47,995 nucleotides of DNA from Deltaproteobacteria bacterium (GTDB lineage Bacteria > Myxococcota_A > Polyangia > Polyangiales > JADJMO01). Under the pieces are notes generated by a model that saw nothing but the letters and a program-made list of their open reading frames with translations, made no database searches and had not been told where the DNA came from. This document shows positions 1-47,995 of the stretch, piece after piece (position 1 is the stretch's first letter; the number at the start of each line of letters is the position of its first letter). Location: contig JALHOE010000043.1 of NCBI GenBank assembly GCA_022843175.1, positions 1 to 47,995 on the forward strand. The letters run 5' to 3'. A program made the position numbers and the translations under genes.

Positions 1-318
1 ATTCGTCAGGTCCGCGCCGCCGCGGGGCTATGTCCTTTTGGCTATCACGCGCTCGCGTTGGGGGCGCCCTCGCCCGCCGCGGGGGGCGCGCGACTCGGGT
101 TCGCAGCGCGCATGGCGTTCGGGGCCGCGGTCGCGACCGCGGGGCTCGCGGCCGCGTGTGGCGGCGGCAACAAGCCGGCCGAGACCAGCGGCACCAACAC
201 CGAGGCCGAGGCCGGCGTCGCCCAAGAGGACGCGGCCGCGCCCGCGACGAGCGGCTCGTTCGATCCCAACATGGCCAAGCCGTACGGCGCGCCCCCCGCG
301 GACGGGCTCCTCGTCTGA
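1..318 (+). CDS. 5'-truncated small lipoprotein-like protein with KPYGAPPADGLLV tail (paralog of next gene)
   Basis: The frame is open from base 1, so the gene starts before the window. The visible part aligns without gaps to the next protein (R-x-V-R-x5-CPF-x3-AL), then has a hydrophobic segment ending in a lipobox-like LAAAC, a Thr/Ala/Glu-rich linker and the C-terminal tail KPYGAPPADGLLV. That tail is identical to the end of the next protein. A TTG at 58 could be taken as a start, but it would cut off the part homologous to the paralog, so I reject it. The stop overlaps the next start (TGATG, 316-320), indicating translational coupling. Function is unknown. The identical tail beside a radical SAM/SPASM gene makes it a candidate substrate of that enzyme; this is inference. 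Confidence 0.75.
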   Translation: MRQVRAAAGLCPFGYHALALGAPSPAAGGARLGFAARMAFGAAVATAGLAAACGGGNKPAETSGTNTEAEAGVAQEDAAAPATSGSFDPNMAKPYGAPPADGLLV

Positions 319-686
319 TGCTGCGCGAGTGCGACGCGTGCCTGCGTCACGTCCGCGTCTCCGAGACGCGCTGTCCGTTCTGCGACGCAGCGCTCGCCGC
401 GGCGCCGCGCCTCCCGTCGGTGCCGAGCGGCGTGCGTTCGCGCGCCGCGCAGATCGCGATCGCGGCCACCCTGATCGGCTGCGAGGAGCCGAAGCCCCCG
501 GTCGCGCCGCACGAGTCGACCGAGGTCGCCGACGCGTCCCCGCCGCCGCCCGCCATGACCACGACGACGCCTCCCGCAGAGACCGCGACGGCACCCGCGA
601 CGACCGCGCCCCCGCCCCCGCCTCCTCCTCCGCCGAACCTCAAGAAGCCCTACGGCGCGCCTCCGGCCGACGGCCTACTCGTCTGA
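318..686 (+). CDS. Small protein: CxxC/CPFC zinc ribbon, lipobox-like segment, Pro-rich linker, KPYGAPPADGLLV tail
   Basis: 122 residues, starting at the ATG that overlaps the upstream stop. Residues 5-22 hold two Cys pairs (CDAC and CPFC) spaced like a zinc ribbon. Residues 43-55 form a hydrophobic stretch ending in LIGC, a lipobox-like site. A Pro/Thr-rich linker with nine consecutive prolines leads to the tail KPYGAPPADGLLV. The upstream paralog keeps CPF but has lost the last Cys of the second pair. The 3' end overlaps the convergent radical SAM gene by 12 bases. The arrangement of short protein, invariant C-terminus and adjacent SPASM enzyme resembles peptide-maturase pairs, but no family name is recognised. 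A membrane lipoprotein of unknown role is the alternative. Confidence 0.72.
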   Translation: MLRECDACLRHVRVSETRCPFCDAALAAAPRLPSVPSGVRSRAAQIAIAATLIGCEEPKPPVAPHESTEVADASPPPPAMTTTTPPAETATAPATTAPPPPPPPPPNLKKPYGAPPADGLLV

Positions 687-1937
687 CTCCACCACCACGT
701 CGAAGCGTGCGTGATCGAACGGCACGCCGGGCGCGGCCTCGCGCGGCACGATCCGTTCGCGCTTGCCGATGCGCTGGTGCTCGAGCGCGCGGTGGTGACA
801 GAGCGGATTGTTGCCGGGCCGACCGAGCACCGACTCCGACGTCCAGGTGCAGCCGGCGAGGCAGTTCTCCGCGTAGTAGCAGGTGCGGCAGTAGCCCCAC
901 AGATCGTCGACGGTGCGATCGCGCGTGTACCGCAGCGGCGCCGCGCGCTCCCATAGATCGCGTAGCTTGTGCTCGCGGACGTTGCCCCCCGCCCACTTGT
1001 CCGTCGCGAGCGACGGACACCCCTTGATCGTCCCGTCGGCCTCGATGCCGAGCCCGGAGCGACCGAGCCCGCACGTGCCGCGGTGACCGGTGGCCATCGT
1101 GCCGTGCAGCTTGGACTCGAACGGCCCGAAGTAGCCGATGTTGTTGCCCGGCCAGAGGAGCACGCGCGCCTCGCGACAACGGTCGGCCAGCTGACCGAGC
1201 ATCGGGAACAGCGTCAGCATGTCGTAGGGCTGGAGCAGCACGTCGGGCTCGTCGGCGGCGCGGCCCATCGCGACCGTGAGCTGAATCTGCCAGCTGTGGA
1301 TCCCCGCGGCGATGATCGTCTCGAGCACGTCGGGGAGCTCGCTCATGCTCAGGCGGTTGATCTGGGTGTTGGCCGAGATGCGGATGCCGGCGGCGACGAG
1401 GTGGTCCATCGCCGCGAGCGCCGCGCGATACGAGCCGGGCACGCCGCGCAGGCGATCGTGGGTGGCCTCGTTGCCGTCGAGCGAGACGCTCGCGCTGATC
1501 AGGCCCGCGCTCTTCGCCGCTCGGGCGCGCTCGGGCGTGAGGCCGCGGCCGCCGGTCGTCATCAGCGCCTGCATCCCACGCGCGGTGATCCGCTCGATGA
1601 TCGCGAGCCAGTCGTCGCGCAGGTACGCCTCGCCGCCGATCAGGATCACCTCGAGGCACCCGAGCTCGGCGAGCTGGTCGACGAGGTCGAGGCACTCCTC
1701 GGTGCTGAGCTCGTCGGGCCGCGCGTGGCCGGCGCGCGATCCGCAGTGCCGACACGCGAGATCGCACGCCAGCGTCACCTCCCACACGGCGTACACCGGG
1801 CGGTACTCGCGATCGATCGCGCGCACGTCCGGCGCGAGCGGGAGCCTCTTCGGTCCGGCCGGCGCGCGCGGCGCGATGGGGAGATCGCGACGCGGGCGGG
1901 GCGCACGCATCAGGGCCTCGCGCTCGTCCTCTCGCAT
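675..1937 (-). CDS. Radical SAM/SPASM domain protein
   Basis: 420 residues. The 4Fe-4S-binding CX3CX2C motif is C58-C62-C65 (CDLACRHC). A TIM-barrel core with the GGEAYLR motif follows. The C-terminal third (about 285-375) carries a textbook seven-Cys SPASM domain: C-X12-G-X4-C, then CRTCYYAENCLAGC (CX2CX5CX3C) and a final NPLC. SPASM proteins with this spacing commonly mature ribosomal peptides or proteins (family knowledge). The gene converges with two small proteins that share an identical C-terminal tail, and diverges 56 bp from an aldo/keto-reductase-like gene. The substrate is inferred, not shown. A haem-pathway-like or sulfatase-maturase-like role is an alternative, but no haem or sulfatase gene is nearby. 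Confidence 0.9.
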   Translation of the reverse strand: MREDEREALMRAPRPRRDLPIAPRAPAGPKRLPLAPDVRAIDREYRPVYAVWEVTLACDLACRHCGSRAGHARPDELSTEECLDLVDQLAELGCLEVILIGGEAYLRDDWLAIIERITARGMQALMTTGGRGLTPERARAAKSAGLISASVSLDGNEATHDRLRGVPGSYRAALAAMDHLVAAGIRISANTQINRLSMSELPDVLETIIAAGIHSWQIQLTVAMGRAADEPDVLLQPYDMLTLFPMLGQLADRCREARVLLWPGNNIGYFGPFESKLHGTMATGHRGTCGLGRSGLGIEADGTIKGCPSLATDKWAGGNVREHKLRDLWERAAPLRYTRDRTVDDLWGYCRTCYYAENCLAGCTWTSESVLGRPGNNPLCHHRALEHQRIGKRERIVPREAAPGVPFDHARFDVVVESDE

Positions 1938-1993
1938 CCGGCGAGGCTAGCCGGATTGCACCCCTCCTGGCGCGGCGGCATCAACAGGCGGCG

Positions 1994-2800
1994 ATGAGCT
2001 TCACCCGCCGCTACGTTCCCGCGCTCGGCCGCGAGGTCCACCGGCTGGGCCTCGCCTGCAATTTCGGCATCGACGCGGCCGGCTTCGACGAGGGCCTCGA
2101 GCGCGGCATGGACACGATCCTGTGGACGTGGATGCGCACCGGCCACCTCCGGCCGTCGCTGCGCGCGGCCCTCGCTCGCGATCGCGCGCGCCACGTCGTG
2201 CTCGCCGGCCCGACCATCGGCTACTTCGCCGGCAACATTCGTCGCGGCGTCGAGCGCACCCTGCGCGACCTCAACACCGACTACCTCGACGTGCTGATGC
2301 TGTTCTGGCTCGGCAAGACGTCCGCGCTCACCCCCGGCACCATCGAGGCCGCGCTCCGCCTCAAGGAAGAGGGCAAGGTCCGCGCGATCGGCACCTCCAT
2401 CCACGATCGGGTGCGCGCCGGGCAGCTCGCGGTCGACTCGCCGATCGACCTGTTCATGCTCCGCTACAACGCCGCCCACCCGGGCGCCGAGCGCGACGTC
2501 TTCCCCCACCTGCACCAGCGCAAACCGGCCGTGGTCGCCTACACCGCCACGTCGTGGCGCAAGCTGCTGCGCGCGCCGCGCGGCTGGGACGGCCCGCCGA
2601 TGAGCGCCGGCGATTGCTATCGCTTCTGCCTCTCGAGCCCCCACGTCGATCTCACCCTCACCGGCCCCGCCAACGTCGAGCAGCTGCGCGAGAGCCTGGC
2701 GGCGCTCGAGCGCGGTCCGCTGTCGGAGGAAGAGGAGCGCTACGTCCGCTCGTTCGGCGCGCACGTGCACGGGGGTTCGCCGCTGCAGCAAACGGCGTAG
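1994..2800 (+). CDS. Aldo/keto reductase-fold protein, catalytic tetrad mostly lost
   Basis: 268 residues. The AKR fold is visible in NTDYLDVL, the EEGKVRAIG strand and the C-terminal SPHVDLTLTGP segment. Active AKRs use an Asp-Tyr-Lys-His tetrad. The Asp is retained (GMDTILW, about residue 40), but the Tyr position lies in WTWM, the Lys-bearing strand reads VVLAGPT with no Lys, and the His position reads LMLFWLG. It is therefore either a non-catalytic AKR-fold protein or one with altered chemistry. It starts 56 bp from the divergent radical SAM gene and ends 11 bp before the glyoxalase gene, so the latter two are probably cotranscribed. It may be an accessory or binding subunit; I see no evidence of a substrate. 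Confidence 0.8.
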   Translation: MSFTRRYVPALGREVHRLGLACNFGIDAAGFDEGLERGMDTILWTWMRTGHLRPSLRAALARDRARHVVLAGPTIGYFAGNIRRGVERTLRDLNTDYLDVLMLFWLGKTSALTPGTIEAALRLKEEGKVRAIGTSIHDRVRAGQLAVDSPIDLFMLRYNAAHPGAERDVFPHLHQRKPAVVAYTATSWRKLLRAPRGWDGPPMSAGDCYRFCLSSPHVDLTLTGPANVEQLRESLAALERGPLSEEEERYVRSFGAHVHGGSPLQQTA

Positions 2801-2811
2801 GCTCTCGGGCG

Positions 2812-3231
2812 ATGCGCTACCTGCACACCATGCTGCGCGTCCGCGATCTCGACGCGGCGCTCGACTTCTTCGTCCACAAGCTCGGGCTTCGCGAGCTGCG
2901 CCGCCGCGACAGCGAGCAGGGCCGCTTCACGCTGGTGTTCCTCGCCGCCGAGAACGAGGACGCGCAGGTCGAGCTCACCCACAACTGGGACCAACAGGAC
3001 GCCTACCCCACTGGCCGCTTCTTCGGACACCTGGCCTACGAGGTCGACGACATCTACGCCATGTGCGAGCGGCTGCGCGCCGGCGGCGTCGTCATTCACC
3101 GTCCGCCTCGCGACGGGCGGATGGCGTTCGTGAAATCGCCCGACGGCCACTCCATCGAGCTGATCCAGAGCGGCGACGCGCTGCCGCCGCGCGAGCCGTG
3201 GGCGTCGATGCCCAACACGGGCGAGTGGTGA
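2812..3231 (+). CDS. gloA: Glyoxalase I-like VOC protein (lactoylglutathione lyase)
   Basis: 139 residues, close to bacterial GloA length, starting at ATG 2812. The N-terminus MRYLHTMLRVRDL strongly resembles GloA. All four expected metal ligands are present: His5, Glu in VELTHNW, His in FGHLAYEV and Glu in HSIELIQ near the end. The known reaction converts the hemithioacetal of methylglyoxal and glutathione to S-lactoylglutathione in the cytoplasm. The C-terminal extension (PPREPWASMPNTGEW) is longer than usual. The gene lies 11 bp after the AKR-like gene and 23 bp before a TerB-like gene, all rightward. Another vicinal-oxygen-chelate activity linked to the radical SAM locus cannot be excluded. 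Confidence 0.82.
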   Translation: MRYLHTMLRVRDLDAALDFFVHKLGLRELRRRDSEQGRFTLVFLAAENEDAQVELTHNWDQQDAYPTGRFFGHLAYEVDDIYAMCERLRAGGVVIHRPPRDGRMAFVKSPDGHSIELIQSGDALPPREPWASMPNTGEW

Positions 3232-3254
3232 GGGCGCGATGCTAGCCTTGCTCC

Positions 3255-3662
3255 ATGGTGCTCGGTCGAGACGTCTTCCTCGCGCTCGCGTCGATCGTGT
3301 GGGCGGACGGGCGCGTCGTGCCGGCCGAGGCCAAGGCGCTGGCCGACGCAGCGCGCGCGTGCGGCATCAAGGGTGACGATCTGGTCGCGATCGTCGGCGC
3401 CACGCTCGAGCGCCAGGCCGTGCCGCAGCGCCTCACGCTCACCCACGACGAGAAGCTGTTCGTCTACGGCGTCGCCGTGTGGCTCGCGGAGGTCGACGGC
3501 GTGGTCAGCCACGAGGAGACCGAAGCGATCCGCGAGCTCGGCGATCGGATGGGGCTGACCGTCGACGAGCGCGCCATGGTGTGGGCGGCCGCGCGCGCGC
3601 CGGGGCACCGTCCGGCGGCCTCGGAGCTCGAAGAGGCGATCTCCCGCGCGTCCCGTCCGTGA
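3255..3662 (+). CDS. TerB-like (tellurite resistance TerB fold) protein
   Basis: 135 residues, all-helical. Two metal-binding-type TerB motifs are visible: WADGRVVPAEA (about 16-26) and AEVDGVVSHEE (about 76-86), acidic loops that recur in the TerB and DUF533 families. There is no signal peptide or membrane segment, so it is probably cytoplasmic. It lies 23 bp after the glyoxalase gene in the same direction. No ter operon partner is present, so a tellurite role is not supported. In this family single-domain members are widespread and mostly uncharacterised. The start at ATG 3255 fits the spacing; no strong ribosome binding site is seen. Confidence 0.78.
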   Translation: MVLGRDVFLALASIVWADGRVVPAEAKALADAARACGIKGDDLVAIVGATLERQAVPQRLTLTHDEKLFVYGVAVWLAEVDGVVSHEETEAIRELGDRMGLTVDERAMVWAAARAPGHRPAASELEEAISRASRP

Positions 3663-3824
3663 TCGGTCGCTGCGCGACGGCTTGCGCAATTCGTCCCGTG
3701 CGCCGCGCGCCACCTCGCCGTGTCGGTCGCGAGCGCGGCGTCTCCGCGCCGTGACAGCGCCTGTTTTTGCGGCGATCGCGGCTCGGTCACGGACGGAACG
3801 GCGGTTGCTCTGACCCCGGTCGCC
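3663..3824. other. Intergenic stretch before the papain-like lipoprotein gene
   Basis: 162 bp with no convincing gene. The frame of the following peptidase stays open up to about 3720, but starting there would put 35 residues with no secretion features before the lipoprotein signal. I see no clear -35/-10 or -24/-12 promoter and no strong hairpin. Confidence 0.5.
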
Positions 3825-5039
3825 ATGATCAACGCCCGCACCCTCGCCGTCCTCGCTCCGATCGCCTTCGCCGCGTGCTCGATGCCGAACAACTACGAGG
3901 AGTCGTCGGCGAGCTCCACGAACGGGGTGCCGCCGCCGTGGATGGAGATCCGCGACTACGAACCGGAGAAGCCGGTGGTGGTCGAGAACGCGAAGGATCT
4001 CTTCGGCGATCTCCCGCGCGCGGACTTCAGCCAGGAGATCCTCACCAAGGACGCGACCTCGGGCACCTACTCGCTGCTCGAGTGGGACACCCCGCCGAAG
4101 AACCAGGGCAGCCGACCGTGGTGCACGGCGTTCGCGCAGATCACGGTGATGGAGAACATGATCCGCCACGGCTTCGGCGAGATCGTCGACCTCTCGGAGA
4201 TTCACCACTTCCGCAACTACAACCAATACGACTGCTACGCGTCGACCAAGGCGTCGCAGAGCTACAAGATCATCCCCGAGGCGTCGTGGCCGTACGCGGG
4301 CTCGCCGGTCTCCGGCTACAAGGAGCACGGCCTCGCCAAAATCACCGGCTATCGCAGCCTCACCAAGATGAGCCAGGTGAAGGACGCGCTCCGCGCCAAC
4401 CACCCGGTGCACATCGGCCTCGACATCAACGGCTCGTGGAACGCGCCGGGCAAGAACGGGCGCCTGCGGTCGGGCGGCGGCGGCGGCGGCGGCCACGCCA
4501 TCACCATCGTCGGCTTCTACGAGGACACGACCTACAGCGGCGGCGGCTACTTCCTCATCAAGAACTCGTGGGGCACCAAGTGGGGCGACCTCGGCTACGG
4601 CCGGTTGCCGTACGACTACTGCAACTACGGCTGGTGCGTGCTGCTCGAGACGCTCGGGGTCGAGTACAAGGGCAAGGTGTGGGACGGCACGACGGTGCCG
4701 CCGCCCCCGCCGCCCGCGGGCGACGATCCGACGGTCAACGATCTCACCGTCGGAACCCACAAGAACGCCGCGCAGGCGAACAAGTTCACGCTGTCGCTGG
4801 TGGAGAAGAAGGCGGGCGCGCTCGGGCAGGTGACCAAGGTCGTCTACAACGTGCACGAGACCTTCGGCACCTACGCCACCTGGACGGTGGAGGATCCGAA
4901 GGACGGCTTCAAGATCCCCTTCGAGTACACGACCTACTTCAAGGGTCGCTGGACGACGAACGGCGCCGCGGTCTACCTGAAGAGCGGCAAGATCCTCAAC
5001 CTGCCCGGCGCCATCGTGCAGTGGTACTACGTCGACTGA
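3825..5039 (+). CDS. Papain-like (C1 family) cysteine peptidase lipoprotein
   Basis: 404 residues from ATG 3825, chosen because it begins directly with a lipoprotein signal (lipobox FAAC, Cys about residue 17). The catalytic domain shows Cys in NQGSRPWCTAF (about 100), His in GGHAITIVGF (about 224) and Asn in IKNSWGTKWGD (about 247), in the papain order Cys-His-Asn. There is no obvious inhibitory propeptide beyond about 75 residues. A run of seven glycines sits directly before the catalytic His. A poly-Pro linker (about 290) leads to a C-terminal domain of about 105 residues of unknown fold. It is likely anchored to a periplasmic or outer membrane face. The gene converges with and overlaps the GMC oxidoreductase gene by 13 bp. 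Confidence 0.88.
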   Translation: MINARTLAVLAPIAFAACSMPNNYEESSASSTNGVPPPWMEIRDYEPEKPVVVENAKDLFGDLPRADFSQEILTKDATSGTYSLLEWDTPPKNQGSRPWCTAFAQITVMENMIRHGFGEIVDLSEIHHFRNYNQYDCYASTKASQSYKIIPEASWPYAGSPVSGYKEHGLAKITGYRSLTKMSQVKDALRANHPVHIGLDINGSWNAPGKNGRLRSGGGGGGGHAITIVGFYEDTTYSGGGYFLIKNSWGTKWGDLGYGRLPYDYCNYGWCVLLETLGVEYKGKVWDGTTVPPPPPPAGDDPTVNDLTVGTHKNAAQANKFTLSLVEKKAGALGQVTKVVYNVHETFGTYATWTVEDPKDGFKIPFEYTTYFKGRWTTNGAAVYLKSGKILNLPGAIVQWYYVD

Positions 5040-6487
5040 AGCCACTCGCCGAAGCGCTCGCCGATCATCAACGCCGTGAGGTTGGTGTTGGCCATCGGGA
5101 TCGTCGGCAGCAGGCTCACGTCGGCGACGAAGAGCCCCTCCACACCCCGCACGCGGCCGCGCGGATCGCACGCGGTGTCGGCGGTGTCGCCCATCGGCGC
5201 CGTGCCCGACGGGTGATAGCCGGAGTCGCAGCTCTTGCGGATCCACGCGTCGATCGAGCGTCGATCGCGGAGCGTGCGCGCCGAGGGAAAGAAGTGGGTG
5301 GCGAGGCCGCGCATCGCGCGTGAGCTCGCGAGCAGCGATGCGAGCTCCATCGCCTCCACTGCGCACGCGCGGTCGTCGGGGTGGTGGAGCAGCTCGGAGT
5401 CGATCCGCGGCTTGCCGAACAAGCTCGGGAACACCAGCTTGCCGACGCCGCGCGGCTTGCCCACGCTGCACATCAGGCTCACGCCGGGGAACGTGAGCCA
5501 CGGGGTCGGCACGATCGATCCCGGCTGCAGCTGCATGTCGTTCGGTCGCGCGCTCTTCTCGGAGCGGTAGCGGAGCACCGTCTGGATCAGCGGGAAGTCG
5601 GTGCGCGAGACGCCGTGGCGCGGCACGAAGAACATCGCCGCGCCGGGGTGGTCGAGGAGCCGCGCGCCGACCGAGGGCGAGTCGACGAGCACGTCCACGC
5701 CGAGGCGCTCGAGGTCGCGACGCGGGCCGACGCCGGAGCGGAGCAAGAGCTGTGGCGTCGCGATCGCGCCGCCGCACAGCACGATTTGTCGTGCGCGAAG
5801 CACCTCGCCCTCGATCTCCACGCCGACCGCGCGGCGGTTCTCGAACACCACGCGACGCACCGGCGTGTTCGCGCGCAGCGTCAACCGCGCGCGCACCCTC
5901 GGCGTGAGGTAGCAGCCCGCCGCGCTCATGCGCACGCCGTCGACCTTGTTCATCGCGTGCGGGCCGACGCCGGTGGTCGTCGGGTCGTTGGTGTCCGGGC
6001 TGTCGCGGAAGCCGAGCTCGCGGCAGGCCTCGACGAACGCGGCTTGCCACGGCGTGAGCTCGCCGGGCGGGTGACGCCGGATCGGGATCGGCCCCGCGTT
6101 GCCGTGCCACTCGTTGGCGAAGTCGAGGTCGTTCTCCAGGCGCTTGAACGCGGGGAGACACGCGTCGAAGGTCCAGTCGCGGAGCCCCCACTCGTCGTAG
6201 TCGTAGGGCTGGCCGCGGATGGCGATGCAGGTGTTCACCGCCGAGGAGCCCCCGACGACGCGGCCGCGCGGGAACCGGAACAGGATCTGCCCCGCCGTGG
6301 GCCGGTGCCGATAGTTCCAGTCGTGCGAGGTGAGCGCGTTGCGGGTGCCGTCGCGCAGATCGCTCGGCAGCGCCGCGTCGTCGTAGTCCGGTCCGGCCTC
6401 GAGCAGGAGCACGTCCTGCCGCTCGCTCAAGCGCGCGGCGATCACCGCGCCCGAGGAGCCGGCCCCGACGACGATGGTGTCGTGCAC
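5027..6487 (-). CDS. GMC-family FAD oxidoreductase (choline dehydrogenase-like)
   Basis: 486 residues. The N-terminal FAD-binding motif is VVGAGSSGAVIAARLSE (6-22), followed by the adenine-contacting LLLEAGPD. The GMC signature region PRGRVVGGSSAVNTC is near residue 75. The C-terminal domain carries HPSGTAPMGD, whose His is the usual catalytic base, and PMANTNLTALMIGER at the flavin. These enzymes oxidise alcohols with FAD in the cytoplasm; the substrate (choline, long-chain or aromatic alcohol) cannot be read from the sequence. It is a single-gene unit: its 3' end overlaps the peptidase gene and its start lies 47 bp from the divergent glutaredoxin gene. The length is slightly short for choline dehydrogenase (about 550). 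Confidence 0.9.
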   Translation of the reverse strand: MHDTIVVGAGSSGAVIAARLSERQDVLLLEAGPDYDDAALPSDLRDGTRNALTSHDWNYRHRPTAGQILFRFPRGRVVGGSSAVNTCIAIRGQPYDYDEWGLRDWTFDACLPAFKRLENDLDFANEWHGNAGPIPIRRHPPGELTPWQAAFVEACRELGFRDSPDTNDPTTTGVGPHAMNKVDGVRMSAAGCYLTPRVRARLTLRANTPVRRVVFENRRAVGVEIEGEVLRARQIVLCGGAIATPQLLLRSGVGPRRDLERLGVDVLVDSPSVGARLLDHPGAAMFFVPRHGVSRTDFPLIQTVLRYRSEKSARPNDMQLQPGSIVPTPWLTFPGVSLMCSVGKPRGVGKLVFPSLFGKPRIDSELLHHPDDRACAVEAMELASLLASSRAMRGLATHFFPSARTLRDRRSIDAWIRKSCDSGYHPSGTAPMGDTADTACDPRGRVRGVEGLFVADVSLLPTIPMANTNLTALMIGERFGEWLQST

Positions 6488-6534
6488 GCGCGCCGTTTAG
6501 CGCGACCGAGCGCCGCGGGCTATGCTCGGGCGTA

Positions 6535-6867
6535 GTGCGCGTATTGCTCCTCCTCGCCCTGGCGCTGTCCCCCGCGTTCTCCGCTCGCGCCTCCGAGGCG
6601 CTCGGCAACGAGCAGGGATCGGCGCAGGTCACCCTCTACGGCGCGGCCTGGTGCTCGGCCTGCAAGTCGCTCGAGTCCTCGCTGAATTCCCGCGGGATCC
6701 CGTTCTCCAAGGTCGACGTCGACGAGAACCCCGGCGCATTCGCCATCGCCAAAAAGGCGACCGGCAGCAACGCCATCCCGATCACGAACATTCTGCGCGG
6801 CCCCACCCACACCTGGATCGTCGGCGCCAACCCGGACGCCGTCGAGCGCGCCTACCGGGGCGACTAG
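6535..6867 (+). CDS. Secreted glutaredoxin-like protein
   Basis: 110 residues with a GTG start. The N-terminal signal (MRVLLLLALALSPAFSARA) has an AxA cleavage site near residue 19. The mature part is a single glutaredoxin/thioredoxin fold with the active-site motif C40-S-A-C43 in GAAWCSAC, the cis-Pro loop NAIPIT and a C-terminal glycine turn. It probably acts in the periplasm on disulfides. CSAC differs from the CPYC of classical glutaredoxins, so activity with glutathione is uncertain. It is followed 57 bp later by the DUF4139 lipoprotein gene in the same direction. A GTG immediately before a good signal peptide supports the start. Confidence 0.82.
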   Translation: MRVLLLLALALSPAFSARASEALGNEQGSAQVTLYGAAWCSACKSLESSLNSRGIPFSKVDVDENPGAFAIAKKATGSNAIPITNILRGPTHTWIVGANPDAVERAYRGD

Positions 6868-6899
6868 ATCTTTTCGCTGGCTCGCGCGTGTAAGGCCTG

Positions 6900-6914
6900 A
6901 ACGCGAATCGCGTT
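6900..6914. promoter_or_regulatory. 15-bp perfect inverted repeat abutting the ribosome binding site
   Basis: AACGCG-AAT-CGCGTT lies directly before the GGAGG Shine-Dalgarno sequence (6915-6919) of the DUF4139 gene. It could be an operator or a small hairpin that affects ribosome access. The GGAGG at a 5-base spacing fixes the gene start at ATG 6925 rather than the in-frame TTG at 6913. Confidence 0.35.
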
Positions 6915-6924
6915 GGAGGTCATC

Positions 6925-9120
6925 ATGAAGCGCATCTCGGTGCTGTGTGGCGCCGTCGGCCTCGCCCTGCTCGTGGGTTGTGGCGGCGGAACCAGCTATG
7001 TCCGCTCGAACACGACCCTCGGTCGAGTGGTCGTCTATCGCAACGGAATCGCCTACTTCGAGCGGTTTGCCCGGGTCGAGGGCGACACCCTCAAGGTCGC
7101 CGTCCCCGCCGACAAGCTCGACGACTTTCTCAAGTCGCTAACCGTCACCGACGCCAAGACGGGTGAGCCGGCGCCGATCTCCTACCCCACGTCGCTCCCC
7201 GGCTCGGCCACGGGCCTCGTCGACCTCGAGATCAAGCTGGGGGGCCCGTCCCCGCACGACCTCAAGCTGACCTACGTGACCGAGGCGCCGAGCTGGAAGC
7301 CCTCGTACCGCATCGTCCTCGGCAGCGACGGCAAGGTGAGCATGGAGGGGTGGGCGGTCATCGACAACACCTCCGGCGAGGACTGGGAGAACGTAAAGCT
7401 CGGCGTCGGCTCGAGCTCGGCGCTCTCGTTCAAGTTCGACCTCAAGTCGGTGCGCGTGGTCTCGCGCGACACTCTCCACGCCGAGGATCTCTTCGCGGTC
7501 GCGCCCCCCACCGGCGGCGCGATCTACGGCGGCGAGAAGGAGACCTCGGTCGCGGTGCTCGACGAGGAGCAGACCAACAAGATCGCGCTCGCCGAGGCGC
7601 CGAAGCCAGCGGACATCTACAAGGACGGCAAGAAGTACGGCGGCGGCGACAAGAACACCGCGACCGGCGGCCTCGCGGGCAAGTCGTACAAGTCCGACGG
7701 CGACTACGCCGGCGGTTACGGCAGTGGAGGCGGGGGCTACGGCGGTCCGAGCGCGGCGGGCGCCAAGAAGCCGACCGCCCAAGCGCCGAAGGCGGCGCCC
7801 ACGACGGCGCCGCCCTATCCGGCGCCGCCCCCCTCTCCGGTCACCGGCGCGTTCGACGCGACCGCCAACAACCTCCTCGCCAACAAGAAGTCGGTCGTGG
7901 TCGAGGGCTACGCGCTCGACAGCGACACCGACAAGGCCGCGGCCTCGCTCGAGCGCGCGAACAAGGTGCGCATGCAGCTCGTCCAGCGCGGGCTCTCGCC
8001 CGACAAGGTCGTCGCGGTGGGCAAGGGGCTCGTGCCCGGTAAGAAGGGCGGCGTGCGCATCGTCGAGGTGACGCCGAAGACGGTGGCCGCCAACGGCACC
8101 CCGGCCGCCGAGGGCTCGGGCGATCCCATCGGCACCTCGCACTTCGAGTCCGGCGCGCGCATGAGCGTGAAGAAGGCCAGCTCGGCGATGATCTCCATCC
8201 TGAAGGGCAACACCGACGGCGAGGCGATCTACTACTTCGACCCCGAGAGCCCGCGCGGGAACACGCAGTTCCCATTCCGCGCGATTCGCCTCAAGAACCC
8301 AACCGAGAGCACGCTCGAGAGCGGGCCGGTCACCGTGTTCGGCGAGGGGAAGTTCATCGGCGAGGGCATCAGCGAGCCGATCCCGCCGCACGCCTCGGCG
8401 TTCGTGCCGTTCGCGCTCGACCGCCAAATCGTCGTCGAGAACGTCGACGGCGAGAAGGACGACATCCTCCGCATCCTCGCGGTGCAGCGCGGCGTGTTCT
8501 CGGCCGAGGTGAAGCACACCAAGACCACCAAGCTGGTGTTCCACAACCGCCTCGCGCAAAAGGCGCGCATCGCGATCCGCCACACCACCCCCAAGGGCTA
8601 CGTGCTCGACCAGAAGGGCTTCACCGTCGAGAAGGTCGGCAGCGCCAACGTGCTCGGCATCGAGGTGGACGCCAACGCGAAGAAGGAGATCACGATCGAG
8701 GAGTCGACGCCGGTCTTCAAGACGATCGACATCCGCTCGCCGGGCGGCATGGACGCGGTGAAGGTCTACGTCTCGTCCGCCGCCGTCGCCGGCCCGCTCA
8801 AGGAGCAGGTCGCGAAGCTGGTGAAGCTCCAGCAGGAGATCGGCAACCTCGAGCAGAAGATCGAGACCACCAAGGAGCAGATCGGCGAGTACCGCACGCG
8901 CCAGGACGAGCTGCACGTGCAGATCGTCAGCCTCAAGCTGGTGAAGGCGGGCGGGCCGCTGATGAAGGACCTCGAGAAGAAGATGCAGGAGATGAGCGAC
9001 AAGCTCACCAAGTCCACGCTCGACCTCGTCAACCAGCAGGAGCAGCTGATGATGGCGAAGATCCGCTTCCAGGACGCGGTCGCCGAGCTCACCGTCAAGA
9101 AGGACGACGACAAGCAGTAG
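6925..9120 (+). CDS. DUF4139 lipoprotein with inserted OmpA-like domain
   Basis: 731 residues from ATG 6925. The lipobox is LLVGC (Cys about 19). An N-terminal DUF4140/4139-type beta region follows (VVVYRNGIAYFER; later APSWKPSYRIVLG, the family hallmark), typical of mucoidy-inhibitor-A-like proteins. A Gly/Tyr-rich low-complexity stretch (about 235-275) and a Pro-rich stretch separate it from an OmpA-like segment (about 312-385, VVVEGYALDSDTDKAAASLE then RGLSPDKVVAVGKG), a fold known to bind peptidoglycan. DUF4139 then resumes (PFRAIRLKN), and the C-terminus (about 620-725) is a long charged coiled coil. It probably links envelope layers. In classical MuiA-like proteins the coiled coil is internal, so the order here is unusual. 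Confidence 0.82.
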   Translation: MKRISVLCGAVGLALLVGCGGGTSYVRSNTTLGRVVVYRNGIAYFERFARVEGDTLKVAVPADKLDDFLKSLTVTDAKTGEPAPISYPTSLPGSATGLVDLEIKLGGPSPHDLKLTYVTEAPSWKPSYRIVLGSDGKVSMEGWAVIDNTSGEDWENVKLGVGSSSALSFKFDLKSVRVVSRDTLHAEDLFAVAPPTGGAIYGGEKETSVAVLDEEQTNKIALAEAPKPADIYKDGKKYGGGDKNTATGGLAGKSYKSDGDYAGGYGSGGGGYGGPSAAGAKKPTAQAPKAAPTTAPPYPAPPPSPVTGAFDATANNLLANKKSVVVEGYALDSDTDKAAASLERANKVRMQLVQRGLSPDKVVAVGKGLVPGKKGGVRIVEVTPKTVAANGTPAAEGSGDPIGTSHFESGARMSVKKASSAMISILKGNTDGEAIYYFDPESPRGNTQFPFRAIRLKNPTESTLESGPVTVFGEGKFIGEGISEPIPPHASAFVPFALDRQIVVENVDGEKDDILRILAVQRGVFSAEVKHTKTTKLVFHNRLAQKARIAIRHTTPKGYVLDQKGFTVEKVGSANVLGIEVDANAKKEITIEESTPVFKTIDIRSPGGMDAVKVYVSSAAVAGPLKEQVAKLVKLQQEIGNLEQKIETTKEQIGEYRTRQDELHVQIVSLKLVKAGGPLMKDLEKKMQEMSDKLTKSTLDLVNQQEQLMMAKIRFQDAVAELTVKKDDDKQ

Positions 9121-9131
9121 CGGGGGCAGCT

Positions 9132-9186
9132 AGGCGCGCGCGTCAGCGAGCGCCCAACCTGTTTGGGCGCTCGCTGACGCGCGCCT
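9132..9186. repeat. REP-like palindromic repeat, first inverted pair
   Basis: The unit AGGCGCGCGCGTCAGCGAGC plus GCC (9132-9154) is followed by its near-perfect inverted copy (9165-9186, one GC dinucleotide shorter) around a 10-base spacer. The 23-base unit recurs exactly at 40617-40639. It lies 11 bp after the DUF4139 stop codon and can fold into a hairpin of over 20 bp, so it may also stop transcription or stabilise the mRNA. Confidence 0.75.
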
Positions 9187-9200
9187 GTGTTTAGCTAGCT

Positions 9201-9224
9201 AGGCGCTCGCTGACGCGCGCGCCT
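9201..9224. repeat. REP-like repeat, second inverted unit
   Basis: This 24-base unit is the exact reverse complement of 40617-40640 and also pairs with 9132-9154. Both this unit and the preceding inverted copy are followed by CTGTGTTT, so they form a direct repeat in the same orientation as each other. Confidence 0.72.
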
Positions 9225-9232
9225 GTGTTTCT

Positions 9233-9267
9233 GCCCGCTTGCTGATGTGCGCTCTCGCGAGCGGGCC
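9233..9267. repeat. Hairpin, possible degenerate repeat unit
   Basis: GCCCGCTTGC and GCGAGCGGGC pair with one mismatch around a 15-base loop. It directly follows the repeat cluster and ends 12 bp before the start of the next gene, in a position where it would form in that gene's leader. Confidence 0.4.
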
Positions 9268-9279
9268 TATCTTGGGCTC

Positions 9280-9645
9280 ATGATCACCGACGACGAGAGG
9301 GCTCGGCGGCTCGCGCGCGCGATCGTCGCCGACATCCTGCTCTACAACGACACCGCGATCTCCGACGCCTCGCCCGCGATGAGCGGTGTGGTCGAGGAGG
9401 GGCGCGGTCTCTATCAGCAGCGGGTCGCGCCGGCGCTCTACCCGCTCTTCGAGGACGCGCTCGCCGAGTCCCGCCTCGCGCCCTGGGGCGAAGCGATCGC
9501 CGCCGGCTACCGCCACGTAGCGCCCCCGCTCGCGCCGCCGCCCGCGCCCGAGCCGCCCCAGACGAACCTGGCGCTGATCCTCCTCGTGGCGCTGACCGCC
9601 GTCGGCGCCGCCGTCTTCTACTACTTCACGTGGTACACCCGGTGA
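9280..9645 (+). CDS. Small C-terminally anchored membrane protein, function unknown
   Basis: 121 residues from ATG 9280. The N-terminal 85 residues are predicted helical and begin DDERARRLARAIVADILLYN, a pattern I have seen in many uncharacterised deltaproteobacterial proteins (recollection, not checked). A Pro/Ala hinge (PPLAPPPAPEPP) leads to one transmembrane helix at about 97-116 and a short YTR end. The topology is tail-anchored with a cytoplasmic helical domain. A GTG at 9247 is possible but would lie inside the hairpin at 9233-9267. The 3' end is 18 bp from the convergent permease gene. No function can be assigned. Confidence 0.65.
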   Translation: MITDDERARRLARAIVADILLYNDTAISDASPAMSGVVEEGRGLYQQRVAPALYPLFEDALAESRLAPWGEAIAAGYRHVAPPLAPPPAPEPPQTNLALILLVALTAVGAAVFYYFTWYTR

Positions 9646-9663
9646 TTCGAGCGTGCGCGCCGA

Positions 9664-10815
9664 CTACCCGCGCATCGCCTGAATCGGCGACACCCGGGCG
9701 GCGCGGAGCGCCGGGAAGAAGCCGCCGAAAAGGCCCATCGCCGCCGCGAAGGTGAGCGAGGTGAGGATCACCGATGGCGTGGGCTCGAACGAGAACACCA
9801 CCTCGGACCAGCTCGCGAAGTTCATCATCGAGAATCGGACGAACTTCATCGCCATGGACGCGGCCGCGCCGAGCAACCCGCCGAACAGGGCGAGGGTGGT
9901 CGACTCGACGAGGAACGACAGGAGGATGCTCCGCCGCGAGAACCCGAGCGCGCGCAGCGTGCCAATCTCGCGCTGGCGGTTGGCGACCGCGGCGTACATG
10001 GTGATCATCGCGCCGATCATCGCGCCGATGGCGAAGAAGACCGAGATGAGCGTGCCGATGATGCCGATGAAGGCCGCGGTGTCCTCGGACTGCTTCTTGA
10101 CGTATTCGGTCTCGCGGAGGGCCATGAAGCCGTACTGCTTGTCGCCCTCCATGGCGGCCTTGAAGCCGTCGAACGCGGCCGCCGAGTCGAGCTTCACGCG
10201 GATCGACGACACCGAGCCCTCGCGCGCGAACGAGCCGCGGAGCACATCGAGATCGCACCAGATCTCGGACTCGGTGCTGCTGCCCTCGGAGGTGAATACC
10301 CCGACGACGGTGACCGGGCGGTTCTTGCGGAGCTCGAACGATTTGCCGAGCTCCACGTTGGCGAAGCGGCGGTGGATGCGCTGACCGACCATCACCTCGT
10401 CGCGGCCCGGCTGCGGGAGCCGGCCCTCGACGACCTTCACCTCGGGGCGGATCCGCTGCGCGGCGTCGGTGACGCCGCGGAGCTGCACGTTGGTGACGCC
10501 GGGCGCGCCGACCTTCTCCATGGCGAGGACCATGACGATCTCGCCGCTGACGGTGTCCTTCTTGGCGCCGGGGGCGGCGCTGACCAGCGAGACGTTGGCG
10601 TTCTCGAGCGAGCTCGACATCTCGTTGTCGCTGCCCTTGCGCATGACGACGGCGACGTCCTCGCGGGCGCCGGACGCGAACGTCTTCTTGATGCCGGCGG
10701 CGAGCATGAGCGACGCCGAGAGCACGAAGACGACGAGCGCGATGCCGAAGCCGGTGGCGAAGGTGGTGGCCTTGCGAACGGTGAGGCTGCGAACGTTGTA
10801 TTTCAGGGGGATCAT
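9664..10815 (-). CDS. FtsX-type ABC permease (MacB/LolC-like), second permease
   Basis: 383 residues starting with MIPLKYNVRSL. One N-terminal transmembrane helix (about 20-40), a periplasmic MacB-type domain of about 200 residues, and three C-terminal transmembrane helices form the FtsX architecture. VANRQREIGTLRALGFSR before the last helices is the characteristic coupling segment that contacts the ATPase. Its ATG overlaps the stop of the upstream permease (ATGA). With the partner permease, ATPase and HlyD adaptor it should form a tripartite export or lipoprotein-trafficking machine powered from the cytoplasm. The substrate is unknown. Confidence 0.9.
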   Translation of the reverse strand: MIPLKYNVRSLTVRKATTFATGFGIALVVFVLSASLMLAAGIKKTFASGAREDVAVVMRKGSDNEMSSSLENANVSLVSAAPGAKKDTVSGEIVMVLAMEKVGAPGVTNVQLRGVTDAAQRIRPEVKVVEGRLPQPGRDEVMVGQRIHRRFANVELGKSFELRKNRPVTVVGVFTSEGSSTESEIWCDLDVLRGSFAREGSVSSIRVKLDSAAAFDGFKAAMEGDKQYGFMALRETEYVKKQSEDTAAFIGIIGTLISVFFAIGAMIGAMITMYAAVANRQREIGTLRALGFSRRSILLSFLVESTTLALFGGLLGAAASMAMKFVRFSMMNFASWSEVVFSFEPTPSVILTSLTFAAAMGLFGGFFPALRAARVSPIQAMRG

Positions 10816-11984
10816 GCGATCCTCTTGAGGGCATCGACGGTCTTGAGCCGCGCGGCCGAGATGGCCGGGATGACCGAGGCCGCGGCGGCGAGCGCCACCG
10901 CGAGGAACATCGCGAGCACGCTCATGCGTGGGTCGATCTTGAAGTAGGGGAAGAAGCTTCCCATGTTCTCTTCGAGGAAACGCCCGAGGCCGCCCTCGAT
11001 GAAGGGATACCCGATGGCGAGCCCGAGCAACCCGCCGGCGACGCCGATGACGATCGCCTCGACGACGATGAACATCACCACGTGCTTGTTGGAGAACCCG
11101 AGGGCCTTGAGCACGCCGTACTCGTTGGTGCGCTCGCGGACGCCCATCGCGATGGTGTTGCCGAGGACGAGCGCCATGATCACGAGGATGACCACCGAGA
11201 TGATGTTGATCGCCGTGAGCACCGCGGAGATCGACGCGAGGAACGACGCGTTGAACGCGCGCTCGTCCTGACTCAGCGTCTGGATCTCCTTCTCGTCGAA
11301 GACCTTGTCGATCGCGACGCCGACGCCGGCCGCCTGCGATGGATCGTGCACGCGGCTGACGATCCACCCGATCTGGTCCTTGCGATTGGCGGGCAGGTTG
11401 TCGTTCAAATACTTCCAGTGGAAGATGAACGTGGAGCGGTCTACCGCCTTGGATTTGGCCTGGTAGATGCCGGAGATGCGGAACTCCCAGTCGCCCTCTT
11501 TCGGGTAGATGCCCGTCTGGAGGGTGACGCGGTCGCCGACCTTCCAGTTCATCTTCTTGGCGATGACGTCGCCCACGATCGCGCCCTGCGCGTCGTGCTT
11601 CCACTGATCGAGCACGTCCGGCGGGACGACCATGTCGTCGTAGACGGTGAAGCCCGTCTCGGTGTCGCACGCGAGGGAGCCGAAGAACTCCTTGTCGTGC
11701 TTCGGGTCCTTGCCGCCGAACCAGTTGCAGAAGGTGGACGCCTTGACCTGTGGGAGGCTGCGGACGCTCTGCGCGTAGGAGAGCGGCAGCGTCATGATGA
11801 AGGTGACCTTGTGGCGGGTGACCACGCGGTCCTTCGCGGCGTAGTCGGCCGCCGCCGTCCACGCCCAGAGCACGGTGCGGAGCAGGAGGAACGTGATGAT
11901 CGCGACCGCCACGCCCGCGACGGTGAGGGCCGCGCGGAACTTGTTGCGGAGGACGTTGCGCGCAGCGAGGCCGACGAGCGTCAC
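10812..11984 (-). CDS. FtsX-type ABC permease (MacB/LolE-like), first permease
   Basis: 390 residues with a GTG start whose last bases overlap the ATPase stop (GTGA, 11981-11984). The architecture matches the second permease: N-terminal helix (about 18-38), a periplasmic domain (about 40-265), then three helices with GVRERTNEYGVLKALGFSN as the ATPase-coupling segment. The periplasmic domain carries two cysteines (STFCNWFGG and SLACDTETG) that could form a disulfide; the second permease lacks this pair. The two permeases are divergent paralogs, so the transporter is probably a heterodimer. No nearby gene identifies the cargo. Confidence 0.9.
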   Translation of the reverse strand: MTLVGLAARNVLRNKFRAALTVAGVAVAIITFLLLRTVLWAWTAAADYAAKDRVVTRHKVTFIMTLPLSYAQSVRSLPQVKASTFCNWFGGKDPKHDKEFFGSLACDTETGFTVYDDMVVPPDVLDQWKHDAQGAIVGDVIAKKMNWKVGDRVTLQTGIYPKEGDWEFRISGIYQAKSKAVDRSTFIFHWKYLNDNLPANRKDQIGWIVSRVHDPSQAAGVGVAIDKVFDEKEIQTLSQDERAFNASFLASISAVLTAINIISVVILVIMALVLGNTIAMGVRERTNEYGVLKALGFSNKHVVMFIVVEAIVIGVAGGLLGLAIGYPFIEGGLGRFLEENMGSFFPYFKIDPRMSVLAMFLAVALAAAASVIPAISAARLKTVDALKRIA

Positions 11985-12697
11985 TTGAGCTGCCCCTTGT
12001 CCAGGCGGCGGATGACCTTCGCGCGCTCGGCCGCGGCCGGATCGTGGGTGACCATCACGATCGTCTTGCCGAGCTCGCGGTTGAGCTGCTCGAGGATGCC
12101 GAGGATGTCGTCGGCGGACTTGCGGTCGAGATCTCCGGTGGGCTCGTCGGCCACGATCAGCGCCGGGTCGTTGACGATGGCGCGCGCGATCGCCACGCGC
12201 TGCTCCTGACCGCCGGAGAGCTGGCGGGGGAAGTGGTCCATGCGGTCCTCGAGGCCGACCACGCGCAGCGCCGTTTGCGCGCGCTGCCGCCGCTCGCTCG
12301 ACGGCACCTTGGTGAGCAGGAGCGGCAGCTCCACGTTCTCGACCGCCGTGAGCACGGGCATGAGGTTGTAGGACTGGAAGATGAAGCCGATGGTGTCGGC
12401 TCGCCAGCGCGCGAGCTGGCTCTCGTTGAGCTGGTCGATGCGCTTGCCGCCGATGTCGATCGAGCCCGCGGTGGGGCGATCGAGCCCGGCGATCAGGTTG
12501 AGGAGCGTGGACTTGCCCGAGCCCGACGGGCCCATCAGCGCCTCGTAGCTGCCCTTGGCGATCTCGAGGTCGAGGCCGTCGAGGATCTTCAGCTGCTCGC
12601 CGCCGCGTTCGTAGATCTTCACGATGCCGCGCAGGCTGACCAGCGCCTCGGCCTTGTCACGGTGCGACGCGGGAGCTTTTTCGGTGGCCGTGTCCAT
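11981..12697 (-). CDS. ABC transporter ATP-binding protein, LolD/MacB type
   Basis: 238 residues. Walker A GPSGSGKST (56-64), Q-loop FIFQSYNL, signature LSGGQEQRVAIARA, Walker B LIVADEPTGDLD and the H-loop MVTHD are all intact. The ATPTGDLD-type Walker B region is typical of the MacB/LolD/FtsE class that pairs with FtsX permeases. An N-terminal extension of about 18 residues precedes the core. The ATG shares one base with the stop of the HlyD-type gene (TGATG), and the stop overlaps the next GTG, so translation is coupled through the whole unit. It acts on the cytoplasmic face. Confidence 0.93.
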   Translation of the reverse strand: MDTATEKAPASHRDKAEALVSLRGIVKIYERGGEQLKILDGLDLEIAKGSYEALMGPSGSGKSTLLNLIAGLDRPTAGSIDIGGKRIDQLNESQLARWRADTIGFIFQSYNLMPVLTAVENVELPLLLTKVPSSERRQRAQTALRVVGLEDRMDHFPRQLSGGQEQRVAIARAIVNDPALIVADEPTGDLDRKSADDILGILEQLNRELGKTIVMVTHDPAAAERAKVIRRLDKGQLK

Positions 12698-13956
12698 CAC
12701 GCGCTTCCTTCCTTGATCGGTTGGCCGTCGGTCAGCTCGGCCGGGGGATCCTTGACGACTTTGGTGCCGGGGTTCGGACCGGCCTTGAGCTCGAAGCCGC
12801 CGCCGAAGGGCGCGCCGAGCGTGACGGGGACGAGCTTCACCTTGCCCGAGTCGACGACGAAGACGTGCTTGCCGCCGTTGCGGTCGACGACGGCGTTGGC
12901 GGGCACGATCTTCTTCGGCGGCTCCTTGAGCGCCGCGTCGTCGAGCTTCTTGTGCAGGAAGCTGACGCGCGCGGCCATCTCGGGGAGGACGCCCTCGGCC
13001 GCGTCGGTGATCCGCACCTTGACGGTGCCGGTGGCCTTGGCGCGATTGAGCTTGGGGACCATCTCGGCGACCTCGCCGCGCAGCCGTTTGTCGGCGAACG
13101 CGTCGAGGACGATTTCGCAGGGGCCGCCCGGCTTGATCAGGTTGAGGCGCGCCTCGGGCACGTCGGTCTCGACGAGGAGGGTGTCGAAGTCGGCGAGCTC
13201 GACCAGCGTGTTGACGCCGGGCTGCACGACGTCGCCGACGGAGGCGGGCTTGCTCACGGCCGTGCCGGAGATCGGCGCGAGGATGGTGGTGCTCCCGAGG
13301 TTCGCCTCGTAGACGCCGACGTCGACCGAGGCGCCGCTCACGTCGGCCAGGGCAGCGGTGGCGTCTGCGTTGGCGACCGCGACCTGCGCGTCGAGGCCCT
13401 TGAGCTTGAGCTCGAGGTCCTCGACCGTGGACTGCGGGACGGCGCCCGACTCGGCGAGCTTCTTCTGCCGCGCGAGCTGCGCGCGGATCTCGTCGGCGCC
13501 CGTCTTGGCTGCGTTCGCGCGCGCGCGTGCGGCCACGGCGCGCGCGGAGGCGGCGGCGACCTTGGCCTTCGCGGTGGCGAGGGCCGTCTTCTGATCGGTG
13601 GGATCGAGCTCGAAGAGGATGTCTCCGGCCTTCACCTTCGAGCCCTCTTTGACGTTCACCTTGGAGATGCGGCCGATCAGCTTGGGGCCGACCTTGGCCA
13701 CCGTCTGGGCGAGCACGTAGCCGGTGGACGAGAGATCGATCGAGGCCTGCGCGGGCGAGACCAGCACGATCTCGGTGAGCTGGACCTCCTGCTTGAAGAT
13801 CTTCGCCGAGATCTTCGGCAGCACCGCGACCGCCACGCCCCCGAGCGCGCCGAGGACGAGGAGCACGATGAGCCACGCCGGAACCTTGCGGCTTCTACGC
13901 GGTGGCTCCTTGCGCTCGATTCGCAGGGAAGCGAGGTCCCGAGACAAATTGGACAT
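12697..13956 (-). CDS. HlyD/MacA-type periplasmic adaptor of the ABC exporter
   Basis: 419 residues from ATG 13956. A basic N-terminus (RRSRKVP) is followed by one transmembrane helix (about 28-48). The biotinyl-lipoyl half motifs flank an alanine-rich coiled-coil hairpin (about 125-215) typical of membrane-fusion proteins, and a beta-barrel (SVGDVVQPG, ETDVPEARL) and membrane-proximal domain follow. RISKVNVKEGSKVKAGDILF is the first lipoyl half. It should bridge the permeases to an outer-membrane channel; no TolC gene is present in the window. It is first of the four-gene exporter set and 38 bp downstream of the M50 protease gene, with which it is probably cotranscribed. Confidence 0.9.
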   Translation of the reverse strand: MSNLSRDLASLRIERKEPPRRSRKVPAWLIVLLVLGALGGVAVAVLPKISAKIFKQEVQLTEIVLVSPAQASIDLSSTGYVLAQTVAKVGPKLIGRISKVNVKEGSKVKAGDILFELDPTDQKTALATAKAKVAAASARAVAARARANAAKTGADEIRAQLARQKKLAESGAVPQSTVEDLELKLKGLDAQVAVANADATAALADVSGASVDVGVYEANLGSTTILAPISGTAVSKPASVGDVVQPGVNTLVELADFDTLLVETDVPEARLNLIKPGGPCEIVLDAFADKRLRGEVAEMVPKLNRAKATGTVKVRITDAAEGVLPEMAARVSFLHKKLDDAALKEPPKKIVPANAVVDRNGGKHVFVVDSGKVKLVPVTLGAPFGGGFELKAGPNPGTKVVKDPPAELTDGQPIKEGSA

Positions 13957-13994
13957 GGGGGAGTCGTCCCCTATGACCCGGAGAACCGGCGGCT

Positions 13995-14759
13995 TCAACC
14001 ATCGGCGGTGCGCGCGCGGACCGGCAATGTCCGCGCCGGGATGTCCTTCGTCAGCTCGCGGAGGAAGATCCACGCGCCGAAGCCGAGAACCGCGACGGAG
14101 AACGCACCGCACAGCGCGCCCCAGAACCAATACGGGAGGAACAACGCACTGGACATATTGGCGACGTCGGACGGAAAAGTGCCCGCGCCGGTGTTGGCCA
14201 CCGGGGTGAAGAGGTAGTCGCCGCGGGAGAACACGCTGAGCGACAGCTGCACCGAGAGGAACAACAGGGTGAGCTGCGAGGCCCAAGCGCTCGCCCTCCA
14301 CGCCATGGCGAGGAGCAGCGCGCCGAAGATCGTGACGAAGAACCAGCCGAACAGGCTCCGCACGATCCATACGTCCGCGAACAGGAGCAGGCCGCCGAGG
14401 ATGCCGAGCATCCACCGCGAGCGCTTCTCGCCACGCGCCATGGCGAAGCCGACCGCCGCCGCCACCGCGGGCCCGCACAGCCCGCCGGCCGAGACGAAGG
14501 CGCGCGCGAACCGGCCGTCGTACCCGCTGATGTGCGCGACGCCCGCGCCGTTGGACCACATCTCGAACGAGCGGAAATCGCCGCCGACGAGCACGCCCGC
14601 GACCCCGTGACCGAGCTCGTGCACCAGCGTGGACACGAGCATCAGCGGGTAGCCGATGTATTGGCCGTAGGGCACGACGTAGAGCAGCACTGTCACTGCG
14701 ACCGAGATCAGCAGGAACAGACCGGCGCGCGACTTCGAGTGACCCACTGCCTCCACCAT
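13995..14759 (-). CDS. M50-family membrane zinc metalloprotease (M50B-like)
   Basis: 254 residues, almost entirely membrane-embedded. The zinc-binding motif HELGH is at 47-51 inside the second helix ([19 protein letters not shown]). About seven further hydrophobic segments follow. There is no PDZ or CBS domain and no NPDG-type LDG motif is obvious, which places it with the small M50B-like peptidases rather than RseP. Such proteins cut within membranes, but several members have unknown targets. It is upstream of the ABC exporter genes with a 38-bp gap. Whether it processes exporter cargo is speculation. Confidence 0.82.
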
Positions 14760-14789
14760 AGGCAGGATAGGGCCCGGCGCAACGCCGCG

Positions 14790-15710
14790 CTATTTCTCGT
14801 TCGCCCTTCGCAGCGGGGGGATCTTATTCCCATCCCTTGGATCGAACACCTCTGCCACGAAATCGAGGAAGGCGCGCACGCGCGGGACGCTCTTGCGGCG
14901 CGGCAGGCACACCGCGTGGACGCCGGCGCCCGGCGCCGCGTGCTCGCCGAGGAGCTCGACGACCCGTCCATCGCGGAGGAGCGGCGCCGCCATGAAGTCG
15001 AGCACCTGCGCAACGCCGAGGCCGGAGGCGGCGGCCTGCAGCAGCAGATCGCCCTGATCGATGTAGAGCACTCCGTCCGGCTCGAGCGGCGCGTGCTCGC
15101 GGAACGCGAAGGGCCGCGGCTTGCCCCGCGGCGTCACGAAGTAGAGGCAGTCGTGCTCCGCGAGCTCGGCGGGGCTCGCGGGCGTGCCCTTGCGCGCGAG
15201 GTACGACGGCGACGCGACCGTCGTCCAGCGCGGCGCGCACAGCCGGCGCGCCACGAGCGCGCTGTCGGCGAGATCGCCCACGCGGAGCGCGATGTCGATC
15301 TCCTCTTCGGCGAGCCGCGCCAGCCGATCGTTAACCGACAGGTGCACGATCACCCGCGGGTAGCGCGCGCGGAACCGGGGCAGCGCGGCGATCACCGGCG
15401 GCGCGAGCACCGCCGACGCCGACACGCGCAGGTCTCCCTCCGCGACGCCCGTCGCGCGGGCGACGACCTCGCGGCCGGCCCGGAGCGCGTCGACCGCCTC
15501 GCGGCAACGCGCCGCGTAGGACTCTCCCTCGCGGGTCAGCGCCACGTGACGCGAGGTGCGCTCGAGGAGCGTGACGCCGAGCTCGCGTTCCAGCTTGGCC
15601 ACCGCCTTGCTGACCGCGGCCGTGCTGACGCCGAGCCGCGCGGCCGCCCGGCGGAAGGACTTCTCCTCGGCCACGTGGAGGAACGGCAGGACGCCGGCGA
15701 ACGGATCCAC
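14790..15710 (-). CDS. LysR-family transcriptional regulator
   Basis: 306 residues from GTG 15710, chosen because the typical LysR N-terminus ([17 protein letters not shown]) begins there. The winged helix-turn-helix covers about residues 5-62 ([20 protein letters not shown]). The effector-binding domain (about 90-295) has the usual periplasmic-binding-protein-like pattern with [20 protein letters not shown]. An open frame extends upstream to 15791, but that would put the operator-like dyad inside the gene. It diverges from the reductase gene 103 bp away, a classic arrangement for a LysR protein controlling its neighbour. The inducer is unknown. Confidence 0.9.
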
Positions 15711-15716
15711 GGTCCG

Positions 15717-15739
15717 ATTGTTAACCCACGGTTGACGAT
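15717..15739. promoter_or_regulatory. 23-bp dyad, candidate LysR operator
   Basis: ATTGTTAACC-CAC-GGTTGACGAT is an inverted repeat matching at 8 of 10 positions per arm. It lies between the divergent LysR and reductase genes, 7 bp from the LysR start, and contains a T-N11-A arrangement. The position suits autorepression with activation of the neighbour. Confidence 0.5.
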
Positions 15740-15812
15740 GTGTCGACCGCCGCGGGGATGGTGGGGCCTCGGGACGATGCATAGGCTGCACTCACAACCA
15801 AGGAGACGGCCC

Positions 15813-16463
15813 ATGAAGATCGCGGTGCTTGGAACGGGAATGGTCGGGAACACGATCGGCGGCAAGCTCGTCGCGCTCGGACACGAGGTGAAGATGGGCT
15901 CGCGCACGGCGGGCAACGAGAAGGCGGTGGAGTGGGCGCAGAAGGCGGGGAAGGGCGCCTCGGAGGGCACGTTCGCCGACGCCGCCGCGTTCGGCGAGCT
16001 GGTCTTCAATTGCAGCAACGGCGCCGCTTCGCTCGACGTGCTCCGCGCGGCGGGCAAGGACAACCTCAAGGACAAGATCCTCATCGACATCGCCAATCCG
16101 CTCGACTTCTCGAAGGGCTTTCCCCCGAGCCTCCTGGTCTCGAACACCGACTCGCTCGGCGAGCAGGTCCAGCGCGAGTTCCCCGACGTCAAGGTGGTCA
16201 AGACGCTCAACACGGTGAACTGCTTCCTCATGGTCGACGCGTCGAAGGTGAACGGCGGCGATCACGACATGTTCGTCTGCGGCAACGACGCCGGCGCGAA
16301 GGGCCGGGTGATCGAGATCCTCAAGGGGTGGTTCGGCTGGAAGCACGTCACCGACCTCGGCGACATCACCAACGCCCGCGGCACCGAGATGTACCTCCCG
16401 CTGTGGGTGCGCCTCTACGGCGCGCTGAAGTCCGCCGACTTCAACATCAAGATCGTGCGCTGA
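15813..16463 (+). CDS. NAD(P)-binding reductase of the F420-dependent NADP reductase-like family
   Basis: 216 residues. ATG 15813 is preceded by AGGAG (15801-15805) at a good distance. The N-terminal Rossmann motif is [20 protein letters not shown] (4-23), with the SRTAGNE turn after the second strand suggesting preference for NADP(H). The family includes F420:NADP oxidoreductases and reductases that act without F420. The C-terminal helix region ends with [18 protein letters not shown]. The likely control is by the divergent LysR protein through the dyad at 15717-15739. The substrate is unknown, and no F420 biosynthesis gene is in the window. Confidence 0.85.
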
Positions 16464-16467
16464 CTCC

Positions 16468-16515
16468 GTCGCGCGTACTCGGACGGCGCTACCCGGTGCG
16501 TCGTCCGAGCGCGAC
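16468..16515. terminator. Candidate bidirectional terminator hairpin
   Basis: CTCGGACG (16478-16485) pairs with CGTCCGAG (16502-16509), extended by GTCGC/GCGAC outside, between two convergent genes. There is no T-tract, so termination is inferred from position only. The structure overlaps the last codons of the FHA gene. Confidence 0.35.
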
Positions 16516-17136
16516 GCGCGCGATCGGCATGGTCCCCGACGCGGGCAGCTCCTCCTCCGCGCTCTCGAGCGACCGCCGCAGCGCCGGCCCCACTCCCGCG
16601 CCGAGCTTCGCGTGGACGCCCATCACCCACCGCGTCCACCCCGGCCGCGCGCGCAGGAGGGCGTAGTCGATCACCGCGGCGAGCGCCGCGTCGCAGGCGT
16701 CGTCGCCGGGGAGCTGGTCGAGCGACAACTGAGCCTCGATCGCCTCGGCGAGTCGGAACAGGATCTCGTCGGCCTCGCGGTAGCGCTGCGCGGTCGACGC
16801 CGCCCGCAGCAGCTCCGCTTGCACCGCGAGCCAGTCGTCGTCGCGCCCACGCACGCTGGCGATTTCGAGCACCTGCACCCGCGCGCACCCGAGGTGCACC
16901 TCGTCACCCGCGCCAAGGAGCCGATCGCTACCGAGCCGCAGCCCGTTGACCCGCGTGCCGTTGCGGCTGCCGAGGTCGCGGATCACGGGTCCGCTCCCAC
17001 CCAACAGGATCGCGGCGTGGACGCGCGACACGCTCTTGTCGTGCAGCACGACGTCGCAGTCGGGCGCGCGCCCGAAGATCGTCTCCGCTCGTGTCACCGC
17101 GAGCGGACGATCGTCGAGGGAGAGTATGACTTGCAT
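16489..17136 (-). CDS. FHA-domain protein
   Basis: 215 residues from ATG 17136; the frame is open further upstream but the FHA domain begins right at MQVILSLDDRPL. The phosphothreonine-binding fold occupies residues 1-95, with GRAPDCDVVL, SVSRVHAAI and DLGSRNGTRVNG giving the conserved Gly-Arg, Ser-x-x-His and Asn-Gly positions. The remaining 120 residues are helical with no recognised motif (LLRAASTAQRYREADEILF). FHA proteins read Ser/Thr-kinase phosphorylation, which is abundant in myxobacteria. It follows the sigma factor gene by 74 bp on the same strand, but no kinase is nearby. Confidence 0.88.
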   Translation of the reverse strand: MQVILSLDDRPLAVTRAETIFGRAPDCDVVLHDKSVSRVHAAILLGGSGPVIRDLGSRNGTRVNGLRLGSDRLLGAGDEVHLGCARVQVLEIASVRGRDDDWLAVQAELLRAASTAQRYREADEILFRLAEAIEAQLSLDQLPGDDACDAALAAVIDYALLRARPGWTRWVMGVHAKLGAGVGPALRRSLESAEEELPASGTMPIARVALGRRTG

Positions 17137-17210
17137 CGCGGATCGCGATCCCGAGCAAGCTCCACGCCGTCTACGCGCGGCCCGCGCTGCCACGGCGTTG
17201 CACGCAGATC

Positions 17211-18473
17211 TCAGTCTCCACGCAGCAACGTCTCGTAGCCGCGCCCACCGAGGTGCTCACGCAGCTTCTTGAGGGCGGCGCCCTCGATCTGACGGACGCG
17301 CTCGCGCGTCACCGAGAGCTCCGCCCCGATCTCCTCGAGCGTATGATCGGCTCTGCTCTCGATGCCATAGCGCATGCGAATCACCTTCTGCTCGCGGGGG
17401 TTGAGCGCGCCGAGCGCGTTGCGCGCGTGCTCGACGATGGTGCGATCGACCAGCTCGACCTCGGGGTCCGCGGCGCTTAGGTCCTCGACGAGATCGGCGA
17501 GGCTCGCGTCGGCGTCATCGCCCACCGGCGATTGCAGCGACAAGGGCTCCTGCACGACGTCGAGCGCGATCATGATCTTCTCGAGAGGCACACCGGTCGC
17601 CTCCGACAGCTCGGCGGGCGTGGGCTCGCGCTCGAGGACGTGCGAGAGGCGGCGGGTCACCGTGCGGATCTTCTGCAGCGTCTCGTTGAGGTGCACCGGC
17701 AGTCGAATCGTGCGCGCCTGTTCGGCGATCGCGCGATGGATCGACTGGCGGATCCACCACGTCGCGTAGGTGCTGAACTTGTAGCCCCGTCGCCAGTCGA
17801 ACTTCTCGACGGCGCGCATCAGGCCGAGGTTCCCCTCTTGCACGAGGTCGAGCAGCTGCAGGCCTCGGTTCTGGTACTCGGGGCGCCGCGCGAGCGAGGC
17901 CACCAGGCGCAGGTTCGCCTCGACGAAGGCTGCCTTGGCGCGACGCACGTGCCGCTCGGCGCGCGTGACCTCCTGGCGCACGCGCTCGAGGCGAAGCGAC
18001 GGGGTCTTCTCGATCAGTTCGTCGAGGCGTTCGGTGAAGCGCGCGGTCAACGCGCGGATCGTCTCGCGGTCGAGGCCCATGCGCTGCACCGCCGAGAGCG
18101 CCTCGTCGGGAGAGGCGTGCTTCACGCTCTCGATCGCGGAGAGGATGCGCGCCCGCGCGACCTCGGGATCGAACGACGGATCGGCGGCGTCGGCCTCGCG
18201 CACCAGGTCCTCGGGCGCGATCTCGCCGCGCGTCAGCTCTTCGCCGAGCGCGGTCAACGCCGCGATGCCTGCCTCATCGGTGAGGAGCGCCCGCAGCTGT
18301 CGCTCCTCGGCTGCCTCCATCCGTTGGGCGAGCTCGACCTCGGCGGCGCGGGTGAGCAGCGGCCTACGGCCGAGCGCGCCGAAATACGCCGCGGCCGCGT
18401 CACGGGAGAAGTCATCGTTGGAGGCTCGCATCTCGGGCGGCCTCGCCGCGTTGCCCAACGCTGAAGTTTTCAT
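17211..18473 (-). CDS. RNA polymerase sigma-70 family factor (primary/group 2 type)
   Basis: 420 residues from ATG 18473, which has a GGAGG seven bases upstream. Region 1.2 (about 24-58), the core region 2 ([13 protein letters not shown] ... [20 protein letters not shown]), region 3 and region 4 ([20 protein letters not shown]) are all present. Region 2.4 ([16 protein letters not shown]) matches group 1/2 factors that read TATAAT-like -10 elements. A linker of about 140 residues between 1.2 and 2 (about 60-200) is shorter than the non-conserved region of true RpoD, and region 1.1 is absent, favouring a group 2 (RpoS-like) factor. It is transcribed with the FHA gene downstream. Confidence 0.92.
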
Positions 18474-18523
18474 TTCGTTGCCTCCAGCACCCTGCATTGC
18501 GTGCGCCGCCGATCCACGCTTCG

Positions 18524-18859
18524 ATGCGTTGGATGTCGAGGTCGTTCCCGCTGCTGCTGTTGGTCGCCTCAACCGTCTCGTGCGTGGGCATGAGCGTTCC
18601 CACGGCTACGGGCACGGCCGCGCTGTGGGGCGATCTCGAGCAAGACGTGAATCGCCTCGGCGGCGACTACAAATCCTTCGATCTGCCCGACGCCGACGCC
18701 GACCTCTGCCGCGCCGCGTGCGACGAGGACCCGAAGTGCAAGGCGTTCACGTACGTGAAGCCCGGCATTCAGGGCCCGAAGGCCAAATGCTGGCTCAAGG
18801 ACCCGGCGCCCGCCGCGCGCCCGAACGAGGGCTGCTGCGTGTCCGGCGTGAAGCCGTGA
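18524..18859 (+). CDS. PAN-domain lipoprotein
   Basis: 111 residues from ATG 18524; ATG 18533 is an alternative. A signal sequence ([14 protein letters not shown]) ends in a lipobox. The mature part is one PAN/apple-type domain: [19 protein letters not shown], then the Cys pattern [26 protein letters not shown] and a final CC. These domains mediate protein-protein or carbohydrate contacts at surfaces. The gene starts 50 bp from the divergent sigma-factor start and ends one base before the stop of the convergent dehydrogenase. The ligand is unknown. Confidence 0.82.
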
Positions 18860-19606
18860 TCACGACCGTTTGACGGCGAACGGCGAGAACGCCTGCATCA
18901 CCGGCATCACCTCGAGCCGGTTGATGTTCACGTGCGGCGGCAGCGATGCTGCGTAGTGCACGAGGTCGGCGATGTCCTCGGGGCGGAGCGGCTCGACGCC
19001 CTCGTACACCTTGCGCGTGCGCTCTTCGTCGCCCCGGAAGCGGACGAGCGAGAACTCGGTCTCGGCCACCATGCCCGGCTCGATGTCGGTGACGCGCACG
19101 CGGGTGCCGAAGAGGTCGGCGCGCAGGTTGAGCGAGAGCTGCTTCACGAACGCCTTCGTCGCGCCGTACACGTTGCCGCCCGGGTACGGGTAGCTGGCGG
19201 CGACGGAGCCGAGGTTGATGACGTGGCCGCGGTCGCGCGCGACCATGCCCGGCAACAGCGCTCGGGTGACGTAGAGCAGTCCCTTGACGTTCACGTCGAC
19301 CATCTGCTCCCAGTCGTCGAGGTTCGCGGCGTGCGCGGGCTCCATGCCGAGCGCGAGGCCCGCGTTGTTCACGAGCACGTCGATGTCGAACGGCAGCTCG
19401 GAGACCGCGCGCTCCACGGCCGCGCGATCGCGCACGTCCAAGGTGACCGCGAGGTGGTCGCCGGGGAGCTCGCCGAGGAGTGCGTTGAGCTTGTCGCGTC
19501 GCCGCGCAGCGAGGACGACCCGTGCACCGTTGTGGGCGAATCGTCGCGCGATGGCCTCGCCGATCCCGCTCGACGCGCCCGTCACCAGTACCGTAGTCAG
19601 CGCCAT
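18860..19606 (-). CDS. Short-chain dehydrogenase/reductase, YdfG-like
   Basis: 248 residues from ATG 19606. Cofactor motif TGASSGIGEAIARRF (about 8-22), VLAARRRDKL indicating NADP preference (Arg after the second strand), NNAG near 84, and the catalytic Ser-Tyr-Lys in GSVAASYPYPGGNVYGATK. IEPGMVAETEFSLVRFRGD near the C-terminus is characteristic of the YdfG group, which reduces 3-hydroxy acids such as serine or 3-hydroxypropionate semialdehydes. The frame remains open upstream of 19606 but the extra residues are unlike the family. It diverges from the KGG gene with a 152-bp promoter region between. Confidence 0.88.
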   Translation of the reverse strand: MALTTVLVTGASSGIGEAIARRFAHNGARVVLAARRRDKLNALLGELPGDHLAVTLDVRDRAAVERAVSELPFDIDVLVNNAGLALGMEPAHAANLDDWEQMVDVNVKGLLYVTRALLPGMVARDRGHVINLGSVAASYPYPGGNVYGATKAFVKQLSLNLRADLFGTRVRVTDIEPGMVAETEFSLVRFRGDEERTRKVYEGVEPLRPEDIADLVHYAASLPPHVNINRLEVMPVMQAFSPFAVKRS

Positions 19607-19714
19607 GCTTTCGCGTAACACAGTGCGCCGAGAGCGCGGCACGATCATTGGGGAGTCGCCGGCGCAAACGGGGAATTCGGCACGGATGTACTCGTCGCGA
19701 GCGGGCCGCGGGGG

Positions 19715-19730
19715 AGGCACAACCCCTGCT
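19715..19730 (+). promoter_or_regulatory. Candidate sigma-54 (-24/-12) promoter of the KGG gene
   Basis: AGGCACAACCCCTGCT has GG (19716-19717) and GC (19728-19729) separated by exactly ten bases, with GGCAC and TGCT matching the -24 and -12 consensus. Transcription would start near 19741, just before the GGAGG at 19746-19750 that precedes ATG 19759. The rest of 19607-19758 shows no other clear site. Confidence 0.5.
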
Positions 19731-19758
19731 CTGCGGCGCTGGTCCGGAGGGTTTTCCA

Positions 19759-20028
19759 ATGAGCGAGCAAACTGCCAGCGAGAAGATCAATCGTCCCCGT
19801 GGTTTCGCGGCGCTCACGCCGGAGGAACGCCGGGCGCTCGGTAGCAAGGGCGGCCGGACGGCGCACGCCCGTGGCACCGCCAACAAGTTCACCTCGGAGA
19901 GCGCCAGCGCCGCCGGCCGCGTGCCGCACGAGCGCGGGACGGCGTTCCGGTGGACGAGCGACCAGGCGCGCGACGCGGCCCGCAAGGGCGCCGCGCGTCG
20001 TTCGCGCAACCCCGAACCGACCGAGTGA
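19759..20028 (+). CDS. KGG-repeat (YciG-like) stress protein
   Basis: 89 residues. ATG 19759 follows GGAGG (19746-19750). The small hydrophilic protein carries KGG-type repeats: GFAALTPEERRALGSKGGR, then AHARGTANKFTSESASAAGR and HERGTAFRWTSDQARDAARK. Such proteins occur in general stress and sporulation contexts and are probably disordered and cytoplasmic; the molecular role is not established. A sigma-54-like element sits at the right distance upstream. It ends 35 bp before the tandem ATP-grasp gene and could be transcribed with it. Confidence 0.85.
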   Translation: MSEQTASEKINRPRGFAALTPEERRALGSKGGRTAHARGTANKFTSESASAAGRVPHERGTAFRWTSDQARDAARKGAARRSRNPEPTE

Positions 20029-20063
20029 TCGCCCCGCGCGCGAGGCGCTAACCTCGCCCGCGC

Positions 20064-22067
20064 ATGCGAATCGCCCTCACCTACAACCTCCGCCTTCGCG
20101 CCGAAGACGAGTCCGAGGCCGAGCGGGACAGCGCCGATACCATCGCCTCGGTCGTCGCGGCACTGACCCGTCTCGGGCACGAGGTCGATCGGATCGAGGC
20201 GTCGGGCGCCGCGGCGCGCGCCGTCGCCCGCCTGGAGGCCTCGTTCCCCGATCTGGTGGTGAACATGGCGTCGGGCCGCCGCGGGAAGTTCCGCGAGGCG
20301 TTCTACCCCGCGCTCCTCGACGAGCTCGGCCTCCCGTACACCGGGTCCGACGCCTACGCGTGCACCGTCTCGCTCGACAAGAGCCTCACCAAGGAGAAGC
20401 TCGAGCGCGCCGGCGTGCCCGTCGCCCGCAGCATCTTCCACGATGGGAGCACCCGGCTCGACGCGTCGAGCTTGCGGTTTCCGGTCATCGTCAAGCCGAA
20501 CTTCGAGGGGTCGTCGATCGGCATCGGTCCCGACTCCGTCGTCGCGAAGATCGGCGATCTCGCCGCGCGCGTGCAGGCGTCGCTCCAACGATTCCCCGAC
20601 GGGGTCCTGATCGAAGAGTTCATCGCCGGCCGCGACGTCGTGGTCGGCCTGCTCGCCCGACCGAAGGGCAAGGGGATTCTCCCGCCCGGCGAGTACGTGT
20701 TCGACCCGAAGAGCACCGGCGACCGCCCGTTCGCGTTCTACGACTACCAGCTGCGCGAGTCCGGCGACGTCGGCGTCCGTGCGCCGGCGTCCCTCGAGCC
20801 CGCGCTCCACCAGCGGATCGTCGCGCTCAGCGAGAAGGCGTTCCACGCCCTCGACATCGCCGACCACGGCCTCATCGACTTCCGGGTCAGCGACGCCGGC
20901 GAGGTCTTCTTCCTCGAGGTGGACCCTCTCCCGAGCTTCGCCGACGGCGCGACGTACATGTCGCTGGCGCGCGCGGCGGGCATCGAGCGGATCGACGGCG
21001 TCCTCGAGGCGATCGTCGCCAACGCATCGGCGCGCCACCACATCGGCAGGACCACCCGCGCCAAGCGCTCGGGCCTGCGGGTGGGGCTCACGTTCAACCT
21101 CAAGCGGATCAAGCCCGGCTACGGCGGCGCCACCGACGACGAGGCGGAGTACGACTCGCCGTCCACGGTCCAGGCCATCCACGACGCGATCGCCTCCCAC
21201 GGACACGAGGTGATCGACCTCGAGGCGACGCCCGAGCTCGCGAGCACCCTCGCCGCGTCGAACGTCGACGTGGTGTTCAACGTCGCCGAGGGCATGCGCG
21301 GTCGCAACCGCGAGTCGCAGATCCCGGCGATCCTCGAGCTGCTCGGCATCCCCTACAGCGGGTCGGATCCAGCGACGCTCTCGCTCGCCCTCGACAAGGT
21401 GCTTGCCAAGCGGATCTGTCGCGAGGCGGGGATCGCCACGCCGGACTTCCTGGTGATGACGACCGGGCGCGAGAAGCTGCCCAAGAGCTTCACCTTCCCG
21501 TTGATCGTGAAGCCGATCGCCGAGGGCTCGTCGAAGGGCGTGCTCGGCACCAGCGTCGCCGAGAACGAGTCACACCTGCGCGAGCTCGCGACGGCCATGG
21601 CGTCCCGCTACAAGCAGGGCGCGCTGGTCGAGGCGTACCTACCCGGCCGCGAGTTCACCGTCGCGCTGCTCGGCGAGAAGAAGCCGCGCGTGCTCCCCCC
21701 GATGGAGATCGTGTTCACCCGTCGTGACGTCAAGCACCCGGTCTACAACTTCGATCACAAGCTCGAGCCCAACGAGGAGATCCGCTACGAGGCGCCGGCC
21801 AAGATCGACCCCGAGGTGCAGCGCGAGATCGAGGGCGTGGCACGCAGCGCGTTCGTGGCGCTCGGCTGTCGCGACGTGGCGCGGGTCGACATTCGCCTCG
21901 ACGGAAGCGGCCGCGCGCATTTCATCGAGTGCAACCCGCTACCCGGGCTGACCCCGGGCTGGTCGGACATCTGCTTGATCGCCGAGAGCGTCGGCATGGA
22001 CTACCGCACGCTGATCGGCGAGATCCTCGCGCCGGCGATCAAGCGCTTTCGGAGCAAGCAGCCGTGA
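20064..22067 (+). CDS. Fusion of two D-Ala-D-Ala-ligase-like ATP-grasp modules
   Basis: 667 residues, twice the size of Ddl. Module A (1-325) and module B (336-667) each begin with a Ddl-like N-terminal fold (IALTYNL and VGLTFNL) and contain LGLPYTGSD or LGIPYSGSD, a Lys-bearing strand (VIVKPNFEGSS or LIVKPIAEGSS) and a metal-binding end. Module B keeps the Ddl pattern RVDIRLD and ECNPLPGLTPG. In module A the corresponding end is FFLEVDPLPSFADG: the metal-ligand Asn is Asp and the PG-x-T loop is lost. ATP-grasp ligases join a carboxylate to an amine via an acyl phosphate. The products here are unknown. The stop overlaps the GNAT start (GTGA). Confidence 0.88.
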   Translation: MRIALTYNLRLRAEDESEAERDSADTIASVVAALTRLGHEVDRIEASGAAARAVARLEASFPDLVVNMASGRRGKFREAFYPALLDELGLPYTGSDAYACTVSLDKSLTKEKLERAGVPVARSIFHDGSTRLDASSLRFPVIVKPNFEGSSIGIGPDSVVAKIGDLAARVQASLQRFPDGVLIEEFIAGRDVVVGLLARPKGKGILPPGEYVFDPKSTGDRPFAFYDYQLRESGDVGVRAPASLEPALHQRIVALSEKAFHALDIADHGLIDFRVSDAGEVFFLEVDPLPSFADGATYMSLARAAGIERIDGVLEAIVANASARHHIGRTTRAKRSGLRVGLTFNLKRIKPGYGGATDDEAEYDSPSTVQAIHDAIASHGHEVIDLEATPELASTLAASNVDVVFNVAEGMRGRNRESQIPAILELLGIPYSGSDPATLSLALDKVLAKRICREAGIATPDFLVMTTGREKLPKSFTFPLIVKPIAEGSSKGVLGTSVAENESHLRELATAMASRYKQGALVEAYLPGREFTVALLGEKKPRVLPPMEIVFTRRDVKHPVYNFDHKLEPNEEIRYEAPAKIDPEVQREIEGVARSAFVALGCRDVARVDIRLDGSGRAHFIECNPLPGLTPGWSDICLIAESVGMDYRTLIGEILAPAIKRFRSKQP

Positions 22068-22612
22068 TCGCGACGCTCGGCGACCACGTCGCGCGCGAGC
22101 CCGAGGACGTCGAGCCGCACGTGAGCCTGCTCCGCGCTTGGTACAACGCGAACGCGGCGATGATGGGAAACACGGTCGAGATGACCGACGACGACGTGCG
22201 CGAATACTGGCGCACCGTCGGCGAGCGACGCGCCCGCGGCTTCCTCCTCTTTGTGAGGGGCGAGCTCGTCGGCGACGTCGAGCTGCGCAACATCCACGAC
22301 GACTACGCCGAGTTCTCGATCATGATCGGCGCGCGTCAGGAGCGCGGGCTCGGCGGCGTCTTCGCGCGCATCGCCCACGTCGTCGCCTTCCGCGAGCTCG
22401 GCCTCTCGCGGGTCTACGTGCAGCCCAAGCCCGAGAATGTCCGCGTGCAGAGGCTCGAACGCCGCCTCGGCTACGAGCTCGACAGCTCGCCGATCGCCCG
22501 CGCGCTCGCGGACGACGAGCATGCGATCACGATGTCGATCGACCGCGACACGTTCCGCCGGTTGAACGCCGCGGCATGGGACGAGGTGGTCTGCCGTCAG
22601 GGAAGCGGGTAG
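22064..22612 (+). CDS. GNAT-family N-acetyltransferase
   Basis: 182 residues with GTG start overlapping the ATP-grasp stop. The RimJ/RimL-like GNAT core shows FVRGELVGDVELRNI (beta strands 2-4), the acetyl-CoA loop GARQERGLGGVFARIA (Q/R-x-x-G-x-G type), VVAFRELGLSRVYVQPKPEN and the C-terminal ERRLGYEL. Coupled translation implies it acts on the same product as the tandem ligase, probably acetylating an amine (inference). The 3' end overlaps the convergent oxygenase gene by 16 bp. GTG 22064 is chosen because it fits the GNAT length; the frame is open before it. Confidence 0.82.
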   Translation: MIATLGDHVAREPEDVEPHVSLLRAWYNANAAMMGNTVEMTDDDVREYWRTVGERRARGFLLFVRGELVGDVELRNIHDDYAEFSIMIGARQERGLGGVFARIAHVVAFRELGLSRVYVQPKPENVRVQRLERRLGYELDSSPIARALADDEHAITMSIDRDTFRRLNAAAWDEVVCRQGSG

Positions 22613-23226
22613 CGGACGTAGCCCTCGAACAGCTCCCGACGGTTGACCGCGAACATGCAGGTCACCGCCAGGCGCTCGACGCCGGGGTTCGGGGTGACCG
22701 AATGACGCACGCACGCGGGATGGAGGACCATCCGATTGGTGCGCGGGTAGATCCGGTGGTGGTCCTTGCCGCGGCGGTCGATGCGGGTGTCGATGCGCGG
22801 GTCGTGCAGGACGAGGACGCCGTCGTCCATCGCGTAGTACGACGTGTCGTGGTGCTCGGACTCGGGGGCGGGGGCGTGCGCGTAGTAGATGGCGACGACG
22901 TCGGCCTCGATCAGGTGGTCGTGGACGGGAGTGAACGACGTCTTGGTGGTGTGGTTGAAGAACACGTACGCCTCGACCTCGTTGGGCTCGGTGCGCGCGG
23001 GGAGGGTGTCCTTCAGGTACGCCGCGAGACCCGCGTCGTAGCGGGCGCGGAGCCGTGCGACCCACGGCTCGTCGAGCTCGAGGACGCTGCGGCCGGTGAG
23101 CGAGCTGTTGAGCTCGGGCCGGTTGCGCGCCACGTGGAGCAGGGCCTCGTTGAGGACCGGGTCGTCGTCGAAGTCGATGACCTTGACGTGGGTCGGGAAC
23201 AGATCGAGCGAGCTCACCTTCATCAT
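22597..23226 (-). CDS. Putative 2-oxoglutarate/Fe(II) oxygenase
   Basis: 209 residues. The double-stranded beta-helix is suggested by TSFTPVHDHLIEADVVAIYYAHAP with the first iron ligands His-x-His/Asp, and MVLHPACVRHSVTPNPGVER with the distal His and the Arg that would bind 2-oxoglutarate. This pattern resembles the TIGR02466-type family of putative oxygenases. A substrate cannot be inferred, but hydroxylation of an amino acid moiety would fit the island. ATG 23226 overlaps the stop of the MATE gene (ATGA). It is the last gene of the leftward operon. Confidence 0.75.
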   Translation of the reverse strand: MMKVSSLDLFPTHVKVIDFDDDPVLNEALLHVARNRPELNSSLTGRSVLELDEPWVARLRARYDAGLAAYLKDTLPARTEPNEVEAYVFFNHTTKTSFTPVHDHLIEADVVAIYYAHAPAPESEHHDTSYYAMDDGVLVLHDPRIDTRIDRRGKDHHRIYPRTNRMVLHPACVRHSVTPNPGVERLAVTCMFAVNRRELFEGYVRYPLP

Positions 23227-24629
23227 GACGCCGCCTCCTCGAGGCTAGCACGCGCGTCCTCCTCGGCGACCCGAGCCGCATAGCGATCGAAGCGCAGAAA
23301 CAGCCAGATCGTCAGCACGATGGCCTGCGCGATGAGCGTCCCGTTGATCGCCCACGCCACGCCCATCCCGCCGAACCCGAACCGACGGCTGAGCAGGACC
23401 GCGAGCGGGAATCGCGCGACGGTGATCGCGATCCCCACGATCAGCGGCGGGATCGTATTGCCGAGCCCGCCGAACGAGGAGTCCATCAGATCGCGCGTGC
23501 CGAGGAAGATGAGGGCGATCGCGGCGATGCCGAGGAACCGCACACCCGCCCCGACGTAGCCGGGGTCGTCGCAGAGGAACGCGATGATCGGCCGCGGCGC
23601 GATCATCAGGAGCAGCGCGCCCCCGAGCGCGAAGGCGGCCATCAGCGCCAGCGCGATCCCGATCGTGCGCCGCGCGGCGGCGCGATCCCCGCGGCCGACG
23701 TAGAAGCCGACCAACGTCGCCGTGGCCGGCGCGAGCCCCTCGCTCGGGAGGTTGAGGATCTGGGTCAGCCGCTCCTCGGTGCCCTGGGCGGCGACGTAGT
23801 CGTTGCCGTAGCGCGCGAGATACGCGATGAGGGCGAAGCCGATCGTGCCGTGGAACACCGCGTCGAGCGTCAGCGGCGTGCCGACCTTGAGGACCGGCAT
23901 CAGCGACCTGAGCCGCGAGAGCCGCCGCCGCAGCGGGAGCCAGGCGGCGCGGCCGACGAGCGTGCGTAGTCGGTAGACGCCGTACACGAAGGCGCACGCG
24001 TCGCCGCTGACCTGCGCGATCGCCGCGCCGGGCAGCCCCATGCGCAGGCCGAGCACCAGCACCGGCGTCATCGCGAACGCGACGACCAGGGAGATCACGT
24101 TGACCACGAAGCTCGAGCGCGCGTGCCCGAGGCCGACCAACGTGGCGTTGATGGCGAGCAGCCCGTACGCGAAGGGAATCCCGAGCAGCAGCACGGCGAG
24201 GTAGAGCGCCGCGGAGTGCCGCACGTCGACGGCGACGCCAGCCGCGCGCAGCACGAGCCCCACGCAGGGGAGCGCGATCCCAGCGACCACCACGCCGAGC
24301 GCGGGCGCCCACGCGGTGACCCGCTGCCCGATCTGGATCGCGTCGCCGCGTCGGCCCTCACCGAGCAGACGGCCGATGACCGCGGAGGTGCCGGCGCTGG
24401 TGAACCCGGCGAGCATCCGCAGGAGCGAGAGGAAGTAGCTGAGCGACGACACGACCGCGATCGCAGAGACGCCGATCCGGCCCATCCAGTAGATCGACGA
24501 CAGCTCGACCGCATAGCGGACGGCGCCCGCCATGGTCAGGGGCAGCGCGATCTGCAGCAAGCGAGCGGCGACGCTGGAGCCGCCCGCGAGCTCGCTCAGA
24601 TCTTCCGCAGAACCATCAGGATTCGCCAC
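23223..24629 (-). CDS. MATE-family efflux protein
   Basis: 468 residues with GTG start at 24629, which overlaps the methyltransferase gene by 34 bp. About twelve hydrophobic helices in two halves are visible, with GTSAVIGRLLGEGR in the first half and TATLVGFYVGRGDRAAA in the second, the typical twin motifs of MATE transporters. These are cation-driven exporters of small molecules in the cytoplasmic membrane. Its place inside a run of ligase, methyltransferase and oxygenase genes suggests it exports their product. An alternative start further upstream is unlikely because no suitable codon fits before the overlap. Confidence 0.88.
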   Translation of the reverse strand: MANPDGSAEDLSELAGGSSVAARLLQIALPLTMAGAVRYAVELSSIYWMGRIGVSAIAVVSSLSYFLSLLRMLAGFTSAGTSAVIGRLLGEGRRGDAIQIGQRVTAWAPALGVVVAGIALPCVGLVLRAAGVAVDVRHSAALYLAVLLLGIPFAYGLLAINATLVGLGHARSSFVVNVISLVVAFAMTPVLVLGLRMGLPGAAIAQVSGDACAFVYGVYRLRTLVGRAAWLPLRRRLSRLRSLMPVLKVGTPLTLDAVFHGTIGFALIAYLARYGNDYVAAQGTEERLTQILNLPSEGLAPATATLVGFYVGRGDRAAARRTIGIALALMAAFALGGALLLMIAPRPIIAFLCDDPGYVGAGVRFLGIAAIALIFLGTRDLMDSSFGGLGNTIPPLIVGIAITVARFPLAVLLSRRFGFGGMGVAWAINGTLIAQAIVLTIWLFLRFDRYAARVAEEDARASLEEAAS

Positions 24630-25804
24630 GCGCCGGGTTGGTTGGACGTTACCTCGAGCTGAAAGTCGCCCAGCATCGCCGCGATGCTGAAGCCGCCGGC
24701 TCGTGCGACGAGGTTCTCCCACTGCGCCGCGTCGGGCACCAGCCAGCGCTCCTGCTGCTGCAGCGTCCCCGCGATCGCGCCCGTGGCCTGCTCGCGGCAG
24801 CGGACGTCGAGCAGGGCCGGGACCGTCCCGTCGCGCGCGCGCCGCTCGATGTCGAGGCGGAATCGCGAGTGCACCGCGTAGGGCGGACGCATCTCGGTCC
24901 AGGCGACGATCTTCGCGTGGTCGGGGTGGAGGTCGCTCGGGTGGGTGGCCTCGATCACGTGCACGCCGCCGTCGCCGAGCAACGCCGCCGCGCTCTGCAG
25001 GTGATCGATCAGGGCACCCTCGGTCGCGAGGCGGTGGACGGCCGACAGCATGATGAATGAGAGATCGACCGGCTCGGCGCCGACCGGCGCGTCGATCGCC
25101 GTCGCGAACCACTCCGCCGAGGCGCGCGCGTCGGTGTAGAGCCGCGCCGCGAGCTCGAGCTGCTCGAGGTCGTCTTCGATGCCCACCCCGTCGACGCCGA
25201 TTTCGGCGAACGACTGCAGGTGCCGACCGCTCGCGCACGCCCACGAGGCCACGCGTCGAACCATCCTTCCGCCGTGGGTGCGCGCGCACGCGAGGAGGAA
25301 GTCGCGCTCGGCGACGAAATCGCGGTAGCCGAAGGCGGCGTCGTGGAGGTGGGCCGGATTCGTCGGATCGAAATGAAAGGAGGGATGCGCATCGAGCGCC
25401 GCCGAGTAGACGAGCAGATCGTCCTCGGGCCCGAAGAACGACGGAATGCGCCCTCGGCGCTCGAGTCCGGCGGCGTCGAGCACGTGCGGCGCGAGGCCGC
25501 CGCGATGAACGCCGCCGCCGACGAAGCGCAGCAGCGATGCCTCGGGCACCTCGTCGCGAAGCGCGTCGAGCAGCGCCTTGAGCTCGTCGAGCCCCGGCGC
25601 GACCAGCCAACGCAGCTCGCGGGCGCGCTGCGCAAACTCGACGGGCGCGTGCACGATGAGCGCGCGGAGCGAACCGCGCTCGAACAAACCGAGCGCACCG
25701 TGCTCGAACGCATCGCGCGCGATCTGCGGTGCGGCCGCGTGACCGACCAAGATCGATTCGAGCGCGCTCCGGTCGGCCGGGAGGAGCGCGCGGACTCGCT
25801 TCAC
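24596..25804 (-). CDS. GNAT-like domain fused to class I SAM methyltransferase
   Basis: 402 residues with GTG start at 25804 overlapping the ATP-grasp stop (GTGA). Residues 1-175 look like a GNAT fold: RALLPADRSALESIL at the start and RIPSFFGPEDDLLVYS, a typical GNAT end. The C-terminal half is a Rossmann methyltransferase: SWACASGRHLQSFAEIGVDG (motif I, about 200-220), GIEDDLEQLELAARL, and DLSFIMLSAVHRLA. It would transfer a methyl group from S-adenosylmethionine; whether the GNAT part is catalytic is unclear because a full acetyl-CoA loop is not obvious. Cotranscribed with the ATP-grasp and MATE genes. Confidence 0.8.
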   Translation of the reverse strand: MKRVRALLPADRSALESILVGHAAAPQIARDAFEHGALGLFERGSLRALIVHAPVEFAQRARELRWLVAPGLDELKALLDALRDEVPEASLLRFVGGGVHRGGLAPHVLDAAGLERRGRIPSFFGPEDDLLVYSAALDAHPSFHFDPTNPAHLHDAAFGYRDFVAERDFLLACARTHGGRMVRRVASWACASGRHLQSFAEIGVDGVGIEDDLEQLELAARLYTDARASAEWFATAIDAPVGAEPVDLSFIMLSAVHRLATEGALIDHLQSAAALLGDGGVHVIEATHPSDLHPDHAKIVAWTEMRPPYAVHSRFRLDIERRARDGTVPALLDVRCREQATGAIAGTLQQQERWLVPDAAQWENLVARAGGFSIAAMLGDFQLEVTSNQPGAWRILMVLRKI

Positions 25805-26826
25805 GCGGTGCCTCGCGCGAGCACCTCGACCGAACGAAGCAGCGCGCCGCGGACGATGAGCGAGAGCGTCTCGGCGCGGTCGAGGCCGGCGCGGCGCGCC
25901 GCGCGCATGAACCCGCCCTCGTGCGAGAGATCGCAGTTGGGGTTGACGTCGATGACCCACGGTTCGCCCGCGGCGTCGACACGGAGATCGACGCGGCCGT
26001 AGTCCCGCAGGCCCAACGCCGTGAACGCGCGCCGCGCGCAGGCCGCGAGCTTGCGCATCTCGGTGGGAGCGACCGCTGCCGCGACGGGCTTGGTGGTCAC
26101 GAAGTCGACCGACTCGGGGTGCCACTTCGCCGCGTAGGTGAGGATCTCGGGGCCGCCCTCGACGCTGGTGTCGAACGAGATTTCGCCGAGCGGCAGCACG
26201 CGCGGCGCCGGGTAACCGAGGAAGGAGACCGAGATCTCGCGGCCGGCGACGTACTCCTGAACGACGACCGGCTGGTGCAGCTCCTCGATCAGCGCGTCGA
26301 CCCGGGCGCGCGCGGCCGGGAGGTCGTGGACGATCGACGTGGCGTCGATGCCGACCGAGCCGTCCTCGCGGTCGGGTTTGACGATGGCGGGCAGGGGGAG
26401 CGCGACAAGCTCTCCGCTCGAGAGGAGCCGCCGGGTGAACGGCACCCGGACGCCCGCGCGGCGGAGGACCTCGTTGGATTCGTATTTGTGGAGGCAGGTG
26501 CGCAGCGCATCGGCCGGGCTGCCGGTGAAGGCGACGCCGAGCCGCCGGAGCAGCACGGGGACGACCGACTCGAACCGGCTCTCGCCCTCGAGGGACTCGC
26601 AGAGGTTGAACGCGACCGTGGGGCGGAACGTGCGCACCGCGCGTTCGAGCTCCGCCGCGCTGCCGACCTCGGCGTGCGCGACCTCGTAGCCGAGCTCACC
26701 CGCGAGCGTGCCGTAGAGCTCCGCGATCACGTCGTCGACACACGCGTCGGGCCGCGCGTCGCCCGCGACGCCGGAGAGGGCGGCGACGGTCGAGGTGCTC
26801 GACGAGAGGATGAGGATTCGGGTCAC
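25801..26826 (-). CDS. D-Ala-D-Ala-ligase-like ATP-grasp ligase, single module
   Basis: 341 residues from GTG 26826. Ddl-like pattern: LGVAFTGSPADALRTCLHKYESNEVL, AIVKPDREDGSVGIDATS, VVQEYVAGREISVSFLGY and the metal-binding end GRVDLRVDAAGEPWVIDVNPN. In the last motif Asp replaces the usual Glu before x-N. The order matches stand-alone ATP-grasp ligases distinct from Ddl. It is the third ATP-grasp module of the island. It follows the glycosyltransferase gene by 62 bp, a gap holding a hairpin, and its stop overlaps the methyltransferase start. The reaction is ATP-dependent amide bond formation; substrates are unknown. Confidence 0.87.
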   Translation of the reverse strand: MTRILILSSSTSTVAALSGVAGDARPDACVDDVIAELYGTLAGELGYEVAHAEVGSAAELERAVRTFRPTVAFNLCESLEGESRFESVVPVLLRRLGVAFTGSPADALRTCLHKYESNEVLRRAGVRVPFTRRLLSSGELVALPLPAIVKPDREDGSVGIDATSIVHDLPAARARVDALIEELHQPVVVQEYVAGREISVSFLGYPAPRVLPLGEISFDTSVEGGPEILTYAAKWHPESVDFVTTKPVAAAVAPTEMRKLAACARRAFTALGLRDYGRVDLRVDAAGEPWVIDVNPNCDLSHEGGFMRAARRAGLDRAETLSLIVRGALLRSVEVLARGTA

Positions 26827-26856
26827 GGCGGGCTCTGCTGGGGCGCGGGTATTAGC

Positions 26857-26883
26857 GCGGGCGTTGGACGGCGCAACCCCCGC
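26857..26883 (-). terminator. Hairpin between glycosyltransferase and ATP-grasp genes
   Basis: GCGGGCGTTG and CAACCCCCGC pair at 9 of 10 positions around a 7-base loop. It lies six bases past the glycosyltransferase stop. There is no T-tract, so it may be an attenuator or an RNA stability element that splits the operon in two parts. Confidence 0.35.
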
Positions 26884-26888
26884 CCGAT

Positions 26889-28001
26889 TCAGGTGTGTCC
26901 GATGCCTGGTGGCCGGTGGAATCGTGCCATTGCCTCGCGCAAACGAGACAATCGCACGCTCTCCTGAAAGGCCTCCGCATTCCGCAGGCCGGCCTCGCGC
27001 AGCGGGGCGCGATCGCGTAGCGCGACGTCGATCGCAACGCGCAACGCCGTCGGCGACGCCACGTTGCCGACCGACACGTACGAGCCGCGCGCCAGCAGCT
27101 CGCCGATCATCCGGTTGCGCGGGTTCACGATCAGCGGCGTGCCGAGCGTCTGCGCCTCGATCATCGGGAGGCCGAAGCCCTCGGAGTAGGAGAGGTAGAG
27201 GAGGGCGCGGGCGCGCGCCATCTTGGCGACGACCTCGTCGTACGGCAGGTAGCCGTGGAATCGGACCGACGGATAGCGGGCGAAGTCGATGGGGAAGTCG
27301 GCCGACGGGTACCCGCACATCTCGATCGGCTGCTCCGGGTACATGCGCGCGAAGTCGAGGATGTGAGTGACGCCCTTGTAGTCTGCGAGCGCGCCGACAT
27401 AGAGCACGGACGAAGAGACCTCGTCGGTGCGGTGACGCGCCAGGTCCGGCGAGACCCACAGGTGGTGGGTCTCCACCTCACTCTCGGGGACGCCCTTCGC
27501 CAGCGCGTCACGCCGTGTCTTGTCGGAGATCGCGAGGTAGCCGCAGCGCACCGACAGCGCGTGGCGGAGGTAGCGCTCCCACCGTTCGCTGCCGAAGTAC
27601 ATCGTGTCGATGTCGTCGTCCTCGCCGCGGCCGGTGGCGTCGCACAGCGTGATCGTCAACGGCAGGTCGCCGCCGGAGACCTGCTCCGGCGTGACGAACC
27701 CCCAGAGGATGTGCACGTGATCGCACCCGTGGCTGCGCGCGAGGCGACACAGCTCGCGGTAGAAGTCGGCGCGGGGCACCACCGGATCGGCCGAGGGATC
27801 GTCGAGCGTGCGGCTGTCGAGCGCGACGACGTCGTCGCCGAGCGCGCGCCGGAAGATCGCCTCGTCGTCGGGGTCGGCAGCGAAGGCGAAGGGGCCCGTT
27901 TCCTCGGGAAAATGCCTGCGGAAGGCCCTATAGATAAGCACGCTATGCATGCCCGGCCCACCGGTCGAGCCGCCGCTGTCGACGTAGAACAAGATCTTCA
28001 T
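26889..28001 (-). CDS. GT4-family glycosyltransferase
   Basis: 370 residues from ATG 28001. N-terminal MKILFYVDSGGSTGGPGMHS matches the donor-binding GT-B fold start. The C-terminal half has SSVLYVGALADYKGVTHIL and the GT4 motif SEGFGLPMIEAQTLG (E-x7-E), the nucleotide-sugar site. The acceptor is unknown. Its start overlaps the DUF2332 stop (ATGA, 27998-28001), so the two are translated together. It may decorate the product of the ligases or make a cell-surface glycan; the overlap pattern favours the first, weakly. Confidence 0.87.
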   Translation of the reverse strand: MKILFYVDSGGSTGGPGMHSVLIYRAFRRHFPEETGPFAFAADPDDEAIFRRALGDDVVALDSRTLDDPSADPVVPRADFYRELCRLARSHGCDHVHILWGFVTPEQVSGGDLPLTITLCDATGRGEDDDIDTMYFGSERWERYLRHALSVRCGYLAISDKTRRDALAKGVPESEVETHHLWVSPDLARHRTDEVSSSVLYVGALADYKGVTHILDFARMYPEQPIEMCGYPSADFPIDFARYPSVRFHGYLPYDEVVAKMARARALLYLSYSEGFGLPMIEAQTLGTPLIVNPRNRMIGELLARGSYVSVGNVASPTALRVAIDVALRDRAPLREAGLRNAEAFQESVRLSRLREAMARFHRPPGIGHT

Positions 28002-29161
28002 CGCCACGCCATCGCGCGCTGGAACAGCGCTGCGCCCTTGCGGACGTCGATCTCCTTCGGGTGGTAGCTGCAGCGCGCGAGGAGGAGATCGCTCACGCCG
28101 CCGTTGCCGTCGGGGACGTGGGCGGTGATCGCCGCCGGCGGCTCGCTCGGAGTGCCCGGCTCGAGCTCGAGCTCGACCCATGCCACCCGCCCGCGCGGCG
28201 TGGAGGCGACCCAGTTCCGCATCGAGCGCACGTACGCCTCGCGTCGCTCGACGTCCATGTACGCGCGCACCACGGTCTGGAACACGAGGAGCACGGCCTC
28301 GCCGGGGATCGCGCGAAGCAGCTCCGGCAGCCGCGCGGGCACGAGGGTGGCGTTGAGCCGGTGGAGCGCGAGCGGCGCGTCGGCGGGACCGAGCGAGCGG
28401 AGCGCGCGCACGGCGAGATCGAAGCGCTGAAGCCGCGCCTGCTCTCCCGGCCAGATGCAGGCGCGCGCCCAGCGCACGTCCTCGTCGGAGGTGAAGTCGA
28501 GCGGCAGGGTGTCGAAGCCTACGCGCGCGATGATGCGCGGCTTACGAACGACCGGCAGCGGCGCTCCGACGGCGTCGACCCAATCCTCGGGGACGCGGTC
28601 GGCGACGAGGTTGAGGCCTCCGCTGGCGCCGATGTCGACCAGGGCGAGCGGCCGCGCTCCGTCGTTGCACCCGGCGAGCAGCGCGGGCCATCGCCACGCG
28701 ACCGCGCGGCCCACCTCGTTGGTCTGGACGCGTCGGGTGGCGACCATCAGCCACAGCGCGAGCCGGTCGGGGCTCAGGGCGTCGAGCACGCTCGCCCGCG
28801 AGATCGCGGTGACGTCCGGCGCCTCGTCGTTGTCGAGCGCGGGCGCGAGCGGGTGCTTGGGCCCAGTGTTGAGCGTGTCGGTGCGAAGGGACGCGAGCAG
28901 CACGAGCGGTCGCTCGTAGAACGCGTTGAAGCGCCGCTCCCGCCACGCTCGCTCCAGACGATCGACGATCGCCGGCGCGGCGTTCGGGCCGCACAGGATC
29001 GACTCCAGCTCGAGGAGCAGCGCCGCATAGATGCGGTTGCTGTCGCCGACCAGCGAGCGCTGTTGGGCGAAGTCGTCCGCGAGGCCCTCGAGCCCCGCGA
29101 ACGCGCCGAACGATCCCGACGAGGGCGGCGGAGCAGACTGCGGCGGACGCGAGGAACGCAA
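27998..29161 (-). CDS. DUF2332-family protein
   Basis: 387 residues, TTG start at 29161; I see no better start in frame. The family hallmarks are VDIGASGGLNL (about 200, resembling a methyltransferase motif I) and RWARACIWPGEQARL. Members resemble SAM-dependent methyltransferases at this motif, but activity is unproved. N-terminal FAQQRSLVGDSNRIYAALL fits the family start. Gene order couples it to the glycosyltransferase. Ends close to the promoterless gap after rraA: 10 bp separate it from the rraA stop, so it may be part of a longer leftward transcript. Confidence 0.8.
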   Translation of the reverse strand: MRSSRPPQSAPPPSSGSFGAFAGLEGLADDFAQQRSLVGDSNRIYAALLLELESILCGPNAAPAIVDRLERAWRERRFNAFYERPLVLLASLRTDTLNTGPKHPLAPALDNDEAPDVTAISRASVLDALSPDRLALWLMVATRRVQTNEVGRAVAWRWPALLAGCNDGARPLALVDIGASGGLNLVADRVPEDWVDAVGAPLPVVRKPRIIARVGFDTLPLDFTSDEDVRWARACIWPGEQARLQRFDLAVRALRSLGPADAPLALHRLNATLVPARLPELLRAIPGEAVLLVFQTVVRAYMDVERREAYVRSMRNWVASTPRGRVAWVELELEPGTPSEPPAAITAHVPDGNGGVSDLLLARCSYHPKEIDVRKGAALFQRAMAWR

Positions 29162-29171
29162 GCAGCCGAGG

Positions 29172-29645
29172 TTAGGCGATGGGTGCCGACGAGACCACGA
29201 TGCCGTCCTCGTCGGCGTAGACGTGTTCGCCGCTCTTGAACGTTACCCCTGCGAACGTAACCGCGACGTCGCGGTCGCCGAGGCCGCGCTTGTCGCTCTT
29301 CTTTGGGTGGGGCGCGAGCGCTTTGACGCCGACGCGCGCGGCGGCGAGCTCCTTGGTATCGCGCACCGCGCCATAGACGATGACTCCCGCCCAGCCGTTC
29401 TTCTCGGCGAGCGCGGCGAGGTTGCCACCGAGGAGCGCGCAGCGCAGCGAGCCGCCGCCGTCGACGACCAGCACGCGCCCGTTGCCCGGCTGCTCGAGCG
29501 ACTCGCGGACCAGCGAGTTGTCCTCGAAGACCTTCAGCGTCGCGATCGGGCCGTGGAAGGCGGGCGCGCCGCCGAAGTCGCGGAAGATGGGCTCGCAGAT
29601 CTGAAGGTTCGGGTGGGTATCGCAGAGATCGGTGACCGCGGGCAT
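29172..29645 (-). CDS. rraA: RraA family protein (regulator of RNase E / HMG aldolase fold)
   Basis: 157 residues, the normal RraA length, starting ATG 29645. [23 protein letters not shown] and [17 protein letters not shown] contain the Arg-Asp pair and Gly loop used by both RraA and 4-hydroxy-4-methyl-2-oxoglutarate aldolases. In Enterobacteria RraA binds and restrains RNase E; homologs elsewhere can act as class II aldolases. With no RNase E gene nearby I cannot choose. It follows the M15 gene start region 24 bp away in the leftward series. Confidence 0.88.
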
Positions 29646-29669
29646 GCGGTCATCGTAACCCGCTCGGGC

Positions 29670-30455
29670 TCACAGGGGATGCTCGGACACGCATGCGGCG
29701 GGCACGTTCCAGCGGATCTCCCAGTCGTTGCCGGGGAGGCACTGGTACCACTTGCCGTCGAACTTGCTCTGCACGCACGTGTTGAGCGGGACGGTCTTGC
29801 CGAGCGTCGCCGACGTGCAGCCGCTCGTGGGCGCGGGCGTCGCGCCGCCGCCGCCGCCGCCGCCGCCACAGCCGCCGTCGACCATGCCGCCCCAGTACTC
29901 CCAGTGCCAGGGCTCGCTCGGGACCGTGCGCTTGAACCCGTACTTCGCCGCGTTGTTGTTCAACCAGGTCTGGACGCCGGCGCCCTTCGAGTTGAGGTCG
30001 AGCGCGTGGCCGCTCTGGTGGTTCGAGTAGCCGGGGCGGGCCGCGAGGTTGCCGCCGTTGCAGCTCTTGGTGACGTAGCAGTTGTAGAGGTACTTCTGCT
30101 CGGCGTTCGTGCGGAACCCGCTCACGACGCGGATGGCGACGCCCGACGCCGCCGCGGCCTTCTGCATGCGCGCGTACATCGAGGCGGTCGCGATCTCGAT
30201 CGGCTTGCCGTCGGCCTTCACGACCGTGATGGTGTACGCCTTGCCGCCCTTGTAGCCGGTGTCCGTGCGCTTGGCCGAGCAGTCGACGCCGACCGACGCG
30301 GACTCGGCCGCGCGCTCGTCGCCATCGGGCTCGACCTCGAACTCCTCGTCGTCCTCGCCCTCGACACCCTCGCCCTCGGCGACGACGCACCCCATGGCGA
30401 AGAGGCCGACCGAGGCGGCGAACGAGAGCGCGGCGAAGCGAGCTACGAGCGTCAT
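29670..30455 (-). CDS. M15B (VanY-type) D,D-carboxypeptidase lipoprotein
   Basis: 261 residues from ATG 30455. Signal with lipobox FAMGC (Cys about 23), an acidic linker, then the M15B zinc-peptidase core: SGFRTNAEQKYLYN, SNHQSGHALDLNS (His and Asp zinc ligands) and EPWHWEYWG (third His). A run of eight glycines (CCG repeat, 29846-29871) leads to a C-terminal part with Cys in TSGCTSA, LNTCVQSK, WYQCLPG and PAACVSE. M15B enzymes trim the terminal D-Ala of peptidoglycan precursors in the periplasm. The C-terminal Cys-rich domain may be a substrate-binding module. Confidence 0.88.
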   Translation of the reverse strand: MTLVARFAALSFAASVGLFAMGCVVAEGEGVEGEDDEEFEVEPDGDERAAESASVGVDCSAKRTDTGYKGGKAYTITVVKADGKPIEIATASMYARMQKAAAASGVAIRVVSGFRTNAEQKYLYNCYVTKSCNGGNLAARPGYSNHQSGHALDLNSKGAGVQTWLNNNAAKYGFKRTVPSEPWHWEYWGGMVDGGCGGGGGGGGATPAPTSGCTSATLGKTVPLNTCVQSKFDGKWYQCLPGNDWEIRWNVPAACVSEHPL

Positions 30456-30500
30456 GAGCGACTCCGCTTTGCAGCGCGCGAGCCAACCCTGCGGCGACGC

Positions 30501-30550
30501 GAATCGCGGGGAAATACCCGCACCCCGGGGGCTCTTCCCCCACTCGATTC
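30501..30550. promoter_or_regulatory. GC-rich structured element upstream of the M15 gene
   Basis: GAATCG (30501-30506) pairs with CGATTC (30545-30550) and encloses GGGGG-CTCTT-CCCCC (30527-30541). It lies between the M15 start and the stop of the M50-CBS gene, so it could terminate the latter or act as the leader of the former. The flanking 30551-30641 shows no clear promoter. Confidence 0.35.
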
Positions 30551-30641
30551 GTCACGAGGCCATTTCGGCGTCGATGTAGGTACGTCGCGCGCAGATGACG
30601 GCAGCGATCCGATGAAAGCGCAATTGATCGATTTCAGCGGA

Positions 30642-31772
30642 TCACGCGAGCGAACGACGCTCTGCGTCGAGCAGGCTCGGGCGGAGCACGCCCTCGAGCT
30701 GCAGGTAGCGCTGGATGGCGTCGCGCGAGAGCACGCCGATCACGCGGTCGCCGCGGAGCACCGGCACGTGGCGTAGCTGCCGCTGGTCCATCGCGTCGAT
30801 CGTCGCGACCAGCGGCTCGGACGCCTCGACCGCCGGCACGTTCATCGACGCGACGACGTCGGCGGTGACCGCGCCCCGATGGCGGTTCGCGATCGACGCG
30901 ATCTGGTCGGCGGTGAGAAAGCCGATCTCGCCGTCGGCGCCGCGGACCATCACCACGCTGGTCCGCGCCCCGAGCATCACGTCGGTCGCGCGCGCGAGCG
31001 TCTCTTCGGCGAAGATCACCGGGACCGAGCTGTTGGTCATCTCGAGCACGCGCACGCCGGCGAGGCGCTCGCGGTGCAACGCGGCGCGTGCTTCGGCGGC
31101 GCCGCCGGCCCAGATGAAGACCGCGATCAACGCGAGGAGGAAGTTTCCGCTCAAGAGGCCGAACAGTCCCATCACGACCGCGAGCAGGCGGCCGGTGGTG
31201 GCAGCGATGTGGGTCGCCTGCACCGCGCCCCGGCGCTGTTCGAGCATCGAGCGGAGCACGCGGCCGCCGTCGAGCGGGAACGCCGGAAGCATGTTGAACA
31301 GCGCGATCCCGAGGTTGATCTGCGCGAGGTAGTAGAGACCGAACTGCACGTCCGGCAGCCCGCCGAACGCGAGGTGCGCGGCGTAGGCCACGATCGCGAT
31401 CGCCAGCGACACCAGCGGCCCGACGATCGCCATCTTCGCCTCGGCGCGGGGCGCGCGGGAGATGCCGTCGATGTGGCTCACACCGCCGAGCATCATCAGC
31501 GTCACGCCGCGGACGCGCGAGCCCTGCCCGAGGGCCACGACGACGTGCCCGAGCTCATGGAGCAGCACGCTGCCGAACAGCAGGATCGCAAGGATGAGGC
31601 CCCACGCGGCGGGGGGCAGCAGGAGCGCGTAGTCGTGCGTGCTCGCGTCGTTGGCGAACGCGTCGAAGCGTCGCGCCATCGAGTACGCGACGTACGGCAG
31701 GATGAGGAAGAACGTCCAGTGCAGGCGCACCGGAATTCCGCGAAACGAGAGCACCTTCACGCCGCCGTCCAT
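30642..31772 (-). CDS. Site-2 protease (M50) with C-terminal CBS domains
   Basis: 376 residues from ATG 31772. Zinc ligands: HELGH at 72-76 and the third ligand in FNMLPAFPLDGGRVL (N-P-x-F-P-L-D-G-G). About six hydrophobic segments span the first 220 residues. Residues about 250-370 contain a CBS pair (VIFAEETLARATDVML; DAMDQRQLRHVPVLRGDR; VIGVLSRDAIQRYL), which usually binds adenine nucleotides and could regulate proteolysis. Such proteases cleave membrane-bound substrates. It diverges from the IMPase-ARH fusion gene over 57 bp. Confidence 0.9.
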   Translation of the reverse strand: MDGGVKVLSFRGIPVRLHWTFFLILPYVAYSMARRFDAFANDASTHDYALLLPPAAWGLILAILLFGSVLLHELGHVVVALGQGSRVRGVTLMMLGGVSHIDGISRAPRAEAKMAIVGPLVSLAIAIVAYAAHLAFGGLPDVQFGLYYLAQINLGIALFNMLPAFPLDGGRVLRSMLEQRRGAVQATHIAATTGRLLAVVMGLFGLLSGNFLLALIAVFIWAGGAAEARAALHRERLAGVRVLEMTNSSVPVIFAEETLARATDVMLGARTSVVMVRGADGEIGFLTADQIASIANRHRGAVTADVVASMNVPAVEASEPLVATIDAMDQRQLRHVPVLRGDRVIGVLSRDAIQRYLQLEGVLRPSLLDAERRSLA

Positions 31773-31829
31773 GGGGTCCCTGTTGCAGCGGATGTGCCCC
31801 GCGGAATCGGCCGCGCGGAGGGCTCTTCC

Positions 31830-33722
31830 ATGCGCGCTATGGTCAACAGAGCCACGAGCGTTGGTACGCTGCTCGGCGACGTGAGCGAGACCGATCAGAA
31901 CTACGCACGCTCCCTCACGGTCGCGATCGACGCCGCCCTGCGCGCCGGCGCCATGATCCGCGCCGAGTTCCACCGCGCCGGCGGCCCCCGCGGTCGCGGC
32001 CACAAGGCAGTGGTCGATCGGCTCGCCGAGCTGGAGATTCGCCGCACGCTCCTCGAGGCGTTCCCCGACGACGGGTTCCAGGGCGAGGAGACCGCACCGG
32101 AGCAGCCGCGCGAGCGTAGGTTCTGGTGCGTCGACCCGAACGACGGCACCACCGCGTTCCTCAAGGGCGATCGCGGGTGCGCGGTGTCGATCGGCCTGGT
32201 CGAGGATGGCGTGCCCGTCGTCGGCGTGATCTACGCGCCGCTCTTCCCCGACGACGGCGGCGATCTCATCGTCGCCGCGGCCGACGGTCCGGTGCGGCGC
32301 GACGGAGGCATCGTCCCGGAGCGGGTGCTCCCGAGCGTGCTCACGCCGCTCGACGTCGTCACCGTCGCGCGTGGCGCCGAGCGGCTCACGCGAAGAAACC
32401 TCGAGTCGACCAGCCCCGCGCGCATCCGCCCGGTCGCGAGCCTGGCGTATCGAATCGCCCTCTGCGCCGCCGGCGAAGCGGAGGCCGGCCTCGGGCTCCA
32501 CGGCTGTCATGCCTGGGACATCGCCGGCGCCCACGCGATCGTCCGCGCCGTGGGCGGCGAGTGCTATCTGCCCGGCGGGCAGGCGATCCGCTATGCGCCG
32601 TGCCCGGAGATCCGTCGCGTGTTCGCCGGCAGCGAGGGGGTCGCGGTCACGCTGTCGTCACGGGAATGGGATATCTACCAGCGCAAGCCGGAGCCGACCG
32701 AGCCGCCGTTCCATCCGCCCGCGCGGCTCTCGCCCGGCGGAGCCTTCCGCAACGCCGATCGACTCTCGCGCGCACAGGGCGCGCTGCTCGGACTCCTCTC
32801 CGGAGATTCGCTCGGACAGCGCGTGGAGTTCCTCGACGCGCGCGCCATCGCGCTACGTCACCCCGAGGGCGTGCGCGAGCTCGTCGACGGCGGCACCTGG
32901 AACCTCGCCGCCGGCCAGCCGACCGACGACGGCGAGCTGGCGTTGCTCCTCGCGCGTGCGATCGTGAGGGACGGCGAGCCGCGCGACGCGACGATCATGA
33001 GCGCCTATCGGGCGTGGCTGACCGACGCGTTCGACATCGGCACCACCATCGGCCGCGCGCTCCGCGGTGATCTCGACCCCGACTCGCAGGCGAACGGCTC
33101 GCTCATGCGCATCGCGCCGCTCGCCGTGTACGGTCACGCGCTGACGCCGGACGCGCTCGCGCTCCTCGCGCGCGAGGAGAGCGCGCGCACGCACGTTCAC
33201 CCGGTTTGCGCCGACGCGTGCGCGGCGTTCTGCGTGGCGATCGCCTACGCGATCGCGACCGGCGAGACCCCGCGCGAGATCCATCAAGCGACCCTCCGCT
33301 TCGCGACGCGCGCCCGGCTCCACGCCGACGTGCTCACGACCCTCCGCGACGCCGAACGCGCGCCGCCCGACTTCGAGAAGCACCAGGGCTGGGTCCGCGT
33401 CGCGCTGCAGAACGCGTTTCATCGCTTGCTCCATTCGTCCACCCTCGAGGACGCGCTCGTCGATACGGTGCACGGCGGCGGCGACACCGACACCAACGCC
33501 GCCATCGCGGGCGCGCTGCTCGGCGCGGTGCACGGGCGCGCGGCGATCCCTCTGCAGTGGCGGCGGTCGGTGCTCAGCTGCCGGCCGCTCGCGGGCCTGT
33601 CACCGACCGAGCACCCCCGGCCGCGGATCTATTGGCCGGTCGACGCCCTCGTGCTCGCGGAGCTGCTCCTGCTCCACGGTGAGCGCCGCAGCGCCGAAGA
33701 TCACGGCCGCCATCCAATATAG
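31830..33722 (+). CDS. Inositol monophosphatase-family domain fused to ADP-ribosylglycohydrolase
   Basis: 630 residues from ATG 31830 (GGAGGG at 31817-31822). Residues 20-290 are an IMPase-type phosphatase: GEETAPEQ and VDPNDGTTAFLKG (metal site, with Asn instead of Ile before Asp-Gly-Thr) and WDIAGAHAIVRAVGG. Residues about 305-620 are ADP-ribosylglycohydrolase: LSRAQGALLGLLSGDSLG, PTDDGELALLLARA (Asp-Asp metal ligands), DPDSQANGSLMRI and HGGGDTDTNAAIAGALLGA (second Mg site). Both active sites look intact. The ARH part would remove ADP-ribose from proteins or small molecules, while the phosphatase part resembles PAP/IMP phosphatases. The pairing suggests linked steps of nucleotide-sugar salvage (inference). 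Confidence 0.9.
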   Translation: MRAMVNRATSVGTLLGDVSETDQNYARSLTVAIDAALRAGAMIRAEFHRAGGPRGRGHKAVVDRLAELEIRRTLLEAFPDDGFQGEETAPEQPRERRFWCVDPNDGTTAFLKGDRGCAVSIGLVEDGVPVVGVIYAPLFPDDGGDLIVAAADGPVRRDGGIVPERVLPSVLTPLDVVTVARGAERLTRRNLESTSPARIRPVASLAYRIALCAAGEAEAGLGLHGCHAWDIAGAHAIVRAVGGECYLPGGQAIRYAPCPEIRRVFAGSEGVAVTLSSREWDIYQRKPEPTEPPFHPPARLSPGGAFRNADRLSRAQGALLGLLSGDSLGQRVEFLDARAIALRHPEGVRELVDGGTWNLAAGQPTDDGELALLLARAIVRDGEPRDATIMSAYRAWLTDAFDIGTTIGRALRGDLDPDSQANGSLMRIAPLAVYGHALTPDALALLAREESARTHVHPVCADACAAFCVAIAYAIATGETPREIHQATLRFATRARLHADVLTTLRDAERAPPDFEKHQGWVRVALQNAFHRLLHSSTLEDALVDTVHGGGDTDTNAAIAGALLGAVHGRAAIPLQWRRSVLSCRPLAGLSPTEHPRPRIYWPVDALVLAELLLLHGERRSAEDHGRHPI

Positions 33723-34556
33723 GTCCGCGACGAGCAGGTGAACGAGCTGCACCGCGATCGGCGCGAGCAGCACGAGGTTGAGCACCCCGACCGTCATCTG
33801 AACGACGAACAACCCCTGCAGCGCGAGCGCCCAGCGGCGCACCTCGGGGGTGCTCGAGGCGGCGATCGACCGGGCGACCACCGACACCGCGACGCCGACG
33901 AACACGGCGAGAATCGGGTGGATGGCGCGCAGGCGAACGAGGAAGTGCGCGCCCGGCGTGACGTCGGCGACGAGGCCCTCGACCAGCGAGCGCGAGGGGA
34001 ACAGCGTGTCGCCGAGGGCGACCACGGCCCCCGCGACCGACACCGCGAGGATGCCGGCGGCGAGCGCGATCACCGCCGTCGCCCGCGGGCCGCGCACGCG
34101 CGGCACCGGCTTCTCGTAGGAGAGGTAGAGCGTGAGCGCCAGCGACGCGAGGAGGAAGAACGTGTTGATGAGGTGGGCCGACATCCACAGCGCCCGCGCC
34201 GCGGACTTGTTGCCGGCGACCATCTCGAACAACACCAGCCCCGCGCCGACGCCCGCCTCGGTGATCATGAAGAACATGCTCGCCGCGGCTGCGCGGCGGA
34301 CCGGCTTGTTCTCGGTGCGGTAGGCGGCGACGAGCTGCACGACGGTGAAGATCAGCGCGAGCCCGCTCGTGGCGCGGTGGGTGAGCTCGATGACCGTCTT
34401 GATGCTCTTGGGGCGAGGGACGACCTCGCCGTTGCACAGCGGCCAGTGGCTCCCGCAGCCCGCGCCCGAGCCGCTCGCGCGCACGAATGCGCCCCAGACG
34501 ATGACGGCCAGGGTGAGCAGCAGCGTGGCCCACGCGATCGAGCGAAGCGCTTTCAC
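33600..34556 (-). CDS. ctaA: Heme A synthase (CtaA/COX15)
   Basis: 318 residues, eight hydrophobic helices. N-terminal RASGSGAGCGSHWPLCNG carries the Cys pair of the CtaA family. ELTHRATSG supplies the Glu and first His; further His in SAHLINTF, RAIHPILAV and LVHLLVADL serve as haem ligands. It oxidises heme O to heme A for cytochrome oxidase in the cytoplasmic membrane. The coding region overlaps the opposing fusion gene by 123 bp, so its last 40 residues (EHEGVDRPIDPRPGVLGR) lie opposite the ARH C-terminus. No cta partners are present. Confidence 0.9.
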   Translation of the reverse strand: MKALRSIAWATLLLTLAVIVWGAFVRASGSGAGCGSHWPLCNGEVVPRPKSIKTVIELTHRATSGLALIFTVVQLVAAYRTENKPVRRAAAASMFFMITEAGVGAGLVLFEMVAGNKSAARALWMSAHLINTFFLLASLALTLYLSYEKPVPRVRGPRATAVIALAAGILAVSVAGAVVALGDTLFPSRSLVEGLVADVTPGAHFLVRLRAIHPILAVFVGVAVSVVARSIAASSTPEVRRWALALQGLFVVQMTVGVLNLVLLAPIAVQLVHLLVADLYWMAAVIFGAAALTVEQEQLREHEGVDRPIDPRPGVLGR

Positions 34557-34568
34557 GGCGGGGGAGTG

Positions 34569-35693
34569 CTAGCCCGTCGCCGCCACGCGCGCCAGGTGAT
34601 GGTCCTCGTCGCCAAAGAGCGCGTTGAGGACGTGCATGCGCTTGAAGTAGAGGCCGATGTCGGCCTCGTCCGTGATCCCGATGCCGCCGTGGAGCTGGAC
34701 GCTCTGCTGGGCGACGAAGCGACCGCCGCTCGCGAGGTGCACCTTGGCGATCGAGACGCCGCGCTGCCGTTCGCGCGGGTCCGGGTCCTCGACCCTCACC
34801 GCGGCGAGGATCGTGGTGCCGCGCGCGAGCTCGGTCTCGACGAACATGTCGACCGCGCGGTGCTGCAGCGCCTGAAAGCTGCCGATCTTCAGCCCGAACT
34901 GCTCGCGCTGGCTGATGTAGTCGCGGGTGATGCGGAGCGACGCGTTCATGAGGCCGAGCCCCTCTGCGCACGCGGCGGCGGCGCCCCCGTCGACGACCCG
35001 TTCGAGGACCGGCAGCCCCTCGTCTCCCAGGCGCTGGTCGGCGCCGACCTCCACGCCGTCGAGCGTCACCATCGCGGCGCGGTGGCCGTCCATGGTGCGG
35101 ACGACGTCGATCTTCACCGCGTCGCGGTCGACGACGAACAGGCCGATGCCCTCCCGGTCCGCGACCTCGCCGCCGACGCGCGCCGCGACGACGATGGCGT
35201 CCGCCGCGTGTCCGTTGAGGACCCAGCGCTTCTTGCCCGACAGCCGGTAGCCCTTCGCCGACTTCTCGGCGCGGGTGGAGACGCGCGCGAGGTCGTAGCG
35301 ACCGTCCTCCTCGGCGTAGGCGAGGGCGAGCGTCTTGCTGCCCTCGATGGCGGGCGCGAGGTAGCGACCGTGCTGCTCGGCGTTGCCCGCGTGCGCGAGC
35401 GCCATGCCGCCGAGCACGATCGAGGCGAGGTACGGCTCGGGGACCAGCGCGGCCCCGAGCTGCTCGAGGATCAGCGCCACGTCGACGAAGCTGCCCCCGA
35501 GACCGCCCAGCTCCTCGCGGAACGGGATCGCGAGCCAGCCGAGGTCGCCCATCTTCTTCATGACCTCGCGGGACCAACCGATGGAGTCCTCGTCGCGGAG
35601 CCTGCGGAACCGCTCCACAGGCGACTCCTTCTTCACGAAGCTCGTGACCGTGTCGACGAGGAGTCGCTGATCGTCACTCAAATCGAATTGCAT
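34569..35693 (-). CDS. Acyl-CoA dehydrogenase-family subunit (FadE, upstream partner of the pair)
   Basis: 374 residues from ATG 35693. ACAD N-terminal helical domain (FDLSDDQRLLVDTV, GWLAIPFREELGGLGGSF), beta domain (LSGKKRWVLNGHAADAIVV) and C-terminal helices (FGLKIGSFQALQHRAVDM; QLHGGIGITDEADIGLYFKR). It is atypical in its C-terminus, like subunits of heterotetrameric ACADs known from steroid catabolism in actinobacteria. It lies 13 bp downstream of a second ACAD gene, which suggests that the two make one enzyme. Substrate unknown. Confidence 0.88.
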   Translation of the reverse strand: MQFDLSDDQRLLVDTVTSFVKKESPVERFRRLRDEDSIGWSREVMKKMGDLGWLAIPFREELGGLGGSFVDVALILEQLGAALVPEPYLASIVLGGMALAHAGNAEQHGRYLAPAIEGSKTLALAYAEEDGRYDLARVSTRAEKSAKGYRLSGKKRWVLNGHAADAIVVAARVGGEVADREGIGLFVVDRDAVKIDVVRTMDGHRAAMVTLDGVEVGADQRLGDEGLPVLERVVDGGAAAACAEGLGLMNASLRITRDYISQREQFGLKIGSFQALQHRAVDMFVETELARGTTILAAVRVEDPDPRERQRGVSIAKVHLASGGRFVAQQSVQLHGGIGITDEADIGLYFKRMHVLNALFGDEDHHLARVAATG

Positions 35694-35706
35694 CGTCGGC
35701 TCCGAC

Positions 35707-36885
35707 TCAAGAAGGCAAACCAAGGATCAACTTGGCGATGATGTTCTTTTGAATTTCGTTCGAGCCGGCGTAGATCGTCGCCGCGCGCAGGTAGTTGTAA
35801 TTGGGACCGACCCATTGCTCGGAGCCGGGCACCGTGCCGTCCGGGTTCATCCAGGTGAGCGCGTTGTGTCCCATCAGCTCGAGGCACAGCTCGTACATCC
35901 CCTGCACGATCTCGCTGCCGCGCAGCTTGAGGATCGACGACTCGGCGCCGGGGGCGTGCCCGTGCTTGGCGCCGGCGATCGCGCGGTAGTTCGCCATCTT
36001 CAGCGCCTCGAGGCGGCACTCCATGCGCGCGATCTTGGCGCGCACGAGCGGGTCGTCGGAGAGCGGGCGGCCGTCGCGCAGCGTATCGCGGGCGATGCGC
36101 TTGGCGCGGAGCAGGGTGCGCGCCGACGAGCCGACCGCCGCGACCAGGGTGCGCTCGTGCCCGAGGAGCGCCTTGGCGAGCGTCCACCCGCCGTGGAGCG
36201 GGCCGACGAGGTTCTCTTTGGGAACCTTCACGTTCTCGAAGAACGTGTCGCAGAACGCGTGGGTGCCGCCGATGGTGAGCGTGGGGCGGACGCGCACGCC
36301 CTCCGTCTTCATGTCGCACAAGAGGAAGCTGATCCCGGACTGCTTCTTCGCGCTCGCGTCGGTGCGGGCGAGCAGGAAGATCCAATCGGCGTATTGCGCA
36401 TACGTCGTCCAGGTCTTCTGCCCATTGAGCACGAAATGGTCGCCGGCGTCGTCGGCGCGGAGCTTGAGCGACGCGAGATCGCTGCCGGCGTTGGGCTCGG
36501 AGTAGCCCTGACACCACTTTTCCTCGCCGCTGAGGATCTTTGGCAAATAGCGCTTTTTCTGAGCGTCATTGCCAAACTGCATGATAAGCGGCCCAACCAT
36601 CGCCAACCCGAAGGGCAACAGCGCGGGCGCTCCAGATAGCTCGAGCTCCTCAGTCAGGATAAACCGGCGCGTGACATCGAGGCCCGGCCCTCCGAATTCC
36701 TTCGGCCAGTGCGGCGCGACCCAACCCTTTTGGAAAAGGATCCGGTGCCACTCCATGATCTCGTCGATCTCGAAGTGACCGTCGATCTCCGCCTTCGGCT
36801 TGAGATGGGCGGGCAGAGCGCTGGCGATAAAAGAGCGCACCTCCTCGCGGAAGGCGCGCTCTTCGGGAGTAAAGGAGAGATCCAT
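35707..36885 (-). CDS. Acyl-CoA dehydrogenase-family subunit (FadE, downstream partner)
   Basis: 392 residues starting ATG 36885. MDLSFTPEERAFREEVRSFI, WPKEFGGPGLD, the FAD loop QGYSEPNAGSDLASL and the C-terminal AATIYAGSNEIQKNIIAK identify it. In the family the last motif contacts FAD. It precedes the other ACAD gene by 13 bp in the same direction. A stretch near 36530-36690 has visibly lower GC and different codon choice than its surroundings. FAD-dependent alpha,beta-desaturation of an acyl-CoA is expected; electron-transfer flavoprotein is not encoded here. Confidence 0.9.
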   Translation of the reverse strand: MDLSFTPEERAFREEVRSFIASALPAHLKPKAEIDGHFEIDEIMEWHRILFQKGWVAPHWPKEFGGPGLDVTRRFILTEELELSGAPALLPFGLAMVGPLIMQFGNDAQKKRYLPKILSGEEKWCQGYSEPNAGSDLASLKLRADDAGDHFVLNGQKTWTTYAQYADWIFLLARTDASAKKQSGISFLLCDMKTEGVRVRPTLTIGGTHAFCDTFFENVKVPKENLVGPLHGGWTLAKALLGHERTLVAAVGSSARTLLRAKRIARDTLRDGRPLSDDPLVRAKIARMECRLEALKMANYRAIAGAKHGHAPGAESSILKLRGSEIVQGMYELCLELMGHNALTWMNPDGTVPGSEQWVGPNYNYLRAATIYAGSNEIQKNIIAKLILGLPS

Positions 36886-36922
36886 CGCGGCGGGAGCCTA
36901 TCAGGCTCGCCGCGCCGCCGCG

Positions 36923-37423
36923 TCAGGCCGACTTCTTGGAGCGGCGCTTGCCGGCGCGCTTCGCGCCCTTCTTGCCGCCCCTGCTCGCGCGCGGGGCCGA
37001 GCCGTCGCCGACGAAGTAGGTCGTCGCGCGGCGCTCGCCCTCTTTCTTGAGGAGGCCCGACGAGATCAGCTGGCTGAGCGCGCGCGGGAGCTCTTTGCGG
37101 GCGACGCCGAGCGCCTCGCGGATGGCTTCGGCGCGCATGCCGCCGGGGGAGCCCTTCACCGTGTCGACGATGCGGCTGCCGAGGGCCTCGAGGTCGGCGT
37201 TGGTGCGGCGACGACGACCGCCACGACGACCGCGCGGCGCGGCGGGGGCAGCCGTGCCGGCCGCGGCTGCACGGGGGCGGCCGGGGCCGCGACGCCCAAC
37301 GGCAGCGGCACCACCACCGCCGAGCGCGGCGATGTCGCCGAGCGAAGCCGTGCGAATGGCGGCGAGGACCTTACTGGCGAAGTCTTCAGCGAGAGTAGCG
37401 ATTGCGCTGCGGAGTGCGGACAT
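36923..37423 (-). CDS. AT-hook / winged-helix DNA-binding protein
   Basis: 166 residues. RRGPGRPR near 45-52 is an AT-hook-type motif, followed by a Gly/Arg/Ala-rich tract and then a winged-helix-like domain (about 80-140: GMRAEAIREALGVARKELPRALSQLISSGLLKKEG). The C-terminal tail (GGKKGAKRAGKRRSKKSA) is lysine-rich like histone H1. Such proteins organise chromatin or regulate widely in myxobacteria (for example CarD-type AT-hooks); this one has no CarD domain. It is flanked by the ACAD pair and the PLP enzyme gene and is its own transcription unit. Confidence 0.75.
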   Translation of the reverse strand: MSALRSAIATLAEDFASKVLAAIRTASLGDIAALGGGGAAAVGRRGPGRPRAAAAGTAAPAAPRGRRGGRRRRTNADLEALGSRIVDTVKGSPGGMRAEAIREALGVARKELPRALSQLISSGLLKKEGERRATTYFVGDGSAPRASRGGKKGAKRAGKRRSKKSA

Positions 37424-37478
37424 GGGGCGGCATCTTAGTCAGCCTGCGATCGATATGGCCATTACAATTCACATCAAC

Positions 37479-38654
37479 TCAACCAAGAAAGCATTGGCCC
37501 AGTCCGCGATAGGTGGGGGCGCGCGCCTCGATCGTCTCACCACGAATCAATAGATACTCGTGGAAGTGCTCGGCGAGCTCGCCGGCCTTGGCGTGGCGAA
37601 AGAGCACCGTACCGCCCAGCTCGACAGTGGCGCCGCGCGGCAGCGCCACCGGCGTTTGCACCTCGCCGGCGCCCTCGAGCGGGAGCAGCGCCGCGCCGCT
37701 GGGAAACACGGGGATCGGGAGTCGATCCTCGCCCGCCGCGCCCGAGGCGATGTACCCCCCGCCCGTGCAGGTGACGATTCCCGGCGCCGGATGTCGAACT
37801 GCTTGCAACGCAAAGAACGCCGCGGGCACCAGCGGTACATCCACATAATGATCAAATAAGTGACTATCGAGAAAACCGGAGCCTGCGGTGATCTCGGTCA
37901 GAGCGCGCTCGCCCGCGGCCCACATCACGCTGCCGGTGCCGCCCCCGTTGAAGACGGCGAGTCGATGTTCGAGCGCGCGCCCGAGCTCCCGCCGCGTGCG
38001 CTCGAGCGCGCGGCGCGCGGCGAGCTTCATGGCGCGCTTGGCGACGCTCCGATCGCCGACGCCGGCGACGTGCGCCTCGTAGCCCATCACGCCGTCGAAG
38101 CGCAGGCCGGGAAAGGTCGCGACCCGATCGGCGAACGCGACCGCGTCGGCGGCGCTGCGCAGCGGGCTCCGTCGCACGCCGAGGTGAAGCCGCTCGACCG
38201 GGCGATACGAGAGATCGATCTCCACGACGACCCCCACCACCGTCTCGGCGCGCCGCGCCGCTGCGTCGAGGGCCGCGAGCTGTTCGACGGCGTCGCACAC
38301 GGCGCGCACGGCGGTGCGCCGACTCGCCGCCGAGAGCGCGTCGACGTCGGCGGCTTGCACCGACGGATACGCGCAGAGGAGGTCTGCGAACCCCTGCTCG
38401 GCGAGCCATAGGGTCTCGCGCGGGGAGTACGTCATGAGCCCGCGCACCCCCTCCCGTTCGCCCAGGCGACGGAGCAGCGAGGGGTTGCGGATCGACTTGG
38501 TCGCCGGGCGCAGCGTCTTGCCGCTCTCGCGGACCGGGACCAGCAAACGCTGGATATTGGCCTCGAACGCGTCGAGATCGACGAACGCACACGGCCGCGG
38601 CTCGCCCGCGATTGCCCGAACAAGACGCGATAGGCGCTCACTCATCGGTGGCAT
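37479..38654 (-). CDS. Fold-type III PLP enzyme (D-threonine aldolase / D-serine dehydratase-like)
   Basis: 391 residues from ATG 38654; ATG 38645 (MSERLSRLV) is equally possible. CAFVDLDAFEANI and LRPATKSIRN (the PLP Lys, where the family has RPHxKTHK) and FDGVMGYEAH are alanine-racemase-fold signatures. The C-terminal domain has GGYIASGAAGEDRLPIP and LAEHFHEYLLI. The zinc site of D-serine dehydratase (HxC near the end) is not present; the tail reads PTYRGLGQCFLG. A D-amino-acid lyase or dehydratase is likely, but the missing zinc ligand leaves the activity open. It diverges from the TrmB gene with 17 bp between starts. Confidence 0.82.
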   Translation of the reverse strand: MPPMSERLSRLVRAIAGEPRPCAFVDLDAFEANIQRLLVPVRESGKTLRPATKSIRNPSLLRRLGEREGVRGLMTYSPRETLWLAEQGFADLLCAYPSVQAADVDALSAASRRTAVRAVCDAVEQLAALDAAARRAETVVGVVVEIDLSYRPVERLHLGVRRSPLRSAADAVAFADRVATFPGLRFDGVMGYEAHVAGVGDRSVAKRAMKLAARRALERTRRELGRALEHRLAVFNGGGTGSVMWAAGERALTEITAGSGFLDSHLFDHYVDVPLVPAAFFALQAVRHPAPGIVTCTGGGYIASGAAGEDRLPIPVFPSGAALLPLEGAGEVQTPVALPRGATVELGGTVLFRHAKAGELAEHFHEYLLIRGETIEARAPTYRGLGQCFLG

Positions 38655-38671
38655 TGTAGACTCGGCCCGCC

Positions 38672-39505
38672 GTGACCATCGCCACGCTCATCCCCCCTCT
38701 CGAAGACCTCGGCTTCACGTTGAACGAGGCGCGCGCCTACGCCGCCCTGCTTCAACGCGGCGCCTCCACCGGCTACGAGGTCGGCCAGCACGCCGGCATC
38801 CCGCGCTCCGCGGTCTACGGGGTGCTGCGCAAGCTGGTGCAGACCGGGGCGGCGCGGTCGATGGCCGCGCGCGACGGCGAGCCGGAGCGCTTCGTCGCGA
38901 CCCCCCCCGAGGGGCTCGTCGCCCTCCTCAAGAAGCGCTTCGAGGCGAGCGCGGGCGCGCTCGAGGACGCGGCACAGCGCCTCGACACCACGCCCGACTC
39001 CCCCGATGTCTACGGCGTCCGCGGCTATCTGCGGGTGATGGAGGAGGCCGAGCGGCTGGTCGTCACCGCCAAGACCCAGCTCGTGATCAGCGGTTGGCCG
39101 CGCGAGCTCGCCCAGCTCGCGCCCGAGCTGCGCAAGGCCAACAAGCGCAAGGTGTTCGTGGTGATCTTCTCCCACGCCGCGCTCCCCGAGGATCTCCCCG
39201 GTCACGTCTTCAGCTACGGCGTGGGCGAGTCCGACCTCGAAGCGTTCTGGAAGCACCGGCTCGTGGTCGTCTCCGACGACGCGCGCACACTGGTCGGGGC
39301 GACCGAGCAGGGCGTCGCCGACGGGGCGGTCGTGAGCGCGACGGCGGCGATCGCCGAGCTGGCCACGAGCCAGATCGCCCTCGACATCACCCTCCTCGCC
39401 CAGCGTCAGAAGCAGGACGTCGAGCCGGTGATGGCGAAGATGCTCGGCCACCGAGTGGGCAGCCTCGACGCGCTCCTCGCCCGGAAGTCAGCCAAGAAGC
39501 GCTAG
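38672..39505 (+). CDS. TrmB-family transcriptional regulator
   Basis: 277 residues, GTG start. N-terminal winged helix: LGFTLNEARAYAALLQRG, ASTGYEVGQHAGIPRSAVYGVLRKLV (about 12-55), typical of TrmB. A central coiled helix (about 80-110) is followed by an effector-like alpha/beta domain (VVTAKTQLVISGWPREL; VVVSDDARTLVGAT) resembling the phospholipase D-like part of TrmB regulators, which sense sugars or other small ligands. It diverges from the PLP enzyme gene and shares the intervening 17 bp, so it may control that gene. The C-terminus is basic (LARKSAKKR). Confidence 0.83.
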   Translation: MTIATLIPPLEDLGFTLNEARAYAALLQRGASTGYEVGQHAGIPRSAVYGVLRKLVQTGAARSMAARDGEPERFVATPPEGLVALLKKRFEASAGALEDAAQRLDTTPDSPDVYGVRGYLRVMEEAERLVVTAKTQLVISGWPRELAQLAPELRKANKRKVFVVIFSHAALPEDLPGHVFSYGVGESDLEAFWKHRLVVVSDDARTLVGATEQGVADGAVVSATAAIAELATSQIALDITLLAQRQKQDVEPVMAKMLGHRVGSLDALLARKSAKKR

Positions 39506-39521
39506 ACGTGGCGGGGACCCC

Positions 39522-40493
39522 TCAGAGGCAGACCTTGTACAGATCCTTGTAGTCGACGAACGTGCCGCGATAGGTCGGCGTCGTGACGCCGTTCACGGTG
39601 AAGTACAGCTCGACGTCGGTCTGCACGTAGAAGCCGTCGGCCGTCTCGGTGATCGGGCCCGCGGGGCAGTCGGCGCGCGTGGTGCGGGTGCGGCCGCCGA
39701 GCGGGTCGATCGAGCGGAGCGGCACGACGTAGCGCGCGTCGTTGCCGACGCGCTTCTCGAGCGAGACGTACGACCACGCCCAGGCGGTGGCGCCGACCTG
39801 GCGATAGAACACCTTGGCGTCGAGCTGCTTCCACAGGTCGGGGTTGTCGAAGTCGGTGACGCCCTGCTTCCACACGTCGAAGTACGCGCCGGCGATCAGG
39901 GCGCGCTGGCGCGCCCACGTCTCGAAGCGGAAGCCGCCGCTCAGCGGCTGGCGATTGTGCTCGCAGGCGAGGCCGCCGTGGCAGGTCTCGCGCGAGATGA
40001 CGACGGACGCGTTGCCGACGAAGCCGGGCGCGTTGGCCGGCGCCTCGACGCGGAAGCGGTAGTTCGAGCCGTAGTTGGAGTCGTAGGCGACGCAGCCGTA
40101 CTTGCTGGTGTTGACGAACCAGAGCTCCAGCTCGCCGCTGCGCGGGAGCTCGAGGGTGACGGTGTTGCCCGCGGGCTCCATGACGCCCGCGATGGGGAAG
40201 CTCGCCGCCGCGTCTCCGCCGATTCGCCAGTGGCCGCCGATGCCCCACTGCGGCCTGCCACCCTCGGTGCCGCGACACGCCGTGAGGCGGGAGGGGTCGT
40301 AGGTGATCTCGACCTTGCTCCCGGCGCGCAGCGTGCCGGTGACCGTCTCGTTGAACGCGGCGTCGAAGCGGATCTTCGCGACCGTCTCGACGGCGTTCTC
40401 GGAGGCCGACGACGGCGACTCCTCGTCTGCACCGCGCTCGAGGGCGCAACCGAAGAGGGAGAGCGAGAGGAGGAGGAGAAGCTTGGTCTTCAT
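39522..40493 (-). CDS. Secreted lipoprotein, DUF6209-like
   Basis: 323 residues from ATG 40493. Signal with lipobox LSLFGC (Cys about 16). The mature part is beta-rich with many aromatic and Asn/Ser residues: KVEITYDPSRLTACRGTEGG, GGHWRIGGDAAASF and the cysteines in YGCVAYDSNYGS and ETCHGGLACEHNRQ. The opening matches what I recall of DUF6209 proteins in myxobacteria (not checked). The function is unknown; repeated beta motifs suggest an extracellular binding role. It is preceded by the palindromic repeat pair and 17 bp from the TrmB stop. Confidence 0.72.
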   Translation of the reverse strand: MKTKLLLLLSLSLFGCALERGADEESPSSASENAVETVAKIRFDAAFNETVTGTLRAGSKVEITYDPSRLTACRGTEGGRPQWGIGGHWRIGGDAAASFPIAGVMEPAGNTVTLELPRSGELELWFVNTSKYGCVAYDSNYGSNYRFRVEAPANAPGFVGNASVVISRETCHGGLACEHNRQPLSGGFRFETWARQRALIAGAYFDVWKQGVTDFDNPDLWKQLDAKVFYRQVGATAWAWSYVSLEKRVGNDARYVVPLRSIDPLGGRTRTTRADCPAGPITETADGFYVQTDVELYFTVNGVTTPTYRGTFVDYKDLYKVCL

Positions 40494-40555
40494 GGCGTCA
40501 CTCAGACAAGAGTGACTAGCGCCTACACTGTGGGTGTCAAGTGGCGCCCGAGGCC

Positions 40556-40640
40556 AGGCGCTCGCTTACGCGCGCGCCTATGGGCTGCGCGCCCAGCGCC
40601 GCTCCCCGCACCGGCCAGGCGCGCGCGTCAGCGAGCGCCT
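40556..40640. repeat. REP-like palindromic repeat pair (second locus)
   Basis: AGGCGCTCGCTTACGCGCGC plus GCCT (40556-40579) and its inverted copy AGGCGCGCGCGTCAGCGAGC plus GCCT (40617-40640) flank a 37-bp core. The second unit is identical to the inverse of 9201-9224, and the first differs from 9201-9224 by one base. It lies 26 bp past the stop of the VWA gene. Confidence 0.75.
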
Positions 40641-40666
40641 CTTCCGGCGGCCGACGTCGACGCCGA

Positions 40667-41833
40667 TCACATCGGCGGCTTGATCTTCGTCGCGCAGCCG
40701 AGCTCCACGCTCACCTTGCCGGTCGGGTCGGCCTTGAGCTTCGTGCACGCGTCGCCGCAGAGGACGATCTTCGTCTTGTCCGCGTTGTACTGCCAGCCGT
40801 TGGCGCCTCCCGCGCACGGCTTGCTCGCATCCTGTTCGATCGTCACCGGAGCGCCGCTCGACGGCGTGTACGTCACGTTGACCTTGGTGGGGTCGAAGGT
40901 CTCGCCGGGCGGCGGCTTGGGCACGAGGATCTCGCACGCGACCGCTGCGGCGAGGCCCTTGCCGACCCCGCTGAACGCGGGACCGAAGTCCTTGTTGCAC
41001 AGCTCGTAGCTGCGGCCGCCGGTGAGCTTGGCGAGGTCGACGTAGACCTGGCCGTTGTTGACCATGCCGTCGCCGCACTTCTGCGAGTTGTCCGAGTCCT
41101 TGGCGCCGCAGATTGGATAGAAGATGTATTTGCGCGCAGTCGCCGTGCCGAAGGTGCCGCTGCCGCGCTTGAGCAGCTCGGCGTCGAACGTGGTGTGAAT
41201 CGGCTCGGGCGTCGGCGCCGAGGCGTTGTCGTCGGTGACGACGATGAATGCCTTGAACGCGTCGGGCCGAAGGAAGTCGTCCCACTTCCCCTTCGTGTCG
41301 TAGGTGCTGAGGATGACCTTGAGCGCGTCCTTCGAGCCGACCTCGTTGGGCACCTGGCGGTAGAGCGGCGGATTCGACGCGCAGCTCGGGCCGCCGAGCG
41401 GAGGGGGCACGCATATGGCCGGAATGAACCCCGGCGGAAAGAGCGGGTTCGGCGGCATCGCGATCATCACGACGCGGTAGTCGACCCCCGACGCCTTGAG
41501 GAAGTCGCTCATCTTGTTGATGTTGTTCTGAACGTTGACCGACTCCTCCTGCATGGAGCCGGAGGTGTCGACGGCGACGATGACGTCGACCGGCGGGCGG
41601 CTCGCCGCGACGGTGCTCTTGGCGCACGCGGCGTCCGACAGCAGCTTGCTGTCGATCGCGACGTCGTCGGTCACGTCGAAGCCGACCGCGCCGTCCTCAC
41701 CCGGCTCGATGCCCGTCGAGGTGTCGGGCTCGAACCCCCCGCCGCTGTCTCGCAGGGAGCCCGTGCCGTCGGTCTCCTTGCCGGCACCACAACCCACCGC
41801 GAGGACTACGAAAGCGAAGAGGGGCGCGCGCAT
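40667..41833 (-). CDS. VWA-domain lipoprotein
   Basis: 388 residues from ATG 41833. Lipobox LAVGC (Cys about 15). The von Willebrand factor A domain begins DVIVAVDTSGSMQEES (about 88-104), containing the MIDAS DxSxS motif. The N-terminal linker is acidic (DVTDDVAIDS). Additional Cys pairs in the C-terminal half (PSCASNP, ICGAKDSDNS, CKDLYK-like patterns in this protein's LCNKDFG and VACEI) suggest disulfide-stabilised binding domains. Such lipoproteins often occur with surface adhesion, but no partner is visible. Confidence 0.82.
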   Translation of the reverse strand: MRAPLFAFVVLAVGCGAGKETDGTGSLRDSGGGFEPDTSTGIEPGEDGAVGFDVTDDVAIDSKLLSDAACAKSTVAASRPPVDVIVAVDTSGSMQEESVNVQNNINKMSDFLKASGVDYRVVMIAMPPNPLFPPGFIPAICVPPPLGGPSCASNPPLYRQVPNEVGSKDALKVILSTYDTKGKWDDFLRPDAFKAFIVVTDDNASAPTPEPIHTTFDAELLKRGSGTFGTATARKYIFYPICGAKDSDNSQKCGDGMVNNGQVYVDLAKLTGGRSYELCNKDFGPAFSGVGKGLAAAVACEILVPKPPPGETFDPTKVNVTYTPSSGAPVTIEQDASKPCAGGANGWQYNADKTKIVLCGDACTKLKADPTGKVSVELGCATKIKPPM

Positions 41834-41906
41834 GGGGCGGCATTGTGAGCTGAGCCGTGGGCCGGTCAACTCGCGCGTCGCATGACGCGACCTTGCCGCG
41901 ACGCGT

Positions 41907-42527
41907 CTACTTGCGCCGCTTCAAACCAGCGAGCGCGGGCGCCACGATCTCCACGAAATACGCCTCTGCGCGCGCGGCCGATCGCACGATAATTTTCCGG
42001 TGCAGCACGAGCGATGCAAAGCCGTGCGCAGTCGTCCACAGCGAGTTGGCGAGATCGCGCGACACGCCCTCAATCAGAGTCTTGTCGCGCTGACCACTCT
42101 CGATCGCGTCGAGCAGGATACGAAAAGCACGCTGAGCCTCGGCTTCGAGCGCCGGAAAGCGCCGGTCGTAATTGAGGCGCGGCCCGAACATGACCCGAAA
42201 GCGCGCCGGTTCGCGAAATGCATAACGAACATATGCACGGCCGATCGACGCGAGCTTCTCCAGCGCGTCGCCGTCGCTCTGCGCTGCTTCGCGCAGGTCG
42301 GCGGCGAGCGCGCGAAAGCCCTCTTCGGCGATCGCCGCCAGGAGCGAGCGCTTGTCTGCGTAATGACGATATGCAGCCGCGTGGGTGACGCCGACCGCGC
42401 GCGCCGCCTCGCGTAGCGTGAAGGCCTCGACGCCCGACTTCTCGATGCGCGGGAGCGCCGCGTCGATCAACGCGCGCGCGAGATCGCCGTGGTGATACGC
42501 GCGCTTGCGGGCGGCGACCTGGGCCAT
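41907..42527 (-). CDS. TetR-family regulator
   Basis: 206 residues. N-terminal helix-turn-helix (about 20-62): ALPRIEKSGVEAFTLREAARAVGVTHAAAYRHYADKR. The C-terminal WHG-type domain (about 95-195) includes FREPARFRVMFGP and LANSLWTTAHGFASLVLHRK, typical of ligand-binding TetR members. The stop of the DUF6786-like gene is only one base before its start, so it is in an operon downstream of that gene. Part of the gene (42000-42250) has lower GC than its neighbours. Its target is unknown. Confidence 0.87.
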   Translation of the reverse strand: MAQVAARKRAYHHGDLARALIDAALPRIEKSGVEAFTLREAARAVGVTHAAAYRHYADKRSLLAAIAEEGFRALAADLREAAQSDGDALEKLASIGRAYVRYAFREPARFRVMFGPRLNYDRRFPALEAEAQRAFRILLDAIESGQRDKTLIEGVSRDLANSLWTTAHGFASLVLHRKIIVRSAARAEAYFVEIVAPALAGLKRRK

Positions 42528-42528
42528 G

Positions 42529-43719
42529 CTACGGCAGCGCGACGCCGAGGACGGCGCGCGCGAGCGGATCGAGCGCGTCGCGCGAGCCGACGAAGTGGAA
42601 CGTGCGGTGGGTGTGCACCAGCGTGGCTCCGGGCGCGAGCTCGGCGCCGGGCGACAACGTCTCGAGCTCGTAGAACCCCCCGAGCGAGGGCTTGCCGGGA
42701 GCGACCGGTCCGTCGTTGTACGCGTTGACGACGTCGCCCGCCCACGGATCGGCGTCTTCCTTCCACACGCCGCTCGGGTAGACCCCGGGGCGGGGCCCGT
42801 CGTACTGCACGATCGTGAGCAGCCCGGCCGAGGGGCTGTAGCTGCCGAGGACGCTCTTGGCGCGGCTCGGGCTGACGCCGATCTTGCTGCGGTGCTGGCC
42901 GTCGCATTTGAACTGGAGGTGGTCCTCCTTCACGGCGAGCCGGTCGCTCGGGACCTTGCCGAAGTAGTCGTCGCGGACGATCGGTCCCTCGCCCTTGGGA
43001 TCGAAGGGGATAAGCGTCGTCGCGTCGCTCGACGGCGCGTACATGCCGAGGATCCACACGTTGACGAGGCCCTTGTCGCGGGTCCACGGCTCCTTGCCGG
43101 AGTTGGTGATCGCGTTGCGCGACTCGAACGCGACCCACTGCACGCCCGCGGGGACCGCGGCGCCGAGCGCGGACTTGGCGCGCGCGCCGTCGATGAGGTC
43201 GATCGTTCGCTCCACGGCGACGTTGAAGGGGGTGCCGGCGTGGCTGGTGAGGCTCAACGCCTTGCGCATCGCGACGCGCTGCTTGGTCTGCTCGGAGACG
43301 TCCCACGCGCCCTCGTTGAAGGCGTGCGGGGTCTGCCAGTGGTCGAAGTCGAGCGGCTTGCCGGGCGCGAAGTAGAGCGAGAACCGGGTGCCCTCGGGGC
43401 CGAGCCAGAAGCGGTCCTCGCCGCCGTAGTTGTCGAACGCCGTCGACACCTTGCCCGCTTCGAAGAATGCGCGGTGCACGAAGCCGAGCCCCGGCCCCTT
43501 GGCGGAGGCCGCGCTCGTCATGACCCGGCCCTGCAGCGCCGGCGACACCGCGACACGGCCGCCGCTCTCGTGCTCGAGCACGACCACCTTCGCGTGCTTG
43601 GCGAGGAAGGCGACGTCTTCGTCGAAGGACCCGGGGGCGGGCGTGGGAGTGGTCGGCATCTTCGGCTGGCTCGAAGCGCACGCGAGGACGAGCGCTGCTG
43701 CGAGGAGGAATCGGCGCAC
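42529..43719 (-). CDS. Secreted protein, DUF6786-like
   Basis: 396 residues from GTG 43719. Signal peptide with a lipobox-like LVLACASS. The protein is otherwise beta-rich: VVVLEHESGGRVAVSPALQGR, FDNYGGEDRFWLGPEGTR, and DALDPLARAVLGVALP at the end. The pattern agrees with what I recall of DUF6786 (galactose-mutarotase-like fold); this is recollection, not a search. It is 28 bp from the divergent MFS gene. An alternative start at 43764 would overlap the transporter gene's start and is disfavoured. Confidence 0.7.
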   Translation of the reverse strand: MRRFLLAAALVLACASSQPKMPTTPTPAPGSFDEDVAFLAKHAKVVVLEHESGGRVAVSPALQGRVMTSAASAKGPGLGFVHRAFFEAGKVSTAFDNYGGEDRFWLGPEGTRFSLYFAPGKPLDFDHWQTPHAFNEGAWDVSEQTKQRVAMRKALSLTSHAGTPFNVAVERTIDLIDGARAKSALGAAVPAGVQWVAFESRNAITNSGKEPWTRDKGLVNVWILGMYAPSSDATTLIPFDPKGEGPIVRDDYFGKVPSDRLAVKEDHLQFKCDGQHRSKIGVSPSRAKSVLGSYSPSAGLLTIVQYDGPRPGVYPSGVWKEDADPWAGDVVNAYNDGPVAPGKPSLGGFYELETLSPGAELAPGATLVHTHRTFHFVGSRDALDPLARAVLGVALP

Positions 43720-43747
43720 GCCCGGAGGGTAGGCGTAGACTCGCGCG

Positions 43748-44959
43748 GTGGGCACCCCCCTCACGTCGTATCAACGGCGCCTGTTCGTCTTCCTCGGCGT
43801 AGCCACCTTCTTCGAGGGCTACGACTTCATGGCGCTGACGCAAATCCTGCCGAATCTACGCGCCGAGTTCGGCCTGTCGCGCGAGGGCGCGGGGGCGATG
43901 GTCGCGACGATCAACGTGGGAACCGTCGTCGCCTACCTCCTCGTGCGTCACGCCGACCGGTGGGGGCGTCGTCGCGTCCTCTCGGTCACCATCGCTGGCT
44001 ACACCGTCGCGACCGGCCTCAGCGGGCTCTCTCCCAACGTCTATGTGTTCGCGCTGCTCCAGCTCGTCGCGCGCGTGTTCCTCATCGGCGAGTGGGCGAC
44101 GAGCCTCGTCTACGCGGCAGAGGAGTTCCCCGCCGATCGCCGGGGGATGGTGATCGGCGCGATCAACGCGCTGTCGAGCCTCGGCGCCATTCTGTGCGCG
44201 GGCACCGTGCCGCTGCTCCTCGCAACTCGGCTCGGGTGGCGCGCGCCGTACTTCCTCGGCGTGCTCCCGCTCCTCATCCTCATCTTCGCGCGGCGCGGGC
44301 TCCGGGAGACGCGGCGGTTCGAGGAGCAGGTTCGGGGTGCGCCGCGTGGGTTCACCGCGATCTGGCGCTCGCCCTATCGCCACCGTCTGCTGCGGATGGG
44401 CCTGATCTGGATGGCGACGTATGTCTGTACGCAGAACGCGATCACGTTCTGGAAGGAGTTCGCGCTCGCCGAGCGCGGCCTCACCGACGCGCAGGTTGGC
44501 ATGTCGATCAGCATCGCCGCCGTGTTCTCGATGCCGATGGTGTTCGCGGTCGGACCGTTTCTCGATCGCTTCGGGCGAAGGCGCGGGGCCGTGGTGATCT
44601 TCCTCGCGACCGCGCTCGGCGTGCTCGGTGCGTACGGGTTCCACGAGCGCACAGCGCTCACCGCGGCCCTCGTCGTCGCCATCTTCGGCGCCAGCGCGGT
44701 GCTCCCGGTGCTCAACGCGTTCAACACCGAGCTGTTCCCCACCGAGCTCCGCGGCGACGCGATCGCTTGGTCGAACAACCTGATCGGTCGCATCGGCTAC
44801 GTCGCGTCGCCGGCCCTCGTCGGCGTGATCGCCGGGCAGACCGGCTGGGGCGCGGCGGTGCGAATCACGGCTGTCTTCCCGCTCATCGCGCTCGTGATGA
44901 TCCTCGCGTTCCTACCCGAGACGCGCGCCCGCGAGCTCGAGGAGACAGCCGCGCTCTGA
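43748..44959 (+). CDS. Major facilitator superfamily transporter
   Basis: 403 residues with GTG start. Twelve hydrophobic segments are expected: FLGVATFFEGYDFMALTQI (helix 1, carrying the GYDF motif), the loop motif HADRWGRRRVLSVT (motif A, G-x-x-x-D/R-R-x-G-R-R-R), and later PFLDRFGRRRGAVV in the second half. The GYDF pattern fits aromatic-acid:H+ symporter-like members such as PcaK. It starts 28 bp from the divergent lipoprotein gene. The substrate cannot be inferred from neighbours. Confidence 0.9.
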   Translation: MGTPLTSYQRRLFVFLGVATFFEGYDFMALTQILPNLRAEFGLSREGAGAMVATINVGTVVAYLLVRHADRWGRRRVLSVTIAGYTVATGLSGLSPNVYVFALLQLVARVFLIGEWATSLVYAAEEFPADRRGMVIGAINALSSLGAILCAGTVPLLLATRLGWRAPYFLGVLPLLILIFARRGLRETRRFEEQVRGAPRGFTAIWRSPYRHRLLRMGLIWMATYVCTQNAITFWKEFALAERGLTDAQVGMSISIAAVFSMPMVFAVGPFLDRFGRRRGAVVIFLATALGVLGAYGFHERTALTAALVVAIFGASAVLPVLNAFNTELFPTELRGDAIAWSNNLIGRIGYVASPALVGVIAGQTGWGAAVRITAVFPLIALVMILAFLPETRARELEETAAL

Positions 44960-44977
44960 CGCGGGGCGATGCGTTAC

Positions 44978-45032
44978 GCCCCAGTGACGCGCAAAGACTT
45001 GTCCGTTTGGCCCTGAAGGTGCATCACTGGGC
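44978..45032. promoter_or_regulatory. Inverted repeat upstream of the DUF2188 gene
   Basis: GCCCCAGTGACGC (44978-44990) and GCATCACTGGGC (45021-45032) form an imperfect hairpin or operator with a core of CAGTGA/TCACTG, separated by 30 bases. It ends 5 bp before the start codon, so it overlaps the ribosome-binding region of the gene, where it could control expression. Confidence 0.35.
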
Positions 45033-45037
45033 GCGCC

Positions 45038-45259
45038 ATGGAGCTCACCACGTATCGAGTGCGTCCTCTCGTCAACGGTTGGAAGGTCGAGGCAGACGGT
45101 GCGGACATCGCACCGACCATGCGCGAGACCAAGGCCGACGCGATGCACACCGCCTACTCGCTCGCGCGCGGCACGGTCCACGAGATCGTGGTCCTCGACA
45201 AGGACGGCAAGGTCGAGAGCGTGTTTCCGCCGACCAACGCCGAGATGGACGGCGCGTAG
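45038..45259 (+). CDS. DUF2188-family small protein
   Basis: 73 residues. The family pattern is visible in VNGWKVEADGADIAPTMRETKADAMHTAYSLARG followed by VHEIVVLDKDGKVE (about 11-62). Such short proteins are found in many bacteria and have a simple alpha/beta fold; a function is not established. The gene is flanked by the MFS gene (79 bp upstream) and a strong hairpin region downstream. Start ATG 45038 lies a few bases past the inverted repeat. Confidence 0.78.
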   Translation: MELTTYRVRPLVNGWKVEADGADIAPTMRETKADAMHTAYSLARGTVHEIVVLDKDGKVESVFPPTNAEMDGA

Positions 45260-45269
45260 AGCTCTACGC
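45254..45269. repeat. 16-bp perfect palindrome over the DUF2188 stop codon
   Basis: GCGTAGAGCTCTACGC is self-complementary and contains the TAG stop. It could be a protein-binding site or help form the 3' end of the transcript. Confidence 0.4.
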
Positions 45270-45275
45270 AGCGAC

Positions 45276-45320
45276 TGCGAACGACGTCCTCCCGCGTTCG
45301 CAGGGGGACGTCTTCTTTTG
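45276..45320 (+). terminator. Terminator with an overlapping alternative hairpin
   Basis: GACGTCC (45283-45289) pairs with GGACGTC (45306-45312) and is followed by TTCTTTTG, a Rho-independent pattern. A second hairpin, TGCGAAC (45276-45282) with GTTCGCA (45296-45302), shares the same bases in a way that makes the two exclusive. It lies between the DUF2188 gene and the lectin gene. Confidence 0.55.
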
Positions 45321-45338
45321 TTCACGCCCGTGACAGGG

Positions 45339-45974
45339 ATGCCGCGGTGCGCCAAGATCGCACCCGTGGTTCGGTTGAGTCCCGCCGTCTGCTTGTTGCT
45401 GCTCTTGGGCTGCAGCGTCGATGCGCGCGGACTCGGCGCGGCTCCGATGCGCGACGCCGCGGAGCCCGACACTGCGATCGAGGAGGACACCGCGGTCGCG
45501 GTCGACGATGTCGCCGTCGACACGGCCAAGCCCCTGGCGGACGCGCCGACCGGCGACGGGGGGCCCATCTTCGACGCGCCGTCGCCGCTCCCCGGCTGCA
45601 CCGTCGGCTTTCGGCTCGGCCACGAGTATCTGTTCTGCGAGAACACGGCGAACTGGGATCAGGCGCGCAACACCTGCCGCATCGCGGGCTACGACCTCGC
45701 CGTCGTCTCCGATCGACCGGAGCACGACTTCATCCTCGGCCAGCTCAAGGGCAAGTCGAAGGACCAGTTCCACATCGGGCTCACCGACCGCGACGACGAG
45801 GGCAACTTCGTCTGGGTCGACAAGAGCAAGCCCGGCTTCACGAGCTGGGCCGGGTGGCAGCCGGACAACTGGCTGTTCGCCGAGGATTGCGTCGTCGTGC
45901 GCAAGGACGGCACCTGGAACGACGTCGACTGCACGGACGGCCCGAAGGAGGGATTCGTCTGCGAGTCGCTGTGA
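45339..45974 (+). CDS. C-type lectin-domain lipoprotein
   Basis: 211 residues from ATG 45339; GTG 45366 is an alternative. Lipobox LLLLLGC. An acidic linker (about 35-78) leads to one C-type lectin-like domain: CTVGFRLGHEYLFCENTANW, the Cys pairs at CRIAGYDLAV and EDCVVV...CTDG...FVCES, GLTDRDDEGNFVW, QPDNW and the WND motif (TWNDVDC). The QPDN and WND positions are the calcium/carbohydrate site in classical members, so ligand binding is plausible. It is probably surface-anchored. The terminator upstream implies its own transcript. Confidence 0.82.
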   Translation: MPRCAKIAPVVRLSPAVCLLLLLGCSVDARGLGAAPMRDAAEPDTAIEEDTAVAVDDVAVDTAKPLADAPTGDGGPIFDAPSPLPGCTVGFRLGHEYLFCENTANWDQARNTCRIAGYDLAVVSDRPEHDFILGQLKGKSKDQFHIGLTDRDDEGNFVWVDKSKPGFTSWAGWQPDNWLFAEDCVVVRKDGTWNDVDCTDGPKEGFVCESL

Positions 45975-46001
45975 GCGCAAAATCATAGTAGAGCGTCCGC
46001 C

Positions 46002-46442
46002 ATGGCCAGCTTGACCGAAGCGCTGAACGACGAAACCAAGAAGCCCGTTGTCGTCGACGACTGCTGCACCCTCATCGACGAAGAAGTGAAAGAGAAGAGC
46101 GGCCTCTCCGGCCTCGCGATCAAGGCCGGCTACGGCGCGGTCAAGGGCATCAAGCCCGGCTTCATCCGCCACGTCGTCAACGATCTCCTGCCGGAGTTCG
46201 CCCTCGGGCTCGACCCGATCCACGCCGAAGCCGTCGCGCAGAACAAGCCGGTCCCCGCGTACTTCGAGGCCAACGCCGGCCGCGTCGCAGACGCGCTCCT
46301 CGCCATCACCGACGAGAAGGCGAAGAAGGCCAAGAGCGGCGTCGTGAAGGGCACCTACGAGAAGCTCCGCCCCACGGCGAAGAAGCACGTCGAGACCGCC
46401 GCCCCGCGCCTCGGCCGCCTCATCGAGAAGCACGCGAAGTAG
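46002..46442 (+). CDS. Conserved small protein, DUF6918-like
   Basis: 146 residues. Mostly helical and Lys-rich, starting MASLTEALNDETKKPVVVDD, with CCTLIDEEVKEKSGLSGL and AIKAGYGAVKGIKPGFI, and a basic C-terminal end (GRLIEKHAK). The pattern agrees with a conserved actinobacterial and myxobacterial family that I recall as DUF6918, but I have not verified this. There is no signal peptide, so it is cytoplasmic. It is 27 bp after the lectin gene and ends 3 bp before the convergent modC stop. The function is unknown. Confidence 0.72.
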   Translation: MASLTEALNDETKKPVVVDDCCTLIDEEVKEKSGLSGLAIKAGYGAVKGIKPGFIRHVVNDLLPEFALGLDPIHAEAVAQNKPVPAYFEANAGRVADALLAITDEKAKKAKSGVVKGTYEKLRPTAKKHVETAAPRLGRLIEKHAK

Positions 46443-46445
46443 CCG

Positions 46446-47414
46446 CTACACGCGCTCGAGCGCGTGGCTCTTGATCACCAGGAACACGCGCTGTCCCGGC
46501 GTGAGCGCGAGGCTATCGACCGCCGAGTCGGTGAGCTTCGCGCGCAGCCGCTCGCCGAGCGCGTCGACCTCGACCAGCGCGTCGTCGCCGACCGCGTCGA
46601 TGGCGGCGATCTGCGCCGGGATCACGTTGCGCGCCGAGATCGCCGCGGGCCGCTCGGTGGCGATCATGATCTCCGACGCCGGCAGCGCGTAGGTCGCGCG
46701 GCCCTCGGCGCCGCGCGGGACCGCGATGGTGTCGCCGCTCGCGAGCGTGAGCAGGCCGTCGCGCGCCTCGCCGGAGAGCAGGTTGTCGACGCGGAGGTCG
46801 GGGACCGCTGCGGCGAGCGCCGACGTGATCGGACCGACGCTGTGCAGCTTGCCGCCACGGAGCACCAGCGCGTGCGTCGCGATCGCGGCCGCCTCGCCGA
46901 GGTCGTGGGTCACGAGCAGCACGGGGACCCTGGCGTGGAGCCGCAGCAGGAAGGGCACGATGCGGCCGCGGTGCGCGACGTCGACGGCGGCGAGCGGCTC
47001 GTCGAGGAGGAGCAAGCGCGGATCGCTCGCGAGCGCGCGGGCGAGGGCCACGCGCTGCCGCTCACCACCCGAGAGCGTGGTGACCGAACGGCGCAGCAGC
47101 GGGCGGAGCTCGAAGAGATCGAGCGCCTCGTCGATGGCGACGCGGGCGCCGAACGCGATGTTGCCGGCGACGTCCAGGTGGGGAAACAGCCCGATCTCCT
47201 GCGGCACCCAGCCGACGCGGCGCTGATGCGGCGGCAGCGCAGAGAGGTCGGTCCCGTCGACGATCACGCGGCCCGAGCCGAGCGCGACGCTCTCGAGGAG
47301 CGTGCTCTTGCCGGCCCCGGACGCGCCGAGGATCGCGACGGCGCGCGCGTCGATCGTGGTCGCGACGCGGAGGGCGAAGTCGTCGCGACGGACGTCGAGG
47401 TCGAGCTCGATCAC
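46446..47414 (-). CDS. modC: Molybdate ABC transporter ATP-binding protein
   Basis: 322 residues from GTG 47414, overlapping the modB stop (GTGA). Walker A GASGAGKST (30-38), the signature LSGGERQRVALARAL, Walker B LLLLDEPLAAVD and H-loop LVTHD are present. The C-terminal 70 residues form a molybdate-type TOBE domain (ARNVIPAQIAAIDAVGDD to the end). The TOBE domain and the ModB partner support molybdate over sulfate; with no modA in the window, tungstate or a related anion cannot be excluded. Confidence 0.9.
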   Translation of the reverse strand: MIELDLDVRRDDFALRVATTIDARAVAILGASGAGKSTLLESVALGSGRVIVDGTDLSALPPHQRRVGWVPQEIGLFPHLDVAGNIAFGARVAIDEALDLFELRPLLRRSVTTLSGGERQRVALARALASDPRLLLLDEPLAAVDVAHRGRIVPFLLRLHARVPVLLVTHDLGEAAAIATHALVLRGGKLHSVGPITSALAAAVPDLRVDNLLSGEARDGLLTLASGDTIAVPRGAEGRATYALPASEIMIATERPAAISARNVIPAQIAAIDAVGDDALVEVDALGERLRAKLTDSAVDSLALTPGQRVFLVIKSHALERV

Positions 47415-47995
47415 GGCGCGGGGCTCCTTCGGCGCATCAACAGCTCGGTCGTCCACACCGCCGCGAACGCGAGCGCGACGGTGATCCACACCAGCCGCAG
47501 CGCGCCCGGGTCGTCGCCGGCCTGCGTGCGGCGGAAGATCGCGAGGGCGAGCGTCTGGGTCTCGCCCTCGATGTTGCCGGCCACCAGGATCGTCGCGCCG
47601 AACTCGCCGAGCGCGCGCGAGAACGCGAGGAGCAGCCCGGCCGCCACGCCGCGGGATGCGAGCGGCAGCGACACCCGACGAAACGCCGCGAACGGCGAGG
47701 CGCCGAGCGTGCGCGCGACCTTGACGAGGAGCGGATCGACCTCCTCGAACGCCGTGCGCGCGGAGCGGACGAGCAGCGGGAACGACATGACCGCGGTCGC
47801 CAGCACCACGCCGCGAAAGGTGAACACCACGTGCTTGCCGAGCGCGCCGAGCGGACCGTTGGGGCGGAGCGCCTGCAGCAGGAGGAGGCCGACCGCGGTG
47901 GGCGGGAGCACCAGGGGGAGCGAGAGGATCGTCTCGAGCACGCCGCGGAGCGGCCCGCGATAGCGCGCGAGCGCGTAGCCGGCGGCGATGCCCGG
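47411..47995 (-). CDS. modB: Molybdate ABC transporter permease (5' end outside window)
   Basis: The gene enters the window without its start: the frame is open through 47995. Visible: LPLVLPPTAVGLLLLQALRPNGPLG, a conserved ModB segment, then FSRALGEFGATILVAGNIEGETQTL, the EAA-type loop that contacts ModC, and a last helix. The overlap with modC fixes the stop. Function: transport of molybdate across the cytoplasmic membrane together with ModC and a binding protein. About 194 of the expected 225 residues are visible. Confidence 0.88.
   Translation of the reverse strand, partial: PGIAAGYALARYRGPLRGVLETILSLPLVLPPTAVGLLLLQALRPNGPLGALGKHVVFTFRGVVLATAVMSFPLLVRSARTAFEEVDPLLVKVARTLGASPFAAFRRVSLPLASRGVAAGLLLAFSRALGEFGATILVAGNIEGETQTLALAIFRRTQAGDDPGALRLVWITVALAFAAVWTTELLMRRRSPAP

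Follow-up and report, generated by a model that had tools for sequence, protein, structure and literature searches.

The founding splicease, PlpX, belongs to the SPASM subclass IPR026482 and comes from a gene cluster of the nif11/nitrile-hydratase type (PMC11002830). Together with PlpY, it removes the tyramine part of the tyrosine in an XYG motif (-C8H9NO, -135.0757 Da) and joins the carbonyls; MYG and LYG motifs are processed, as are tags of the type GPIRPLYGLPI, and a ten-residue tag is enough without a leader, whether C-terminal or internal (PMC10533398). Furthermore, splicing of one precursor can take place at several sites (PMC10373908), and spliceotide products have been reported as protease inhibitors (PMC10373908; PMC11117315).

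The described systems closest to the locus presented here are: (i) the PlpX/PlpY splicease of Pleurocapsa sp. PCC 7319 (TIGR04103), which acts on precursors of the Nif11/NHLP type; (ii) the GDL-type maturases (TIGR03913), which are adjoined by tandem small substrates, DUF1843 peptides with YG-type motifs such as MLYGGA and KPYGVA; and (iii) the DAG-RiPPs, or RiPP-lipoprotein hybrids (DybA, NedA), which combine a lipoprotein signal and a lipobox with a C-terminal motif that is modified before export (PMC12636315). The resemblance to the last group lies on the substrate side and is, in our case, predicted; DAG-RiPPs use MNIO (DUF692) enzymes, whereas the partner found here is a radical SAM/SPASM enzyme, a class unmentioned in PMC12636315. 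The authors of that work expect leader-independent chemistries to be the ones compatible with the modification of lipoproteins prior to export (PMC12636315).

The locus and its radical SAM/SPASM enzyme

The window, i.e., the whole stretch of DNA that was analysed, is the 47,995-nucleotide contig C43 of a 9.75-Mb genome in 470 contigs, whose nearest named relatives are the Polyangiaceae and the Sandaracinaceae. Its relevant features are the following:

1-318, forward strand: small protein 1, putative lipoprotein with a C-terminal PYG tag; truncated at its 5' end by the contig edge
148-159, forward strand: lipobox-like AAAC of small protein 1, read from the sequence
277-315, forward strand: C-terminal KPYGAPPADGLLV of small protein 1; splicing is predicted at Tyr codon 283-285, followed by Gly codon 286-288
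318-686, forward strand: small protein 2 (122 aa), with zinc ribbon, signal peptide, lipobox, Pro/Thr linker and PYG tag
330-383, forward strand: zinc-ribbon-like N-terminus CDACLRHVRVSETRCPFC of small protein 2, the proposed recognition or leader domain, with the family-invariant C, C, H, C, C
471-482, forward strand: lipobox LIGC (Cys 55) of small protein 2; Cys invariant in 43 family members
645-683, forward strand: C-terminal KPYGAPPADGLLV of small protein 2; splicing is predicted at Tyr codon 651-653, followed by Gly codon 654-656
675-1937, reverse strand: radical SAM/SPASM enzyme, 420 aa, splicease-like (NCBIfam, Pfam, alignment, model)
798-1073, reverse strand: SPASM seven-Cys region (Cys 289-380; Pfam PF13186)
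1743-1766, reverse strand: radical SAM cluster motif CDLACRHC (Cys 58, 62, 65; Pfam PF04055)

The first reading frame is open from base 1 of the contig, its start codon lying beyond the edge, and its stop shares one base with the start of the second frame (TGATG, 316-320). An earlier note on this DNA had called the two genes adjacent and translationally coupled; the adjacency stands, and the shared base is compatible with coupling. On the opposite strand, the enzyme gene converges on the second small gene with the 12-bp overlap that had been described (675-686). The first 89 bases of the window are matched at 83% by the final 89 of contig C252 (control placements, at most 58%), and the end of C252 encodes a plausible beginning of small protein 1, MPQLRPCDACLRHVRADAGRCPFCDHALA. 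The N-terminus of this protein is probably located there, and the 'CPFG' read in the window may be a CPFC altered by an error at the contig end. Two kb past the enzyme, the window contains a predicted papain-family cysteine peptidase (3720-5036; PF00112) with a lipoprotein-like start; papain-family cysteine peptidases are inhibited by ketoamides.

The SPASM motif of the enzyme is complete, as the earlier note had read it, with its seven Cys at positions 289, 307, 350, 353, 359, 363 and 380. The radical SAM and SPASM Cys are invariant in 18 and in 40 homologues, in an alignment that leaves out one row with a stop codon. The enzyme scores 475 bits (E 1e-142) against TIGR04103 (nif11-class maturase 3), which we take to be the same family as IPR026482, and 460 bits against TIGR03913 (GDL maturase), in both cases below the cut-off (725 and 591.75 bits, respectively), and the match to the latter stops at profile position 389 of 477; other SPASM families of NCBIfam reach about 160 bits or less. 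By computation, the enzyme belongs to the superfamily that comprises the PlpX-type nif11-class maturase 3 and the GDL maturase. The earlier note had recognised no described system in this locus, a view that has to be given up for the enzyme, whose family is already known.

Among its relatives, the window enzyme shares 52% identity with an enzyme from a Nostoc plasmid, which clears the TIGR04103 cut-off at 853 bits; the Nif11 precursor beside the Nostoc enzyme ends GSIALYGLPPELF (...ALYGLPPELF). PlpX itself was compared by description. The 71-aa protein that follows the Nostoc enzyme, whose homology to PlpY is assumed from its position, gave no sequence match in 18 genomes when used as a (short) query. 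The GDL-type enzymes of Azospirillum and Aureibacter, the latter just under the cut-off, show 50 and 48% identity, respectively, and the DUF1843 proteins beside them start MLYGGAM, KPYGVAI, PMYMATM and QPYGAGI. When a tree is drawn with distant SPASM outgroups, the enzymes of Nostoc, of Tropicibacter and of the GDL type nest in the Myxococcota diversity, on long branches that leave the exact placement unsure. A close enzyme (63%) is encoded, together with a substrate, in a Verrucomicrobia-labelled MAG (JAFEGM010000034.1), a case of transfer or mis-binning. The model of the window enzyme (pLDDT 87.6) finds SkfB, SuiB and PqqE as nearest folds, as any SPASM maturase would, and this search is uninformative on chemistry. 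No zinc ribbon was found at either end of the window enzyme.

The putative lipoprotein family and its YG tag

The N-terminal similarity of the small proteins that the earlier note had pointed out (RQVRAAAGLCPFG vs RHVRVSETRCPFC) is the mark of a large family. A profile of the N-terminal 60 or so residues, with the tag left out, finds 17 copies in the genome of the window and up to 27 in its relatives. Their architecture is constant: CxxCxRHVRxxExxCPFC, a basic segment, a hydrophobic segment, a Cys, and a divergent, disordered linker. The C, C, H, C, C of the N-terminal ribbon are invariant across the family, and in the model of small protein 2 residues 1-30 reach a pLDDT of 90-96. The residue preceding the invariant lipobox Cys is G, A or S in 92 of 93 family proteins. 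From this placement of the Cys after a hydrophobic segment, the small proteins are putative lipoproteins, with predicted lipidation; a signal peptide preceded by some 40 residues is unusual. The linkers past the lipobox are highly divergent and, the YG tag aside, no residue is conserved in them; they are free to diverge, in keeping with the earlier note, which had explained the otherwise low similarity by the divergent linkers.

Regarding known families, the small proteins match neither a Nif11 nor a nitrile-hydratase-like leader among the Pfam and NCBIfam models, and their assignment to DUF1843, Nif11 or any other named family of these collections was rejected, there being no acceptable match (none in Pfam for DUF1843). 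The ribbon gives weak zinc-ribbon matches that extend to unrelated families (Lar, GntX). When the small protein was used for a fold search, the best hits were RanBP-type zinc fingers covering 25 residues, which are not significant (E 0.2).

Both small proteins of the window end in the same 13 residues, KPYGAPPADGLLV, as had been noted. The 42-nt ends of their genes show six differences, all of them at third codon positions and synonymous. Since all six are silent, it is the peptide that has been kept rather than the DNA recently copied, and a recent duplication was rejected as the origin of the identical tails. Two further copies of the tail are present in the same genome (contigs C104 and C278), both apart from the enzyme, and the exact tail is absent from all other genomes among 284 Myxococcota. 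Because it is confined to one genome, a search with the exact tail would fail where a YG search succeeds. The 13 residues as a conserved unit were therefore discarded: what the family keeps is the Tyr and, nearly always, the Gly. Nor is the pair, as it had been presented, the unit of the system, given that at least 15 tagged family members occur in this genome, mostly unlinked to the enzyme.

Thus reduced, the tag is a general property of the family. YG is found in 92 of 93 family proteins, with one to five sites each, and 209 of the 226 Tyr located after the lipobox Cys are followed by Gly (Gly background, 18%); by comparison, Tyr precedes Gly in only 39 of 1562 cases in the enzymes and in 1 of 25 in the N-terminal part of the family itself. 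The consensus is [PA][LAPM]YG[AGL]PP. Both window proteins contain KPYGAPP and thus have the XYG motif of a TIGR04103-type precursor. The tag is situated within 20 residues of the C-terminus in 79 of 92 proteins, and internal and multiple tags also occur. In the genome of the window, 15 of the 16 members whose C-terminus is present have YG. The sole complete member without it (contig C89; L082, 1345-1689) ends GGAMPVYK, as if the Gly had been lost. Another member (contig C408; L087, 1501-1899) shows VYGAPPEP just after the lipobox, followed by some 80 seemingly domain-like residues and no disordered tail.

The differences from the known systems can now be specified. With PlpX/PlpY, the myxobacterial system shares the superfamily of the enzyme, the XYG motif, several sites per precursor and the ALYGLPP of the Nostoc precursor, and for PlpX/PlpY a short tag suffices without the leader (PMC10533398). 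Unlike PlpX/PlpY, the window enzyme reaches 475 of the 725 bits, has no recognised PlpY-like protein next to it and is accompanied by zinc-ribbon lipoproteins devoid of a Nif11 or nitrile-hydratase leader, many of them encoded away from the enzyme. With the GDL-type maturases, the myxobacterial system shares the superfamily, small substrates encoded in tandem beside the enzyme, YG-type motifs and a similar zinc ribbon within the system; but the window enzyme attains 460 of 591.75 bits, and while in GDL-type systems the ribbon is on the C-terminus of the enzyme and the substrates are DUF1843 peptides, in myxobacteria the ribbon is on the substrate, together with a signal peptide and a lipobox.

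Co-occurrence, tag variation and ribbons on enzymes

Enzyme and lipoproteins co-occur strictly, in one direction. Within the order, 57 genomes were compared: 34 carry the enzyme and 31 the lipoproteins, all 31 among the enzyme carriers and none among the 23 enzyme-free genomes (Fisher p 5e-13); by genus, 24 have both, 14 neither, and one the enzyme only. In 284 genomes spread over the Myxococcota, the lipoproteins are present in 61, all of which have the enzyme, and in none of 177 enzyme-free genomes (p 5e-33). Both p-values are optimistic given the kinship among genomes; the one-sidedness is, in any case, complete. The earlier note had named a tail in enzyme-free genomes as the finding that would speak against it, and none was found in these 284 Myxococcota. 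Conversely, 46 of the 107 enzyme-bearing genomes of the phylum set have no detectable lipoprotein, and the enzymes of these relatives may have other substrates.

At the level of loci, nearly all of 29 enzyme loci of the order have a neighbouring small protein with the ribbon, usually with YG tags. About a dozen of 78 genome-contig loci have no recognisable substrate nearby, several of them being cut by contig ends. No such tagged protein lies alongside the other SPASM paralogues of the window genome. Loci with enzyme and lipoproteins are also present in the cultured Plesiocystis pacifica, Enhygromyxa salina and Polyangium fumosum. That the lipoproteins are substrates of the enzyme is well supported. 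As to the tail being the modification site, the earlier proposal is likely correct by virtue of the co-occurrence, the YG in 92 of 93 proteins and the Nostoc motif, yet it holds for the Y(G) and not for the 13 residues.

The tag also varies with the enzyme. In a group of related enzymes (L129, L132, L142 and L162, with L161 near), the substrates end IYSAA, IYAAA or VYRAT, with the Tyr kept and the Gly replaced; these Tyr-Ser, Tyr-Ala and Tyr-Arg tags possibly reflect a changed splice-site specificity. Other clusters have tag styles of their own, such as IYGGVFPDP (L036, L038) and KKYGAP (L095, L172). In one genome (G027), the C-terminus of the enzyme, SPRLGDADGARLAPAEKYGAPPMRK, is the C-terminal substrate tail of its sister genome (G054; SPRLGDAGGERFAPADLYGAPPMRRP), and this enzyme reads as a natural enzyme-tag fusion.

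At locus L034, EKYGAPPMRK is fused to the C-terminus of the enzyme (1489-2811), and an unrelated downstream reading frame (3032-3316), whose product has no Pfam match, bears the same tail; a truncated enzyme copy on another contig (L195) carries it as well. These occurrences suggest recombination in a genome that has no zinc-ribbon lipoprotein. The L034 genome holds the tag pattern only three times, which gives no support to the idea of a modular tag spread over unrelated proteins throughout the genome.

Ribbons resembling that of the lipoproteins are found on enzymes too. A Tropicibacter relative has a lipoprotein-like zinc ribbon on its N-terminus, CPDCGRHVLLRDQVEDTRCPFCG (match E 1.6e-7, obtained in a small set with shuffled decoys), and the GDL-type enzymes have a less similar one on their C-terminus. 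Since similar ribbons are fused to related enzymes, the lipoprotein ribbon probably serves recognition, in place of the RRE partner of PlpX. This point is suggestive, because zinc ribbons are common and weak matches reach unrelated families; the likeness to the GDL-type ribbon is no more than suggestive, while the Tropicibacter ribbon matches well. The Tropicibacter enzyme is encoded on a Tropicibacter oceani plasmid (L191, 3725-5347), where its operon also holds genes for another radical SAM protein, two peptidases and a phosphotransferase; no YG precursor was identified at this locus.

Proposed maturation, alternatives and meaning

Taken together, the reading that we consider probable is that the window enzyme is a splicease-like maturase that excises tyramine at the XYG motif of many lipoproteins, including both small proteins of the window, which are then exported. 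According to this mechanism, the cytosolic enzyme would bind the precursor lipoprotein, perhaps via the N-terminal zinc ribbon, and act at the XYG in the disordered tail. The tyramine part of the Tyr (C8H9NO, -135.08 Da per site) would be excised and the two carbonyls joined, as with PlpXY, and the X residue would become an alpha-keto-beta-amino residue; X is Pro in the window, and the literature consulted describes PlpXY on Met, Leu and Gly. The protein would then be exported via its signal peptide, signal peptidase II would cut before the lipobox Cys, and this Cys would be lipidated, the zinc ribbon and the signal being lost together as a leader. Each mature lipoprotein would display between one and five ketoamides; being electrophilic, these may act as protease inhibitors or react with partners. 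Judging from homology, tyramine excision at the XYG tags is likely, and tags with multiple sites fit a splicease, because a splicease can act repeatedly on one precursor. We infer in which order the steps occur, what the zinc ribbon does and which function the modified lipoproteins have.

The main competitor, which we regard as unlikely, is that the enzyme modifies the YG tags by some other radical chemistry, namely a Tyr crosslink, an epimerisation, or backbone cleavage without rejoining. SPASM enzymes are chemically diverse, the clade lies under both family cut-offs, Ser, Ala or Arg follows the Tyr in one enzyme cluster, and precursors of the GDL type, for whose enzymes no activity was found in the literature consulted, have YG, YM and YA. 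Against this stand the surroundings of the Tyr (ALYGLPP), which are shared with the Nostoc TIGR04103 precursor and resemble the splice tag of PlpX, the 52% identity to the Nostoc enzyme, and the conservation of the Tyr itself, as tyramine excision demands.

It is far less probable that the YG tag is a docking or recognition element only, with the enzyme acting on some other residue of the lipoprotein or on a different molecule: it is generally known that other RiPPs have recognition motifs that are not modified, but here the linkers diverge and conserve no other residue past the lipobox, and up to five tags per protein are expected of modification sites. Equally hard to credit is a sorting or surface-attachment signal for a different, unlinked machinery, with an incidental enzyme neighbourhood, a notion that accounts for the many tags near the C-terminus (79 of 92 proteins) and for the copies of the window genome unlinked to the enzyme, but not for the enzyme in 61 of 61 lipoprotein genomes, the lipoproteins in 0 of 177 enzyme-free ones, the internal and multiple tags, or the lack of such a protein beside the other SPASM paralogues.

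Splicease-like maturation being the preferred reading, a wider proposal can be put forward more tentatively, with a confidence somewhat short of even: the Myxococcota would use splicease chemistry not to make a small natural product but to equip exported lipoproteins as an entire class, with up to 27 members in one genome, with ketoamide beta-residues. Ribbon and signal would form a removable leader, scattered substrates would be served in trans, and the envelope would carry a gene-encoded, electrophilic and protease-reactive coat. As a conjecture, the mature lipoproteins on the cell surface would trap proteases in a covalent but reversible manner.

Scott et al., in 2022 (Chem 8:2659), reportedly surveyed ribosomal beta-residues in bacterial peptides and proteins, and some myxobacterial loci may already be included in that survey. 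If the proposed maturation is true, backbone splicing to beta-amino acids would be a routine modification of envelope proteins across a phylum, beyond cyanobacterial peptides. Furthermore, cultured hosts would offer a natural, probably leader-removable class of substrates, and many new enzyme/tag pairs, including the Tyr-Ser and Tyr-Ala variants, would become available for protein labelling. Finally, the role of ribosomal beta-residues would be directly testable by deletion of a single enzyme.
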